Below, one piece after another: positions 1-50,281 of a DNA stretch of 50,281 nucleotides. Origin of the DNA: Campylobacteraceae bacterium. Lineage in GTDB: Bacteria > Campylobacterota > Campylobacteria > Campylobacterales > Sulfurovaceae. The notes under the pieces were generated by a model that saw only the letters and a program-made list of their open reading frames with translations, was not told the DNA's origin and searched no databases. The stretch is taken from assembly GCA_027036015.1 (NCBI GenBank), contig JALVTH010000013.1, forward strand, positions 1-50,281, written 5' to 3'. A program made the position numbers and the translations under genes. The stretch's first letter is position 1; each line of letters opens with the position of its first letter.

Positions 1-921
1 ATACTTAATAACCATACCAACGTCCACAGAGGAAATATCTCCTTTAAATTCAAATAAAACGTTTTTATAAATTGGCTGAATATATTTAATCGTATTTCGT
101 TTTGCTTCAAATTCATTACGATAGAGTCTAAAAATTTTATTGTATGCTTTTGGATAGTTTTTATCAAATTTTGAACTAAGCTCAATTCCTCCAAGTAAAA
201 GCGTTGGAAGTGGAGCAACGTGAATGTCCAAGCGATTATCATTTAGATTTAAATTTAATAAACTCTTAATCCAAAAGCGGCTACTAATATTTACTAAATA
301 ATCATACTCCTTATAAATTTTAGCAATAATAATTAATTCTTTGGTTTTTTTATTTAAATCTATGTTATCTACTTCTCCAACTTTAATACTTTTAAAATAA
401 ATTGGCGTTCCACGTCGAACGTTTAGAGCAAAATTACTCTTTAGGGCATAATATTTATCGTCACTTATTTGTAAGAAAGGCTTATTATAACCTATAAAAT
501 AGCGCTGAGGCTTTCCTTCTTTTATAGCATACATTGCAATGTAACTTCCACTAAGAATCGTATCTAAGCCTTTTATGCCACTATAATCAATTTCTGGTCT
601 AACAATCCAAAATTTGGTATTTTCGTTTAAAAAAGGTTCAACCTCTTTATTCATTTGAGCCGTAACGATAACGCCCTCTTTTTTATCGTTAATTCTTATA
701 TCAATAACTTTTCCCACAGGAACATCTCGAAATTTTATTACACTTTGACCAGCAATAAGTCCTCCAGAGTTTTTAAATTCAATTTCAATTTTTGGTCCCA
801 ATTTACTAAAATGATCATAAACAAGCCAAAGTCCTATAATTATTGCAATAAGAGGAACAATCCAAATAGAAGTTAATAAATTAAAAGTGCTTGATTCAAC
901 TACAGGTTCTTTAAGCTGCAT
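1..921 (-). CDS. pqiB: PqiB/MCE-domain (MlaD-like) membrane protein, partial
   Basis: The reading frame is open from an ATG at 921 to the window edge, giving 307 residues with the C-terminus missing. One N-terminal transmembrane helix (about residues 18-36) is followed by an MCE domain (about 45-135) and the start of a second repeat with the motif NVRRGTPIYFKSIKVGEV (about 165-185). This is the layout of PqiB/YebT-type proteins, which are anchored in the inner membrane and form periplasmic tunnels for lipid movement between membranes. The ATG overlaps the 3' end of the preceding PqiA-like gene by 11 nt, so the two are probably translationally coupled. The function is inferred from the family and the pqiA neighbours. 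The number of MCE repeats cannot be seen here. Confidence 0.85.
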   Translation of the reverse strand, partial: MQLKEPVVESSTFNLLTSIWIVPLIAIIIGLWLVYDHFSKLGPKIEIEFKNSGGLIAGQSVIKFRDVPVGKVIDIRINDKKEGVIVTAQMNKEVEPFLNENTKFWIVRPEIDYSGIKGLDTILSGSYIAMYAIKEGKPQRYFIGYNKPFLQISDDKYYALKSNFALNVRRGTPIYFKSIKVGEVDNIDLNKKTKELIIIAKIYKEYDYLVNISSRFWIKSLLNLNLNDNRLDIHVAPLPTLLLGGIELSSKFDKNYPKAYNKIFRLYRNEFEAKRNTIKYIQPIYKNVLFEFKGDISSVDVGMVIKY

Positions 922-1519
922 CTTTACTCTCTTTTAACAATCTAACATCAATTGATAATGTTGATAACATCGTGAAAAATACCATCAAAACAAAAGCTGT
1001 TGCACCAATTCCTGCTTTAATTTGAATGCTATGAACATGCACAACTCCTACTAATATTGCAACAACAAAAACATCAATCATTGACCATGGTCCTATTAAT
1101 TCTGTAAAATGATATAATTTTGCTTGATCTATTTTTTTACTACCTTTTTGAGGCTTTTTATAGTTTATTAGAATATATATTATCAAAATAAACTTCAGCA
1201 AAGGTATAAAAACAGAAGCCGTAAATATAATTACAGCAATTGGATACTCTCCCTCCTCCCAAAGAGCAATGACTCCACCAATTATCGTATTACCATTTGG
1301 ATGCCCAAATTTATCAAAAATTAAAATAGGATAAATATTTGCAATAATATAAAAAATCATTGCAGTAATTACCATCGCCCAAGCTGTATGAAAATTACTC
1401 TCTTGTGTATTTGTAATTTTTGTTTTGCAGCGTCTACAATAAATACTTTTACCTTCATCAATATTAACAGCTTCGCAATATGGACAACTAATGAGCTTTT
1501 CTGTATCAATTTTTTTCAT
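911..1519 (-). CDS. PqiA-like integral membrane protein (second copy)
   Basis: This 202-residue protein has an N-terminal zinc-ribbon-like pair of CxxC motifs (C12/C15 and C28/C31) followed by about four hydrophobic segments, as in one PqiA domain. The classical PqiA of E. coli carries two such domains in one chain; here each is a separate gene, this one and the gene at 1506-2132. I chose the ATG at 1519 because the longer start at 1555 would overlap the upstream gene by 50 nt and add residues before the first Cys pair. It probably works with the downstream PqiB/MCE protein in the inner membrane. The exact substrate is unknown. Confidence 0.85.
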   Translation of the reverse strand: MKKIDTEKLISCPYCEAVNIDEGKSIYCRRCKTKITNTQESNFHTAWAMVITAMIFYIIANIYPILIFDKFGHPNGNTIIGGVIALWEEGEYPIAVIIFTASVFIPLLKFILIIYILINYKKPQKGSKKIDQAKLYHFTELIGPWSMIDVFVVAILVGVVHVHSIQIKAGIGATAFVLMVFFTMLSTLSIDVRLLKESKDAA

Positions 1520-2132
1520 TTTCGTAAACTTCAAAATAGTAATTCCATAACTCAATTGGCTTAATATTTTTTAATGTAAAAATATCAAGAGCCACAAAAA
1601 AAATTAACGCATAAAAAGAGACGTCAAAAATAATTTTAGCATAACCAAAAAGTTTTACTAAAGCAACCAAAATGCTAATAAAAAACACATCAAGCATCAC
1701 CCAATTTCGCAAAGCAACAACTAAAATTAAAAGCTTTCGAACGATGTTTTTACCAACTTTAAAATGACTTAAAATGCCAATAATAATAAAAAAAAGCAAA
1801 AGCATCAAAGGAGCAATAAATAAAATAACAACAACAATTGATCCAACAACAATAAAGCCCTCGTTAAAAAGTCGCGATACCATTTGCAAAATAGTCAATT
1901 CATTTTTTTGTCCAGCAATTATTACTTCCATTATAGGAAATATATTTATTAATATAAATAAAATCAGCGCAGCAATTGACAAAGCCAATGTTTTATGAAA
2001 AACCATAGAAGCATTCTTATAAAGAATTTCGCCACACTCACTGCACTTTGCTACTTCGTTTTCTTTTAAAGTAACCTTTTTTTGAAGGGTTTGACAATGG
2101 CGACAAATTATTAAATGATCTAAATCTTCCAC
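1506..2132 (-). CDS. PqiA-like integral membrane protein (first copy)
   Basis: This 208-residue protein has paired CxxC motifs near the N-terminus (C10/C13 and C30/C33) and about four membrane segments. It has the same architecture as the gene that follows it, so the two look like the separated halves of a two-domain PqiA. Its start overlaps the truD stop by one base and its stop overlaps the next start by 14 nt, placing it inside a trmA-truD-pqi operon. Family members pair with PqiB-type MCE proteins in envelope lipid transport or membrane stress resistance. Which half matches which PqiA domain was not resolved. Confidence 0.85.
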   Translation of the reverse strand: MEDLDHLIICRHCQTLQKKVTLKENEVAKCSECGEILYKNASMVFHKTLALSIAALILFILINIFPIMEVIIAGQKNELTILQMVSRLFNEGFIVVGSIVVVILFIAPLMLLLFFIIIGILSHFKVGKNIVRKLLILVVALRNWVMLDVFFISILVALVKLFGYAKIIFDVSFYALIFFVALDIFTLKNIKPIELWNYYFEVYENEKN

Positions 2133-3208
2133 TAACTCTTCTTTCCTTGTAAAAAATCAACTAATATTGTTGCATAAGAGCCTTTGGGCAAAACAAATTC
2201 CAATTCATACCATGCTTTTTGAGGAATATATTTTTTTTGTAAAATTTTAGGAAAAATCCAAGCAAAGCGTCTTGAACCATCTTCATTGATTTTTTCATTA
2301 TCAAACTTTGCTTCTAATTTTTGAGCTTCATTTATTGTGCGTTTTACTCTTTTCCCAGGTAATAAGCCCGTTGGCACAATATCTCGCTCTAAAAAGCGTT
2401 TACTTGCAATTTCCAATTCTTCATAAAATATTTTACCAAAAGGATAGTGACAATAAAGCTCTCCAGGTAACAATTTAAAAAAATGTTCTTGTTTTTTTAA
2501 CTTTTTCATAAGCTCTTTGTTATAAGGTAAAATAGTAGTAAGCTCTTTTATACTTAAATCTTCAATTAAACGGCTAAGTTTTACTCTCTCTTTTAGCCAT
2601 TCATTAAAAAGATAACTCTGGTAAGCTCCAATTAAAAATTCTCTTTTTTTTCTATCACGAATTTTAAGTTTTCCTTCAACTATTGCTTTGCCTTCTAAAT
2701 AGTTATTTTGTGTTATTCCAAATCGCTGTATTCCAAAATAGTTTGGCATTCCATTTTGCTCAATCCAATTAAGAAGTGATTCAATTTTGCTTTTTTGAGT
2801 CTCTAATACTTTTTTAAAACGAAGCCAAAAACGATTCCCTTTTAAATGCCCTATTCTAATTTTATTTTTATGATATGTTTGCTCTAAAATTTTAATTTTG
2901 GGATGAGAAAAATCGTGAAGTTTTTTTTCAGCCTTTTTAGGAATTGAAATGTATTGAATTGTTAAAGCATGTTTATCTTTTAAACCTGCATATCCTATCT
3001 CTTTTTTGGGCACACCTAAAAAATTACTTAAACTTTCAATTAACTCCCATGTTGTTAACTCTTTTTTTCTTATTTTTAAAACTATATGCTCACCACTATT
3101 GCTAAATGGATAAAGTGGAATCTCTTCTACTACAAATGTATTTGGAGATGCTTTAAAATAAAAATCATTAAAATGATTAAATGGAAATAAAAAACTATTT
3201 TCGCTCAA
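2132..3208 (-). CDS. truD: tRNA pseudouridine(13) synthase TruD
   Basis: TruD converts U13 of tRNA-Glu and other tRNAs to pseudouridine. The signature GLKDKHALTIQ is present, with the catalytic Asp at about residue 78, matching the position in the E. coli enzyme. The conserved YFGIQRFG block follows at about 170. The open frame reaches a TTG at 3253, but that adds 15 residues read through trmA. A TTG at 3208 has a GGAG ribosome site 6 nt upstream and gives a 358-residue protein of normal TruD length, so I prefer it. The gene overlaps the trmA stop by 14 nt. Confidence 0.93.
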   Translation of the reverse strand: MSENSFLFPFNHFNDFYFKASPNTFVVEEIPLYPFSNSGEHIVLKIRKKELTTWELIESLSNFLGVPKKEIGYAGLKDKHALTIQYISIPKKAEKKLHDFSHPKIKILEQTYHKNKIRIGHLKGNRFWLRFKKVLETQKSKIESLLNWIEQNGMPNYFGIQRFGITQNNYLEGKAIVEGKLKIRDRKKREFLIGAYQSYLFNEWLKERVKLSRLIEDLSIKELTTILPYNKELMKKLKKQEHFFKLLPGELYCHYPFGKIFYEELEIASKRFLERDIVPTGLLPGKRVKRTINEAQKLEAKFDNEKINEDGSRRFAWIFPKILQKKYIPQKAWYELEFVLPKGSYATILVDFLQGKKS

Positions 3209-4307
3209 GATAAACTCCACTTTCAATATGGTGTGTATATGGAAATTGATCAAAAAGTGCTGCTTTTTTTATTTTATGTGTTTTACTCAATTGCTCTAAA
3301 TTTCTTGCTAAAGTTATAGGATTACAAGAGATATAAATAATTTTATCAAAATTTTTTACCAATTCCAAAGAATCACTATCTAATCCCGCTCTTGGTGGAT
3401 CAACTAAAACTGTTTCAAATTGATACTCTTCTAAATTAATCTCTTTTAGTCGATTAAATTTTCTTTTTTGAAAAAGAGCTTGCGCAGTCTCACTTGCACT
3501 AAGTCTTACAAACTCAATATTGTTTATATTATTGAGCACACAATTTTCTTTTGCTGCTTTTATAGAAGTTTTACTTATTTCTGTAGCTAAAACTTTTCTA
3601 AAATAGAAACTTAAAGGCAAGGTAAAATTTCCAAGCCCGCAATAAAGTTCTATAAAATCTTTATTATTTTCTTCCTTAACACAATTACATGCCCATTCAA
3701 TCATTTTTTGATTCATATAAGGATTTGGCTGAGTAAAACTATTTTCATAATAGTGATAGATAAACTCTTTATCAAAAATTGTTAATTTTTCTTTGACATA
3801 CTCTTTGCTTAATACAATTTTTTGCTTTTTACTTCTTCCAATGATAAAAATACCAAATTTTGTTTCTAATGCTCTTGCATCAAGCTCCCACTCATTATTT
3901 AACTTTTTATGATATATCAAAGTTACTAAAATTTCATTTTGTGTTGTTGCTAAAAACTCTATACTAAAAAGTTTCTCTTTTAAAATACTACTTTTATTAA
4001 TTGCTTTAAGCAAATCATCCCAAATATTTGCAATTGGTGTGAGTACTTTTGGACACTCTTGCAAAATTTCGATACCATTTTTTTCTAAATTGCTCATTGC
4101 ATAGTAAGCTTTATTATTTTGATGCCAAATTCGAAACTCTGCTCTACTTCTGTGGTGCGATTTTTTTGAAGAAAAGACTTCAATATCACCTTGATAAAAA
4201 GGTTCTAAAAGGCTCAAAAGCCTCTTTTTTTTCTCATCTAAAGCTTTATTATAATCTAAATTATAATTATCACAACTGCCACACTTGCCAAAATGACTAC
4301 ATTTCAC
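3195..4307 (-). CDS. trmA: tRNA (uracil-5-)-methyltransferase TrmA
   Basis: TrmA makes m5U54 (ribothymidine) in the T loop of tRNAs using S-adenosylmethionine. Visible motifs are the SAM-binding segment FIELYCGLGNFTLPL, the DPPRAGL motif and the catalytic-cysteine block ISCNPITLARN near the C-terminus. The frame is open up to 4403, but the upstream part lies across the divergent glmU start. The GTG at 4307, with AAGG 8 nt upstream, gives 370 residues, close to E. coli TrmA. The protein then begins with a Cys-rich segment (CSHFGKCGSC). The GTG lies 55 bp from the divergent glmU start, and the two genes probably share the AT-rich promoter region. Confidence 0.94.
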   Translation of the reverse strand: MKCSHFGKCGSCDNYNLDYNKALDEKKKRLLSLLEPFYQGDIEVFSSKKSHHRSRAEFRIWHQNNKAYYAMSNLEKNGIEILQECPKVLTPIANIWDDLLKAINKSSILKEKLFSIEFLATTQNEILVTLIYHKKLNNEWELDARALETKFGIFIIGRSKKQKIVLSKEYVKEKLTIFDKEFIYHYYENSFTQPNPYMNQKMIEWACNCVKEENNKDFIELYCGLGNFTLPLSFYFRKVLATEISKTSIKAAKENCVLNNINNIEFVRLSASETAQALFQKRKFNRLKEINLEEYQFETVLVDPPRAGLDSDSLELVKNFDKIIYISCNPITLARNLEQLSKTHKIKKAALFDQFPYTHHIESGVYLERK

Positions 4308-4327
4308 TTTATTTACCTTAACTTCGA

Positions 4328-4333
4328 TATAAT
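4328..4333 (+). promoter_or_regulatory. -10 promoter element of glmU
   Basis: A perfect TATAAT lies 29 nt upstream of the glmU ATG, with no recognisable -35, as is usual in Campylobacterota. The same AT-rich patch read on the other strand (TATTAT) could serve trmA, so the 55-bp gap may be a divergent promoter. Confidence 0.6.
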
Positions 4334-4362
4334 AGCAGCAATATTTTACCAAAGGAAGATAA

Positions 4363-5658
4363 ATGTCAATTTCTATCGTTATTTTAGCTGCTGGCAAAGG
4401 CACTCGTATGAAATCTCAGCTTCCTAAAGTGCTTCATAAAATTGCTGGTAAACCGATGCTTTTTCATATTATTAGCCAAGCTCAAAAAATTAGTAATGAC
4501 ATTACGGTAGTCTTAGCTCATCAATTTGATTTGGTAAAAAAAGAGCTTGAAAACAATTTCCCAAACATAAAAATTCATAAACAAGATATTGATACATTCC
4601 CTGGAACTGGTGGTGCATTAAAAAATCTTACTTTAAAAAGTAAAAAAACTCTTATTTTAAATGGTGATATGCCCCTTGTTAAAGCAAAAAGTTTGCAAAA
4701 ACTTATTGAAAGTAAAGCACCTATTGCAATGAGTGTATTTGAACTTGAAAATCCAAGTGGATATGGACGAGTTGTTATTCAAAATAATCAAGTAACAGCA
4801 ATTGTTGAAGAAAAAGATGCAACTAATGAAATAAAACAAATTAAAACCGTAAATGCTGGTGTATATGCAATTGATTCTAATCTTTTAAATGAATTTATTG
4901 CTCAGCTTCAAAATAATAATGCACAAAAAGAGTATTATTTAACCAATATTATTGAATATGCTGCCCAAAAAAATATTGCAATTGAGCCTATTTTTGTTGA
5001 TAGTAAAGAATTTATGGGAGTAAATTCAAAACTCCATTTGGCAATTGCTGATGAAATTATGCAAGATGAAATTAAAACAAAACTAATGAATGAAGGAGTT
5101 TTGTTTATTAATCCAAAAAGCTCTTATATTGAAGCTGATGTTCGTTTTAAAGATGAATGTATTATTGAGCCAGGTGTCATTATTAGTGGAAAAAGCGTAA
5201 TCGAAGCTTCACATATTAAAGCTTATAGCGTAATTGAAAATTCTTCAATTATTAAAAGCCAAATTGGCCCAATGGCTCACATTCGACCAAAATCTTTTAT
5301 TAAAGATTCTAAAATTGGAAATTTTGTCGAAGTTAAAAAGTCGTATCTTAATAATGTAAAAGCTGGACATTTAAGCTATTTAGGCGATAGTGAAATAGAA
5401 AGTGGCACAAATATTGGAGCTGGAGTTATAACTTGTAATTATGATGGTAAAGCCAAATATAAAACGAAAATTGGCAAAAATGTTTTTGTAGGAAGTGATA
5501 GCCAACTTGTAGCTCCAGTTACCATTGAAGATGATACTATCATAGCTGCAGGAAGCACAATTACTTCTGATGTTCCAAAAGGAGCTTTAGCAATTAGTAG
5601 AATAAAACAAAAAATTATTGAAGGTTTCTTTTATAAATTTTTTAATAAAAAGAGTTAA
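4363..5658 (+). CDS. glmU: Bifunctional GlmU (GlcNAc-1-P uridyltransferase / GlcN-1-P acetyltransferase)
   Basis: GlmU makes UDP-GlcNAc for peptidoglycan and lipopolysaccharide in two steps: acetylation of glucosamine-1-phosphate, then uridylyl transfer. The N-terminal nucleotidyltransferase signature LAAGKGTRMKSQLPKVLH is at residues 7-24, with the metal-binding GDMP at about 104. The C-terminal half is a left-handed beta-helix hexapeptide region with the acetyltransferase block GTNIGAGVITCNYDG at about 350. The length of 431 residues is slightly short of E. coli (456) and normal for Campylobacterota. GGAAGA precedes the ATG. It is the first gene of a six-gene plus-strand run. Confidence 0.97.
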   Translation: MSISIVILAAGKGTRMKSQLPKVLHKIAGKPMLFHIISQAQKISNDITVVLAHQFDLVKKELENNFPNIKIHKQDIDTFPGTGGALKNLTLKSKKTLILNGDMPLVKAKSLQKLIESKAPIAMSVFELENPSGYGRVVIQNNQVTAIVEEKDATNEIKQIKTVNAGVYAIDSNLLNEFIAQLQNNNAQKEYYLTNIIEYAAQKNIAIEPIFVDSKEFMGVNSKLHLAIADEIMQDEIKTKLMNEGVLFINPKSSYIEADVRFKDECIIEPGVIISGKSVIEASHIKAYSVIENSSIIKSQIGPMAHIRPKSFIKDSKIGNFVEVKKSYLNNVKAGHLSYLGDSEIESGTNIGAGVITCNYDGKAKYKTKIGKNVFVGSDSQLVAPVTIEDDTIIAAGSTITSDVPKGALAISRIKQKIIEGFFYKFFNKKS

Positions 5659-5660
5659 AA

Positions 5661-6932
5661 ATGGAATTAATCAATTTAAAAGATAAAAAAATTGTTGTAG
5701 GAGTTACAGGCTCAATAGCTATTTATAAAGCTTGTGAACTTGTTCGAAGTTTTATAAAAAGTGGAGCAAATGTTTTTGTTGTTATGAGTGATTCGGCTTT
5801 AAAATTTATTTCACCCTTAACCTTTGAAGCATTAACAAGAAATAAAGTTTTAACAAAAGAGAGTGAAGATTGGACTACCACCCTTAATCATATCGATTTG
5901 GTTCAAGATGCTGATGCTTTTGTCATTGCTCCAGCAACTGCAAATACTATTAATAAAATCTCTAAAGGAATTGCTGATAATATTTTGTTAAATTGTGCAT
6001 TAGCCTATCCAAAACCCCTCATTATTGCTCCAGCTGCAAATACTGTTATGATGCAAAGCCACTATACACAAGGTTCAATTAAGATGCTCAAAGTCAATGA
6101 TGTAGAAATAATTGAACCTCAAGAAAAACTTTTAGCTTGTGGCATTAAAGGAGAAGGAGCATTAGCTGAAATTAGTGATATCTATTATGCAACAGTAAAA
6201 TCTATTTTGCAAGAAAATTTTTGGAAAGATAGAAAAGTAGTTGTAAGTGGTGGAGGAACAATTGAAAGAGTTGATGATGTGCGCTTTATTAGTAATTTCT
6301 CAAGTGGCAAGATGGCAAATGCTTTGGCTTTGGCTCTCTATTTAAAAGGAGCTGATGTTTGTTTAGTAACAACCAAAAAAAGCAATACATTACCAAAAGA
6401 TATCTATACGCTTGAAGTAGAAAGTGCCCTTGAGATGCAAGAATATTTGAATGATTGTGTTCGAGTAGCAAAAAAAGGAAAAGTTTCGAAAGCTTCTCTT
6501 AATAATCCAAATGCTATTGGTGTTATAAGGAAAAAACCTTTTCTATTCATGGCAGCAGCTGTGAGTGACTATCGCCCAAAATTTCCTCAAAGTGGGAAAC
6601 TTAAAAAAGATACTCTTGGAGATGAGTGGGATTTACAATTAATCAAAAATCCAGATATTTTACAAGAGCTCAATAAAGAAGGAATTATTACAATTGGTTT
6701 TAAAGCAGAAAAAGATGAAAATAAAGCTTTTGATAATGCAAAAAAAGCTCTCAATGAAAAAAATATTGATGCGATTGCTTTAAATATTTTAAAAAAAGAA
6801 AATAATTTTGGTAGCGATAAAAATGAAATTATTTTTATTACCAAAGAAAAAGAGACTCTCTTGCCTCTTGATTCAAAAATAAATGTTGCTCTTGAACTTT
6901 TAGAGGTAGCTAAAGAGTTGGATAATGAATGA
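5661..6932 (+). CDS. coaBC: Phosphopantothenoylcysteine decarboxylase / synthetase CoaBC
   Basis: CoaBC joins phosphopantothenate to cysteine and decarboxylates the product in coenzyme A synthesis. The N-terminal flavin-dependent CoaC domain shows VTGSIAIYKACELVRSF (about 15-31), the catalytic-His block NHIDLVQDADA, the IAPATANTI loop and the active-site Cys in LACGIKGEGAL. The usual PAMN motif reads PAAN here. The C-terminal CoaB domain starts near VVVSGGGTIERVDDVRFISN and includes FMAAAVSDYRP. It has 423 residues, starts 2 nt after glmU and overlaps uppS by 8 nt. Confidence 0.96.
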   Translation: MELINLKDKKIVVGVTGSIAIYKACELVRSFIKSGANVFVVMSDSALKFISPLTFEALTRNKVLTKESEDWTTTLNHIDLVQDADAFVIAPATANTINKISKGIADNILLNCALAYPKPLIIAPAANTVMMQSHYTQGSIKMLKVNDVEIIEPQEKLLACGIKGEGALAEISDIYYATVKSILQENFWKDRKVVVSGGGTIERVDDVRFISNFSSGKMANALALALYLKGADVCLVTTKKSNTLPKDIYTLEVESALEMQEYLNDCVRVAKKGKVSKASLNNPNAIGVIRKKPFLFMAAAVSDYRPKFPQSGKLKKDTLGDEWDLQLIKNPDILQELNKEGIITIGFKAEKDENKAFDNAKKALNEKNIDAIALNILKKENNFGSDKNEIIFITKEKETLLPLDSKINVALELLEVAKELDNE

Positions 6933-7599
6933 ATTAAAACATCTTGCCATTATTATGGATGGCAATGGAAGATGGGCAAAACAAAGAGGTCTAAGTAGAA
7001 CCAAAGGACATGAAAAAGGTGCTGAAGTTGTTAGAGAAATTACCACATATTGTGCAAATCACCCTGAGATAAAAACACTAACGCTTTATGCATTCAGCAC
7101 CGAAAATTGGAAACGTCCAAAAATGGAAGTGAATTTTTTAATGAAACTTTTAGAGCGCTATTTAAAAAATGAAGAAACAACCTATATGAAAAATGAGGTT
7201 AAGTTTGAGACAATTGGCAATTTAGAACCTTTTTCACCTTCTTTAAAAAAAGCAATTAAAAGCCTTAAAGAAAAAACTAAAAACAATAAAAAACTCACTC
7301 AAATTATTGCTCTAAATTATGGTGCTCAAGATGAAATTGTAAGAGCAGTAAATAAACTTTGTAAAGAAAAAAAAGAAATTACTATTGATACTTTAAATGA
7401 TGCTTTAGATATGCCCTATCCAATAGATTTGTTAATTAGAACCAGTGGAGAGCAAAGAATATCAAATTTTTTACTTTGGCAAATAGCCTATGCTGAGCTT
7501 TTTTTTACTAAAACACTTTGGCCTGATTTTACTTCAACTGAACTTGAACAAATTATTCAAAATTATAAAAAAAGGGAGCGAAGATTTGGTGGAATATAA
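6925..7599 (+). CDS. uppS: Undecaprenyl diphosphate synthase UppS
   Basis: This cis-prenyltransferase makes the C55 lipid carrier precursor for peptidoglycan and lipopolysaccharide. The signature IIMDGNGRWAKQRG, including the catalytic Asp, is at residues 9-22. The C-terminal RTSGEQRISNFLLWQ block, which binds isopentenyl diphosphate, is at about 172-186. The length of 224 residues matches the family. The start overlaps coaBC by 8 nt, and the 3' end overlaps the prepilin peptidase start by about 14 nt, so the cluster is translationally coupled. Confidence 0.97.
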   Translation: MNELKHLAIIMDGNGRWAKQRGLSRTKGHEKGAEVVREITTYCANHPEIKTLTLYAFSTENWKRPKMEVNFLMKLLERYLKNEETTYMKNEVKFETIGNLEPFSPSLKKAIKSLKEKTKNNKKLTQIIALNYGAQDEIVRAVNKLCKEKKEITIDTLNDALDMPYPIDLLIRTSGEQRISNFLLWQIAYAELFFTKTLWPDFTSTELEQIIQNYKKRERRFGGI

Positions 7600-8329
7600 A
7601 ATTTTAATAGCAGTTTTTATTTTTCTTTTTGGTTTAAGCTTTGGTTCATTTTTAAATGTTTTAATTTATCGCATTCCAAACAATTTAAATATACTCTATC
7701 CTCCTTCAAGCTGTCCAAATTGCAATAATAAACTTAAATGGTATCACAATATTCCTCTTGTCTCTTGGCTAATCCTTGGTGGGAAATGTGCTTATTGTAA
7801 AAGCTCTATTTCTTTTCAATATCCTTTTGTGGAACTACTTAATGCTATAATTTGGGAAGCTCTCTTTTATAAATATGGTTTATCTTGGCAAATTATTTTT
7901 GTAATGCTTAGCTTTAGCATACTTTTAGCTCTTAGTATGATTGATTTAAAATATTACGCTATTCCAGATAGTCTCAACTATGCAGCTTTAATTTTTGCTT
8001 TAATTAATCCAAACTTTATCACTTCTTTAAAAGATGCGGCAATTGGTGCTTTGGGACTTTTTTTGGTAGGATTTATTACTTCAAAACTTGCCAAAAAAGA
8101 TGCATTAGGAGAAGGAGATATAATAGTAGCTGCAACCATGGCAGCTCTTCTTGGCTTTCCAGCCTTTTTTATTGCTCTTTTTATAGCTGCAATTATTGCA
8201 ATAATTCCATCACTTTTAGCTAAAGATACAATGGTTCCATTCGTTCCCTTTTTAGCGTTAGGAACACTTATTACTTATCTTTTTAAAAGTGAGCTTTTAA
8301 TCTTTGTAAAGGCACTAATGTATGGCTAA
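7586..8329 (+). CDS. Type IV prepilin-like leader peptidase (PilD/GspO family)
   Basis: This membrane aspartic protease cleaves and N-methylates type IV prepilins or type II pseudopilins. The N-terminal domain has the zinc-type CPNC and CAYC pairs; the catalytic aspartates sit in MIDLKYYAIPD and in LGEGDI. About seven hydrophobic segments follow. The frame is open from 7490, but the TTG at 7586 has GGGAG 7 nt upstream and places the first membrane segment normally, giving 247 residues; GTG at 7589 is an alternative. No pilin genes are in the window, so its substrates are elsewhere. Confidence 0.92.
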   Translation: MVEYKILIAVFIFLFGLSFGSFLNVLIYRIPNNLNILYPPSSCPNCNNKLKWYHNIPLVSWLILGGKCAYCKSSISFQYPFVELLNAIIWEALFYKYGLSWQIIFVMLSFSILLALSMIDLKYYAIPDSLNYAALIFALINPNFITSLKDAAIGALGLFLVGFITSKLAKKDALGEGDIIVAATMAALLGFPAFFIALFIAAIIAIIPSLLAKDTMVPFVPFLALGTLITYLFKSELLIFVKALMYG

Positions 8330-9314
8330 AGGATATATTTTAAAAAACTTTTTAAAAAGTTTTTTTGCTCTTTTTGTCCCATTTTTTATAATTATTTTAA
8401 TTAGCTACATTATTAAACTCTCAACAATTACTGCAAAACTTAATTTAGAATTTTTTGATTTTTTAATGATGCTTTTATATATTATGCCAAAAATCTTTTT
8501 TGTAACGCTTCCTCTTACCTTTATAGCAGCAGTTATTAATACCTTTGCTAAACTCTCAAACGAAAATGAAATTTTAACCCTTTTTTCGCTCGGATATAAA
8601 CCAAATAAATTAATTCGATATTTTTTTCTTTTAACGCTTTTATATTCTATACTTTTACTTTTAATTGCTGTTTTTATCGTTCCTTTGAGTGAACAAAAAA
8701 TGGATAATTTTAAAAATAAAAAAATTTACGAAGCAAAATTAAAAATTGTTCCCAAAAAACTGCATCAAAGCTTTGGAAAAGCCCATATTTTTATTGATAG
8801 AAACGACAATGGTATATTCAAACATGTTACACTCTTTCAAAAAGAGAATAAAAAAACACTTCAAATTCTTTTAGCAAAAAGCGGTTCTTTGCAAAAAGAA
8901 AAAAGAGCCTATTTAAACTTAAATAATGGCTCTTTATATAAATATGTCGATAATCGCTTTCAAATTGTTTATTATAAAAATATGAAAATTTATAACGATA
9001 AGCGCTTTTATCAAAAAAAGATTCTTCCTCCTTTAAAATATTGGAAAAAGAAAAAAGGAGGATTACTCTTTAATATTTTAATTTCTCTTTCACCACTTAT
9101 CTTTTTACCAGCACTTATTGCCCTTGGCATCTATAATCCACGATACGAAAAAAATTTAAGCTCCTTTTACATTTTCGGTGTCGTTTTAGTTATTTATCTT
9201 CCAGCACTGCTTGTTAATAAAAATGGCAATATAGCTCTTTTTGGAATAATTTTAACTCTTTGGACTCTACTTTCGTTTTTTATTTATTATAAAAAACTTT
9301 TAAAAAGGTATTAA
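8322..9314 (+). CDS. lptF: LptF/LptG-family permease (YjgP/YjgQ)
   Basis: Proteins of this family are the membrane subunits of the LptB2FG transporter that extracts lipopolysaccharide from the inner membrane. The 330-residue chain has three N-terminal membrane helices (about 8-30, 50-75, 95-118), a periplasmic beta-rich region (about 130-235) and three C-terminal helices. The second helix region LSNENEILTLFSLGYKP matches the conserved coupling segment. It overlaps the prepilin peptidase by 8 nt. Assignment as LptF rather than LptG rests on recalled gene order next to truA and is not certain. Confidence 0.88.
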   Translation: MAKGYILKNFLKSFFALFVPFFIIILISYIIKLSTITAKLNLEFFDFLMMLLYIMPKIFFVTLPLTFIAAVINTFAKLSNENEILTLFSLGYKPNKLIRYFFLLTLLYSILLLLIAVFIVPLSEQKMDNFKNKKIYEAKLKIVPKKLHQSFGKAHIFIDRNDNGIFKHVTLFQKENKKTLQILLAKSGSLQKEKRAYLNLNNGSLYKYVDNRFQIVYYKNMKIYNDKRFYQKKILPPLKYWKKKKGGLLFNILISLSPLIFLPALIALGIYNPRYEKNLSSFYIFGVVLVIYLPALLVNKNGNIALFGIILTLWTLLSFFIYYKKLLKRY

Positions 9315-9315
9315 A

Positions 9316-10044
9316 TTGAGAGTAAAAGCAACCATTGCTTACAATGGCTCTTATTTTGATGGCTTTCAAAAGCAAAAGCATACTCAAAACACTATCGTAT
9401 CTACCATCCAACAGGCTCTTATTTCTCTTGGCATTACAAGTAAAGTTGTAGGAAGTGGTAGAACTGATAAAGGAGTGCATGCAACTGGACAAGTAATTCA
9501 TTTTGATCTTCCTTACTATTGGCAAAATCAATCACTTGAAAAATTAAAAAAATATCTTAATCAAAAATTGCGCTATATTGAATTTAAATATATCAAAAGT
9601 GTTGATTCTTCTTTTCATGCTCAATACATGGCTAAAAAAAGAATTTATAAATATGTAATTAAAGAAAATAGAGTAAATGTTTTTGAAAAAGATTTTGTTA
9701 GTCACTATAAAATTTCTGATTTTACAACTTTTACAAAAGCTATAAAACTTTTTGAAGGTGAGCACGATTTTGCCTATTTTAAAAAAGAAGGCTCTTTAAC
9801 TTCAACCACAATTCGAACAATCTATAAAACAAAAGTAGTAAGAAAAAAAGATTTTATTATTTGCTATTTCATAGCAGATGGTTATTTACGCTCTCAAATT
9901 CGAATGATGATGGCTGCAGCAATTGCTGCAGCAAATGGCAAAATTACGCTAAATAATATCAAAGAACAACTCAATTGCCAAAAAAAACACCTTCAAATTT
10001 TAGCCAGTCCAAATGGGCTCTATTTGGTAAAAATTATCTATTAA
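9316..10044 (+). CDS. truA: tRNA pseudouridine(38-40) synthase TruA
   Basis: TruA modifies U38-U40 in the anticodon stem-loop of many tRNAs. The catalytic motif GSGRTDKGVHATGQV contains the essential Asp at about residue 51, and SQIRMMMAAAIAAANGK is the conserved C-terminal block. It has 242 residues. The start is TTG at 9316, one base after the lptF stop, with AAGG about 8 nt upstream. No ATG or GTG is available before the conserved RVKATIAYNG start of the domain. Its 3' end overlaps the convergent permease gene by 11 nt. Confidence 0.96.
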   Translation: MRVKATIAYNGSYFDGFQKQKHTQNTIVSTIQQALISLGITSKVVGSGRTDKGVHATGQVIHFDLPYYWQNQSLEKLKKYLNQKLRYIEFKYIKSVDSSFHAQYMAKKRIYKYVIKENRVNVFEKDFVSHYKISDFTTFTKAIKLFEGEHDFAYFKKEGSLTSTTIRTIYKTKVVRKKDFIICYFIADGYLRSQIRMMMAAAIAAANGKITLNNIKEQLNCQKKHLQILASPNGLYLVKIIY

Positions 10045-11323
10045 TTGCTCTTTTAATAACTCTTTTTGTTTTAAGTCTTAAAATAACTTCTAAAAGATAG
10101 CTTACGAAAAAACTTGCAACAACATAAACGCCAATTAAAGGCATTTTATGATAGGTATATAAAAGAGCAAAAAAGGCTGCAAGAAATGATCCAATTGCAG
10201 CTAATAAAACAAGAAAGGCATTTGCATTTGTTTGTTTTATTTTAAAAAGATGTCCAAGATGCACAAAACCTTGAATTAAAAGAACGATAATTGAAGCTAC
10301 CGTTGCAATTTGAGCCAAGTTAAAAAATAAAATCATTGGAACAATTAATGCAGCTGATACAAGAAGACCTTGCGTTGAGTGGAATACGTTATATTCGTAA
10401 ACCTTTGGCAATTCCCCTTTTTTGGCTAAATCGTAACTAATTTGCGTTGCAGCATAAAGCGAAGCATTAATAGCTGAACTTGCACTAATTAAAGCAACGG
10501 CTGCCATAATTTTAAACCCAATCTCACCAAATATAGGCTTTGCAGCTTCTGCTAAAGCATAATCTTTTGCTTTAATTACTTCATCTAAAGGTAAATTACC
10601 AAGAACAGCAATTGCTGTTGTAACATAAAGAATCATAACAATTAAAATTGCTAAAATCATTGCCCTTAAGATATTTTTTTGAGGATTTTGCATATCTTCA
10701 ACACTATTTGTAATTAAACTAAAACCTTGATAAGCAAAAAAAACAAGCCCCAACGCATAAAAAAGATTAATAATTTTTGGTGCAACTGAGAGCTTTAAAT
10801 TATTTAAATCAACAAAAAACAAAGCTGCTCCTACAAAAAGTATTAAACTTACAAGTTTTATAATAACGATAATATTTTCACTTTTTGCAACTACTTTTGC
10901 ACCCACTAAATTAATAAAAGTAAAGAAAAATAAAATTAAAAGTGCAAATAAATTAATATTAAAAGTTGTCATACCAGAAGGCAAATAAGATGCTGCATAA
11001 ACTCCAAATGATTTTACAACAGCAGCCAAACCTATAAGTTGAGCCAAATAAAAAAGCACTCCCAAACTTCCAGAAAAAAATCCTTCCTCATACTCTTGCA
11101 CTAAATACTCAATCACTCCGCCTCTACTTGGATAACGAAGTGCTAATTTTGCCAAAGAGTAACCACAAAGCAGTGCTATAATCCCACCTAAAATAAAAGT
11201 ATAAATAACTAAATTTCCAGCAATGGCTCCTGCCTCTCCAATAACAATAAAAATACCAATACCAACCATTGCTCCAATGCCTAAAAAGATAGCACTCCAC
11301 AGCCCAAATGCTTTTTCTTTCAT
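10034..11323 (-). CDS. APC-superfamily amino acid permease
   Basis: This inner-membrane secondary transporter has about 12 hydrophobic segments in 429 residues. The first helix carries the APC signature GLWSAIFLGIGAMVGIGIF, with the unwound GxGxxxGxGIF substrate-binding loop. I chose the ATG at 11323 because a strong AAAGGAAAG lies 3-4 nt upstream; a longer frame to 11350 adds only a basic extension. It is probably a single-gene unit between truA and hemJ. The substrate cannot be told from sequence; amino acid uptake is the usual role. Confidence 0.88.
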   Translation of the reverse strand: MKEKAFGLWSAIFLGIGAMVGIGIFIVIGEAGAIAGNLVIYTFILGGIIALLCGYSLAKLALRYPSRGGVIEYLVQEYEEGFFSGSLGVLFYLAQLIGLAAVVKSFGVYAASYLPSGMTTFNINLFALLILFFFTFINLVGAKVVAKSENIIVIIKLVSLILFVGAALFFVDLNNLKLSVAPKIINLFYALGLVFFAYQGFSLITNSVEDMQNPQKNILRAMILAILIVMILYVTTAIAVLGNLPLDEVIKAKDYALAEAAKPIFGEIGFKIMAAVALISASSAINASLYAATQISYDLAKKGELPKVYEYNVFHSTQGLLVSAALIVPMILFFNLAQIATVASIIVLLIQGFVHLGHLFKIKQTNANAFLVLLAAIGSFLAAFFALLYTYHKMPLIGVYVVASFFVSYLLEVILRLKTKRVIKRAINR

Positions 11324-11390
11324 AATCTTTCCTTTTATCTTTTTAAGCAATTATAAAAAATTTTATTTTTTAAAAGTGCAACTTATGTTG

Positions 11391-11822
11391 CTAAAAAGGT
11401 TTTACAACAACCATAATAACAATAACTATCATTAAAAGTGTTGGCACTTCATTATAGATTCGATAAAATTTACCTTTTTTATAATGCGGATTTTGCAAAA
11501 GTTTTTTTCGATGTATCTCTAAAGAAAAGTGATACGCAATCAAAAGTGATACCGCAATAAGCTTTATAATAAGCCAAGCTGGCATGTAAGAGCTATATTT
11601 TAAATAAATCATAACAAGTCCACTTATAATCGTAGCCCACATTGCAGGCACGCCAATATATTTAAAAAGCTTATATTCTTGAATTTGCACTACTTCAACA
11701 AAACCTTTATTATCAGCATTTTCTGCATGATAAACAAAAAGTCTTGGTAAATAAAAAAGTGCCGCCATCCAACTAATGAAACTCATAACATGAAATGCTA
11801 AAATCCAAGTAAAATACTCCAT
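11391..11822 (-). CDS. hemJ: Protoporphyrinogen oxidase HemJ
   Basis: HemJ oxidises protoporphyrinogen IX to protoporphyrin IX in heme synthesis and is the usual enzyme in bacteria lacking HemG and HemY. The 143-residue protein has four membrane helices. It carries the conserved His in LAFHVMSFISWMAALFYLPRLFVY (about residues 9-32) and the Arg/Lys-rich loop YHFSLEIHRKKL. It follows the nuclease gene with a one-base stop/start overlap, so it lies at the downstream end of the SUF transcription direction. Confidence 0.92.
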   Translation of the reverse strand: MEYFTWILAFHVMSFISWMAALFYLPRLFVYHAENADNKGFVEVVQIQEYKLFKYIGVPAMWATIISGLVMIYLKYSSYMPAWLIIKLIAVSLLIAYHFSLEIHRKKLLQNPHYKKGKFYRIYNEVPTLLMIVIVIMVVVKPF

Positions 11823-13432
11823 TACTGCTCCTTTATAATATCATCACCACTAAAAACTACTAACTCCCATTGACCCCTAAAACGTGAAATTTGAGCTCGC
11901 TTTATAAAAAGATGATTTCCTTTTTTTAACAAACCTTTTTTTCGCTCTTTTACATAAAGCTTAATTTTCTCTCCACTTGGTAAATATAAATATCCTTTTT
12001 TATAAATGCCTTTAATATCTTTTACAATATCTCCCAACTTGGCTTTATTAAAATCTTCTAAAGTAAACTTTTTTATCCAATCATTAGAATTAATCTTCTT
12101 GCCTTTTTTAAGTATATCGAAATCTGTTATCTCTTGTAAACCATAATAATTAATCTTTTTATAAACTTTTAAATCATAGCAACTCCCCTCATTCATTCCA
12201 TCAGCACTCTTATATAAAACTATAGCTAAAGAAGAGGGATTTTTTTTAATTACTCCAATGTCTCCTCTTTTATAAATTAAACACACATTTTTAATAATGG
12301 CTGGATATTTTAAATATTTTAAGTAATAGAGTTTTTCAAAATCAATTTCTTTAGCTTTTTTTTCTTTAATACTTTTTTCTTTTACCTTTGGGAAAATAAG
12401 CTGCCACAACTTGTCAATCCAAGTTTCATACTTTTTAGGAGTGGGCTCATTATTAGAAAAAACTGCAACAAGCGGCAAATGATCTGAAAATCCTTTGCCT
12501 GTATGTTTCCCATTTTTTATCTCCCAGCGATTTAGCAATGAGCCTTTTTTAAATAAATAAGCCTTTTTAAAAACTCTAAAACTTCCCTTTTTATAGTGCC
12601 ACCCTTTATTATCAAGCAAGCTTGGAGGAATAATGATAGAATCAATTGCTTCTTTTAAGCCAAATTGATCATGACTCCATCTTTTATGTGCTGGTACTTC
12701 AGACCATAAGTTATAAAGATAAAAAGAAAGCGGAACTTTTTGATTTAATCGAATGAGCCTTCCATGATAAATTGTTTGAAGTGTTTTATCAATTCCACAC
12801 TCTCCATTAGTATCGTTAAAGCGCTTTTTTAAATTAGAACACTCATTATATTCACTGTTAAAATCACCTAAAATGATATATTCTTTTTCTTTTGGCATTT
12901 TTAAAAGTTGTTTTTTAAGCACTTTTGCATATTTTAAGCGTTGACTCTCTGGTGCTCTTTTTGAGCGCCAATGATTGACAAAAATTGTTAAAGAAGGATT
13001 CGTTTTTAACTCTACTTCTAAAATATCTCTATCAGCTGGAGAAAAACTAACTCTTAAACTTCGTTTTTGCTTCAAAGGAATTTTAGATAATAGTGCCACT
13101 TGGATAGAAGAGCCAATTTTGTGTGTAATAGCCGCATATGGATAATTACATCCGCTTTTTTGCAAATGCTCTTGTAAAAGATGCAATGCATTTTCATTTT
13201 CTATTTCTTGCAAGCCTATTACATCTGCATTAACTTCACATATAACTTGCGTTATATGGGCTAACTTTTTTTCCAAAATAGCTTTTGTCCAATTATGGGT
13301 GTTTGGAATATACTCTTTATATTCACTCTTATTATAAGTTAAATCAAAAAGATTATCAACATTATAGGTAGCAATTTTTATATCTTTAGCATAAACTAAA
13401 GCAGTAAGAATAAAAAATATAACAACTTTCAT
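11822..13432 (-). CDS. Secreted endonuclease/exonuclease/phosphatase-family nuclease with C-terminal extra domain
   Basis: The 536-residue protein begins with a signal peptide (residues 1-15). The EEP fold follows, with IKIATYNVDNLFDL (about 18-31), the metal-binding Glu in GLQEIENENA (about 74), NHWRSKRAP, the catalytic ILGDFNSEYNE and the final SDHLPL (about 318). After residue 340 a Lys-rich linker leads to about 190 residues rich in beta-type sequence, including YYGLQEITDFDI and a glycine-rich strand pattern that resembles an OB fold. Such domains occur in extracellular nucleases, but I cannot confirm this one. It is probably periplasmic or exported, degrading DNA or RNA for uptake. It lies 35 nt after sufT. 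Confidence 0.85.
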   Translation of the reverse strand: MKVVIFFILTALVYAKDIKIATYNVDNLFDLTYNKSEYKEYIPNTHNWTKAILEKKLAHITQVICEVNADVIGLQEIENENALHLLQEHLQKSGCNYPYAAITHKIGSSIQVALLSKIPLKQKRSLRVSFSPADRDILEVELKTNPSLTIFVNHWRSKRAPESQRLKYAKVLKKQLLKMPKEKEYIILGDFNSEYNECSNLKKRFNDTNGECGIDKTLQTIYHGRLIRLNQKVPLSFYLYNLWSEVPAHKRWSHDQFGLKEAIDSIIIPPSLLDNKGWHYKKGSFRVFKKAYLFKKGSLLNRWEIKNGKHTGKGFSDHLPLVAVFSNNEPTPKKYETWIDKLWQLIFPKVKEKSIKEKKAKEIDFEKLYYLKYLKYPAIIKNVCLIYKRGDIGVIKKNPSSLAIVLYKSADGMNEGSCYDLKVYKKINYYGLQEITDFDILKKGKKINSNDWIKKFTLEDFNKAKLGDIVKDIKGIYKKGYLYLPSGEKIKLYVKERKKGLLKKGNHLFIKRAQISRFRGQWELVVFSGDDIIKEQ

Positions 13433-13467
13433 AAAAAGATTGTAGCATAAAAAGGCAAGCTTTTGGC

Positions 13468-13815
13468 TTAGAGCAAGCCTAAAGCAAGCTTAGCTTCATC
13501 ACTCATTTTACTTTGATCCCATGGTGGATCAAAGGTAAGTTCTACATCAAGCTCTTCTAAATCACCATCCATTCTATTTGGAATAGTTTTAACTAAATCT
13601 ACAATTACATCAGACATTGAACAAGTTGGAGAAGTTAGTGTCATGACAACTTTGCAATGATTAAGCTTACTTACCTCATCTTTCCAACAATTAACATCAT
13701 AAATTAATCCCAAATTATAAATATCAACTGGAATTTCTGGATCATAAATTTTTTGTAACTCTTCTATCACTCTTTTTTTAGTCTCTTGGGGAGTTACTTC
13801 ACGTAAATCTTTCAT
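13468..13815 (-). CDS. sufT: SufT-like iron-sulfur assembly protein (DUF59/MIP18)
   Basis: This 115-residue MIP18-family protein helps mature Fe-S proteins. The conserved core is IYDPEIPVDIYNLGLIYDV (about 22-40), then MTLTSPTCSMSD with the functional Cys, and a C-terminal FDPPWDQSKMSDEAK block. It overlaps sufE by 4 nt and is the fifth gene of the suf operon. Stand-alone SufT is known from Firmicutes and archaea as an accessory factor for Fe-S delivery; that role is inferred here from family and context. Confidence 0.93.
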   Translation of the reverse strand: MKDLREVTPQETKKRVIEELQKIYDPEIPVDIYNLGLIYDVNCWKDEVSKLNHCKVVMTLTSPTCSMSDVIVDLVKTIPNRMDGDLEELDVELTFDPPWDQSKMSDEAKLALGLL

Positions 13816-14240
13816 AGTTTACCCTCTTTACACAGCTTTGCATACATATATACTTTTTCTAAAAAAGCTTGAAGGCTCTTTTGTCTCACTGGTGATAAAA
13901 GCTCAATTATTCCAAGTTTATTTAAATTTTTAGGATCAAAATCCAAAATTTCTTGTGCAGGTTTATTACTGAAAATATCAAGCAAAAGTGTTAACATTCC
14001 TTTTGCCATCTCACTTGTACCTTCACCTTTTAAAATAAGCACTCCATCTTTACATTCAGCTGCTAGCCAAGCTGGAGATGCACAGCCATGAATAAAAGTT
14101 GCATCATTTTTAAGTTCTTCTGGTAAGCTTTGATGACGCTTTCCTAAATCAAAAATATATTCTAATTTCGCATCTTTGTCATTTTCAAACAAATCAAAAT
14201 CACTTTTATATTCATTAATTACTTCATCAATACTTTTCAT
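13812..14240 (-). CDS. sufE: Sulfur acceptor protein SufE
   Basis: SufE accepts persulfide from a cysteine desulfurase and passes it to SufB. The sulfur-carrying Cys is in FIHGCASPAWLAAEC at about residue 52, as in E. coli SufE (C51). It has 142 residues. The gene lies 2 nt after sufD and overlaps sufT by 4 nt. Its usual partner SufS is not in this operon, so the desulfurase must be encoded elsewhere. Confidence 0.95.
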   Translation of the reverse strand: MKSIDEVINEYKSDFDLFENDKDAKLEYIFDLGKRHQSLPEELKNDATFIHGCASPAWLAAECKDGVLILKGEGTSEMAKGMLTLLLDIFSNKPAQEILDFDPKNLNKLGIIELLSPVRQKSLQAFLEKVYMYAKLCKEGKL

Positions 14241-14242
14241 TT

Positions 14243-15478
14243 TTATCCCTTTAGTATATTTTCCTCACATTCATGACATGTCTTGATGCAATCAAGTTTT
14301 GTATCTCCATAATAGGCTTTTTCAAAATCAATTTGAACCCTATTAAAAATAGTTTCATCTTCAATTTTGCTAATTGCACTATTTGCAAAAGCTAAAATAA
14401 GCATTTTTCTTGCTTCAACTTCATTAATTCCTCTTGATCTTAAATAAAATAATTGTGTCTTATCAAGCTGTCCCGTTGTAGAACCATGACTTGCTTCTAA
14501 ATCATCAATATAGATTTCTAATTGCGGTTTACTTGCCATATATGCACCGCTATTTAATAAAATAGCTTTTGAATTTTGATGTGCACTTGCATAGATTCCT
14601 TCTTTTGTTACACGAATTAAAGCATCAAAAATACCTCTTGCTTTCTCATTTAAAATAGCTCTTGCATCTTGATTTGATTTTGCACTTTTTTCAGTATGTT
14701 CAATCTCGCTTATTGTTCCAATTTTAGCACTATTTGTTCCATAAATAAGATGCGTTGCATCAAAATGAGCATGCTCTTTCAGCTCAGCTTTAAAAATATT
14801 AAGCCCACTTTTTGATGTAAAATCAAACGTTAAAAAGTTACAAGTTGCATTTGAATCAAGCTTAAAATAGTTTGTTGCAATTGGCTCAACTGAAAAATTG
14901 AGCGTTTGATTTTTTATAAAATCAAGCGAAGCATCCCTTGCTATAATTGCATCAATACCATAGAGCAATCTATCTAAATTATCCCCACAATATTCAAAAC
15001 TCTCATATACTTTTGCTTTTACATTACTATCAACAAATAAAACAATTCTATAACTTAAAAATTCATTACTACTTACAATATGTTTAATTTCAAAGTTACT
15101 ATCTTTACTTATTCGAATAACAATTGCTTTTTGGTTTAAAAGATGGCTTAGATAATAGAGCGAATCAAAATGATTACTTGCAACATCGCTAAATTCTTTA
15201 AATGTAACTTCTACTCCCTCTTGCTTAGGAATAGCTATAACTTTGGCATTTTCAATAATTAAAGCATTTTTATGCTCTTTAGCTTCAAATCCACTCTTTG
15301 GCAAAGTAATCTCTTTGTGTAAAAAACTTTCAATATCGTAATATCGATACTTTTCACTTTTTTTATGAGGGAGTTTAAGCTCTTTTAATTTTCTGGCAAT
15401 TTCAATTTTTTCTTTCCTTGTACCAAGAGCTTCAATAATTTCTTGCTCACTCATTGCATTTAATATTTCTAACTTCAT
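14243..15478 (-). CDS. sufD: SufD, Fe-S scaffold complex subunit
   Basis: SufD forms the SufBC2D scaffold on which Fe-S clusters are built and is a paralogue of SufB. The C-terminal signature ASHGSTTGQLDKTQLFYLRS contains the conserved His proposed to bind the nascent cluster, followed by ARKMLILAFANS. The protein has 411 residues. I take ATG at 15478, with GGAG 7 nt upstream; a GTG three bases earlier is too close to that site. The ATG overlaps the sufC stop by one base (TGATG), which implies coupled translation and balanced amounts. Confidence 0.95.
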   Translation of the reverse strand: MKLEILNAMSEQEIIEALGTRKEKIEIARKLKELKLPHKKSEKYRYYDIESFLHKEITLPKSGFEAKEHKNALIIENAKVIAIPKQEGVEVTFKEFSDVASNHFDSLYYLSHLLNQKAIVIRISKDSNFEIKHIVSSNEFLSYRIVLFVDSNVKAKVYESFEYCGDNLDRLLYGIDAIIARDASLDFIKNQTLNFSVEPIATNYFKLDSNATCNFLTFDFTSKSGLNIFKAELKEHAHFDATHLIYGTNSAKIGTISEIEHTEKSAKSNQDARAILNEKARGIFDALIRVTKEGIYASAHQNSKAILLNSGAYMASKPQLEIYIDDLEASHGSTTGQLDKTQLFYLRSRGINEVEARKMLILAFANSAISKIEDETIFNRVQIDFEKAYYGDTKLDCIKTCHECEENILKG

Positions 15479-16230
15479 CACTTCTCCTCAAATTCGCTAT
15501 AACCTTTTTCTTCAAGCTCTTTTACAAGTTCAGCTCCAGCAGTTTTAACAATTTTGCCATCTTTTAAAACATGAATATAATCTGGTTTAATATAATCTAA
15601 AATTCTACTATAATGAGTAATTACCAAAAAGCTTCTTTTACCATCTTTCATCTTATTAATACCCTCGCTCACCGCTCTTAGAGCATCAATATCAAGACCT
15701 GAATCAATTTCATCTAAAATAACTAAATTTGGCTCAAGCATCATCATTTGAAGTACTTCATTTCTTTTTTTCTCACCACCACTAAAGCCTTCATTTAAAC
15801 TTCTATTTAAAAGTTCAGGCTTAAGCCCAAGCTCATTTGCCAAGCTTCTCATTTTTCGTAAAAACTCAGCAGCATTAAGCTCTTCTTTTCCTTCATGCTT
15901 TCTTTTAGCATTTACTGCAGTTCGTAAAAAGTATGCATTATTTACACCTGGAATTTCAACAGGATGCTGAAAGCTTAAAAAAATTCCTTCAAGTGCACGC
16001 TCTTCTGGTTCCCAATCAACAATATTTTTGCCTTTATACAAAATCTCTCCATCAGTAACTTCTACATCAAAATGTCCTACAATTGCTTTTGAAAGAGTTG
16101 ATTTACCAGCTCCATTTGGTCCCATAATCGCATGAACTTTACCCTCTTCTAAATCTAAATTTAATCCTTTTAAAATTTCTTTATTTCCGATTTTTGCTTT
16201 TAAATTTTTAATTTCTAAAATCTTACTCAT
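15478..16230 (-). CDS. sufC: SufC, ATPase of the SUF scaffold
   Basis: SufC is an ABC-type ATPase that drives conformational change in the SufBC2D complex; it has no membrane partner. Walker [10 protein letters not shown] is at about residues 37-45, the ABC signature reads [10 protein letters not shown] (typical of SufC rather than LSGGQ), and Walker [12 protein letters not shown] is at about 169-179. It has 250 residues. It overlaps sufB by 4 nt and sufD by 1 nt. Confidence 0.97.
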
Positions 16231-17660
16231 CCTACACTTCCTTCTAATGTTAAATTTAATAATGCTCTTGCTTCTACTGCATACTCCATTGGTAATTGAG
16301 AGAATACCTCTTTACAAAATCCATGAACTATCATACTAACAGCATCTTCTTCGTTTATTCCTCTTTGACGCAAATAAAAAAGTTGCTCTTCACTAATTTT
16401 TGTAGTAGTTGCTTCATGTTCAATTTGCCCAAGTGCATTTTTATCTTCTAAATATGGAAAAGTATGCGCACCACATTCACTTCCAATTAAAAGTGAGTCA
16501 CATTCACTATAATTTCTTGCTCCCTTGGCATTTGCTCCAATTTTGACAAGCCCTCGATAAGTATTTTGACCCTTCATTGCCGAAATACCTTTAGAAATAA
16601 TTGTAGAGCTTGTATTTTTACCAAGATGAATCATCTTTGTTCCAGTATCTGCTTGTTGTGCTAAGGTTGTTACTGCAACGGAATAAAACTCTCCAACAGA
16701 GTTATCTCCTTTTAAAATACAGCTTGGATACTTCCAAGTAATGGCTGAACCAGTCTCAACTTGTGTCCATGAAATTTTGGAGTTTTCTCCCTCACAAAGT
16801 CCTCTTTTAGTTACAAAATTATAAATACCACCTTTACCAGTTTCATCACCAGGATACCAGTTTTGAATAGTTGAGTATTTAATCTCTGCATCTTTAAGCG
16901 CTATTAGCTCAACAACTGCAGCATGCAATTGATTTTCATCACGCATTGGAGCAGAACATCCTTCGTTATAACTTACATAACTTCCTTCATCAGCAATAAT
17001 AAGTGTTCGCTCAAACTGCCCTGTATTTATTGCATTAATTCTAAAATAAGTACTAAGCTCCATTGGGCATCTTACACCTTTTGGAATATAAACAAAAGTT
17101 CCATCTGTAAATACTGCAGAATTGAGTGCTGCAAAAAAATTATCATTCATTGGAACAACACTAAACATATACTTTTGGACTAACTCTGGATAATCTCTAA
17201 TTGCTTCTGAAATTGAGCAAAAGATAATTCCATGTTTTTGGAGTTCTTCTCTAAAAGTAGTTTTAACTGAAACTGAATCAACAACTGCATCAACTGCAAT
17301 TCCTTGAAGTGCTTTTTGCTCTTCAAGAGGAATTCCAAGTTTTTCATATGCTTCTAAAATTTTTGGATCAACTTCATCAAGTGAGCTTGGCGGCTTTTTA
17401 GGAGCCGAAAAGTATGAAATGGCTTGATAATCAATCGGTTCATATTCAACTTTTGCCCAATGTGGCTCTTCCATGTTTTTCCAAATATTATAAGCTTTAA
17501 GCCGTAAATTTGTCATCCACTCTGGTTCATTTTTCTTTGCAGAAATGAACCGAATTACATCTTCATTAAGCCCTGGTGGAACAGTATCTTGCTCAATATC
17601 TATTTCAAAACCAAGTTTATACTCACCAGATATGGCTTTTTTTACCTCTTCTTGTGCCAT
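16227..17660 (-). CDS. sufB: SufB, Fe-S scaffold core subunit
   Basis: SufB is the central Fe-S scaffold that receives sulfur from SufE. The 477-residue protein has the typical [18 protein letters not shown] block and the [11 protein letters not shown] segment with the essential Cys, followed by [39 protein letters not shown] chose ATG at 17660, with AAGG 7 nt upstream; the TTG at 17666 is too close to this site. It is the first gene of sufBCDET. A near-consensus promoter lies 30-60 nt upstream. Confidence 0.97.
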
Positions 17661-17669
17661 AGCCAAACC

Positions 17670-17743
17670 TTTTTATTAATTTTTATTAACTTTATAGCAA
17701 AGTTACGTTGATATGTCAAGGATTTTAGCACAATTTTTATTAA
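17670..17743. repeat. Three copies of TTTTTATTAA around the suf promoter
   Basis: The identical 10-mer occurs in tandem at 17670-17679 and 17680-17689 (between the -10 and sufB) and once more at 17734-17743 (15 bp upstream of the -35). The tandem copies have a 10-bp period, close to one helical turn. They could be a regulator site or simply AT-rich sequence. Confidence 0.45.
17691..17719 (-). promoter_or_regulatory. Near-consensus sigma-70 promoter of the suf operon
   Basis: On the minus strand TTGACA (17719-17714) and TATAAA (17696-17691) are separated by exactly 17 bp. The sufB start lies about 30 nt downstream of the -10. A full -35 element is unusual in Campylobacterota, whose promoters normally show only an extended -10. 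Confidence 0.75.
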
Positions 17744-17786
17744 AACCGGAGAAATTTTGTCTTATTTAAACAAAAAGGAGCTTTTT

Positions 17787-18086
17787 TTAGTAATTTTTTG
17801 CATTTTTAAATTCACTAATCTCACTATCTACCATTGCATCAATCATTTTTATATAAAGTTCTGTTATTAAGTTTGGAGATAAATCAAGTTCAATCGCTTT
17901 TGCTCTTACTCTATTAATAACATCATCAATTCTATCTTTTGCTTTTACCTCTTCGACTGAATTTTTAAAATGCGCTATTTGTTTAATATAAGCATTTCTT
18001 GTTGCAATGAGTTCTACTATCTTTTCATCAATTTTATCAATTTCAGCTCTTGCTTCTTCTAAAGAATTACATTTTTTAATCTCCAT
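17787..18086 (-). CDS. Chorismate mutase-like protein (AroQ/PchB type)
   Basis: This 99-residue all-helical protein matches the AroQ fold: ARAEIDKIDEKIVELIATRNAYIKQIAHFK (about 13-42) contains the conserved Arg and Lys of the active site, and the last helix ends with IDAMVDSEI. Stand-alone members convert chorismate to prephenate, or act as isochorismate pyruvate lyase (PchB). Sequence alone does not separate these two. AAAAGGAG lies 7 nt before the ATG. It is transcribed divergently from metG and stands upstream of the suf operon in the same direction, but is separated from it by the suf promoter. Confidence 0.85.
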   Translation of the reverse strand: MEIKKCNSLEEARAEIDKIDEKIVELIATRNAYIKQIAHFKNSVEEVKAKDRIDDVINRVRAKAIELDLSPNLITELYIKMIDAMVDSEISEFKNAKNY

Positions 18087-18114
18087 TCAAAGCTCCTTTT
18101 TATTTTTGTTAAAA

Positions 18115-18120
18115 ATTATA
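18115..18120 (-). promoter_or_regulatory. -10 promoter element of the chorismate mutase-like gene
   Basis: TATAAT in the context TGGTATAAT (extended -10) lies 28 nt upstream of the ATG on the minus strand. On the plus strand a TAAAAT at 18153-18158 is the likely -10 of metG. Confidence 0.55.
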
Positions 18121-18188
18121 CCATTTTTAAAAGAAGTTTTTCTCTTTTTAGATAAAATAATAAAAAAATTATTCCAAGAAGGTTACAA

Positions 18189-20132
18189 ATGAGTAATAGT
18201 TGCAAAAAGGTCTATATTACTACTCCAATTTATTATGTAAACGATGTTCCTCATATTGGTCACGCTTATACAACAATTATAGCTGATACTTTAGCAAGAT
18301 ATTCAAGACTTATAGGGCATGAAACTTTCTTTTTAACAGGAACTGATGAACATGGTCAAAAGATTGAACAAGCTGCAAAACAAAGAGGCAAAAGCCCAAA
18401 AGAGTATGCAGATGAAATTAGTGCAAAATTTAAAAATCTCTGGGATGAATTTGAAATAAGTTATGATAAATTTATCCGAACGACTGATAAAGAGCATGTA
18501 ATTGGTGTGCAAAAAGCCTTTGAAATTATGTATAACAAAGGTGATATCTATAAAGGAATGTATAAAGGACACTATTGCATTAGTTGTGAAACTTTTTTTA
18601 CTGAAACGCAAATTGTTGATGGAGAATTTTGCCCAGATTGTGGGAAACAAACAACGATTGTAGAAGAAGAGAGCTACTTTTTTAAACTCTCAAAATATCA
18701 AGATAAGCTTTTAGCCTGGTATAAAGAAAAACCAAATTGTATTTTACCAAAAACAAGAAGAAACGAAGTTATTCGATTCGTTGAAAATGGTTTAGAAGAT
18801 CTCTCAATTACCAGAACAAGTTTTGATTGGGGTATTAAATTACCAAAATCAATTAATGATCCAAAACATGTTATTTATGTTTGGCTTGATGCACTAATGA
18901 ATTATATTACAGCTTTAGGCTATGGCACAAACGAAGAGAAAATGGACTTTTGGCCAGCAAAAGTGCATTTAATTGGAAAAGATATATTACGTTTTCATGC
19001 AATCTATTGGCCAGCCTTTTTGATGAGTCTTGATTTAGAGCTTCCAAAACATATTGCTGCACATGGTTGGTGGACCAGAAATGGTGAAAAAATGAGTAAA
19101 TCAAAAGGAAATGTCATAAATCCAAAAGAGGTGGCCAATATTTATGGCTTAGAAAATTTTCGATATTTTATGTTACGTGAAGTTCCTTTTGGTGGTGATG
19201 GAGACTTTAGTCAAAAAGCTTTAATGGATCGAATAAATTCCGATTTAGGAAACGATTTGGGTAACCTTTTAAATCGCCTTATTGGAATGAGCTCTAAATA
19301 TAACGAAGGAAAAATCAGCTCTTGTGATGTAAAAAAATTTTTTGCAAAAGAATTAGGAGAAGTTGAGACAATCATTGATTCTTTAGAAGAGTTTGTTTTT
19401 AATATGCAACTTAACAAATATTTAGAAGAACTTTGGAAGCTTTTATCAATTGCCAATAAAGCAATCGATACCTATCAACCTTGGAATTTAATGAAAAATA
19501 ATCAAGAAGATAAAGCATTAGCCCTAAATGGTCTAATAGCTAATATTTTAGCAAAAGTAGCTCTTTTACTACATCCTGTTATGCCAAAAACAACTCAAAA
19601 AATTGCTCACGCCCTTGGATTTGAAATTTCTCCAAACTCATACGATAAATATATCAAACAAAAAGCACTTTTAGAAGATTTTATAATCGAAAAAATTCCA
19701 CCACTTTTCCCTAAAATTGAAAAAGAGTTAATGGCTGAACCATCAAAAACTCAAAAAGAACAAACACCTAAAAAAGAGAGTAAAAAAGAATCTTCAAAAG
19801 AGAGTGGTATTATAACAATTGATGAATTTTTCAAAACAGAACTTAAAATTGGAACGATTCTTGAAGCTAAAGAAGTGCCAAAAAGTAAAAAATTACTCCT
19901 TTTACAAGTAGATTTAGGCGAAGAAAAACCACGCCAAATTGTCGCTGGCATTAAAGAGTGGTATAAGCCGCAAGAACTTATCAATACCCAAGTATGTGTT
20001 GTAGCAAACTTAAAACCTGCTAAACTCATGGGGTATTTAAGCGAAGGAATGCTACTTGCAGCAAAAGATGAAAATGGTCTTTCTCTCCTTCGCCCAGAAA
20101 AACCAAAACAAGCTGGAACAAAAGTTTCATAA
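18189..20132 (+). CDS. metG: Methionyl-tRNA synthetase
   Basis: MetG charges initiator and elongator tRNA-Met. The HIGH-type motif is in NDVPHIGHAYTTII (about 17-30). One zinc-knuckle Cys quartet lies around CISC and CPDC (about 127-150). KMSKSKGN is at about 301-308. A charged linker (Lys/Glu/Ser-rich, about 515-540) joins a C-terminal Trbp111/EMAP-type tRNA-binding OB domain with FKTELKIGTILEAKEVPKSKKLL. It has 647 residues. AAGAAGG lies 6 nt before the ATG. It overlaps the next gene by one base. Confidence 0.97.
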   Translation: MSNSCKKVYITTPIYYVNDVPHIGHAYTTIIADTLARYSRLIGHETFFLTGTDEHGQKIEQAAKQRGKSPKEYADEISAKFKNLWDEFEISYDKFIRTTDKEHVIGVQKAFEIMYNKGDIYKGMYKGHYCISCETFFTETQIVDGEFCPDCGKQTTIVEEESYFFKLSKYQDKLLAWYKEKPNCILPKTRRNEVIRFVENGLEDLSITRTSFDWGIKLPKSINDPKHVIYVWLDALMNYITALGYGTNEEKMDFWPAKVHLIGKDILRFHAIYWPAFLMSLDLELPKHIAAHGWWTRNGEKMSKSKGNVINPKEVANIYGLENFRYFMLREVPFGGDGDFSQKALMDRINSDLGNDLGNLLNRLIGMSSKYNEGKISSCDVKKFFAKELGEVETIIDSLEEFVFNMQLNKYLEELWKLLSIANKAIDTYQPWNLMKNNQEDKALALNGLIANILAKVALLLHPVMPKTTQKIAHALGFEISPNSYDKYIKQKALLEDFIIEKIPPLFPKIEKELMAEPSKTQKEQTPKKESKKESSKESGIITIDEFFKTELKIGTILEAKEVPKSKKLLLLQVDLGEEKPRQIVAGIKEWYKPQELINTQVCVVANLKPAKLMGYLSEGMLLAAKDENGLSLLRPEKPKQAGTKVS

Positions 20133-21115
20133 TGACGATAGAAAACCTCATTAACCTTATTGATGGTAAACTTATTAGCTCTCCTTCTATTAAAAAGGTA
20201 GAAGGAGCAACTATTTTTCCTTCAAAAGTTGAGCTTGGAGATTTATTTTTTGCAATAGATGAAGAGAGTGCTAAAAAAGCTTTACAAAATGGAGCCTACG
20301 CAATTGTATTTGAAGGTGATTTACCCATAGAAGAAAACGACGTTGCATACATTAAAGTAACCTCACTTCAAGAAGCTACAATTAAATTTTTGCGCTATAT
20401 TATTTTGCAAAAAAAACAAAAAATTTTTTATATGAATGAAATTGAAAGTGCTCTTTTAAAACAAATTCTTTTAAGAAAAAGCAAACTTTTTGCAATAGCT
20501 CCCAATAATTGGCAAAAACGATTCGAACTTATTTTAAATAGCAATTACGAAATAATTATTCTAAACGACTTAGAGTGTGCACAAAAATTAACCCCACAAT
20601 ATCTAACTTTAGAAAAAAAATGCAAAGGTGAAATAATTGATGATTCTTTATTAAAAACTACTTTTAAATTAGAAAAATTTATCTATCAAAACATCCCTAT
20701 ACCTCCCTTTTATTTTGAGTATTTACAAAAAGTTACAGCATTTTTAAAACAATTTGATACACCTTATGATATTAATAAAATCCACTACTTTAACGCCTTT
20801 CATCCCTTTTACATTAATAACTTTTTACAAGCTTTGCCAAAAGGAAAAAGCGATAAAGTAGTTATTTTTACCAATCATCTACCAACGATTAATAAAGCCT
20901 TACTTTACATTAAAAAATCGAGTAAATGGACAAAAGCAATTGTTATTACCCCACCAGAAATTAAGTTAGAAGAAAATCTAAAACCTTTTTGGGCAAAAAA
21001 TAATCAAGAAGTTCAAGCAATTTTAAAAAGAGAATATTTTACTTTTACTTTTTGCTATCAATTTAATGCACAAGAGATCTTAGATTTTGAAGACTTTAAC
21101 TACTCTCTTTTTTAA
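20132..21115 (+). CDS. Mur-ligase N-terminal-like protein, function unknown
   Basis: I do not recognise a characterised orthologue for this 327-residue protein. The first 100 residues resemble the UDP-binding N-terminal domain of MurE/MurF ligases: VEGATIFPSKVELGDLFFAI, then AVKKGA-like ALQNGAYAIVFE and a VTSLQEATIKFLRY helix. The central GTNGKT ATP-binding loop of true Mur ligases is absent, and the remaining sequence lacks ligase motifs, so it is not a Mur ligase as such. It starts at the metG stop (one-base overlap) and is probably co-transcribed with metG. It could be a wall-related binding protein; that is speculation. Confidence 0.8.
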   Translation: MTIENLINLIDGKLISSPSIKKVEGATIFPSKVELGDLFFAIDEESAKKALQNGAYAIVFEGDLPIEENDVAYIKVTSLQEATIKFLRYIILQKKQKIFYMNEIESALLKQILLRKSKLFAIAPNNWQKRFELILNSNYEIIILNDLECAQKLTPQYLTLEKKCKGEIIDDSLLKTTFKLEKFIYQNIPIPPFYFEYLQKVTAFLKQFDTPYDINKIHYFNAFHPFYINNFLQALPKGKSDKVVIFTNHLPTINKALLYIKKSSKWTKAIVITPPEIKLEENLKPFWAKNNQEVQAILKREYFTFTFCYQFNAQEILDFEDFNYSLF

Positions 21116-21116
21116 A

Positions 21117-21128
21117 CCCCAAAAGGGG
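21117..21128. terminator. Possible short GC hairpin after the Mur-like gene
   Basis: CCCC-AAAA-GGGG forms a 4-bp stem directly after the stop codon at 21115. No U-run follows on the plus strand. It stands out in AT-rich surroundings. The next 60 bases to the tRNA hold nothing else recognisable. Confidence 0.35.
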
Positions 21129-21193
21129 AAATAATAGCTTATAAATTTTTTCTTTTTTAGGAGAGGACGTTTTTTTGATTTTTTTTAAGGAGA

Positions 21194-21270
21194 TGGTGGG
21201 TCCTCCGGGACTCGAACCCGGGACCGCTCGGTTATGAGCCGAGAGCTCTAACCAACTGAGCTAAAGACCC
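21194..21270 (-). tRNA. tRNA with CAU anticodon (elongator Met or Ile2)
   Basis: A complete cloverleaf can be drawn: acceptor stem GGGTCTT/AGGACCC (one G-U pair), D arm GCTC/GAGC, anticodon stem CTCGG/CCGAG with loop CTCATAA, variable loop CGGTC, T arm CCGGG/CCCGG with TTCGAGT, discriminator A, and an encoded CCA. The anticodon is CAU. The stem lacks the initiator mismatch at 1-72, so it is not tRNA-fMet. The overall sequence looks closer to tRNA-Ile2, which needs TilS lysidine modification, than to elongator tRNA-Met, but this is not proven. Its 5' 23 bases overlap the rodA coding region on the same strand. Confidence 0.95.
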
Positions 21271-22435
21271 GTAAAGAAGACTTTTTTTTCGCGTCTTTCT
21301 TTTGACCAACCATGTCAATTTTGGTGTCGGAATTATACGGCTTATAAGCTTTAAAAGAGATTAAATTTTCTAAAATTCCAAACATAAATGCAAAAATAAC
21401 AAACGAAGTCCCACCATGACTAAACATAGGAAGCGGAGCTCCAACAACTGGAGCTAAACCAATCACCATATAAATATTTACACCCATATAAACAAAAAAC
21501 AAAATTGCCAAACCACTTGAGATAACAACAATCTGGTAATCATCTTTATAAATATAAGAGATAATTAAAAGATGAATAATAAGTAAAACATAGAGTCCTA
21601 CTACAATTACCATTCCTTTAAAACCAAAACGCTCTCCTAAATAAGCAAATATAAAATCTGTTGTTGCAACCGGTAAAAATTTTAACTGTGTTTGGGTGGC
21701 TTCTTCTTTAGGTTTGCCCTCTTTTCCACCTGAACCTATAGCAATTAAGGCTTGCTGAACTTGATAACTTGGCTTTCCTAAAAAATCTTCGATACGTTTT
21801 TTTTGATAAGGTTTAAGCGCATATTTATAAGCAAGAGGTGTAGCAAATGCAAGAGCAACAACTAACGTAATAACAATTTTCCAATTAATTCCAACGACAA
21901 ATAATACTCCATAAGCTCCAAGCAAAAGCAAAAGAGTCGTTCCTAAATCTGGCTCTTTTAAGATTAAAAGCGAAGGCAATAAAATAATAATGGATAAGAG
22001 GATAAATTGAAATAGCCCATATCCCCTACCTTTTGGCGGCGGGTATTTTGCAACATACCATGCTAAAAAGAGTAAAATAGTTAATTTCATAAATTCTGAA
22101 GGCTGAATTGTAATGCCTCCAGGAAGTGCCAACCACCTTGTTGCACCAAGAATTGTTTTTCCTGCAACCAAAACTGCAAAAAGAAGTATAGAATTAATAA
22201 TATAACTTAAAGGTGCTACAAGCCACAAAAGATAGCGCCAAGGAATGTAAGATGCAATAATAAAAACAAAAAGTGATAAAATATAATAAGCAATTTGTTT
22301 ATGATAGAGTGTTGGGCTCATTTCTTTTATAAGTTTTGTAGAAATTAAAAGTATTGGTAAAATTTGAATAATTAAAAGATAATTAAAATGTTTTGTAAGT
22401 TGTATAATATAATCTAAAATTATTTTAAAAAACAA
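21248..22435 (-). CDS. rodA: Peptidoglycan glycosyltransferase RodA (SEDS family)
   Basis: RodA polymerises glycan strands for side-wall elongation. About ten membrane helices are visible. SEDS motifs are ILGATRWL and IQPSEFMK (about 100-120), LKEPDLGTTLLLL, AIGSGGKEGK and LPVATTDFIFAYLGERFGF in the large loop, and FSHGGTSFV near the end. These favour RodA over FtsW. The start is TTG at 22435 with AAAGG 7 nt upstream; no better start precedes the conserved first helix. The last 20 residues are hydrophilic, unlike the family core, and the TAG stop (21248-21250) lies inside the tRNA gene. An A8 run (21282-21289) lies just before the end. Confidence 0.94.
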   Translation of the reverse strand: MFFKIILDYIIQLTKHFNYLLIIQILPILLISTKLIKEMSPTLYHKQIAYYILSLFVFIIASYIPWRYLLWLVAPLSYIINSILLFAVLVAGKTILGATRWLALPGGITIQPSEFMKLTILLFLAWYVAKYPPPKGRGYGLFQFILLSIIILLPSLLILKEPDLGTTLLLLLGAYGVLFVVGINWKIVITLVVALAFATPLAYKYALKPYQKKRIEDFLGKPSYQVQQALIAIGSGGKEGKPKEEATQTQLKFLPVATTDFIFAYLGERFGFKGMVIVVGLYVLLIIHLLIISYIYKDDYQIVVISSGLAILFFVYMGVNIYMVIGLAPVVGAPLPMFSHGGTSFVIFAFMFGILENLISFKAYKPYNSDTKIDMVGQKKDAKKKSSLRVFSSVG

Positions 22436-22460
22436 CTATTTACCTTTTTGCTAAAATTAT

Positions 22461-22474
22461 GCTATCATTATAGC
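22461..22474. promoter_or_regulatory. Divergent rodA/pgeF promoter region with GCTAT/ATAGC dyad
   Basis: The minus-strand TATAAT (22472-22467) serves rodA, 32 bp before its TTG. It sits within a GCTAT-CATT-ATAGC inverted repeat that is nearly symmetrical for the divergent pgeF, whose ATG is at 22491. The two genes are only 55 bp apart, so they probably share control. Confidence 0.55.
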
Positions 22475-22490
22475 TAAAAAAGTTTTAGGT

Positions 22491-23255
22491 ATGAAAAATT
22501 GGGCTCAATTTGATATATTTCGCAACTTTCCAAATATTTATGCAGGTTCAACTAAAAAGGAAAGCTCTTTCCCTCTTAATTTTTCTTTAGCGCTTCATAC
22601 TATACATAACGAAGAAGAAAAAAAAGCCGTTTTTAAAAATCGAAACCAATTTTTAAAAGCCTTTCCAAAAGAGTTTCAAGTTATCTCTTTAGTTCAAGTC
22701 CATGGCAATAAAGTTCTTGACTTAGATAAAATAACACTCAAAGAAAAATGGAGTGAACTTGCACTCAATGCAGATGGTTTTATTACGACAAAGCCAAATC
22801 TTTTATTAACAATTCTAACGGCAGATTGTGGCGGAATCGTTGCTTATGAGCCAAAGGCAGAAGTGATTGGTGCAGTGCATGCTGGATGGAGAGGCACTAA
22901 AAAGCTAATTGTAAAAAATATGATTGATTTAATGCTTAGCAAAGGAGCCAAAAAAGAAAATATTTTAATTGCAATGAGTCCTATGATTCGAAAATGCTGT
23001 TATGAAGTAGATATAGAAGTTGCAAAAGAGTTTTTTGCCTATCCTAAAGCATTAAAAGAAAAACTCAATCAAAAATTTATGCTTGATATTGCCCTTATAA
23101 ATAAAGAAATACTCCTTAAACTTGGTCTTAAAGAAAAAAATATTCAAATAAGTCCTCATTGCACGAGCTGTTGTAACAAAAGTTATTTTAGCTATCGAAA
23201 AGGTGATAAAAAAGGAAGATTTATCACCTTTATTGGAAGATATGAATTAACTTAA
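22491..23255 (+). CDS. pgeF: Laccase-domain peptidoglycan editing factor PgeF (YfiH)
   Basis: This family (formerly called polyphenol oxidase) is now linked to removal of miscoded peptidoglycan precursors. The conserved metal-type residues are VQVHGNKV (about 63-70), TADCGG (about 104) and VHAGWRGT (about 126), followed by MSPMIRKCCYEV and ISPHCTSC. It has 254 residues. It is divergent from rodA, which fits a cell-wall role. A 12-bp perfect inverted repeat lies within its last 60 bases (23199-23231), and the gene ends by overlapping the convergent nspC by 9 nt. Confidence 0.92.
   Translation: MKNWAQFDIFRNFPNIYAGSTKKESSFPLNFSLALHTIHNEEEKKAVFKNRNQFLKAFPKEFQVISLVQVHGNKVLDLDKITLKEKWSELALNADGFITTKPNLLLTILTADCGGIVAYEPKAEVIGAVHAGWRGTKKLIVKNMIDLMLSKGAKKENILIAMSPMIRKCCYEVDIEVAKEFFAYPKALKEKLNQKFMLDIALINKEILLKLGLKEKNIQISPHCTSCCNKSYFSYRKGDKKGRFITFIGRYELT
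23199..23231 (-). terminator. 12-bp hairpin, probable nspC terminator inside pgeF
   Basis: AAAGGTGATAAA (23199-23210) and TTTATCACCTTT (23220-23231) pair perfectly around a 9-nt loop. Read on the minus strand it follows the nspC stop by about 15 nt and ends in a run of T. It lies wholly within the pgeF coding sequence. Confidence 0.6.
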
Positions 23256-24401
23256 TCTATTTTTAAAATCTTCATATCCAAATTTTCTTATAATTTCAAT
23301 CGCTTTATCCTCTTTTAAAATTGCAATAGAAGGTAGATTAATTCCATTAAAAGTTGTAGCTTTTACCATCGTATAGTGCATTTGATCTTCAAAAATAATT
23401 TTATCTCCAATTTGTAAAGGCTTACTAAAACTATAATCACCCATAATATCACCAGATAAACAAGTATTCCCACCTAATCTATACGTATAAGGTAACAAGT
23501 TAGGCTCTTTTGCTCCTCTAACCTCTGCACGATATGGCATTATAATAGTATCTGGCATATGAGCTTCGGCAGATATATCTAAAATTGCAATTTTCATTCC
23601 ATTTTCTACAATATCAAGCACACTTGCAATTAATACTCCACTCTCCCACCCAACTGCTTCTCCAGGCTCTAAATAGATTTGCAAATGGGGATATTGTGCC
23701 TTAAAATCTCGCAATAGTCTTATCAAAAACTCTTTATTGTAACCTTTTTTTGTAATATGATGCCCTCCTCCAAAATTTACCCATTTTAGCTTATCAAAAT
23801 ATTTTCCAAACTTTTCTATAAATGCTTTTAAAACCACTTCTAAAGAGCTTGCATCCTCTTCACATAGGGCATGAAAATGAAGCCCATCAATAACTTCTAA
23901 AACACTTTCATCAAAATTGTCTTTTGTAACTCCAAGTCGTGAATATGGAGCGCATGGATTATAAAGCTCAACAGGAGCTGCTGAAATACCTGGATTTACT
24001 CTAAGCCCTAAAGAAATATCTTTATTTACCTCTTTAGCTTTTTTAGTAAATTTTTTTAATTGGTTGATAGAATTAAAAACTAAATGATTTGAAATTTGTG
24101 CAATCTTTTCAATCTCTTCTTCTTTAAAAGCTGGTGAATAGGTATGCACCTCTTTTTTAAACTCCTCTTTAGCTAAAAGTGCTTCATTTAATCCACTTGC
24201 ACAACATCCATCAAGATACTCTCTTACTAAATCAAACGACTTCCAAAGCGCATAACCTTTAAGAGCCAATAATATTTTTACTCCCGTTTTATCTTTTATA
24301 TTTTTTAATATTTCTAAGTTTCTTCTTAATAACTTCTCTTCCAAAAGCCAACAAGGTGTTGGAATTTGCTCTAAAATTTCTTTACTTATATCACTTTGCA
24401 T
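23247..24401 (-). CDS. nspC: Carboxynorspermidine decarboxylase NspC
   Basis: NspC is a PLP enzyme of the alanine-racemase/ornithine-decarboxylase fold that decarboxylates carboxy(nor)spermidine in the alternative spermidine pathway used by Campylobacterota. The PLP Lys is in ILLALKGYALW (about residue 47). Other family blocks are CCASGLNEALLAKEE, FNSINQLKKF, GLHFHALCEED, WVNFGGGHHITKKGY, YLEPGEAVGW and GGNTCLSGDIMGDY with the active-site Cys. It has 384 residues. ATG at 24401 has GGAG 7 nt upstream, whereas the TTG at 24404 is less well placed. It overlaps the TlpA-like gene by 11 nt. Confidence 0.94.
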   Translation of the reverse strand: MQSDISKEILEQIPTPCWLLEEKLLRRNLEILKNIKDKTGVKILLALKGYALWKSFDLVREYLDGCCASGLNEALLAKEEFKKEVHTYSPAFKEEEIEKIAQISNHLVFNSINQLKKFTKKAKEVNKDISLGLRVNPGISAAPVELYNPCAPYSRLGVTKDNFDESVLEVIDGLHFHALCEEDASSLEVVLKAFIEKFGKYFDKLKWVNFGGGHHITKKGYNKEFLIRLLRDFKAQYPHLQIYLEPGEAVGWESGVLIASVLDIVENGMKIAILDISAEAHMPDTIIMPYRAEVRGAKEPNLLPYTYRLGGNTCLSGDIMGDYSFSKPLQIGDKIIFEDQMHYTMVKATTFNGINLPSIAILKEDKAIEIIRKFGYEDFKNRLS

Positions 24402-24912
24402 CAAATTGCTCCATTAATTTTATTCGAGATAAAAATCCAAGATAGCTTGTAAATCCACTATCTTTTAAAACTTTTTTTCTATTGGCACTATAATAAATTG
24501 TTGTTGGATAAAGAGAAACTTTAAATTTTTTTGCAATTGTGCCATTGAAGTCATTAATAACCAAAAAATTAACATTATGTTTTTGTAAAAAAGCTTTAAT
24601 TTCTTGATTACTTCCACTATTTACAGCAATTGTTATTAAATTTATATCTTTTTTCTTTGCAATTTTTTCTAAAGAACTTAACTCTTGGCGGCATACAGGA
24701 CACCAAGTTCCCCAAAATTGCACGACTAATACTTTTTTCTCTTGTAACTTTTTCTTAATTTCAATGCCATCTATACTTTGAAAATTTTTTAAAAGCACTA
24801 AATTGTTAGCTTCTACATTTGCGCTTCTTAAATATCCAACAACACCACTTCCAATAATTAAAAATAAAACTACAAAAACTATTTCTTTAAAATACTTCTT
24901 TATTTTTTCCAT
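24391..24912 (-). CDS. TlpA/ResA-type membrane-anchored thiol-disulfide protein
   Basis: The 173-residue protein has one N-terminal membrane helix (about residues 9-27) and a periplasmic thioredoxin fold with the redox motif FWGTWCPVCRQEL (Cys pair at about 70 and 73) and the cis-Pro region SLYPTTIYY. Such proteins reduce periplasmic disulfides or apocytochromes. The ATG at 24912 lies 6 nt after a TATAAT and no ribosome site fits between, so the mRNA may be leaderless. It is co-transcribed with nspC by overlap. The link to polyamine synthesis is unexplained. Confidence 0.87.
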   Translation of the reverse strand: MEKIKKYFKEIVFVVLFLIIGSGVVGYLRSANVEANNLVLLKNFQSIDGIEIKKKLQEKKVLVVQFWGTWCPVCRQELSSLEKIAKKKDINLITIAVNSGSNQEIKAFLQKHNVNFLVINDFNGTIAKKFKVSLYPTTIYYSANRKKVLKDSGFTSYLGFLSRIKLMEQFDAK

Positions 24913-24918
24913 ATGCAA

Positions 24919-24924
24919 ATTATA
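24919..24924 (-). promoter_or_regulatory. -10 element directly upstream of the TlpA-like gene
   Basis: A TATAAT on the minus strand leaves 6 bases before the ATG, so transcription would start at or next to the start codon. The divergent purL probably uses TAAAAT at 24963-24968. Confidence 0.5.
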
Positions 24925-24996
24925 TTCAAATTAAATTTATCCATCCTTTAGTGCAATTTTAGTAAAATAAAGCAAATTTTTTCTTAAGGGTTTTTA

Positions 24997-27213
24997 ATGT
25001 CACAGCAATTAGAAAATATAGACGAAATCTTAAAAGCACATAAACTCTCAAAATTAGATTATGCTCATATTAAAGAGATTTTAGGCAGAGAGCCAAATTT
25101 AGTAGAAATTGGTATTTTTAGTGCAATGTGGAGTGAACACTGCTCTTACAAATCTTCAAAAAAATATTTAAGTGGTTTTCCAACAAAAGCACCATGGGTG
25201 ATTCAAGGTCCGGGTGAAAATGCTGGAGTTATTGATATTGGTGATGGAATGGCAGCTGTATTTAAGATGGAAAGCCACAACCATCCAAGCTATATAGAGC
25301 CATTTCAAGGAGCAGCAACTGGAGTTGGGGGAATTTTAAGAGATATTTTTACAATGGGTGCACGCCCAGTTGCGAACTTAAATTCACTCCGTTTTGGTGA
25401 TATTGATGGTAATAGTGAGACAAATCGCTATCTGCGCCATTTGGTTCGAGGTGTTGTAGATGGTATTGGAAGTTATGGAAACTGTATGGGAATTCCCACT
25501 GTTGGTGGAGAAATGAGCTTTGAGAGTTGCTATAATGGCAATATTTTAGTAAATGCATTCTCTCTTGGACTTGCAAAAGCTGATGAAATTTTTTACGCAA
25601 AAGCAGAAGGTGTTGGCAACCCAGTAATTTATGTTGGTTCAAAAACTGGACGCGATGGGCTTGGCGGCGCTGTAATGAGTAGTGATAGCTTTACAGAAGA
25701 GAGTAAAAAACTTCGCCCAACAGTACAAGTTGGAGACCCTTTTACTGAAAAACTACTTCTTGAAGCATGCTTAGAATTATTTAAAACTGATTATGTTATT
25801 GGTATTCAAGATATGGGTGCTGCTGGACTAACAAGTTCTAGCTTTGAAATGGCTGGAAGAAGTGGTAGTGGTATGAGAATGTATTTAGATAAAGTTCCAG
25901 CCAGAGAAGAGAGAATGACTCCATATGAATTTATGCTTAGTGAATCACAAGAGCGAATGCTTATATGTGCTAAAAAAGGAAGTGAAGATAAAGTTATTGA
26001 AATTTTTAAAAAGTGGGATTTAGATGCTGAAGTTATTGGAGAAGTAACTGATACTGGACGAATGGAGCTCTTTTGGCATGGCGAAAAAGTTGCTGATATT
26101 CCTGTTGCTCCTGTTAGCGAAGAAGCTCCAGTCCTAGATAGACCAATTAAAGAACCAAGCTACCTTAAAGAGATAAAAACAATCAATTTAGAACCAATTA
26201 AAGCAAAAAGTAATCAAGAGATTTTTGAAAAACTAATACACTCTTTAGATGTAGTTGATAAATCATGGGTTTATAGCCAATATGACTATACTGTTCAAAC
26301 AAATACCCAAAAAGCTCCAGGAAGCCTTGATGCAAGCGTAATAAGAGTAAAAGAAAATGGCAAAGCCTTAGCTTTAAGTAGCGATTGTAACCCAAGATAT
26401 TGTTATATCGACCCTAAAAAAGGTGCAGCTTTAGCTGTAGTAGAAAGTGGAAGAAACGTTGCAATGACTGGTGCAAGACCTTTGGCAATTACAGATTGCC
26501 TAAATTACGGAAACCCAGAAAATCCAGAAGTAATGTGGCAATTTGCTAAAGGATGCGAAGGTATTAAAGAAGCATGCTCAGCACTTAATACGCCAGTAGT
26601 TAGTGGAAATGTCTCGCTTTATAACGAAACAAATGGGGAAAGTATCTTCCCTACTCCTTCTATTGCCATGGTAGGGCTCAATGAGTCGCAAGAGAGAGTC
26701 CTTCATTCAAAATTTAAAAACGAAGGTGATATCATTGTTTTACTTGGCAAAACCAAAGGTGAATATGGTGGCTCTTTACTTTTAAAAGAGATGCAAAATG
26801 AAATTAGAGGTGAAATTAGCGATATTGATTATGAAAAAGAACTAAAACTTTGGGATTTTATAATTAAAGCAAATGAACAAGGCTTACTTGAGAGTGCAAA
26901 AGATTTAAATATTGGTGGACTTGCAATTGCTCTTTATAAAGTCTGTGCAATTTCAAATATGGGATGTAATGTAAAAACTTCTTTAAAAGATTTAGAACTT
27001 TTTGATGAATCTCAAAGCAGAGCCATTGTTAGCCTAAAAGAAGAAAACCTTGAGAAAGTTTTAAATTTAGCAAATGAACTTGGCATTGAGGCTGAAGTTA
27101 TAGGAAAAACAGAGAGCAATAAAATAACAATTAATGATATTACAATCGATTTAGAAAAAGCAAAAGATATCTATTTTAATACCTTTAAAAAAGTAATTGA
27201 ACAGGATTTATAA
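24997..27213 (+). CDS. purL: Phosphoribosylformylglycinamidine synthase subunit PurL
   Basis: PurL is the ATP-using synthetase of the fourth purine step, converting FGAR to FGAM. At 738 residues it is the small form that works with separate PurQ and PurS, neither of which is in the window. Conserved blocks are [13 protein letters not shown] (about 44-56), the metal-site [28 protein letters not shown] (about 110), [26 protein letters not shown] and the second-half [20 protein letters not shown] lies 7 nt before the ATG. RNase T2 begins directly after its stop. Confidence 0.97.
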
Positions 27214-27214
27214 G

Positions 27215-28159
27215 ATGAAAAAGCTCTTACTATTTTTAGGCTTAAGCTTTTTTTCTTTTGGCTTTGAACTAAGTGCTACGAAAAATTGCGAAGCTTTTAA
27301 CGACTTTAACCACAACTACAATAGTGGCCATATTGTTCTAAATAAAGGGCAAAGTTATAAAATATTAAAAAAAGTAAAAAATAACTACTCTATCCTTATT
27401 CCAAATGCTTTGCCTAAAAGAAGATGGGTAGATAGCAGTTGTTTTGAAAAAGAAAGCTTTTTAAATAAAATTCAAAATAAACTTTATGCACTTCCAGCTT
27501 TATTTAAAAAAAATGAAGAGATAGATTCGCTCTTAGTTTTAACGTGGCACAATAGTTTTTGCGAAAATCACTCGAATCGTAAAGAGTGTAAATTAAATGG
27601 CGAAGTTTATAAAAATCATTTAGCTTTGCATGGACTTTGGCCACAAAAGAGAAGTTATTGTAATGTTGATAGTTCTATTATTGCTTTAGATAAAGCAAAG
27701 CGCTGGAGAGCTTTACCACCATTAAATCTTAATCCTCAAATTAAAGAGTTACTTGCTCTTTATATGCCAGGAAGCCTAAGTTATTTACAACGCCATGAAT
27801 ATTATAAACATGGTTCATGCTATAGCAATAAACCAAATGAGTATTTTCACGATGCCTTGATTCTAACAAAACAAGCTGATGAGACTATTGGAGAATTTCT
27901 TCGCCAAAATATTGGCAAAAGAGTGAGTTTGGCAAAACTAAAAATGGTTGCAGCAAAGCTAATTGACCCAAAAATCAAAAATAAAATTGCTACCTTTTGC
28001 AAAGGACCTATCTTAGCAGAGATTCGAATCTCACTAAAGGGTAAAGGTGATAATCTAAAAAAATTAATCCAAGGAGCAAAACCAATTCATTCACGCTGCA
28101 TTAATTTTATTATTGATGCTCCAGGACTTTTTAAAAGAAAAAGGCGCTTTTTTTATTAA
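27215..28159 (+). CDS. Secreted ribonuclease of the RNase T2 family
   Basis: The 314-residue protein starts with a signal peptide (about 1-16). Both T2 active-site segments are present: LHGLWPQK (CAS I) and RHEYYKHGSCY (CAS II), each with its catalytic His, plus the preceding LTWHNSFCENH strand and several Cys for disulfides. Before the T2 domain there are about 70 residues (KGQSYKILKK...RWVDSSCF) that resemble a small SH3-like beta domain. It probably degrades RNA non-specifically in the periplasm or outside the cell. ATG at 27215 lies one base after the purL stop, so it is likely co-transcribed with purL. Confidence 0.92.
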   Translation: MKKLLLFLGLSFFSFGFELSATKNCEAFNDFNHNYNSGHIVLNKGQSYKILKKVKNNYSILIPNALPKRRWVDSSCFEKESFLNKIQNKLYALPALFKKNEEIDSLLVLTWHNSFCENHSNRKECKLNGEVYKNHLALHGLWPQKRSYCNVDSSIIALDKAKRWRALPPLNLNPQIKELLALYMPGSLSYLQRHEYYKHGSCYSNKPNEYFHDALILTKQADETIGEFLRQNIGKRVSLAKLKMVAAKLIDPKIKNKIATFCKGPILAEIRISLKGKGDNLKKLIQGAKPIHSRCINFIIDAPGLFKRKRRFFY

Positions 28160-28174
28160 ATCCCCAAAAAGCGC
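28144..28174. terminator. Bidirectional terminator at the RNase T2/ruvX junction
   Basis: GCGCTTTTT (28144-28152) pairs with AAAAAGCGC (28166-28174) around a 13-nt loop. The stem spans the overlapping ends of the two convergent genes, and the U-rich side of the stem works in either direction. Confidence 0.6.
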
Positions 28175-28548
28175 TCCAAAATAATTTTTGCAGCAATTGA
28201 ATCAAGCCGTCCATCTCTTTTGTGCTTGATTTTACCTTTGGTAAGTTCTTTTGCTTCATAAGAACTAAATGCTTCATCAATATATTCAACTTTAATATTA
28301 GGAATATCAAGCATTGCAATATATTCTTTAATAAGTTTTTCCATCTCTTCCTCAGCACTTCCTCCTTTTGGAATCCCAACAACTAAAAGCTCAATCCCCC
28401 ACTCTTGCAACGTTTTGCTAAGTTTTTTAGCACTCTCTTGCATATTAGCTCCAACGATTGCTTTTTGGGGTAAAACGATATTTCCATCAAAACAAAATGC
28501 AAGCCCTACTCTTTTTAATCCAAAATCAATTGCAGCCATCTTTTTCAT
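28156..28548 (-). CDS. ruvX: Putative Holliday junction resolvase RuvX (YqgF)
   Basis: This 130-residue RNase H-fold protein is linked to resolution of Holliday junctions and 16S rRNA 5' processing. The first acidic residue is in MAAIDFGLKRVGLAF (about 4-18), then LLVVGIPKGGSAEEE, VEYIDEAFSSYEA and DSIAAKIILERFL with the last acidic residue. AAGG lies 9 nt upstream of ATG. It overlaps nagZ by 4 nt and the convergent RNase T2 gene by 4 nt. Confidence 0.93.
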   Translation of the reverse strand: MKKMAAIDFGLKRVGLAFCFDGNIVLPQKAIVGANMQESAKKLSKTLQEWGIELLVVGIPKGGSAEEEMEKLIKEYIAMLDIPNIKVEYIDEAFSSYEAKELTKGKIKHKRDGRLDSIAAKIILERFLGI

Positions 28549-29600
28549 TGATAAAGCCTTGCTTTTAATTGATTAATTTTTTGATTTGCTTCTTTAATTC
28601 TTGCTTCACTTACTCTTTTTTCTTTTAAAAGCTCTTTTGTAATTTTAATAAGCGTATCTAAATGAATCACTTTTGAAGGTGATACTTGATTAGCAAAAAG
28701 CATAACATCCACTCCTGCATTTAAACTTTTTGCAATGACTTCTTTTAAGCCATAATATTTTCGAATCGCTCCCATTTGTAAATCATCACTAATTACAACT
28801 CCTCTAAAGCCAATTTGCTCTTTTAAAAGATTTGTTACAATTTTTTTTGAAAGAGAAGCTGGATATTTTGGATCTAAATTTTTATTAAAAATATGCGCTA
28901 CCATTACAGCATCTGTTTTATTTTTTAAAACTTTATAAGGCAAAAGCTCTTTTTCTTGCCAAGTAAAACTTACATCTACAAATCCTTTATGCGTATCACT
29001 AAACGAAGAACCATGTCCTGGAAAGTGCTTAAGTGTTGTAGCAATATTAAATTGATGCATTGCATCAATAAAAATGCTATCATATTTTATTACTTCATCT
29101 ACATTACCAAAACTGCGTCCCCATTTTACAATAACTCTATTTTTAGGATTAATTGCAACATCAGCTACTGGCGCAAAGTTAAGGTTAAATCCAAGCTCAT
29201 GTAATTCTTTTGCCATAGCAAGATAAGTTTTTTTAGCAAATTTACTTCCTTTTTTCGCTACAACTTTTGCACTTGGATAGTGAGTAAATTTTACCCTCTC
29301 AACTGCTCCTCCTTCTTGATCAATTGCAATAAAAGGCTTGGTGTTGCAAGATTTAAGCTCATAAATAAGCTTTTGTAATTGCTTTTTTGTTGCAAAATTT
29401 TTGATAGCTCCTCTTTGCACAGGTGATTTCCCAAACAAAATAACCCCTCCAAGCCCCTTACAAATATCACTATGAATTTGAGTTCCAACTTTGGCACTTG
29501 TGCCATAAAAACCCAAAATAAATAAATTAGCTATCTCTTTATCGCTTACTTTTGCATAAACAAAACTTACAACTACAAAAAATAAAATAAAAACTTTCAT
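28545..29600 (-). CDS. nagZ: Glycoside hydrolase family 3 beta-N-acetylhexosaminidase (NagZ-like), exported
   Basis: The 351-residue protein has a signal peptide (residues 1-16) and a single GH3 domain. Motifs are IAIDQEGGAVERVKF (about 98), NFAPVADVAINPKNRVI, RSFG, the KHFPGHGSSFSDTHKG active-site loop and the nucleophile Asp in GVVISDDLQMGAI (about 275). NagZ enzymes remove GlcNAc from muropeptides. The E. coli enzyme is cytosolic, but this one is exported, so it may act on wall fragments in the periplasm. It is followed by ruvX with a 4-nt overlap. Confidence 0.92.
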   Translation of the reverse strand: MKVFILFFVVVSFVYAKVSDKEIANLFILGFYGTSAKVGTQIHSDICKGLGGVILFGKSPVQRGAIKNFATKKQLQKLIYELKSCNTKPFIAIDQEGGAVERVKFTHYPSAKVVAKKGSKFAKKTYLAMAKELHELGFNLNFAPVADVAINPKNRVIVKWGRSFGNVDEVIKYDSIFIDAMHQFNIATTLKHFPGHGSSFSDTHKGFVDVSFTWQEKELLPYKVLKNKTDAVMVAHIFNKNLDPKYPASLSKKIVTNLLKEQIGFRGVVISDDLQMGAIRKYYGLKEVIAKSLNAGVDVMLFANQVSPSKVIHLDTLIKITKELLKEKRVSEARIKEANQKINQLKARLYQ

Positions 29601-29621
29601 AAAGCACCTTTATTTTTTCTA

Positions 29622-29627
29622 ATTATA
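29622..29627 (-). promoter_or_regulatory. -10 promoter element of nagZ
   Basis: TATAAT in the context GCTATAATTAG on the minus strand, 21 nt upstream of the nagZ ATG. Confidence 0.55.
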
Positions 29628-29654
29628 GCAAAGCTACACACTTTATTAACAAAG

Positions 29655-29676
29655 ATTTGTTATAATCTAAACAAAT
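29655..29676 (+). promoter_or_regulatory. -10 element within a 7-bp inverted repeat upstream of the thioredoxin-like gene
   Basis: ATTTGTT (29655-29661) and AACAAAT (29670-29676) flank an 8-nt centre; TATAAT occupies 29661-29666. The ATG follows at 29695 with AAAGG 7 nt upstream. The dyad could be an operator or an mRNA 5' hairpin. Confidence 0.45.
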
Positions 29677-29694
29677 TTTTATGAAAGGCTTTTT

Positions 29695-30342
29695 ATGAAA
29701 AAAATTCTTTTTGCTATAACCTTTTTTCTAACTACACTTTTTGCAGCACAAAATCAACAACCAAAATTTGAAATTACCGATATTAATGGAGAAAAAATTA
29801 CTGTAATAGGTACAAAAGAAGGGCTTAAATTTCCAGATTTTAAAAATAAAGTCGTATTAATTGAATTTTGGGGAACACATTGTCCTCCATGTCTTTATTC
29901 TATTAGCCATTATATTGATTTAAATAAAAAATATAAAGATAAAATGGCAATGATTGCAATTGAAGTTCAAATGACTCCTCCAAATGAGCTCAAAGCATTT
30001 GCTAAAAAAATGGGCATTAATTATCACGTCTTTGCACAAAGTCAAGTAAGCGATTTTGTACGATATGTTGGAACAAGAGCTGGATGGCAAGGAGCAATCC
30101 CATTTTTAATTGCATTTGATACTCAAGGTAATCCAATCGATATTCATGTAGGATATGCTCAAGAAAAATATGTTGAAGCCTTAATTAAATTTGGACTCCA
30201 CTCTTCTTTAAGTAAAGAAAATAATGCAACAAAAGAAAGCAATGCTACTAAAAAAGAAACAAACACAACAAAAACTATTAAAAACAATACACCAACAAAA
30301 CAAAGCCCTCAAACTTCAAAAGAGGCTAATAAAAGTAAATAA
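29695..30342 (+). CDS. Periplasmic thioredoxin-like protein with Asn/Thr/Lys-rich tail
   Basis: The 215-residue protein has a signal peptide (about 1-18) and a TlpA-like thioredoxin fold with FWGTHCPPCLYSI (Cys at about 65 and 68) and the cis-Pro region GAIPFLIAFDTQG. The last 45 residues are low-complexity, with repeated NATKE/NNT/NTTK units, hydrophilic and basic. Functions in the family range from cytochrome c maturation to disulfide reduction. It is a single gene, ending in a hairpin shared with dprA. Confidence 0.87.
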   Translation: MKKILFAITFFLTTLFAAQNQQPKFEITDINGEKITVIGTKEGLKFPDFKNKVVLIEFWGTHCPPCLYSISHYIDLNKKYKDKMAMIAIEVQMTPPNELKAFAKKMGINYHVFAQSQVSDFVRYVGTRAGWQGAIPFLIAFDTQGNPIDIHVGYAQEKYVEALIKFGLHSSLSKENNATKESNATKKETNTTKTIKNNTPTKQSPQTSKEANKSK

Positions 30343-30359
30343 GCTTCTTTTGAAGCTTA
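30340..30359. terminator. 8-bp hairpin covering both stop codons of convergent genes
   Basis: TAAGCTTC (30340-30347) pairs perfectly with GAAGCTTA (30352-30359) around TTTT. The left arm begins with the stop of the thioredoxin-like gene and the right arm ends with the dprA stop. A U-rich tail follows only on the minus strand. Confidence 0.6.
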
Positions 30360-31130
30360 CACTAAAAAGCATTTTCCATTAATAATTTGTATTTTTCCTT
30401 CAAGCTCTGCTTCATAAACTTTAGTGCCAAATTTTGCAATTGCTTCATCTAAAGTTGGATTATTTTGCATAAAGAGACTAAACTCATCTTTTTGCTCTTG
30501 CACTGTCCCAAAACTATCTAAAAAACTTTCAATATCAAAAATTGGCACAGCCAAACCTTTAGCTAAAAGCTCATTTGTTCCTTTCGATTCATTTAAACGA
30601 TGTGGTAAAACAAAAATCTTTTTACCCTGAGCAAGTGCAAATTCAACACTTCGCATACTACCGCTTTTGCTATTTGCCTCAGTTACAATTAAACACTCTC
30701 CCAAAGCTACAACAAGTTCATTTCTTGCTACAAAACTCCAATTTGTTGCTTTAAAATCTGGTTCAAAAAAACTAAGTGCCAAACCTTCTTGATAAATTGT
30801 TTCTATAAGATTTTTATTTACTTTTGGATAGATTATTTCTAAACCATTGCCAAAAACAGCAATTGTGTTTTTAGCTCCAGCTCCCATATGAGCCAATGTA
30901 TCAATCCCCATTGCTGCACCACTAACTACTACAACTCCTCTTTTAGCAAGCTCCTTTGCAATATAGTAAGTATACTCTTTTGCATAAGCACTTGGGCGTC
31001 TGCTTCCAACAATTGAGACTTTTTTGCGTTGTAAAAGTTTAGGATTTCCACGATAATAAAGCTTTTTTGGAGGCTTTTTCATAAATTGCAATTCATTTAT
31101 TTCAAAATCTATTATCTTAATAGAGTTCAT
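30357..31130 (-). CDS. dprA: DNA-processing protein DprA
   Basis: DprA binds incoming single-stranded DNA and loads RecA during natural transformation. The Rossmann-like core shows VSIVGSRRPSAYAKEYTYYIAKEL (about 38-61), VVVSGAAMGIDTLAHMGA, AVFGNGLEIIYP and SKSGSMRSVEFALAQGK. The 257-residue form lacks a large N-terminal SAM domain. A short winged-helix-like end (TLDEAIAKFGTKVYEAELEGKI) is present. ATG at 31130 is preferred to the TTG one codon earlier. It overlaps the deacetylase gene by 14 nt. Confidence 0.93.
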   Translation of the reverse strand: MNSIKIIDFEINELQFMKKPPKKLYYRGNPKLLQRKKVSIVGSRRPSAYAKEYTYYIAKELAKRGVVVVSGAAMGIDTLAHMGAGAKNTIAVFGNGLEIIYPKVNKNLIETIYQEGLALSFFEPDFKATNWSFVARNELVVALGECLIVTEANSKSGSMRSVEFALAQGKKIFVLPHRLNESKGTNELLAKGLAVPIFDIESFLDSFGTVQEQKDEFSLFMQNNPTLDEAIAKFGTKVYEAELEGKIQIINGKCFLV

Positions 31131-32022
31131 CAATATAAACCACCTTTACCTCTTTCTTTAAAAGTGGCTTAGCTTTCTTTAATGCAGCAAAAGTTGTTGG
31201 ATGAGGATGACCTATTAGGATAGCTTTACCTTTTCGTTTGGCAATTACTATTGCTCTTTTTATCATTTTATAAGAATATTGGACATTTTGAGTATCATCA
31301 ATAAATATATCTGAGTGGAAATAGCGCTTTTTTTCTTCTTTAGCTATTTTTTTAAACTGACTATAGTGGCTTGTTCGGCTATCAACAAAAATAAATCCAT
31401 TATTTCCTAAAATATCATACAGCTGTTTTGATGCTTTATAATTCTCACTAAAAAGACTTCCTGTATGGTTATTAATATATTTAGCATTAGGAAAAAGTTT
31501 TCTAATCTCTTTAATTCTTTGTTCAACTTTTTTCTTAGAATCTGAAATAAAAAGTGTTTTGTAAAATCGATTCATCTTTTTACTGTGAGATTCTAAAGGT
31601 AAATGCACCATAAAATGTTTCATTCCCTTTGCTAAAATATTACTTTTCATATTCATTCTATTTGGAGGAAAGATAGAAGGAGTTATTCTTAAACCAAGCT
31701 TTTTAATTTTTTGCAATTGCCATTTATGAGAAATATCATCAATAATAATGACCAATTTAGGCTTGTTAGATTGTTTTTTTTCTTGCTTTGTAATTTTGTT
31801 TTGAGTTATGCTTTGCTTTATTTCTTTTTTTGATACAGATTTTTTTTCTTTAACTTTAACTTGCTTTGTTTGTTTAACAACAGGTTGAGAACTTTTATTT
31901 ATAAAAATAGATTGAACCACTTTAATAGCTGGAGTATTACTAAAACTATCAATAACTTCAATTTCACTCTTAGCAAAAAGTAGAAAAATAAAGCTAAATA
32001 ATAGTACAATTATTTTCACCAA
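31117..32022 (-). CDS. Divergent polysaccharide deacetylase family protein (YibQ-like), exported
   Basis: The 301-residue protein has a signal peptide (about 1-17), a Lys/Gln-rich spacer (about 45-90) and a TIM-barrel-like polysaccharide deacetylase domain. Motifs are LVIIIDDISH (about 89), VHLPLESHS, INNHTGSLF with the His and Asp/Asn metal positions, FVDSRTSHYS, DIFIDDTQ and ILIGHPHPTT. The substrate is unknown; envelope polysaccharides are likely. In other Campylobacterota, as I recall, it is also found near dprA. Confidence 0.88.
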   Translation of the reverse strand: MVKIIVLLFSFIFLLFAKSEIEVIDSFSNTPAIKVVQSIFINKSSQPVVKQTKQVKVKEKKSVSKKEIKQSITQNKITKQEKKQSNKPKLVIIIDDISHKWQLQKIKKLGLRITPSIFPPNRMNMKSNILAKGMKHFMVHLPLESHSKKMNRFYKTLFISDSKKKVEQRIKEIRKLFPNAKYINNHTGSLFSENYKASKQLYDILGNNGFIFVDSRTSHYSQFKKIAKEEKKRYFHSDIFIDDTQNVQYSYKMIKRAIVIAKRKGKAILIGHPHPTTFAALKKAKPLLKKEVKVVYIDELY

Positions 32023-32064
32023 ATATTACCTTTTTTAGCGACATTTTAACTAAAAGAAGATTAA

Positions 32065-32268
32065 ATGCAACAAAAAGAAAAACTTTTACAAGAGATAAAA
32101 GAGCTTTTTGCCAAACAAAAGTTACAAGAATTTACCATAGAACCAGAACTTTTAGAATATTTAAGTCTAAAAGATTTGCAAGAACTTAAAATAAAAATTT
32201 TACAATCTCTCTCAACCTTAAGCTCTGAAGATAAAAAGTGGCTTGCAAAATTTAAAAAGGAAAAATAG
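32065..32268 (+). CDS. Small charged protein, unknown
   Basis: This 67-residue protein is rich in Lys, Glu and Leu, with predicted helices throughout: ELLEYLSLKDLQELKIKIL then LSSEDKKWLAKFKKEK. I do not recognise a named family. The plus-strand reading has normal protein composition, while the opposite frame is Ser/Cys/Phe-rich and looks non-coding. AGAAGA lies 4 nt before the ATG. It is an isolated plus-strand gene between two minus-strand genes, directly abutting the DUF523 stop. It is probably a small cytosolic protein. Confidence 0.6.
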   Translation: MQQKEKLLQEIKELFAKQKLQEFTIEPELLEYLSLKDLQELKIKILQSLSTLSSEDKKWLAKFKKEK

Positions 32269-32733
32269 CTATTTATCAAAATTTATAAATTGTTTATTTT
32301 GTTCTAAATACTCTTCGGCATCATAAGAAGGAATTTGCCTTTTTAATGCCTCCTTGGCCATTATTCCTGCACCTCTTGCAATCAAATTTTTCTCTTTATC
32401 ATAAATTTTAGCACTCCTAACCCCACAACTTGGACTTCTATCTTTTCCTATAAAAAGTTCAATATCTTTATTGGTATCAAAAAAAGCTTTGGCATACTCA
32501 ATGATAGGCTTTGATAAATCTGCTCCACTTAAGTTTGAAATTGCTTTTATCTCTTTACCATTATCGATCAAATCCATTGTTGGGCGTGGTGTTCCATAGC
32601 AAAAATCTTCTGGGCAAAAGGGAATAAGCTCGCACCCTTTAAGAAGTGATAAAAGCTTTGGATCATAATTGCTTGTGCCATCATATCTGCATTTATTCCC
32701 AAGTAAACAAGCTGAAATTGCAACTTTTTTCAT
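32269..32733 (-). CDS. DUF523 family protein
   Basis: The 154-residue DUF523 protein has its typical Cys motifs: SACLLGNKCRYDG (about 7-19), IPFCPEDFCYGTPRPTMDL and GKDRSPSCGVRSAKIYD. The conserved cysteines suggest metal or Fe-S binding. The biochemical role of DUF523 is not established; some members are fused to DUF1722. A clear AAGGA ribosome site lies 5 nt before the ATG. It follows the aldehyde dehydrogenase by 8 nt, so they probably share a transcript. Confidence 0.9.
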   Translation of the reverse strand: MKKVAISACLLGNKCRYDGTSNYDPKLLSLLKGCELIPFCPEDFCYGTPRPTMDLIDNGKEIKAISNLSGADLSKPIIEYAKAFFDTNKDIELFIGKDRSPSCGVRSAKIYDKEKNLIARGAGIMAKEALKRQIPSYDAEEYLEQNKQFINFDK

Positions 32734-32741
32734 CTTTTTCC

Positions 32742-34175
32742 TTAAAAAATTACAACTGATTTAATTTCTGTCATCTCTTCTAATGCAAAACGAGGACCCT
32801 CTTTTCCAATTCCAGATTGCTTAATTCCACCATAAGGCTGAATATCAAAGCGAACCGTTGGAATGTCGTTAATTACTACTCCACCCGCTTCAGCATCATC
32901 AATAAATTTTTGAGCATTTTCAAGTGAATTTGTAAAGATACTATATTGTAAACCATATGGTGAATCATTAATTTTTGCAAGAGCCTCTTCGTAAGAGCTA
33001 ACTTTTACCAAACTAACAATTGGAGCAAAAACCTCTTCACATACAATTTTCATATCATCTCTAACATCTACCATTACTGTTGGAGGGAAAATCCCATCAA
33101 CTTCCTCTCCGCCATAAAGCACCCTTGCTCCCTCATCAATTGCACTTGCTACCCATCTTTTTGCTCTTAACTTTGCATCTTCATTAATTAATGGTCCCAT
33201 AAAGGTATCTTCTTCATAAGGAGATCCGACTTTAAGCTCTTTTGCCTCTTTTGCCATAGCTGCTGCAAACTCATCATATACCTTCTCATGCACATAAATT
33301 CGCTGCAATGAAATACAAACTTGTCCACTATTATAAAATGAACCAAAAGTGCATTTTTTTGCAGCATCTGCAATATTGGCACTCTCATCAATAAAAGTTG
33401 CTGCATTGCCTCCAAGTTCAAGTGCTACCTTTTTAATCCCTGCATTTTGCATAATAATGCGTCCAACTTGGGCTGAGCCTGTAAAACTAATAACTCTTGG
33501 AATATCGCTTTTTACAAGCGCACTTCCAACCTCAGCATCGCCATAAACAACACTTAACGCATCTTTAATTGCATATTCACTCTCAATAAAAAGTTTAGCT
33601 AAAGCATAAGCTGTAAGTGGAGCTTCTGGAGTTGGCTTTAGCACAACACTATTGCCAGCACCTAAAGCTGGGGCAATCTTATGTGCAATTAAATTGAGTG
33701 GAAAATTAAAAGGAGTAATTGCCACAACCACTCCAGCTGGCACTCTTTTGTAAAAACTAAGCGCTTTTCTTCCACTTTTTGTTGCATCGGAATTAAAAGT
33801 TTCGCCATGTAAATTGATAAGCTCTTTAGCCGTTAACTCTATCGTCTCAGCGCAACGCTCAACTTCAATTGCAGCAAAAGTATAAGGCTTTGCAACTTCA
33901 TCAATAATAAGTTTTGTAAAATAATTTTTTCTTTCTCTAAGCTTCCTTGCAACATCTTCAAGCCAAGCAATCCTTTGATGTAGTGAAGCTTTTTTACTTT
34001 CTTTAAACGCCTCTTTTGCAATCTCTAAAGCTTTTATAGCATCCTTTGCTGAACATTTTGGGTATTTACTAACCACTTCTTTGGTATATGGATTGGTAAT
34101 TTCAATTAATTCATCTCTTTTTTCTTCTTGTGAGCCAAAAAAAATTTTTGCTTCGTTGTCAAACAAACCAAACAT
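32742..34175 (-). CDS. NAD(P)-dependent aldehyde dehydrogenase
   Basis: This 477-residue ALDH-superfamily enzyme oxidises an aldehyde to an acid. It shows the ITPFNFPLNLIAHKIAPALGA cofactor region (about 146), FTGSAQVGR, the general-base Glu in ALELGGNAA (about 253), the catalytic Cys in NSGQVCISLQRIYVHE (about 287) and CEEVFAPI. It looks closest to the lactaldehyde/succinate-semialdehyde/non-phosphorylating GAPDH group; the substrate is not settled. ATG at 34175 has GGAG 6 nt upstream. It lies 12 nt after the small membrane-protein gene. Confidence 0.9.
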   Translation of the reverse strand: MFGLFDNEAKIFFGSQEEKRDELIEITNPYTKEVVSKYPKCSAKDAIKALEIAKEAFKESKKASLHQRIAWLEDVARKLRERKNYFTKLIIDEVAKPYTFAAIEVERCAETIELTAKELINLHGETFNSDATKSGRKALSFYKRVPAGVVVAITPFNFPLNLIAHKIAPALGAGNSVVLKPTPEAPLTAYALAKLFIESEYAIKDALSVVYGDAEVGSALVKSDIPRVISFTGSAQVGRIIMQNAGIKKVALELGGNAATFIDESANIADAAKKCTFGSFYNSGQVCISLQRIYVHEKVYDEFAAAMAKEAKELKVGSPYEEDTFMGPLINEDAKLRAKRWVASAIDEGARVLYGGEEVDGIFPPTVMVDVRDDMKIVCEEVFAPIVSLVKVSSYEEALAKINDSPYGLQYSIFTNSLENAQKFIDDAEAGGVVINDIPTVRFDIQPYGGIKQSGIGKEGPRFALEEMTEIKSVVIF

Positions 34176-34187
34176 CACCCTCTCCTC

Positions 34188-34400
34188 TTAGCAATTACAA
34201 TGCTTCTTTTTTAAAACAAAACGATAAATAAAATCTTTAATAATTAAAATTATACACCAAAGCCATAAAATATCCATGTAAATATTGTCTTTATATTCTA
34301 ATCCAAATCTTAAAATTGGCCAACCAATTGCTATAAACCATTTTGTATAATAAAAAAATAATATCCCTGCACCATAGAGTTCTTTTAAAAATTTCTTCAT
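34188..34400 (-). CDS. Small membrane protein, unknown
   Basis: This 70-residue protein has two hydrophobic segments (about 10-30 and 40-58), a basic tail and a Cys pair at its end (HCNC). I recognise no family. A good ribosome site (AAGGA, 5-6 nt from ATG) and its position 12 nt upstream of the aldehyde dehydrogenase gene support it as real. Two weak membrane helices with aromatic residues suggest an inner-membrane accessory. Confidence 0.65.
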   Translation of the reverse strand: MKKFLKELYGAGILFFYYTKWFIAIGWPILRFGLEYKDNIYMDILWLWCIILIIKDFIYRFVLKKKHCNC

Positions 34401-34439
34401 TGATTTCCTTTAAAAAAGAAGCTTAACTAAAGTGTAGCA

Positions 34440-34463
34440 AAAAAGGAGTTAAAACTCCTTTTT
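34440..34463 (-). terminator. Intrinsic terminator of the Hsp20-like gene
   Basis: AAAAAGGAG (34440-34448) and CTCCTTTTT (34455-34463) form a perfect 9-bp stem that can extend by TT/AA. It directly follows the stop of the Hsp20-like gene and, on the minus strand, ends in a T run. The inverse orientation would also work. Confidence 0.8.
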
Positions 34464-34465
34464 AA

Positions 34466-34978
34466 TTATTTTTTCTTTTTAGCAATTTTTATAATAATTT
34501 TGTTTCCTTTTGTATCATAATTGACGCTACTTTCATCCGCATCTTGTGGAAGAGTGAAGCTTTGCATGTAAGAGCTGCTTGAAAAACTTTTTATTACTCC
34601 ATTACTTGAATTTTTATCAATACTTTTTTGCTCTTCTACTTTAATAGTAAGCATTCCATTTTTTGCTTCAACATTAACTTTTGCATTAGCATTATCACTT
34701 TTTTGGACAATGACTTCATAGTGGTCTCCTTTATCTACAAGCCCACTACTCATCATTCCACCACTGCTGCTCACAACTACTGGCATTTTAAAAGCACTTT
34801 GACTTTGAGCTTCAAATGCTTTAAACATAGTATCCATTTGCTTTTGCATCATCTCCATTTGCTTCATTTGCATTTGAAAAATTTTATCCATTTGCTCAAA
34901 TGGATCAGTTGGCATTGTTGTATTGTTTGCTCCAAAAAGTGCTGTACTTGTTATAAGTGCAAATAAAAGCTTTTTCAT
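34466..34978 (-). CDS. Exported Hsp20/alpha-crystallin-like protein
   Basis: The 170-residue protein has a signal peptide (about 1-17). A methionine-rich amphipathic segment follows (about 25-60; many Met and Gln residues, such as MQMKQMEMMQKQM). From about residue 80 it has an alpha-crystallin domain: DHYEVIVQ, KVNVEAKNGMLTIKVEE, SFTLPQDADESSVNY and a C-terminal KIIIKIAKKKK with an IxI-type motif. Small heat-shock proteins are normally cytosolic, so an exported form is unusual and may hold misfolded periplasmic proteins. AAGGAGG precedes the ATG by about 5 nt. It is a single-gene unit with its own terminator. Confidence 0.85.
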   Translation of the reverse strand: MKKLLFALITSTALFGANNTTMPTDPFEQMDKIFQMQMKQMEMMQKQMDTMFKAFEAQSQSAFKMPVVVSSSGGMMSSGLVDKGDHYEVIVQKSDNANAKVNVEAKNGMLTIKVEEQKSIDKNSSNGVIKSFSSSSYMQSFTLPQDADESSVNYDTKGNKIIIKIAKKKK

Positions 34979-35004
34979 AAAAGCCTCCTTTTTAAAATTT
35001 TAAG

Positions 35005-35040
35005 ATATTATAATATAAAAAGAGTTGAGAGCGTGTGCAA
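35005..35040 (-). promoter_or_regulatory. Promoter region of the Hsp20-like gene with 12-bp palindrome
   Basis: On the minus strand TTGCAC (35040-35035) and TATATT (35017-35012) are 17 bp apart. The perfect palindrome ATATTATAATAT (35005-35016) overlaps the -10 and contains TATAAT on both strands. The ATG is at 34978. Confidence 0.45.
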
Positions 35041-35060
35041 CGTAAGTAGCAAAAGGGAAA

Positions 35061-35466
35061 GTAAAGAAAAAACTTTTAATAATTTTCTTTTTATCCATCT
35101 TACTATTTGCTAAATTTACATCAATTGACGATAAGACTTTTATAAAAATGCAAAAAAAAGTATTATAGTTAAAGAATTGATATTAAAACTCAAAAAGAAC
35201 AAAAAGAAACTAGTATCATTAAAAATGCTAAAACTATTACCTTTTTTGATGAACAAGGTAAAGTACACTTAGCAGATTTTATGTTTGAACTTGGACATTA
35301 CATCAAAGACAAAAAAACACCTTTTTTTCTCTATTGCGCTCATGCTAATAGAAGCAAAGTAGTTGGTAAATGGCTTACTTCTCTTGACTTTAAAAAAGTG
35401 TATGAATTAAAAGGTGGAATAATTTATGGCTGATTGCAAAAAGGGCACAAAGCAGCAAAAAACTAA
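35061..35466 (+). pseudogene. Decayed exported rhodanese-domain protein
   Basis: The remains of one gene can be followed across two frames. The first (from 35061) encodes a lipophilic signal peptide KKKLLIIFFLSILLFA but has GTA where a start should be, and stops at TAG 35166-35168. The second (from about 35173) reads IDIKTQKEQKETSIIKNAKT, then the rhodanese active-site loop YCAHANRSK and YELKGGIIYG. It is interrupted by TGA at 35431-35433 where the family has Trp, then continues to TAA at 35464-35466. Lost start, frameshift and stops all point to a pseudogene. Its 3' end overlaps the LysR stop by 4 nt. Confidence 0.8.
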
Positions 35467-36365
35467 TATTTGCCCGACAAAATATAATCTACTGTGCTTT
35501 TAATATATGGATTATTTTTATTATTTTTTGCATAAATAATATAAAGTGTTCTATCCATTGTGATACCATTAATTCTTGATTGATAAAGATTTTTACTGGC
35601 CACTTCTTGCACAATTGCATATTTTGATATTATAGAAACGATTGGACGCTCAAGATTTTTTTTGCTTCTTGCAATGGTATTTAAAAGAGCAGTAGTATTA
35701 TTAACTTCTGAAACAACATTAAAATCTTTACACTTAATGCCAAGTTCAGTAAATTTTTCTTTAATGATTGCTCTTGTATGGCTACCTTCTTCACGACATA
35801 CCCAATCAAAGTTATATAAATCTTCAATATGCACTACTCTTGGAAGCGGCGTATTGCTAAATAAAACAAGTTCATCTTCAAGCCACTTTCTATAAACCAA
35901 CTCTTCGTCATAAATTGGAGCTTCTATAAGACCTAATTGAATCTCTCGATCTTTAACTTTTTCTACAATTTTTTTACTCACATCAATCGTTAATTTTACG
36001 TCGTTTCCAATTGCTTCTTTAATACTATTTAAACACTCCCCTGGTAATATGTAATTTCCAATCGTAAAAGATGCTCCTAAATTAAATGTTATATCTTTAT
36101 TAATAATTTGAAGCATCTGATTTTCGGCTTTAATGATTGCTGCTTCAAGTTCAACCGCAATTTTATAAAGTTCTTCTCCAGCATTTGTAAGTTTTATACC
36201 ACTTTTTTTACGCTCAATAAGCTTGGTATCTAAATAATCTTCTAAATATTTAATTTGCTGCGTGACTGCTGGCTGTGAAACCCCAAGCTTTAGTGAAGCC
36301 TTTGAAAACCCCCTCTCTCTTGCCACCACCAAAAATGTCTCTAATTTTGAAAAATCTTTAAGCAA
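35463..36365 (-). CDS. LysR-family transcriptional regulator
   Basis: The 300-residue protein has an N-terminal winged helix-turn-helix (LETFLVVARERGFSKASLKLGVSQPAVTQQIKYLED, about 8-43) and a periplasmic-binding-protein-like effector domain (about 90-295). The effector is not identifiable. I chose the TTG at 36365 because AGGGG lies 6 nt upstream and the helix-turn-helix then begins at the usual position; the frame is open to 36422. A 15-bp dyad at 36474-36488 lies between it and the divergent helicase gene and may be its operator. A decayed rhodanese gene lies downstream, which hints at former sulfur-related duty. Confidence 0.88.
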   Translation of the reverse strand: MLKDFSKLETFLVVARERGFSKASLKLGVSQPAVTQQIKYLEDYLDTKLIERKKSGIKLTNAGEELYKIAVELEAAIIKAENQMLQIINKDITFNLGASFTIGNYILPGECLNSIKEAIGNDVKLTIDVSKKIVEKVKDREIQLGLIEAPIYDEELVYRKWLEDELVLFSNTPLPRVVHIEDLYNFDWVCREEGSHTRAIIKEKFTELGIKCKDFNVVSEVNNTTALLNTIARSKKNLERPIVSIISKYAIVQEVASKNLYQSRINGITMDRTLYIIYAKNNKNNPYIKSTVDYILSGKY

Positions 36366-36473
36366 ATTAATCCCCTTTCTGCTACAAAATAACACAAATT
36401 TATCTATTCTTGATAATATCATAGCATAATTTTTTTTAATAATTATAAATATATTTCACTATCTTCATAAATA

Positions 36474-36488
36474 ACTATAAATTATAGT
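36474..36488. promoter_or_regulatory. Dyad ACTATAA-A-TTATAGT in the LysR/helicase divergent region
   Basis: A perfect 7-bp inverted repeat around one base lies 108 bp upstream of the LysR start and 86 bp upstream of the helicase start. It is a candidate LysR autoregulatory site, although no classical T-N11-A box fits inside it. Confidence 0.4.
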
Positions 36489-36537
36489 AACAATTTGATA
36501 CATTTAATTCTTTATCTTTTTTAAATAGAGAAAAATG

Positions 36538-36543
36538 TATAAT
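36538..36543 (+). promoter_or_regulatory. -10 promoter element of the helicase gene
   Basis: Extended -10 TGTATAAT lies 30 nt before the ATG at 36574. A longer reading frame beginning at 36535 would start on this element, which argues for the shorter start. Confidence 0.55.
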
Positions 36544-36573
36544 TATTTATTATTCTTAAAAAAGAGGAATGCA

Positions 36574-38616
36574 ATGTTAGATGAACTAAACGCGGCACAA
36601 AAAGAAGCTGCCATCCACATTGATGGTCCAATGCTTATTTTAGCTGGAGCTGGAAGTGGAAAAACAAAAACCCTAACAACCCGCCTAGCTTACCTCATAG
36701 GCGAAGTAGGCATAGATCCAATCAATACCCTAACGCTAACTTTTACAAACAAAGCCGCAAACGAAATGCGTCAAAGAGCCCTTAATTTAATTGGAACGAA
36801 AAATCTCAATACAATGCCTTTGCTTTGTACTTTTCATAAATTTGGACTTTTATTTTTAAAACTCCATATAAATAAGTTAAATCGAAATAATAATTTTAAC
36901 ATTATCGATACTGATGATAAAAAAGCGCTCTTAAAAAAAATTATGAAAGAGCTTGATATCGATTTACCTTTATCTTTTGTTGCAAGTGAAATTTCAACTT
37001 ACAAAAATATATTGTTAGATCCTCAAGAGATTAAGCAAAAAGCTGAAATTGACGAATATAAAAAAGTTGCAAAAATTTATGAAAACTATCAAAATAACCT
37101 TTTAGAAAATAATTTAGTAGATTTTGATGATCTTTTAGCACTTCCTTATCAAATATTAAGCCAAGATGAAAAACTTCGTATTCAAACAAGCCAAAAATAT
37201 CAATACATTATGGTAGATGAATATCAAGATACAAATGAATTACAATTTAAACTTTTAGAGCTTTTAGCCAGCGAACATCAAAATATATGTGTAGTTGGAG
37301 ATGATGATCAAAGTATCTATGGCTGGAGAGGCGCAAACATTAAAAATATTTTAGACTTTAACAAGCATTATCCAAACGCAAAAGTAGTAAAACTTCAAAT
37401 TAATTATCGTTCAACCCAAGAAATTTTAGACGCGGCAAATAAACTCATAGAGCACAACAGAAATCGCCTTGGCAAAAAGCTTATTAGCCATAAAGGAAAT
37501 GGTGATAAAATAGAAATTTTCCATTCGCTTGATGAAAGTTTTGAAGCAAATACGATTGCTCATAAAATCAAAGAGCTTTTAAATAGGGGCACTGCTCCAA
37601 ATGAAATTGCAGTGCTTTATCGAATTAACGCACTCTCACGCTCACTTGAAGAGGGCTTTAACAAAGCCAATTTAGCTTATAAATTAGTTGGTGGTATTCG
37701 ATTTTACGAAAGAGCCGAAATTAAAGATATTATTAGCTATTTGCGCGTTATAAGCAACAAAAATGACGATTTTTCATTACTTCGCATTATTAATAAACCC
37801 AAAAGAGGCATTGGACCAAGCTCTGTGCAAAAACTCATAACTTTGGCAAAAGAAAAAAATTTAAGTTTATTTAATACATTAAAATTAGAAGAGACTCAAG
37901 CACTACTTAGTAAAAAAGCTTATACGCAAATTCAAGACTTTATTGCAAAAATTGAACTGTTAGAAAAAGAAAAAGAGGATTTAAATACTTTAATAGAACT
38001 TTTTAATGAACATATCCCACTCAAAGAGTATTATGCTAATATGAATGATGGATTTGAACGAATTTTAAACATTGATGAATTTTATGGCTATTTTAAAGAA
38101 CGCACCTTACAAGAAAAACTAAGTTTAGAGCAATTCCTCTCTGATATTGCACTTGAGAGTGATCAAGATAATTTAACTCAAAATGCTATCAATATTATGA
38201 GTATTCATGCTTCCAAAGGACTTGAATTTGAACACGTGTTTATTATTGGACTTGAGGAGGAGTTTTTTCCTTTGCTTGGAGATGGCTGTGATATCGAAGA
38301 AGAGCGCCGCCTTGCATACGTTGCTTTTACAAGAGCCAAAAATAATCTTTATTTAAGTTATGTAGATAGTAGATTTTATCGTGGTAAACGACAAAAAGTG
38401 CAAAAAAGCCGCTTTTTAGAAGAATCAGGAGTTCTTAAGGGCTCTTTAAAACAAGATAAAAAAGCCTCTTTCAAAAGAGGGGATTTAGTAAAACATAAAA
38501 TTTTTGGAATAGGAAGAGTACAAGAAGTTAACAAAAGCGGTAAAAACTACAAACTCAAAATCAACTTTGGCGGTATGAAAAAAGAGATTTTAAGTTCATT
38601 TGTGGAGCCAGTGTAA
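36574..38616 (+). CDS. uvrD: UvrD/PcrA/Rep-type superfamily 1 DNA helicase
   Basis: This 3'-5' ATP-dependent DNA helicase serves repair and replication restart. SF1A motifs in order: Q-motif LNAAQKEAA (residues 5-13), Walker A LILAGAGSGKTKT (about 22), Walker B DEYQDTN (about 215), VGDDDQSIYGWRGA, QINYRST, IMSIHASKGLEFEHV and AYVAFTRAKNNLY. The C-terminal end KRGDLVKHKIFGIGRVQEV is the Tudor-like segment of PcrA. It has 680 residues. ATG at 36574 has GAGG 6 nt upstream. In C. jejuni, as I recall, the corresponding gene next to truB is called rep, so the exact orthologue name is uncertain. Confidence 0.93.
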   Translation: MLDELNAAQKEAAIHIDGPMLILAGAGSGKTKTLTTRLAYLIGEVGIDPINTLTLTFTNKAANEMRQRALNLIGTKNLNTMPLLCTFHKFGLLFLKLHINKLNRNNNFNIIDTDDKKALLKKIMKELDIDLPLSFVASEISTYKNILLDPQEIKQKAEIDEYKKVAKIYENYQNNLLENNLVDFDDLLALPYQILSQDEKLRIQTSQKYQYIMVDEYQDTNELQFKLLELLASEHQNICVVGDDDQSIYGWRGANIKNILDFNKHYPNAKVVKLQINYRSTQEILDAANKLIEHNRNRLGKKLISHKGNGDKIEIFHSLDESFEANTIAHKIKELLNRGTAPNEIAVLYRINALSRSLEEGFNKANLAYKLVGGIRFYERAEIKDIISYLRVISNKNDDFSLLRIINKPKRGIGPSSVQKLITLAKEKNLSLFNTLKLEETQALLSKKAYTQIQDFIAKIELLEKEKEDLNTLIELFNEHIPLKEYYANMNDGFERILNIDEFYGYFKERTLQEKLSLEQFLSDIALESDQDNLTQNAINIMSIHASKGLEFEHVFIIGLEEEFFPLLGDGCDIEEERRLAYVAFTRAKNNLYLSYVDSRFYRGKRQKVQKSRFLEESGVLKGSLKQDKKASFKRGDLVKHKIFGIGRVQEVNKSGKNYKLKINFGGMKKEILSSFVEPV

Positions 38617-39474
38617 ATGCATTGCCTTTTTGTAGCCAAAAAACCAATTTTTATGAGTTCAAATCAATTTATTATGCAACTTAAAAGAAAACTTAAAATA
38701 AAAAAAATTGGCTTCTCAGGCACACTTGATCCTTTTGCAAGTGGAACTTTAATCGTTGCAACAGGAAAATATACAAAACTTTTTCAATATTTAAATAAAA
38801 CGCCAAAAATTTATAAAGCAACTCTTTGGCTTGGAGTTCAAAGCAAAAGTTTAGACATTGAAAATATCATTTCAATAGCTAAAATGCCTCCTCTTAAGTT
38901 AGAACAAATTCAAAAGCTCTTTATCTCCTTAAAAGGTAAAGTTACCTACACTCCACCTCAATTTAGCGCAAAAAAAATTGAAGGTAAAAGAGCTTACGAA
39001 ATGGCACGAGCTAATAAAGAAGTTACGTTAAGTCCCATAACTTCAACAATTTTTGATATAAATCTTTTACACTATATACACCCTTTTATCACTTTTGAAA
39101 TAAGCGTTAGCGAAGGTGCATATGTTCGAAGCATAGCCCAAATCATTGCACAAAAATTAGGAGTTAAAGCAACGCTTAGCTCCTTAGAAAGAGTGAGTGA
39201 AGGAGCACTGAAAGCTCCTTTTTATGTTCCTATAAATCCATTTAACTTTTTAAAAATAGAGCAAAATTTTTATAACAATGATTTCAAAAACATTTTACTT
39301 GGGAAAAAGCTATTGCTTAAAGATTTTTCAATTCAAAAAGATGGCACCTATTTTATCCAAACTCCAAAAAGCTATGCTATTATTGAAATAAAAAACAACA
39401 AAGTCTCTTACAAAATCAATAACCTCCCACCTTTTAAGGAAGAAGAATGCAAGAAAATTCTTATGCCAAAGTAA
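38617..39474 (+). CDS. truB: tRNA pseudouridine(55) synthase TruB
   Basis: TruB modifies U55 in the T loop of all elongator tRNAs. The catalytic Asp is in IGFSGTLDPFASGTLIV (about 30-46), and the KIYKATLWLG and YTPPQFSAKKIEGKRAYEMAR blocks are conserved. GAYVRSIAQIIAQKLG follows. It has 285 residues. It begins directly at the helicase stop (abutting) and overlaps ispE by 28 nt. The csrA gene that I recall between truB and ispE in Campylobacter is missing. Confidence 0.95.
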   Translation: MHCLFVAKKPIFMSSNQFIMQLKRKLKIKKIGFSGTLDPFASGTLIVATGKYTKLFQYLNKTPKIYKATLWLGVQSKSLDIENIISIAKMPPLKLEQIQKLFISLKGKVTYTPPQFSAKKIEGKRAYEMARANKEVTLSPITSTIFDINLLHYIHPFITFEISVSEGAYVRSIAQIIAQKLGVKATLSSLERVSEGALKAPFYVPINPFNFLKIEQNFYNNDFKNILLGKKLLLKDFSIQKDGTYFIQTPKSYAIIEIKNNKVSYKINNLPPFKEEECKKILMPK

Positions 39475-40214
39475 ATATCTACCTTAAAATTACTGGAACA
39501 AAAGAGTTTAATGGCTCGCTTTATCATACAATAAAGTCCCGTTTTGTTTTAGTAAAAAATTTATATGATACAATAAGTTTTGTGCCTTGCAAATGTAAAA
39601 CTTTCACTATCGAAGGAATAGATATTCCAAAAGAACAAAATCTTATCTACAAAGCCTACAAAGCTTTCAATTTACATACAGGCGATTTAGAAATTATTGA
39701 TTTTTTTCGATTTCACAAAGTTGTAGTGAAAAAAAATATCCCTTTTGGAGCTGGATTAGGCGGTGGTAGTTCAAATGCAGCTACTTTTATGAGAATGGTT
39801 CATAAATATTGCAATTTATTAATTAGTATTGATGAACTTGCTAAAATTGGCGCAACAATTGGTGCAGATGTTCCTTTTTTTATCTATAATTATGAGAGTG
39901 CAAATGTAAGTGGTTTTGGTGAAATTATTCAACCATTTAAAGAAGAATCACTCAATATAGAAGTTTTTACTCCTCCTATAGCTTGTAATACAAAAAAAGT
40001 TTATGAAGCATTTGATAACTATTGCCAAATTGATAAAGAGTATCAAAATTGGCAAAAAATTCCATCAAAAGAGCTTTTAGAAAAAATAAATGATCCTTTT
40101 AAACTTAATGATCTTTTTGCTCCAGCTCTTAAAGTTTATCCTACCTTAAAACAATATTATAAAAATGGCTACTTTTTTAGTGGAAGTGGCAGTTCATTTT
40201 TTAAAGTAAAATAA
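39447..40214 (+). CDS. ispE: 4-diphosphocytidyl-2-C-methyl-D-erythritol kinase IspE
   Basis: IspE is the ATP-dependent kinase of the MEP pathway of isoprenoid synthesis. The GHMP-kinase glycine loop [17 protein letters not shown] is at about residues 94-110; [13 protein letters not shown] is the N-terminal signature and [12 protein letters not shown] the C-terminal one. It has 255 residues. GGAAGAAG lies just before the ATG within the end of truB, allowing coupled translation across the 28-nt overlap. Confidence 0.94.
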
Positions 40215-40224
40215 AAATTTATGC

Positions 40225-40230
40225 TATAAT
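40225..40230 (+). promoter_or_regulatory. -10 promoter element of smpB
   Basis: Extended -10 TGCTATAAT lies 21 nt upstream of the smpB ATG, between ispE and smpB. Confidence 0.6.
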
Positions 40231-40251
40231 TGCGGCAAAAAAAGAGTAAAA

Positions 40252-40713
40252 ATGGCAATTAATATTATTGCACAAAACAAAAAAGCAAGACACAATTATG
40301 AAATTTTAGAAACATATGAAGCTGGTATTGTTTTGCAAGGAAGCGAAGTTAAGGCACTAAGAGCTAGAAGAGCAAATTTAAATGATGCTTTTTGTCGATT
40401 TGTAAAAGGAGAGCTTTTTTTATTCAATGCCCATATTAGTCATTTAGATACAACAAATAAACACTTTAGCAAAGATGAACGCGCTCCAAGAAAACTTTTA
40501 ATGCATAGAAAAGAGCTTGATAAACTTTATGGAAAGGTCTCACAAGAAGGTTTAACGATAGTGCCGCTTAAAATCTATTTTAATGAAAGAAACATTGCAA
40601 AAGTGCAAATTGCCCTTGCAAGAGGAAAAAAACTACACGATAAACGCGAAACACTCAAACGCCGCACTTTAGAGCGCGAAGCCAAAATTGCGATGAAAAA
40701 TAGGAGTTATTAA
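40252..40713 (+). CDS. smpB: SsrA-binding protein SmpB
   Basis: SmpB brings tmRNA to ribosomes stalled on mRNAs that lack a stop codon. Conserved elements are [20 protein letters not shown] (about 8-27), [23 protein letters not shown] and the C-terminal basic tail ([13 protein letters not shown]) that inserts into the mRNA channel. It has 153 residues. It ends 4 nt into the convergent membrane-protein gene. Confidence 0.97.
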
Positions 40714-41231
40714 AAATAGCGTAGCCAATAGTTTTTAATTATTCTTATTTTATCTTTTAAAAAGATTTTCAAGTTTTTAAGTTCTTGTTTAACTTTAATA
40801 TAAACTTTGGTAGATTTAATCCACTCTGTAAACAAAACTACTTTATCATATAAAAATTTAAGCCAAGGAAATGAAAGTAGCAACTCTTTTTGAGTATTAA
40901 AAACCCAAAAGGCAAATGCTGCAACAATAAGTTTTAAACCATAAAAAATTATTCCAAGAAATGGATAACCTTTAAGTGCAATAATAGGTGATAAAATTCC
41001 AAACCCCTCTCCAATTATCAAAGAAAAAGTAAATACAAAAAGCACAATGTATTTATTACTTTGGGCTAAAAGCGTTTCTAATTTTTCAAAAGGCTTAAGA
41101 TATTTAATGTAGCGAAATAGCGGCTTTGCAAAACGCTCCCATACAAACTCTTCTAAAAGCAGATATAATAAAATTAAAAAAGAATAGATAAAAAAGAGAA
41201 GTTTTTGTAAAATTGTTTGAAGTTTTTCCAT
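40710..41231 (-). CDS. Membrane protein of unknown function
   Basis: The 173-residue protein has about three hydrophobic segments (about 10-30, 60-82, 88-112) and a basic C-terminal half. I recognise no domain. It starts 25 nt after the rplS stop in the same direction, so it may be a weakly expressed last gene of the ribosomal operon. No clear ribosome site precedes the ATG. A short AGCCC/GGGCT hairpin lies in the gap. Confidence 0.7.
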
Positions 41232-41238
41232 GCAATCA

Positions 41239-41251
41239 AGCCCAAAGGGCT
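41239..41251 (-). terminator. Short hairpin after rplS
   Basis: AGCCC-TTT-GGGCT on the minus strand lies 5 nt after the rplS stop. No strong U-run follows, so it may attenuate or mark processing before the downstream membrane-protein gene. Confidence 0.35.
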
Positions 41252-41256
41252 AAGAA

Positions 41257-41613
41257 TTATTTTCTTAACTCTTTAATTCTTGCAGCTTTACCTTTTCTTT
41301 CTCTTAAGTAGAATAGTTTAGCTCTTCTTACTTTTCCTCTTCTTACAACTTCAATCTTTTCGATTGAATCTGAATAAAGAGGAAAAATTCTTTCAACTCC
41401 AATGTTGTTTGCACCAATTTTTCTTACAGTAAAAGTTTTACCAGTCCCTTGACCGCGAATAGAAATGCAAACACCTTCAAAGTTTTGCACTCTTTCTTTG
41501 TTACCTTCTTTAATTCTTACTGCCACTCTTACAGTATCACCTGCACGAAACTCAGGAATGTTTTTTGACTCAATTTGAGCTTTTTCAAACGCTTCTATGT
41601 ATTTATTTCTCAT
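41257..41613 (-). CDS. rplS: Ribosomal protein bL19
   Basis: bL19 is a large-subunit protein at the 30S/50S interface. The 118-residue sequence shows [29 protein letters not shown] (about 23-51), [41 protein letters not shown]. It overlaps trmD by 11 nt and is the last translation gene of rpsP-KH-rimM-trmD-rplS. Confidence 0.97.
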
Positions 41614-42301
41614 GGTCTGCCTTTACCTTACTATAGATGTCTGGTCTAAAATACTTTGTTTTATACAAAGATAGCCAATGTTTAATGGACGCGATTATAC
41701 TATGGTTCCCCTTTAAAAACTCTGAAACTACAGCCAAATTTTTATAATTTTTTGGTTTTGCAAATGCTGGTGCTTCCAAAAGCATATTTTCAAAACTCTC
41801 CTCTTGCAAAGAGTCACTATTTCCTAAAACTCCAGGAATATTACGACTAATACTATCAGCCATAACCATAGCTGCTAACTCTCCTCCTGTTAAAATAAAA
41901 TCGCCTATACTAAAAACTTCATTGGCATAGAGCTCAATTAATCTTTCATCAAAACCTTCATATCGTCCACAAATAAGGGTAAGAGACTCTTCTTTTGCCA
42001 AACGCTTTGCATCTTTTTGGTTAAAAAGCTTTGCAACCGGAGTTAGAAAAATAATTTTTGTATTTTTATCTTGCTGCTTAATAACCTCTAAAGTTTTCTC
42101 AATAGGTTCAATTTCAAGGAGCATTCCAGCCCCTCCTCCAATTTTTGGAGCATCTACTTTTTTATAACGATTTGTTGTATAATCTCTTGGATTAAAAAAA
42201 TCAATTTTAATTAAATCATTTTTCATTGCACGATGTAAAATAGAATCGCTAAAGTAGCCTTCTATTAAATGAGGAAAAAGAGTTACAAAATTAAATCGCA
42301 T
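41603..42301 (-). CDS. trmD: tRNA (guanine-N1)-methyltransferase TrmD
   Basis: TrmD makes m1G37 in tRNAs that read CCN, CUN and CGG codons and prevents frameshifts. Motifs are [19 protein letters not shown] at the start, [15 protein letters not shown] (about 108-122) and [15 protein letters not shown] of the SAM-binding knot. It has 232 residues. It overlaps rimM by one base and rplS by 11 nt. Confidence 0.97.
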
Positions 42302-42831
42302 TAGCTCGCTTCTAAAATATCTTTAGCGCCAGTTACTTCTATTGTTTTTTCTTCAACATTTACTTTTTTGATAAATTGAGGCAAATAAGGAATGAGAAAA
42401 TTTTTAGCAAATCCTTGCTCAATCAAAGAATCATCGGTAATTACTTCTAAATAATCACTACTTGGCAATCTTGAAATATCTTTAACAACTCCTAATATTT
42501 CACCATTTTCTATAACAGTAGCATCAATAATTTCAAACCAAAAGTATTGCCCCTCTTCTAATTTGCAATACTCTCTACTCTCTTCTTCAGTTGCATATAT
42601 TTTTGCATTCGTTATTTTTTTAGCATCTTCTGGAGTATTAATGCCAAAAAGTTTAATAAGTCCTCTTTTAGGATTGTAATATTCTATCTCTAGAATACCA
42701 CGATCAGTTGTAATCTTTCTACCTTTGACAAACTGTTCTGGAAAATCTGTTTGTAAATGAAGCTTCATCTCACCTTTGAGCCCAACGGCACGACCAAATT
42801 GAGCTACAACGATTTTCTTTTTATTTTTCAT
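42301..42831 (-). CDS. rimM: 16S rRNA processing protein RimM
   Basis: RimM binds S19 and helps the 30S head mature. The N-terminal [26 protein letters not shown] barrel (about 8-33) is followed by a PRC-barrel: [22 protein letters not shown] and [12 protein letters not shown]. It has 176 residues and overlaps the KH gene by 11 nt. Confidence 0.94.
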
Positions 42832-43072
42832 CCTCTTTTGGCTTTACGTTAATTTTGTAGTTTTTTCCACCTTTTGGTTTGCATCCAGAGATAACGGTTT
42901 TAATTGCAGTAATCATTTTACCATCTTTCCCAATGATTCGACCAACGTCATTGGGATGAACGTAAAGTGTGATTTCGTCAGTCTCTTCGTCTAAATAAGA
43001 AGACTCAATTGTTATCACCTCAGGGTGTAGTGCGATAAGCCGCACATACTCCAAGATGAAATCTTTTACCAT
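42821..43072 (-). CDS. khpA: KH-domain RNA-binding protein KhpA
   Basis: This 83-residue protein is a single KH domain with GRIIGKDGKMITAI, the GxxG RNA-binding loop. KhpA (with KhpB) binds RNA and influences cell division and translation in Firmicutes; its role in Campylobacterota is less clear. It starts directly after rpsP and overlaps rimM by 11 nt. Confidence 0.92.
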   Translation of the reverse strand: MVKDFILEYVRLIALHPEVITIESSYLDEETDEITLYVHPNDVGRIIGKDGKMITAIKTVISGCKPKGGKNYKINVKPKEDEK

Positions 43073-43318
43073 CTATTCGTTTTCACTTAACTTTTTTTGA
43101 GTAATCTTTTTTACTCTATCACTCATTTGAGCACCAACACTAAGCCAATAATTTAAGCGCTCTTTATCAAATTCAATTACTTTTGGATTTGCAACTGGAT
43201 TATAATATCCAATAGATTCAATCCATCCCCCATCTCTTCTTTTTCTACTATCAGTTACAACAATTCTATAAAATGGCTTTTTTTTGCGACCCATTCTTGT
43301 TAATCTAATTACTGTCAT
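43073..43318 (-). CDS. rpsP: Ribosomal protein bS16
   Basis: bS16 is a 30S assembly protein. The 81-residue sequence begins [20 protein letters not shown] and contains [18 protein letters not shown]. The open frame reaches 43378, but the ATG at 43318 with AAAAGGG about 9 nt upstream gives the exact family start. It leads the operon. The divergent flavin reductase gene lies 116 bp away from this start. Confidence 0.97.
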
Positions 43319-43404
43319 TGCATCTAACCCTTTTGGTAATTTTTTTGGCATTTGCCTTTTGGTGGCGAATATTACCATAACTTTATTAAAAAAAATATTA
43401 ATAT

Positions 43405-43417
43405 TGGTATAATACCA
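43405..43417. promoter_or_regulatory. 13-bp dyad over the flavin-reductase -10 element
   Basis: TGGTAT-A-ATACCA is a perfect inverted repeat with TATAAT (43408-43413) in its centre, 21 nt before the ATG at 43434. A repressor bound here would block the plus-strand promoter. The mirrored TATTAT could also drive rpsP. Confidence 0.5.
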
Positions 43418-43433
43418 TAAAAAAGGATAGAGT

Positions 43434-44027
43434 ATGTTAATAGATTTTCATAACATTGACAAGTTAAGCCGATATAAATTAATGTCAAATCTTATTATTC
43501 CTCGCCCTATTGCTTGGATTAGCACCCAATCAATAGAAGAAGTGCTAAATTTAGCTCCTTTTAGCTATTTTATTCCTCTGAGCTCCAACCCACCAGCACT
43601 TATAGTATCAATTGGACATAAAAGTGACGGCTCACCCAAAGATACATTAAAAAATTTACGAGATACTAAAAAATGCTCCATTACAATTCCAACGATAAAC
43701 AATGCTCAAGCCATTCAAGATTCTGCAACTGCTTTAGAAAGCAATAAGAGTGAATTTGAAGCTTTTAAAATAGAAACCAAAACAATAAACCAAAATTATC
43801 CACCAATTCCAAAAGATGCACAAGTAGCCTTTTTTTGCGATTATTTGCAAGAAGTGCAACTACAAAACTCTTTAACGATTCCAATTATCTTAACGATAGA
43901 TTCTTTATTTATTGATGATTCACTCATCGTTGACAAAGAAAAATTAAGAATTCAATTTAACGAAGCACTTGCAAGAGTTGGAGCAAAATATTTTGCTCTT
44001 ACGCAAGAGATAGAAGTAAAAAAATAA
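43434..44027 (+). CDS. Flavin reductase-domain (FMN-binding split barrel) protein
   Basis: The 197-residue protein matches the flavin reductase-like / DUF447-type FMN-binding fold: [21 protein letters not shown] (about 10-30), [23 protein letters not shown] (about 38-60) and [17 protein letters not shown]. Such proteins bind FMN and reduce it or act as oxidoreductases; the substrate is unknown. It is transcribed opposite to the surrounding genes and sits between ffh and rpsP, which are adjacent in C. jejuni as I recall. Its stop abuts the ffh stop. Confidence 0.88.
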
Positions 44028-45383
44028 CTATTTAAAAAGTCCTGGAGGAACTCCTCCACCTTTAAGCTGTTTCATAATCTCTTGCATTTGTTTCATACCA
44101 CCTTTGCCAGAGAGTCTTTTTGCCAATTTTGCAGCGTTTTTAAATTGTTTAAGTACTCTATTAACTTCCATTTGACTAAGCCCAGCACCACGTGCTATTC
44201 TTCTTTTTCTTGAATTGTTTAACAAATCAGGATTTTCTCGTTCTTTTGGAGTCATTGATTGAATCATAGCTTTAATATGTTTTATCTCTTTAGAATTTTC
44301 TAAATCAATATCATCAATTTGTTTGGCAATTGAGCTCATTCCTGGAATCATACTCATAATTGATTTCATTGAACCAAGCTTTTTCATCTGTTCCATTTGT
44401 TCTAAAAAGTCATTAAAGTTAAACTGCCCTTTTTTAATCTTTTTACTCATCTTTTTAGCAGTTTTTTCATCAATTACGGCAGCAGTTTTTTCCATCAATC
44501 CTTCAATATCCCCTGCTCCCATAAGACGATTTACAATTCTATCTGGAATAAATGGTTCTAAATCTGGCATCTTTTCACCGCTACCAATAAATCGAAGCGG
44601 CACACCAACAAGTTTTGCAATTCCAAGAGCCACTCCACCTTTGCTATCTGCATCATATTTACTCAAAACTACACCACTAATTCCAACTCTCTCTTTAAAA
44701 GTAGAAGCAGTTCTAATTGCATCAATTCCTGTCATTGCATCAGCTACATAAAAAATCTCATCTGGATTTGCAATCTCTTTAATTTTTGCAAGTTCATCCA
44801 TCAACTCTTCATCAATTGCAAGGCGTCCAGCAGTATCAATGAGCAAAACATCATAGAGCCCATCTTCAGCTTTTTTTATAGCTTCTTTAACAATTTCATA
44901 AGGCGTAGCATTTTCATTAGCAACTAAATCTACTCCAATTTGAGAAGTAATTTGTTTTAACTGCTCAACAGCTGCTAAACGCTGCAAATCTGCTGCTGCA
45001 ACCAAAACTTTTTTTCTCTTTTGCTCTTTGAGCATATAAGCAAGTTTTCCAGTTGTTGTTGTTTTACCACTTCCTTGAAGTCCCGTCATTAAAACAACAG
45101 TTGGAGGCTTTGAAGCAAAAACAAAACCTTGATTACCAGGTGCAGTTAAAATTTCGTGCAATCTTTGACTAATTGCACGTAAAAAGTTATCTCTTCCAAT
45201 TCCAGCTTGTTTTACGTCTTTTTCGACTAAAGTTACAAGCTCTTTTACTACTTTATGATGAACATCAGCTTTAAGAAGTGATTTTCTAAGCTCACTTAAA
45301 GCTTTCTTGAGCGCTTTTTCATCATCACGAAAGCGAATTTTATTAATTGCATTTTTAAAACTATCCGTTAGCGTATCAAACAT
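44028..45383 (-). CDS. ffh: Signal recognition particle protein Ffh
   Basis: Ffh is the GTPase that binds signal sequences of nascent membrane proteins with 4.5S RNA. The NG domain contains MTGLQGSGKTTTTGKLA (about 103-119), DTAGRLAIDEELM and LSKYDADSKGG. The M domain from about 300 is Met-rich (QMEQMKKLGSMKSIMSMIPGM) and contains ARGAGLSQMEVNRVLKQF. It has 451 residues. GAGGG lies 6 nt before the ATG. Confidence 0.97.
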   Translation of the reverse strand: MFDTLTDSFKNAINKIRFRDDEKALKKALSELRKSLLKADVHHKVVKELVTLVEKDVKQAGIGRDNFLRAISQRLHEILTAPGNQGFVFASKPPTVVLMTGLQGSGKTTTTGKLAYMLKEQKRKKVLVAAADLQRLAAVEQLKQITSQIGVDLVANENATPYEIVKEAIKKAEDGLYDVLLIDTAGRLAIDEELMDELAKIKEIANPDEIFYVADAMTGIDAIRTASTFKERVGISGVVLSKYDADSKGGVALGIAKLVGVPLRFIGSGEKMPDLEPFIPDRIVNRLMGAGDIEGLMEKTAAVIDEKTAKKMSKKIKKGQFNFNDFLEQMEQMKKLGSMKSIMSMIPGMSSIAKQIDDIDLENSKEIKHIKAMIQSMTPKERENPDLLNNSRKRRIARGAGLSQMEVNRVLKQFKNAAKLAKRLSGKGGMKQMQEIMKQLKGGGVPPGLFK

Positions 45384-45408
45384 TGCAAACCCTCTTTTTT
45401 TGTTTGTA

Positions 45409-45429
45409 AAATATTACAATATAATATTT
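45409..45429 (-). promoter_or_regulatory. 8-bp inverted repeat in the ffh promoter region
   Basis: AAATATTA and TAATATTT pair around a 5-nt centre, 26-46 bp upstream of the ffh ATG. TAATAT and TATATT -10-like hexamers lie inside. It may be a weak operator or just AT-rich promoter DNA. Confidence 0.35.
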
Positions 45430-45441
45430 AAAATTTCCAAA

Positions 45442-46179
45442 TTACTTATATTTAGCAATCTCTTTAGGCTCTGGTGCTTCTAAGCTATAGCCTAAGAGCT
45501 CAATTTTTTTAGCGTGCAACAATATTCTTTTAGATTGCGTTACACTTCCGTATAACTCATCTCCAACAATAGGATGACCAATAGAGGCAAGATGCACTCT
45601 AATTTGATGTGTTCTTCCACTTTTTATTTCAACTTCTACTTTTGTTTTTTTCCCATGCAAAATATCTGGCTTAACAATTGTTAAAGCCTCTTTACCTCTT
45701 TTTTTATCCACTTTAGCAAAAGCTTTTTTCCCTTTTAAAACCAAAATTGGCACATTTATAACTACCTCTTCAGCAATGATACCTTCAACCCAAGCACTAT
45801 AAATTTTTTTAACCTCTTGCTTTTTAAAAGCTTGCACAGCTTTTTGTAAAAAAGCATCATTTTTTGCTAAAAGAAGAACTCCACTTGTTTCTTTATCAAG
45901 TCTATGAATTAATTTTGCATTAAATTCTTTTTCTAACTCCTCACTGGTTTTAAAAGGTGTTTTATTTACTGCAATTAAATTCTCATCTTCAAAAATAATG
46001 TTACTTTTTTGAATCTCTTCGACTCGAAATTTTGTTTTAATAGAAATTAAAGCTCTTGCAATTTTAACTTTTTTATCTCCAACGTAAACAACTCCTCTAT
46101 CAATTAACTCTTTTGCTTTATTATTTGATATATTAAGTTGTCTTGCTAAAACTTTATATGCCTTATCTTGCACCTTCAT
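45442..46179 (-). CDS. RluA-family ribosomal pseudouridine synthase
   Basis: The 245-residue protein has an S4 RNA-binding domain (about 1-55; VLARQLNISNNKAKELIDRGVVYV) and a pseudouridine synthase domain with the catalytic Asp in LIHRLDKETSGVLLLAK (about 90-106), then KSGRTHQIRVHLASIGHPIVGDELYG. The rRNA target site cannot be named. ATG at 46179 is close to its ribosome site; GTG at 46173 with AGGA 8 nt upstream is possible. It overlaps the DUF167 gene. Confidence 0.92.
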   Translation of the reverse strand: MKVQDKAYKVLARQLNISNNKAKELIDRGVVYVGDKKVKIARALISIKTKFRVEEIQKSNIIFEDENLIAVNKTPFKTSEELEKEFNAKLIHRLDKETSGVLLLAKNDAFLQKAVQAFKKQEVKKIYSAWVEGIIAEEVVINVPILVLKGKKAFAKVDKKRGKEALTIVKPDILHGKKTKVEVEIKSGRTHQIRVHLASIGHPIVGDELYGSVTQSKRILLHAKKIELLGYSLEAPEPKEIAKYK

Positions 46180-46459
46180 ATTCCTTTAAAAAGTTTTTTA
46201 CTTCATCACTAAGAGGCAAACGAACTTTTTTTATTTTACTGGTTTCTCCACTTACAAACTCAACATCACTTTTTGCCACTTTAAAGCGTTTTGAAAAAAA
46301 TTTAATAAGCTCCTTATTAGCTGCTCCTTCAACAGGAGCTGCAGTAATTTTAACTTTGAGTGCATCTTCGCCATAGAGTCCACAAATTTCGTTTTTACTT
46401 GATTGGGGTTGCGCTTTAATTTTAAACGTTACAAAATCACCCTTTATCTCATAAAACAC
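46163..46459 (-). CDS. DUF167 (YggU) family protein
   Basis: This 98-residue protein has the family core FKIKAQPQSSKNEICG and VKITAAPVEGAANKELIKFFSKRF (about 36-59), then ETSKIKKVRL. Its function is unknown. It lies between waaA (11-nt overlap) and the pseudouridine synthase gene (17-nt overlap), an insertion relative to the C. jejuni order as I recall it. Confidence 0.9.
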   Translation of the reverse strand: MFYEIKGDFVTFKIKAQPQSSKNEICGLYGEDALKVKITAAPVEGAANKELIKFFSKRFKVAKSDVEFVSGETSKIKKVRLPLSDEVKNFLKEYEGAR

Positions 46460-47612
46460 TTTTTATCTCCTTAACGATTGGTTCAATTGAACTTTTAATT
46501 TTAATTTTTGTTTTTGGCAAATTTTGATAATTAAGTAAAGTCTTTTCAAGCTCTTTGGCTTTAACTATTACAATCCCTTCAATTGCTCGAAAAATATCTT
46601 TTTGATTGAAAAAGTATTCTCCACTAATAATTTTACAGCCAAATTGTGCAGCTTCAGCTGCATTATGCCCTCCTATTTTTCTAAAAGCACCTCCTAAAAT
46701 AACGATATCGCTTATTGCATATAAATTAACAAGCTCTCCCAATTTATCGTCTAAAATTAAATCTGCATCCAATTTTTTACCATTTTCACTTAAAGAAAAA
46801 AAGCTTAAATTATTATGCAGAGCAATATGTTGCATCAGTTTTCTTACTTCTTTAAATCGCTCTGGATGTCTTGGTGCTACAATAAGCGTTGCATGTGGCT
46901 CAATTTCTTTTAACTTTAAAAAAGCTTTAATAATGAGCTCTTCTTCTTTAGCATGGGTGCTTGCTGCACATACGATTAAAGAAGTTCCTTTTTCATACTT
47001 TTTATTTGGCTTTGGCAAATGTGCCAATTTAATATTGCCACTAACTATAACTTTTTTTGCACCAAGCAATTGTAAACGCTTTGCATCTTCTTGACTTTGA
47101 GCAAATACAATATCAATATTTGCAAAAACAAATTTATAAAACCATCGAAAAAAGAGGTAGCGCTTAAAGCTTCTATCACTAATTCTTGCATTGATTAAAA
47201 TAGTCTTAGTTCCCTTTTTTTTATAGGTTCGAAAAAGAGCATACCAAAGCTCAGCTTCACTAACGACTAAAACTTTTTGGCGTCTTATCCAAAATGGTAA
47301 AAAAATCTCAAAAGGCAAAAAACGTACATTTTTACAAAAAATACGCAATTGTTCAAAGCCCGTTTGCGTAATTGCCGTGCAATTGACCTCTTTTGGTAAA
47401 AAATGCTTAATAAGAGGCTCAATTGATTTTGCTTCGCCAAAACTACAAACGTGAAAATGTATTTTTCCTCCACGAAATGGAGGATTTTTAACACAAAAAA
47501 AGCGTGCTGGAATTGATCTTTTATACTTTTTCTTTAAAGATAAAAGAAGTAAAAAAGGTAAAGAAATAATATAAGCAATCGTTAAAATTGCATAATAAAA
47601 ATAGAAAAACAC
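46449..47612 (-). CDS. waaA: 3-deoxy-D-manno-octulosonic acid transferase WaaA (KdtA)
   Basis: WaaA adds Kdo to lipid A precursor at the inner membrane. The 387-residue protein has an N-terminal membrane helix (about 5-28), then the GT-B glycosyltransferase with HFHVCSFGEAKSIEPLIKHF (acceptor-side Glu at about 59), NARISDRSFKRY (about 140), SGNIKL, VAPRHPERF, and the donor-site block GGAFRKIGGHNAAEAAQFG near 325. The DUF167 gene overlaps its end. Confidence 0.94.
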   Translation of the reverse strand: MFFYFYYAILTIAYIISLPFLLLLSLKKKYKRSIPARFFCVKNPPFRGGKIHFHVCSFGEAKSIEPLIKHFLPKEVNCTAITQTGFEQLRIFCKNVRFLPFEIFLPFWIRRQKVLVVSEAELWYALFRTYKKKGTKTILINARISDRSFKRYLFFRWFYKFVFANIDIVFAQSQEDAKRLQLLGAKKVIVSGNIKLAHLPKPNKKYEKGTSLIVCAASTHAKEEELIIKAFLKLKEIEPHATLIVAPRHPERFKEVRKLMQHIALHNNLSFFSLSENGKKLDADLILDDKLGELVNLYAISDIVILGGAFRKIGGHNAAEAAQFGCKIISGEYFFNQKDIFRAIEGIVIVKAKELEKTLLNYQNLPKTKIKIKSSIEPIVKEIKSVL

Positions 47613-47618
47613 TTCAAA

Positions 47619-48338
47619 TTACGCTTCTTGCTCTTGCTTTTCGAGATATAAAACTCTTCCACAATGTGGGCAGGTTACAATCTCTTCACCAATAATTAAA
47701 TCGCTATAAACTTTATCGTTAATTTTCATATAGCATCCATAGCATGCTTGATTTTCTACTTTTACGACCGCAGTATTCCCAGCCCAAACTCTAATTTTTT
47801 CATAAAAAGATAAAATTCTTGGATCCATATTTCTTGCAATTTCAACTCTTTTTTGATGAAGCTTAGCTTTTTCTTCTTCAATTTGTTTCATTTCTTCTTG
47901 AGCAGCTTTGCTTACTTGATTATACTCATCTTGAGCTTTTTTAATCTCTTCTTCTAACTCTTCAAGCTCTGCTTTTTTAATATCATTAATTTTATTGTAT
48001 CTCTCAATCTCTTCATTAGCAAAAATAATTTTATCTTTTGCAATATGCTCTTCTGTAGAAAGTGCTGCTGCTTCTTTTTCGTTTCTTACTTCTGCACTCT
48101 TTTTTTTGATATCTTCAAGCTGTTTTTTTGTCTCTTCAATTTGTTTTTCATAGCTAGCAATCTTGATAGAATTTTCTTCAATAAGCTTAGTTAACTCATC
48201 TTTTTTTGCCAAAAGCTCATTGAGCTTTTTGGCACTTGCTTCTACTTTTTTATTGATAGCTTCAATTTGTGGTACAAATGCATCCAATTCTTTATCAATA
48301 TTTGATAATTTGACCAATTCTTTTACATAACTATTCAA
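47619..48338 (-). CDS. flgZ: Coiled-coil zinc-ribbon protein FlgZ (HP0958-like)
   Basis: The 239-residue protein is a long antiparallel coiled coil (about 10-175, very rich in Glu/Lys) followed by a zinc ribbon with CYGC (about 200) and CPHC (about 222). It matches H. pylori HP0958, a chaperone of the sigma factor RpoN and binder of flaA mRNA. Flagella or RpoN-dependent regulation are therefore expected elsewhere in the genome. Gene order glyQ-nif3-this-waaA is as I recall for Campylobacterota. Confidence 0.9.
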   Translation of the reverse strand: MNSYVKELVKLSNIDKELDAFVPQIEAINKKVEASAKKLNELLAKKDELTKLIEENSIKIASYEKQIEETKKQLEDIKKKSAEVRNEKEAAALSTEEHIAKDKIIFANEEIERYNKINDIKKAELEELEEEIKKAQDEYNQVSKAAQEEMKQIEEEKAKLHQKRVEIARNMDPRILSFYEKIRVWAGNTAVVKVENQACYGCYMKINDKVYSDLIIGEEIVTCPHCGRVLYLEKQEQEA

Positions 48339-48350
48339 AGCGTAATCCTT

Positions 48351-49073
48351 TTATAAAATTTGAAAGGGGTTTTGCGATTGCGTAATTATAACCGAAATTG
48401 GCAAAGTTTTTAATAAATTTTGCATAATATTTGCAAAAAAGCGTTCACTTTCAAAGTGCCCAATATCACAAAGCATCTTGCCTTCACTTAGAGCTTTCAT
48501 AGCATCATGATATTTGATATCACCGGTTAAATAGCAATCTACATCGATAAAATCAATCAAACTTCCACCGCTTCCAGTTGTCAGCGCTACACCATAAATT
48601 TTTTCTTTATAGTTTACAACTTTTAAATACTCAAGATTAAAAACGTCTTTAATTTTTTCAATAAGCTCTTTCCCGTTAAAAGTTTCTTTACTAATACAAA
48701 TAAAATCTTTCTCTTCATCTAAATGAAAACCTAAAACTTCTTCAAAAACATAACGATTTAAATGAGTTTTGTCAAAATTCGTATGCATTGCAAGAAGCAT
48801 TTGATCTTTTTTGATTAATTTTCGAAGTAAATTAGCCGGATATTTTGCAAAATCAAGACGCTTTAATCCTTTAAAAATCAAAGGATGATGCACAAGAAAA
48901 AGTGTATTTTGGCTAAATTTTTCAATCATTACTTCATCAATATCAATAGAAACAACAATTTGCTCTACTTCTTGCTCTTTTTCTCCAACAATAAGCCCAC
49001 TATTATCCCAACTCTCTTGTAATTCAAAAGAACTGATAGTATCTAAATATTCAATAATTGCTTGAAGCTTCAC
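48351..49073 (-). CDS. Nif3-like dinuclear metal-centre protein
   Basis: The 240-residue NIF3/DUF34 protein shows WDNSGLIVG (about 22), LFLVHHPLIFKGLKRLD with metal-binding His residues (about 57-73), AMHTNFDKTHLN (about 95) and MLCDIGHFESERFF near the C-terminus. Some members have GTP cyclohydrolase-like activity; the role here is not known. It overlaps glyQ by one base. Confidence 0.93.
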   Translation of the reverse strand: MKLQAIIEYLDTISSFELQESWDNSGLIVGEKEQEVEQIVVSIDIDEVMIEKFSQNTLFLVHHPLIFKGLKRLDFAKYPANLLRKLIKKDQMLLAMHTNFDKTHLNRYVFEEVLGFHLDEEKDFICISKETFNGKELIEKIKDVFNLEYLKVVNYKEKIYGVALTTGSGGSLIDFIDVDCYLTGDIKYHDAMKALSEGKMLCDIGHFESERFFANIMQNLLKTLPISVIITQSQNPFQIL

Positions 49074-49972
49074 TACTTTTGCCCTTTGATTCTTGCAAGA
49101 CGCTCTTGCTCTTGCTCTTTATAAAGCTTTGCACATGCCACTGCAAGTTCACGAACCTTTAAAATATAATTTTGACGTTGTGCTTGCGAAATTGCCTTTC
49201 TTGCATCTAAAACATTAAAATAGTGTGAAGCTAACATACATTGATCATAAGCTGGAAGTGGCAAGCCAGCATCTAAACATCTTTTACATTCACTACTTGC
49301 ATCGTCAAAATGGCGAAAGAGCATATCGATATTAGCTATTTCAAAATGATATTTACTAAATTCATATTCACTCTCTTTGTGCACATCACCATAAGTTGTG
49401 ATACCATTTTCATTTTTATTCCAAATAATATCATAAACACTATCTACCCCTTGCAAATACATTGCAAGGCGCTCGGTTCCATATGTAATCTCAACAGCAA
49501 CCGGATCACAAGCAATGCCTCCAACTTGTTGAAAATAGGTAAATTGCGTAACTTCCATGCCATCAAGCCATACTTCCCAACCAAGTCCCCAAGCACCAAG
49601 TGTTGGTGACTCCCAGTTATCTTCTACAAAGCGAATATCATGCTCTTTTAAATTAAGTCCTAAAAATTCAAGCGATTTTAAATAGAGCTCTTGAATATTA
49701 TTGGGGCTTGGTTTAATAATTACTTGAAATTGATAATAAGCTCCAAGCCGATTAGGATTTTCTCCATAACGCCCATCGGTAGGTCTTCGACTTGGTGCTA
49801 CATAAGCTGCAGCCCAAGGAGTAGAATCTAAGCTTCTTAAAAGTGTTGCTGGATGAAATGTTCCAGCCCCAGATGGAATATCGTAAGGCTGAATAATATT
49901 ACATCCCTCTTTAGACCAAAACTCTTGCAGTTTAAGTAGTAGTTCGCTAAAAGTTATTGTATCTTTACCCAT
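49073..49972 (-). CDS. glyQ: Glycyl-tRNA synthetase alpha subunit
   Basis: GlyQ is the catalytic subunit of the alpha2beta2 glycyl-tRNA synthetase. Conserved blocks are [15 protein letters not shown] (about 12-26), [40 protein letters not shown] and [20 protein letters not shown]. It has 299 residues. The beta subunit glyS is not in the window. AAAGGAAA lies just before the ATG, which is overlapped by the end of the upstream ORF (8 nt). Confidence 0.97.
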
Positions 49973-50281
49973 TATTTTCCTTTGTAAAATTTATACTAAA
50001 TCTTTCATCCCATTTTCTAATAAAACTTTCACAACTGTCAGTAAAAACTTTATCTAAAAACTTACCTTCTAGCTCTTCTAAATCAAATTCTATATTTTTT
50101 TCAGAAAAAGCATTTAAAACCATATCTTCATAACTCTCTTCTGTATTGTAAACAACAAAATAGTATTTTTTATACTTATAATAATTTTGAAATATCTCAT
50201 AAAAAACAATTAATCCATCTAAAATTTTTCTTTTAATTTCAAATTTTTTATTTTGTAGATTTTTTTTGTTGAGGATTTAAA
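49965..50281 (-). CDS. Unrecognised ORF upstream of glyQ, partial, possibly frameshifted
   Basis: A frame is open from 50276 to the TAA at 49965-49967, with normal protein composition (for example [20 protein letters not shown] and [19 protein letters not shown]). I recognise no family. It has no ATG, GTG or TTG until an internal ATG about halfway. Upstream in the next frame the sequence reads [10 protein letters not shown] and then meets TAA (50250-50248). Joining the two frames by one base in the A-rich stretch gives a continuous peptide, so the gene may carry a frameshift, or its start may lie beyond the window. It ends 8 nt into glyQ. Confidence 0.45.

Follow-up and report, generated by a model that had tools for sequence, protein, structure and literature searches.

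In the window, the whole stretch of 50,281 nucleotides of Campylobacterota DNA that was analysed, the frame of the cell-shape gene rodA stays open into the tRNA gene that follows it on the same strand and closes at a stop codon inside that tRNA, an overlap of 23 nt. The most probable explanation, in which we place considerable confidence, is that the tRNA possesses its own promoter embedded in rodA, which would keep the pair joined while the rodA stop codon drifts and the overlap is tolerated. In much of the order, the tRNA(CAT) behind rodA would be transcribed from a sigma-70-type promoter whose -10 box, usually accompanied by a -35-like TTGCNT, is written in the last conserved codons of rodA (L-[LI]-A-F-x5-Y-[N/T]). 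The RodA tail beyond the box is unconserved, and therefore the rodA stop would drift through the short tRNA leader; after loss of the last stop before the tRNA, the frame would close at a stop within it, at nt 8-10, 21-23 or 37-39, the window being the second of these cases. The overlap itself, the synteny of the two genes, the conservation of the box down to the wobble positions and its coupling to the rodA-tRNA spacing are observations, from which we infer that the box is an active promoter, that it provides most of the tRNA, and that the overlap reflects drift that is tolerated.

The rodA frame and the tRNA gene

The features of the overlap, all on the minus strand, are as follows.

21248-22435, minus strand: rodA open reading frame, start codon uncertain (TTG at 22435)
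21248-21250, minus strand: rodA stop codon TAG, at tRNA nt 21-23, in the D-loop
21194-21270, minus strand: tRNA(CAT) with encoded CCA, found by ARAGORN; called tRNA-Met, more likely tRNA-Ile2
21282-21289, minus strand: A8 run in the rodA tail
21261-21263, minus strand: TAG at tRNA nt 8-10, the rodA stop in 15 other genomes of the family (10-nt overlap)
21232-21234, minus strand: TAA at tRNA nt 37-39, the rodA stop in two genomes of outgroup family f13 (39-nt overlap)

The earlier note on this DNA had given the rodA frame, the TAG, the tRNA and the 23-nt overlap with coordinates that all proved correct. It had also claimed that a shift of one base in the A8 run would still carry the frame into the tRNA, and this holds as well: read by hand, a run of A7 moves the rodA stop to the TAA at 21232-21234, in the anticodon loop, and a run of A9 moves it to the TAG at 21261-21263, both alternative stops thus lying inside the tRNA.

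The best NCBIfam match of the protein is RodA (TIGR02210, rodA_shape; E 2.6e-87, 293 bits, under the curated cut-off of 336.7). The profile match stops at residue 358 of 395, and the last 37 residues, including the end encoded by the tRNA, are outside the conserved protein. At the other end of the gene (22320-22435), the match to the family model starts before the first ATG, and the sole start listed upstream of that ATG is the TTG at 22435.

Among the tRNAs read in this genome, three have a CAT anticodon: that of the window, L280 on contig C66 and L285 on contig C1, the last of which is assigned as the initiator by its C1-A72 mismatch. The E. coli tRNA-Ile2 and tRNA-Met references used for comparison were confirmed by exact matches annotated as tRNA-Ile and tRNA-Met. 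At the 21 positions at which these two differ, the window tRNA agrees with Ile2 nine times and with Met six times. Likewise, 55 of the 67 rodA-linked tRNAs of the order favour Ile2 at the positions where the E. coli pair differs, and six favour Met. The genome also encodes lysidine synthetase. Comparison of the tRNA with records from E. coli, phages and plasmids failed to separate Met from Ile2, and no close match to it was found elsewhere in the genome. The window tRNA is more likely to be the AUA-reading, lysidine-containing tRNA-Ile2(CAU) than a tRNA-Met. The gene for methionyl-tRNA synthetase, metG, lies on the opposite strand (18189-20132), about 1 kb from the CAT tRNA, and is separated from it by one 327-aa open reading frame without an NCBIfam match.

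In folding of the precursor, the probability of the acceptor stem was 0.21, as opposed to 0.94 for the tRNA alone. The rodA tail of this species (21271-21320) can pair with stretches of each acceptor strand, and it is predicted to compete with the acceptor stem. No weight is placed on this pairing: low values among relatives came mainly from two long-leader genera (g10 and g5), and no clear conservation was seen.

Stop codon position among relatives

The 3' ends of rodA were read in 142 genomes of the family and in 78 outgroup genomes of the order, excluding a divergent second rodA copy in one bin (G131). That bin has two rodA-tRNA loci (L140 and L197) from distinct lineages; the second resembles genus g9, and the bin is probably contaminated. 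The closest named rodA relatives of the family belong to Sulfurovum (Sulfurovum-type Campylobacterota). In nearly all family genomes whose contig is long enough, the tRNA follows rodA directly, one genome (G110) being a clear exception, and the same gene order is kept in several related families.

In the nine other readable species of the window's genus, rodA ends 13-27 nt before the tRNA and no overlap is found; because of this, the window's species has most likely gained the overlap by losing its upstream stop. Overlaps occur elsewhere in genera g3, g4, g5 and g10 of the family and in outgroup families f13 and f21, with overlaps of 1 nt in f4 and f14. Except for the 1-nt cases, all of them end at one of three stops that the tRNA sequence itself provides (nt 8-10, 21-23 and 37-39); within the family, the stop is at nt 8-10 in 15 genomes and at nt 21-23 in three, and in another 14 genomes rodA ends exactly at the tRNA (gap 0). 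In f13, where leaders are very short, rodA overlaps the tRNA in each of the seven genomes for which a tRNA was called, and all three registers are used:

L253, L319-L321, L323, L352 and L353: f13 overlap loci, rodA ending at tRNA nt 8-10, 21-23 or 37-39

Two loci of f18, L332 (G241) and L334 (G219), carry an extra copy of the 5' half of the tRNA between rodA and the full tRNA. Farther downstream in G241, the sequence resembles the start of an integrase gene, which suggests that the tRNA may be an integration site there.

The overlap expected by chance was estimated from composition-preserving shuffles of the rodA tail in 137 family genomes. Overlaps were observed in 18 of the 137, against about 38 expected, and in 7 against 15.8 expected when near-duplicates are collapsed so that each combination of genus and gap counts once; no genome of the family uses the deepest register. 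These counts argue that the overlap is not a maintained trait in the family and, if anything, is mildly avoided. Split by frame, overlaps were seen in 0 of 44, 3 of 46 and 15 of 47 genomes, and after the same collapse in 0, 3 and 4 cases against 4.1, 5.4 and 6.3 expected; avoidance of deep overlap by frame, strong before collapse and weak after it, is only suggestive.

A TATAAT box in the last conserved rodA codons

Upstream of the tRNA, within rodA, we identified an element with the following parts.

21332-21337, minus strand: TATAAT, formed by the rodA codons for Tyr-Asn; proposed -10 box of the tRNA promoter
21355-21360, minus strand: -35 position, TCTCTT in the window, at a 17-nt spacer
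21271-21325, minus strand: predicted tRNA leader, from the start near 21325 expected from the box position to the RNase P site

Transcription of the tRNA would start near 21325, with a leader of about 55 nt and an RNase P cut at 21270. The box occupies the codons for Tyr and for Asn or Thr, which lie 28 and 29 residues past the first residue of the SHGGTS motif. It reads TATAAT in 109 of the 142 family genomes and TATACT in the other 33, and nothing else is found; elsewhere in the same rodA genes, TAT accounts for 66% of Tyr codons, AAT for 75% of Asn codons and ACT for 24% of Thr codons. In a scan of full-length rodA for synonymous conservation in 48 genomes, the segment on these codons ranked first among 350 (z 6.2). 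When every genus is given equal weight, the two wobble positions each have 2.00 bits in the 25 genera with a close tRNA, as opposed to 0.90 and 0.13 bits in the 31 genera used as controls. A -35-like TTGCNT at a 17-nt spacer is present in 120 of the 142 family genomes, and the per-genus comparison showed enrichment of TTGC at the -35 distance (17-nt spacer) and of a T-rich stretch before the box.

The presence of the box follows the distance to the tRNA. It was found in all 14 outgroup genera in which the tRNA lies within 30 nt of rodA, in 3 of 15 with a longer gap and in 4 of 23 in which no tRNA was found, one genus being able to fall in two of these classes. The comparison of the gap of up to 30 nt with the longer gap gives a Fisher p of 1e-5, a value that overstates the case, as do simple p-values generally among related genomes. 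Two of the three long-spacer exceptions (in f18) are those whose spacer contains the additional 5' half of the tRNA. Most long spacers hold a TATAAT-like hexamer of their own, mostly 14-25 nt before the tRNA. A few AT-rich outgroups (f8 and f13g66) have TATAAT without a nearby tRNA, and leaders reach 80-150 nt in g5, g9 and g10.

A scan for promoter and terminator consensus sequences missed the box owing to the degenerate -35 (TCTCTT in the window's genus). Campylobacter promoters without a clear -35 box are known (PMC3656092), and the degenerate -35 seen here fits this. In the simplest reading, the box is the -10 element of the tRNA's own promoter, which would be placed inside rodA codons when there is no other room. 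The dependence of the tRNA on rodA transcripts that the earlier note had implied finds no support, given a promoter-like element whose wobble positions are kept in 25 genera and whose place tracks the spacing of the tRNA. One half of the outcome that the same note had set against its own model, a tRNA promoter in the 3' end of rodA, is in effect predicted by this conservation.

Alternative readings and comparable systems

The main alternative starts from a shared transcript. Because a terminator would not fit into the short gap, rodA transcripts must enter the tRNA, and RNase P cleavage would remove the rodA stop from any transcript that covers it. The machinery for rescue of such mRNAs is present: tmRNA was found on contig C56 of the same genome, and the window encodes its partner:

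40264-40698, plus strand: smpB

In Helicobacter pylori, trans-translation is essential (PMC2584231). It is therefore conceivable that the conflict is a device that yields either rodA mRNA or tRNA, in which RNase P makes non-stop rodA mRNA, tmRNA and SmpB rescue the ribosomes and the level of RodA is tuned thereby. The reality of the overlap, the missing space for a terminator, the presence of tmRNA and SmpB, the overlap in every one of the seven f13 genomes and the proposal of the same model for selB/tRNA-Sec (PMC8124441) all speak for it. However, sister species lack the overlap, its frequency in the family is below chance with the deepest register never used, and a separate tRNA promoter is strongly predicted; we therefore regard this device as quite improbable. 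Of the conflict described in the earlier note, the lack of terminator room and the presence of tmRNA and SmpB stand, but neither a need of the tRNA for rodA transcripts nor a maintained either/or device does, the overlap being absent in the nine readable sister species and rarer than chance in the family. That one transcript can give only one product may hold for read-through transcripts; this limit is not needed for tRNA supply, because the box, if it is a promoter, supplies the tRNA. It is conceivable, though unlikely, that wherever the stop abuts or enters the tRNA, RNase P regularly makes rodA mRNAs without a usable stop, so that a race between ribosome and RNase P would limit RodA and RodA would be a standing, genome-encoded substrate of trans-translation. 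With an embedded promoter supplying the tRNA, RNase P could in principle still cleave read-through rodA transcripts, with tmRNA coming to the rescue; this would be a cost and not a switch by design.

Two further alternatives concern the sequence elements themselves. TATAAT could be kept for the protein, Tyr-Asn/Thr being a RodA motif whose codons simply follow base composition, and outgroups that lack the tRNA indeed often have Tyr at the same site too. Yet both wobble positions are fixed as T, Asn and Thr are exchanged only as AAT and ACT, even at about 50% GC, and once the tRNA lies farther off or is missing, various residues (D, E, R, K, Q, S) follow Tyr and the spacer has a comparable box, all of which makes this reading very unlikely. 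The A8 run, a homopolymer in a metagenome-type assembly of 79 contigs, might conceal an earlier rodA stop through a sequencing or assembly error, but one base fewer or more still leads the frame into the tRNA, and overlaps of the same kind are found in many other genomes; such an error is hardly credible as the explanation.

The closest known case is that of selB. Mukai 2021 described tRNA-Sec genes inside or overlapping selB in Alpha- and Gammaproteobacteria and Nitrospirae, with the stop within the tRNA in some lineages, and proposed the non-stop model (PMC8124441). As in selB/selC, the rodA frame is open into the following tRNA on the same strand, with some stops inside the tRNA and relatives that stop before it. 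In contrast to the selB frame, which often runs through the entire tRNA as far as the following gene, the rodA overlap is shallow, drifts and is coupled to a promoter-like element inside the reading frame. The rodA/tRNA pair thus appears to be an overlap of the selB/selC kind, for which the embedded promoter-like element is the likely reason for close packing.

Internal transcription starts in Campylobacter jejuni (Dugar 2013, PMC3656092) likewise involve promoters inside genes with a TATAAT -10 and a weak or absent -35. The promoter proposed within rodA differs in being predicted from conservation alone, at the codon level over about ten families, and in being tied to the distance of the tRNA. 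Overlaps of reading frames with tRNAs are also named for animal mitochondria (Doublet 2015, as cited in PMC8124441). There too, gene ends abut or overlap tRNAs that are excised by tRNA processing; unlike these, the rodA-linked tRNA appears to have its own promoter. We know of no completion of stop codons by polyadenylation in bacteria. A literature search that covered main texts, few of them from subscription journals, turned up no previous description of rodA overlapping a tRNA or of an embedded tRNA promoter, which is weak evidence of novelty.

If the proposed explanation is right, a tRNA promoter is written within the codons of an unrelated cell-shape gene and can be read from sequence over about ten families, which would explain both why rodA and the tRNA stay together and why the rodA stop wanders. 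The body of a tRNA can supply stops in every frame, and therefore a gene beside a tRNA can lose its own stop. The many natural variants, with the rodA stop before the tRNA, abutting it, or 10, 23 or 39 nt inside it, lend themselves to the question of whether RNase P and translation compete on a single RNA.
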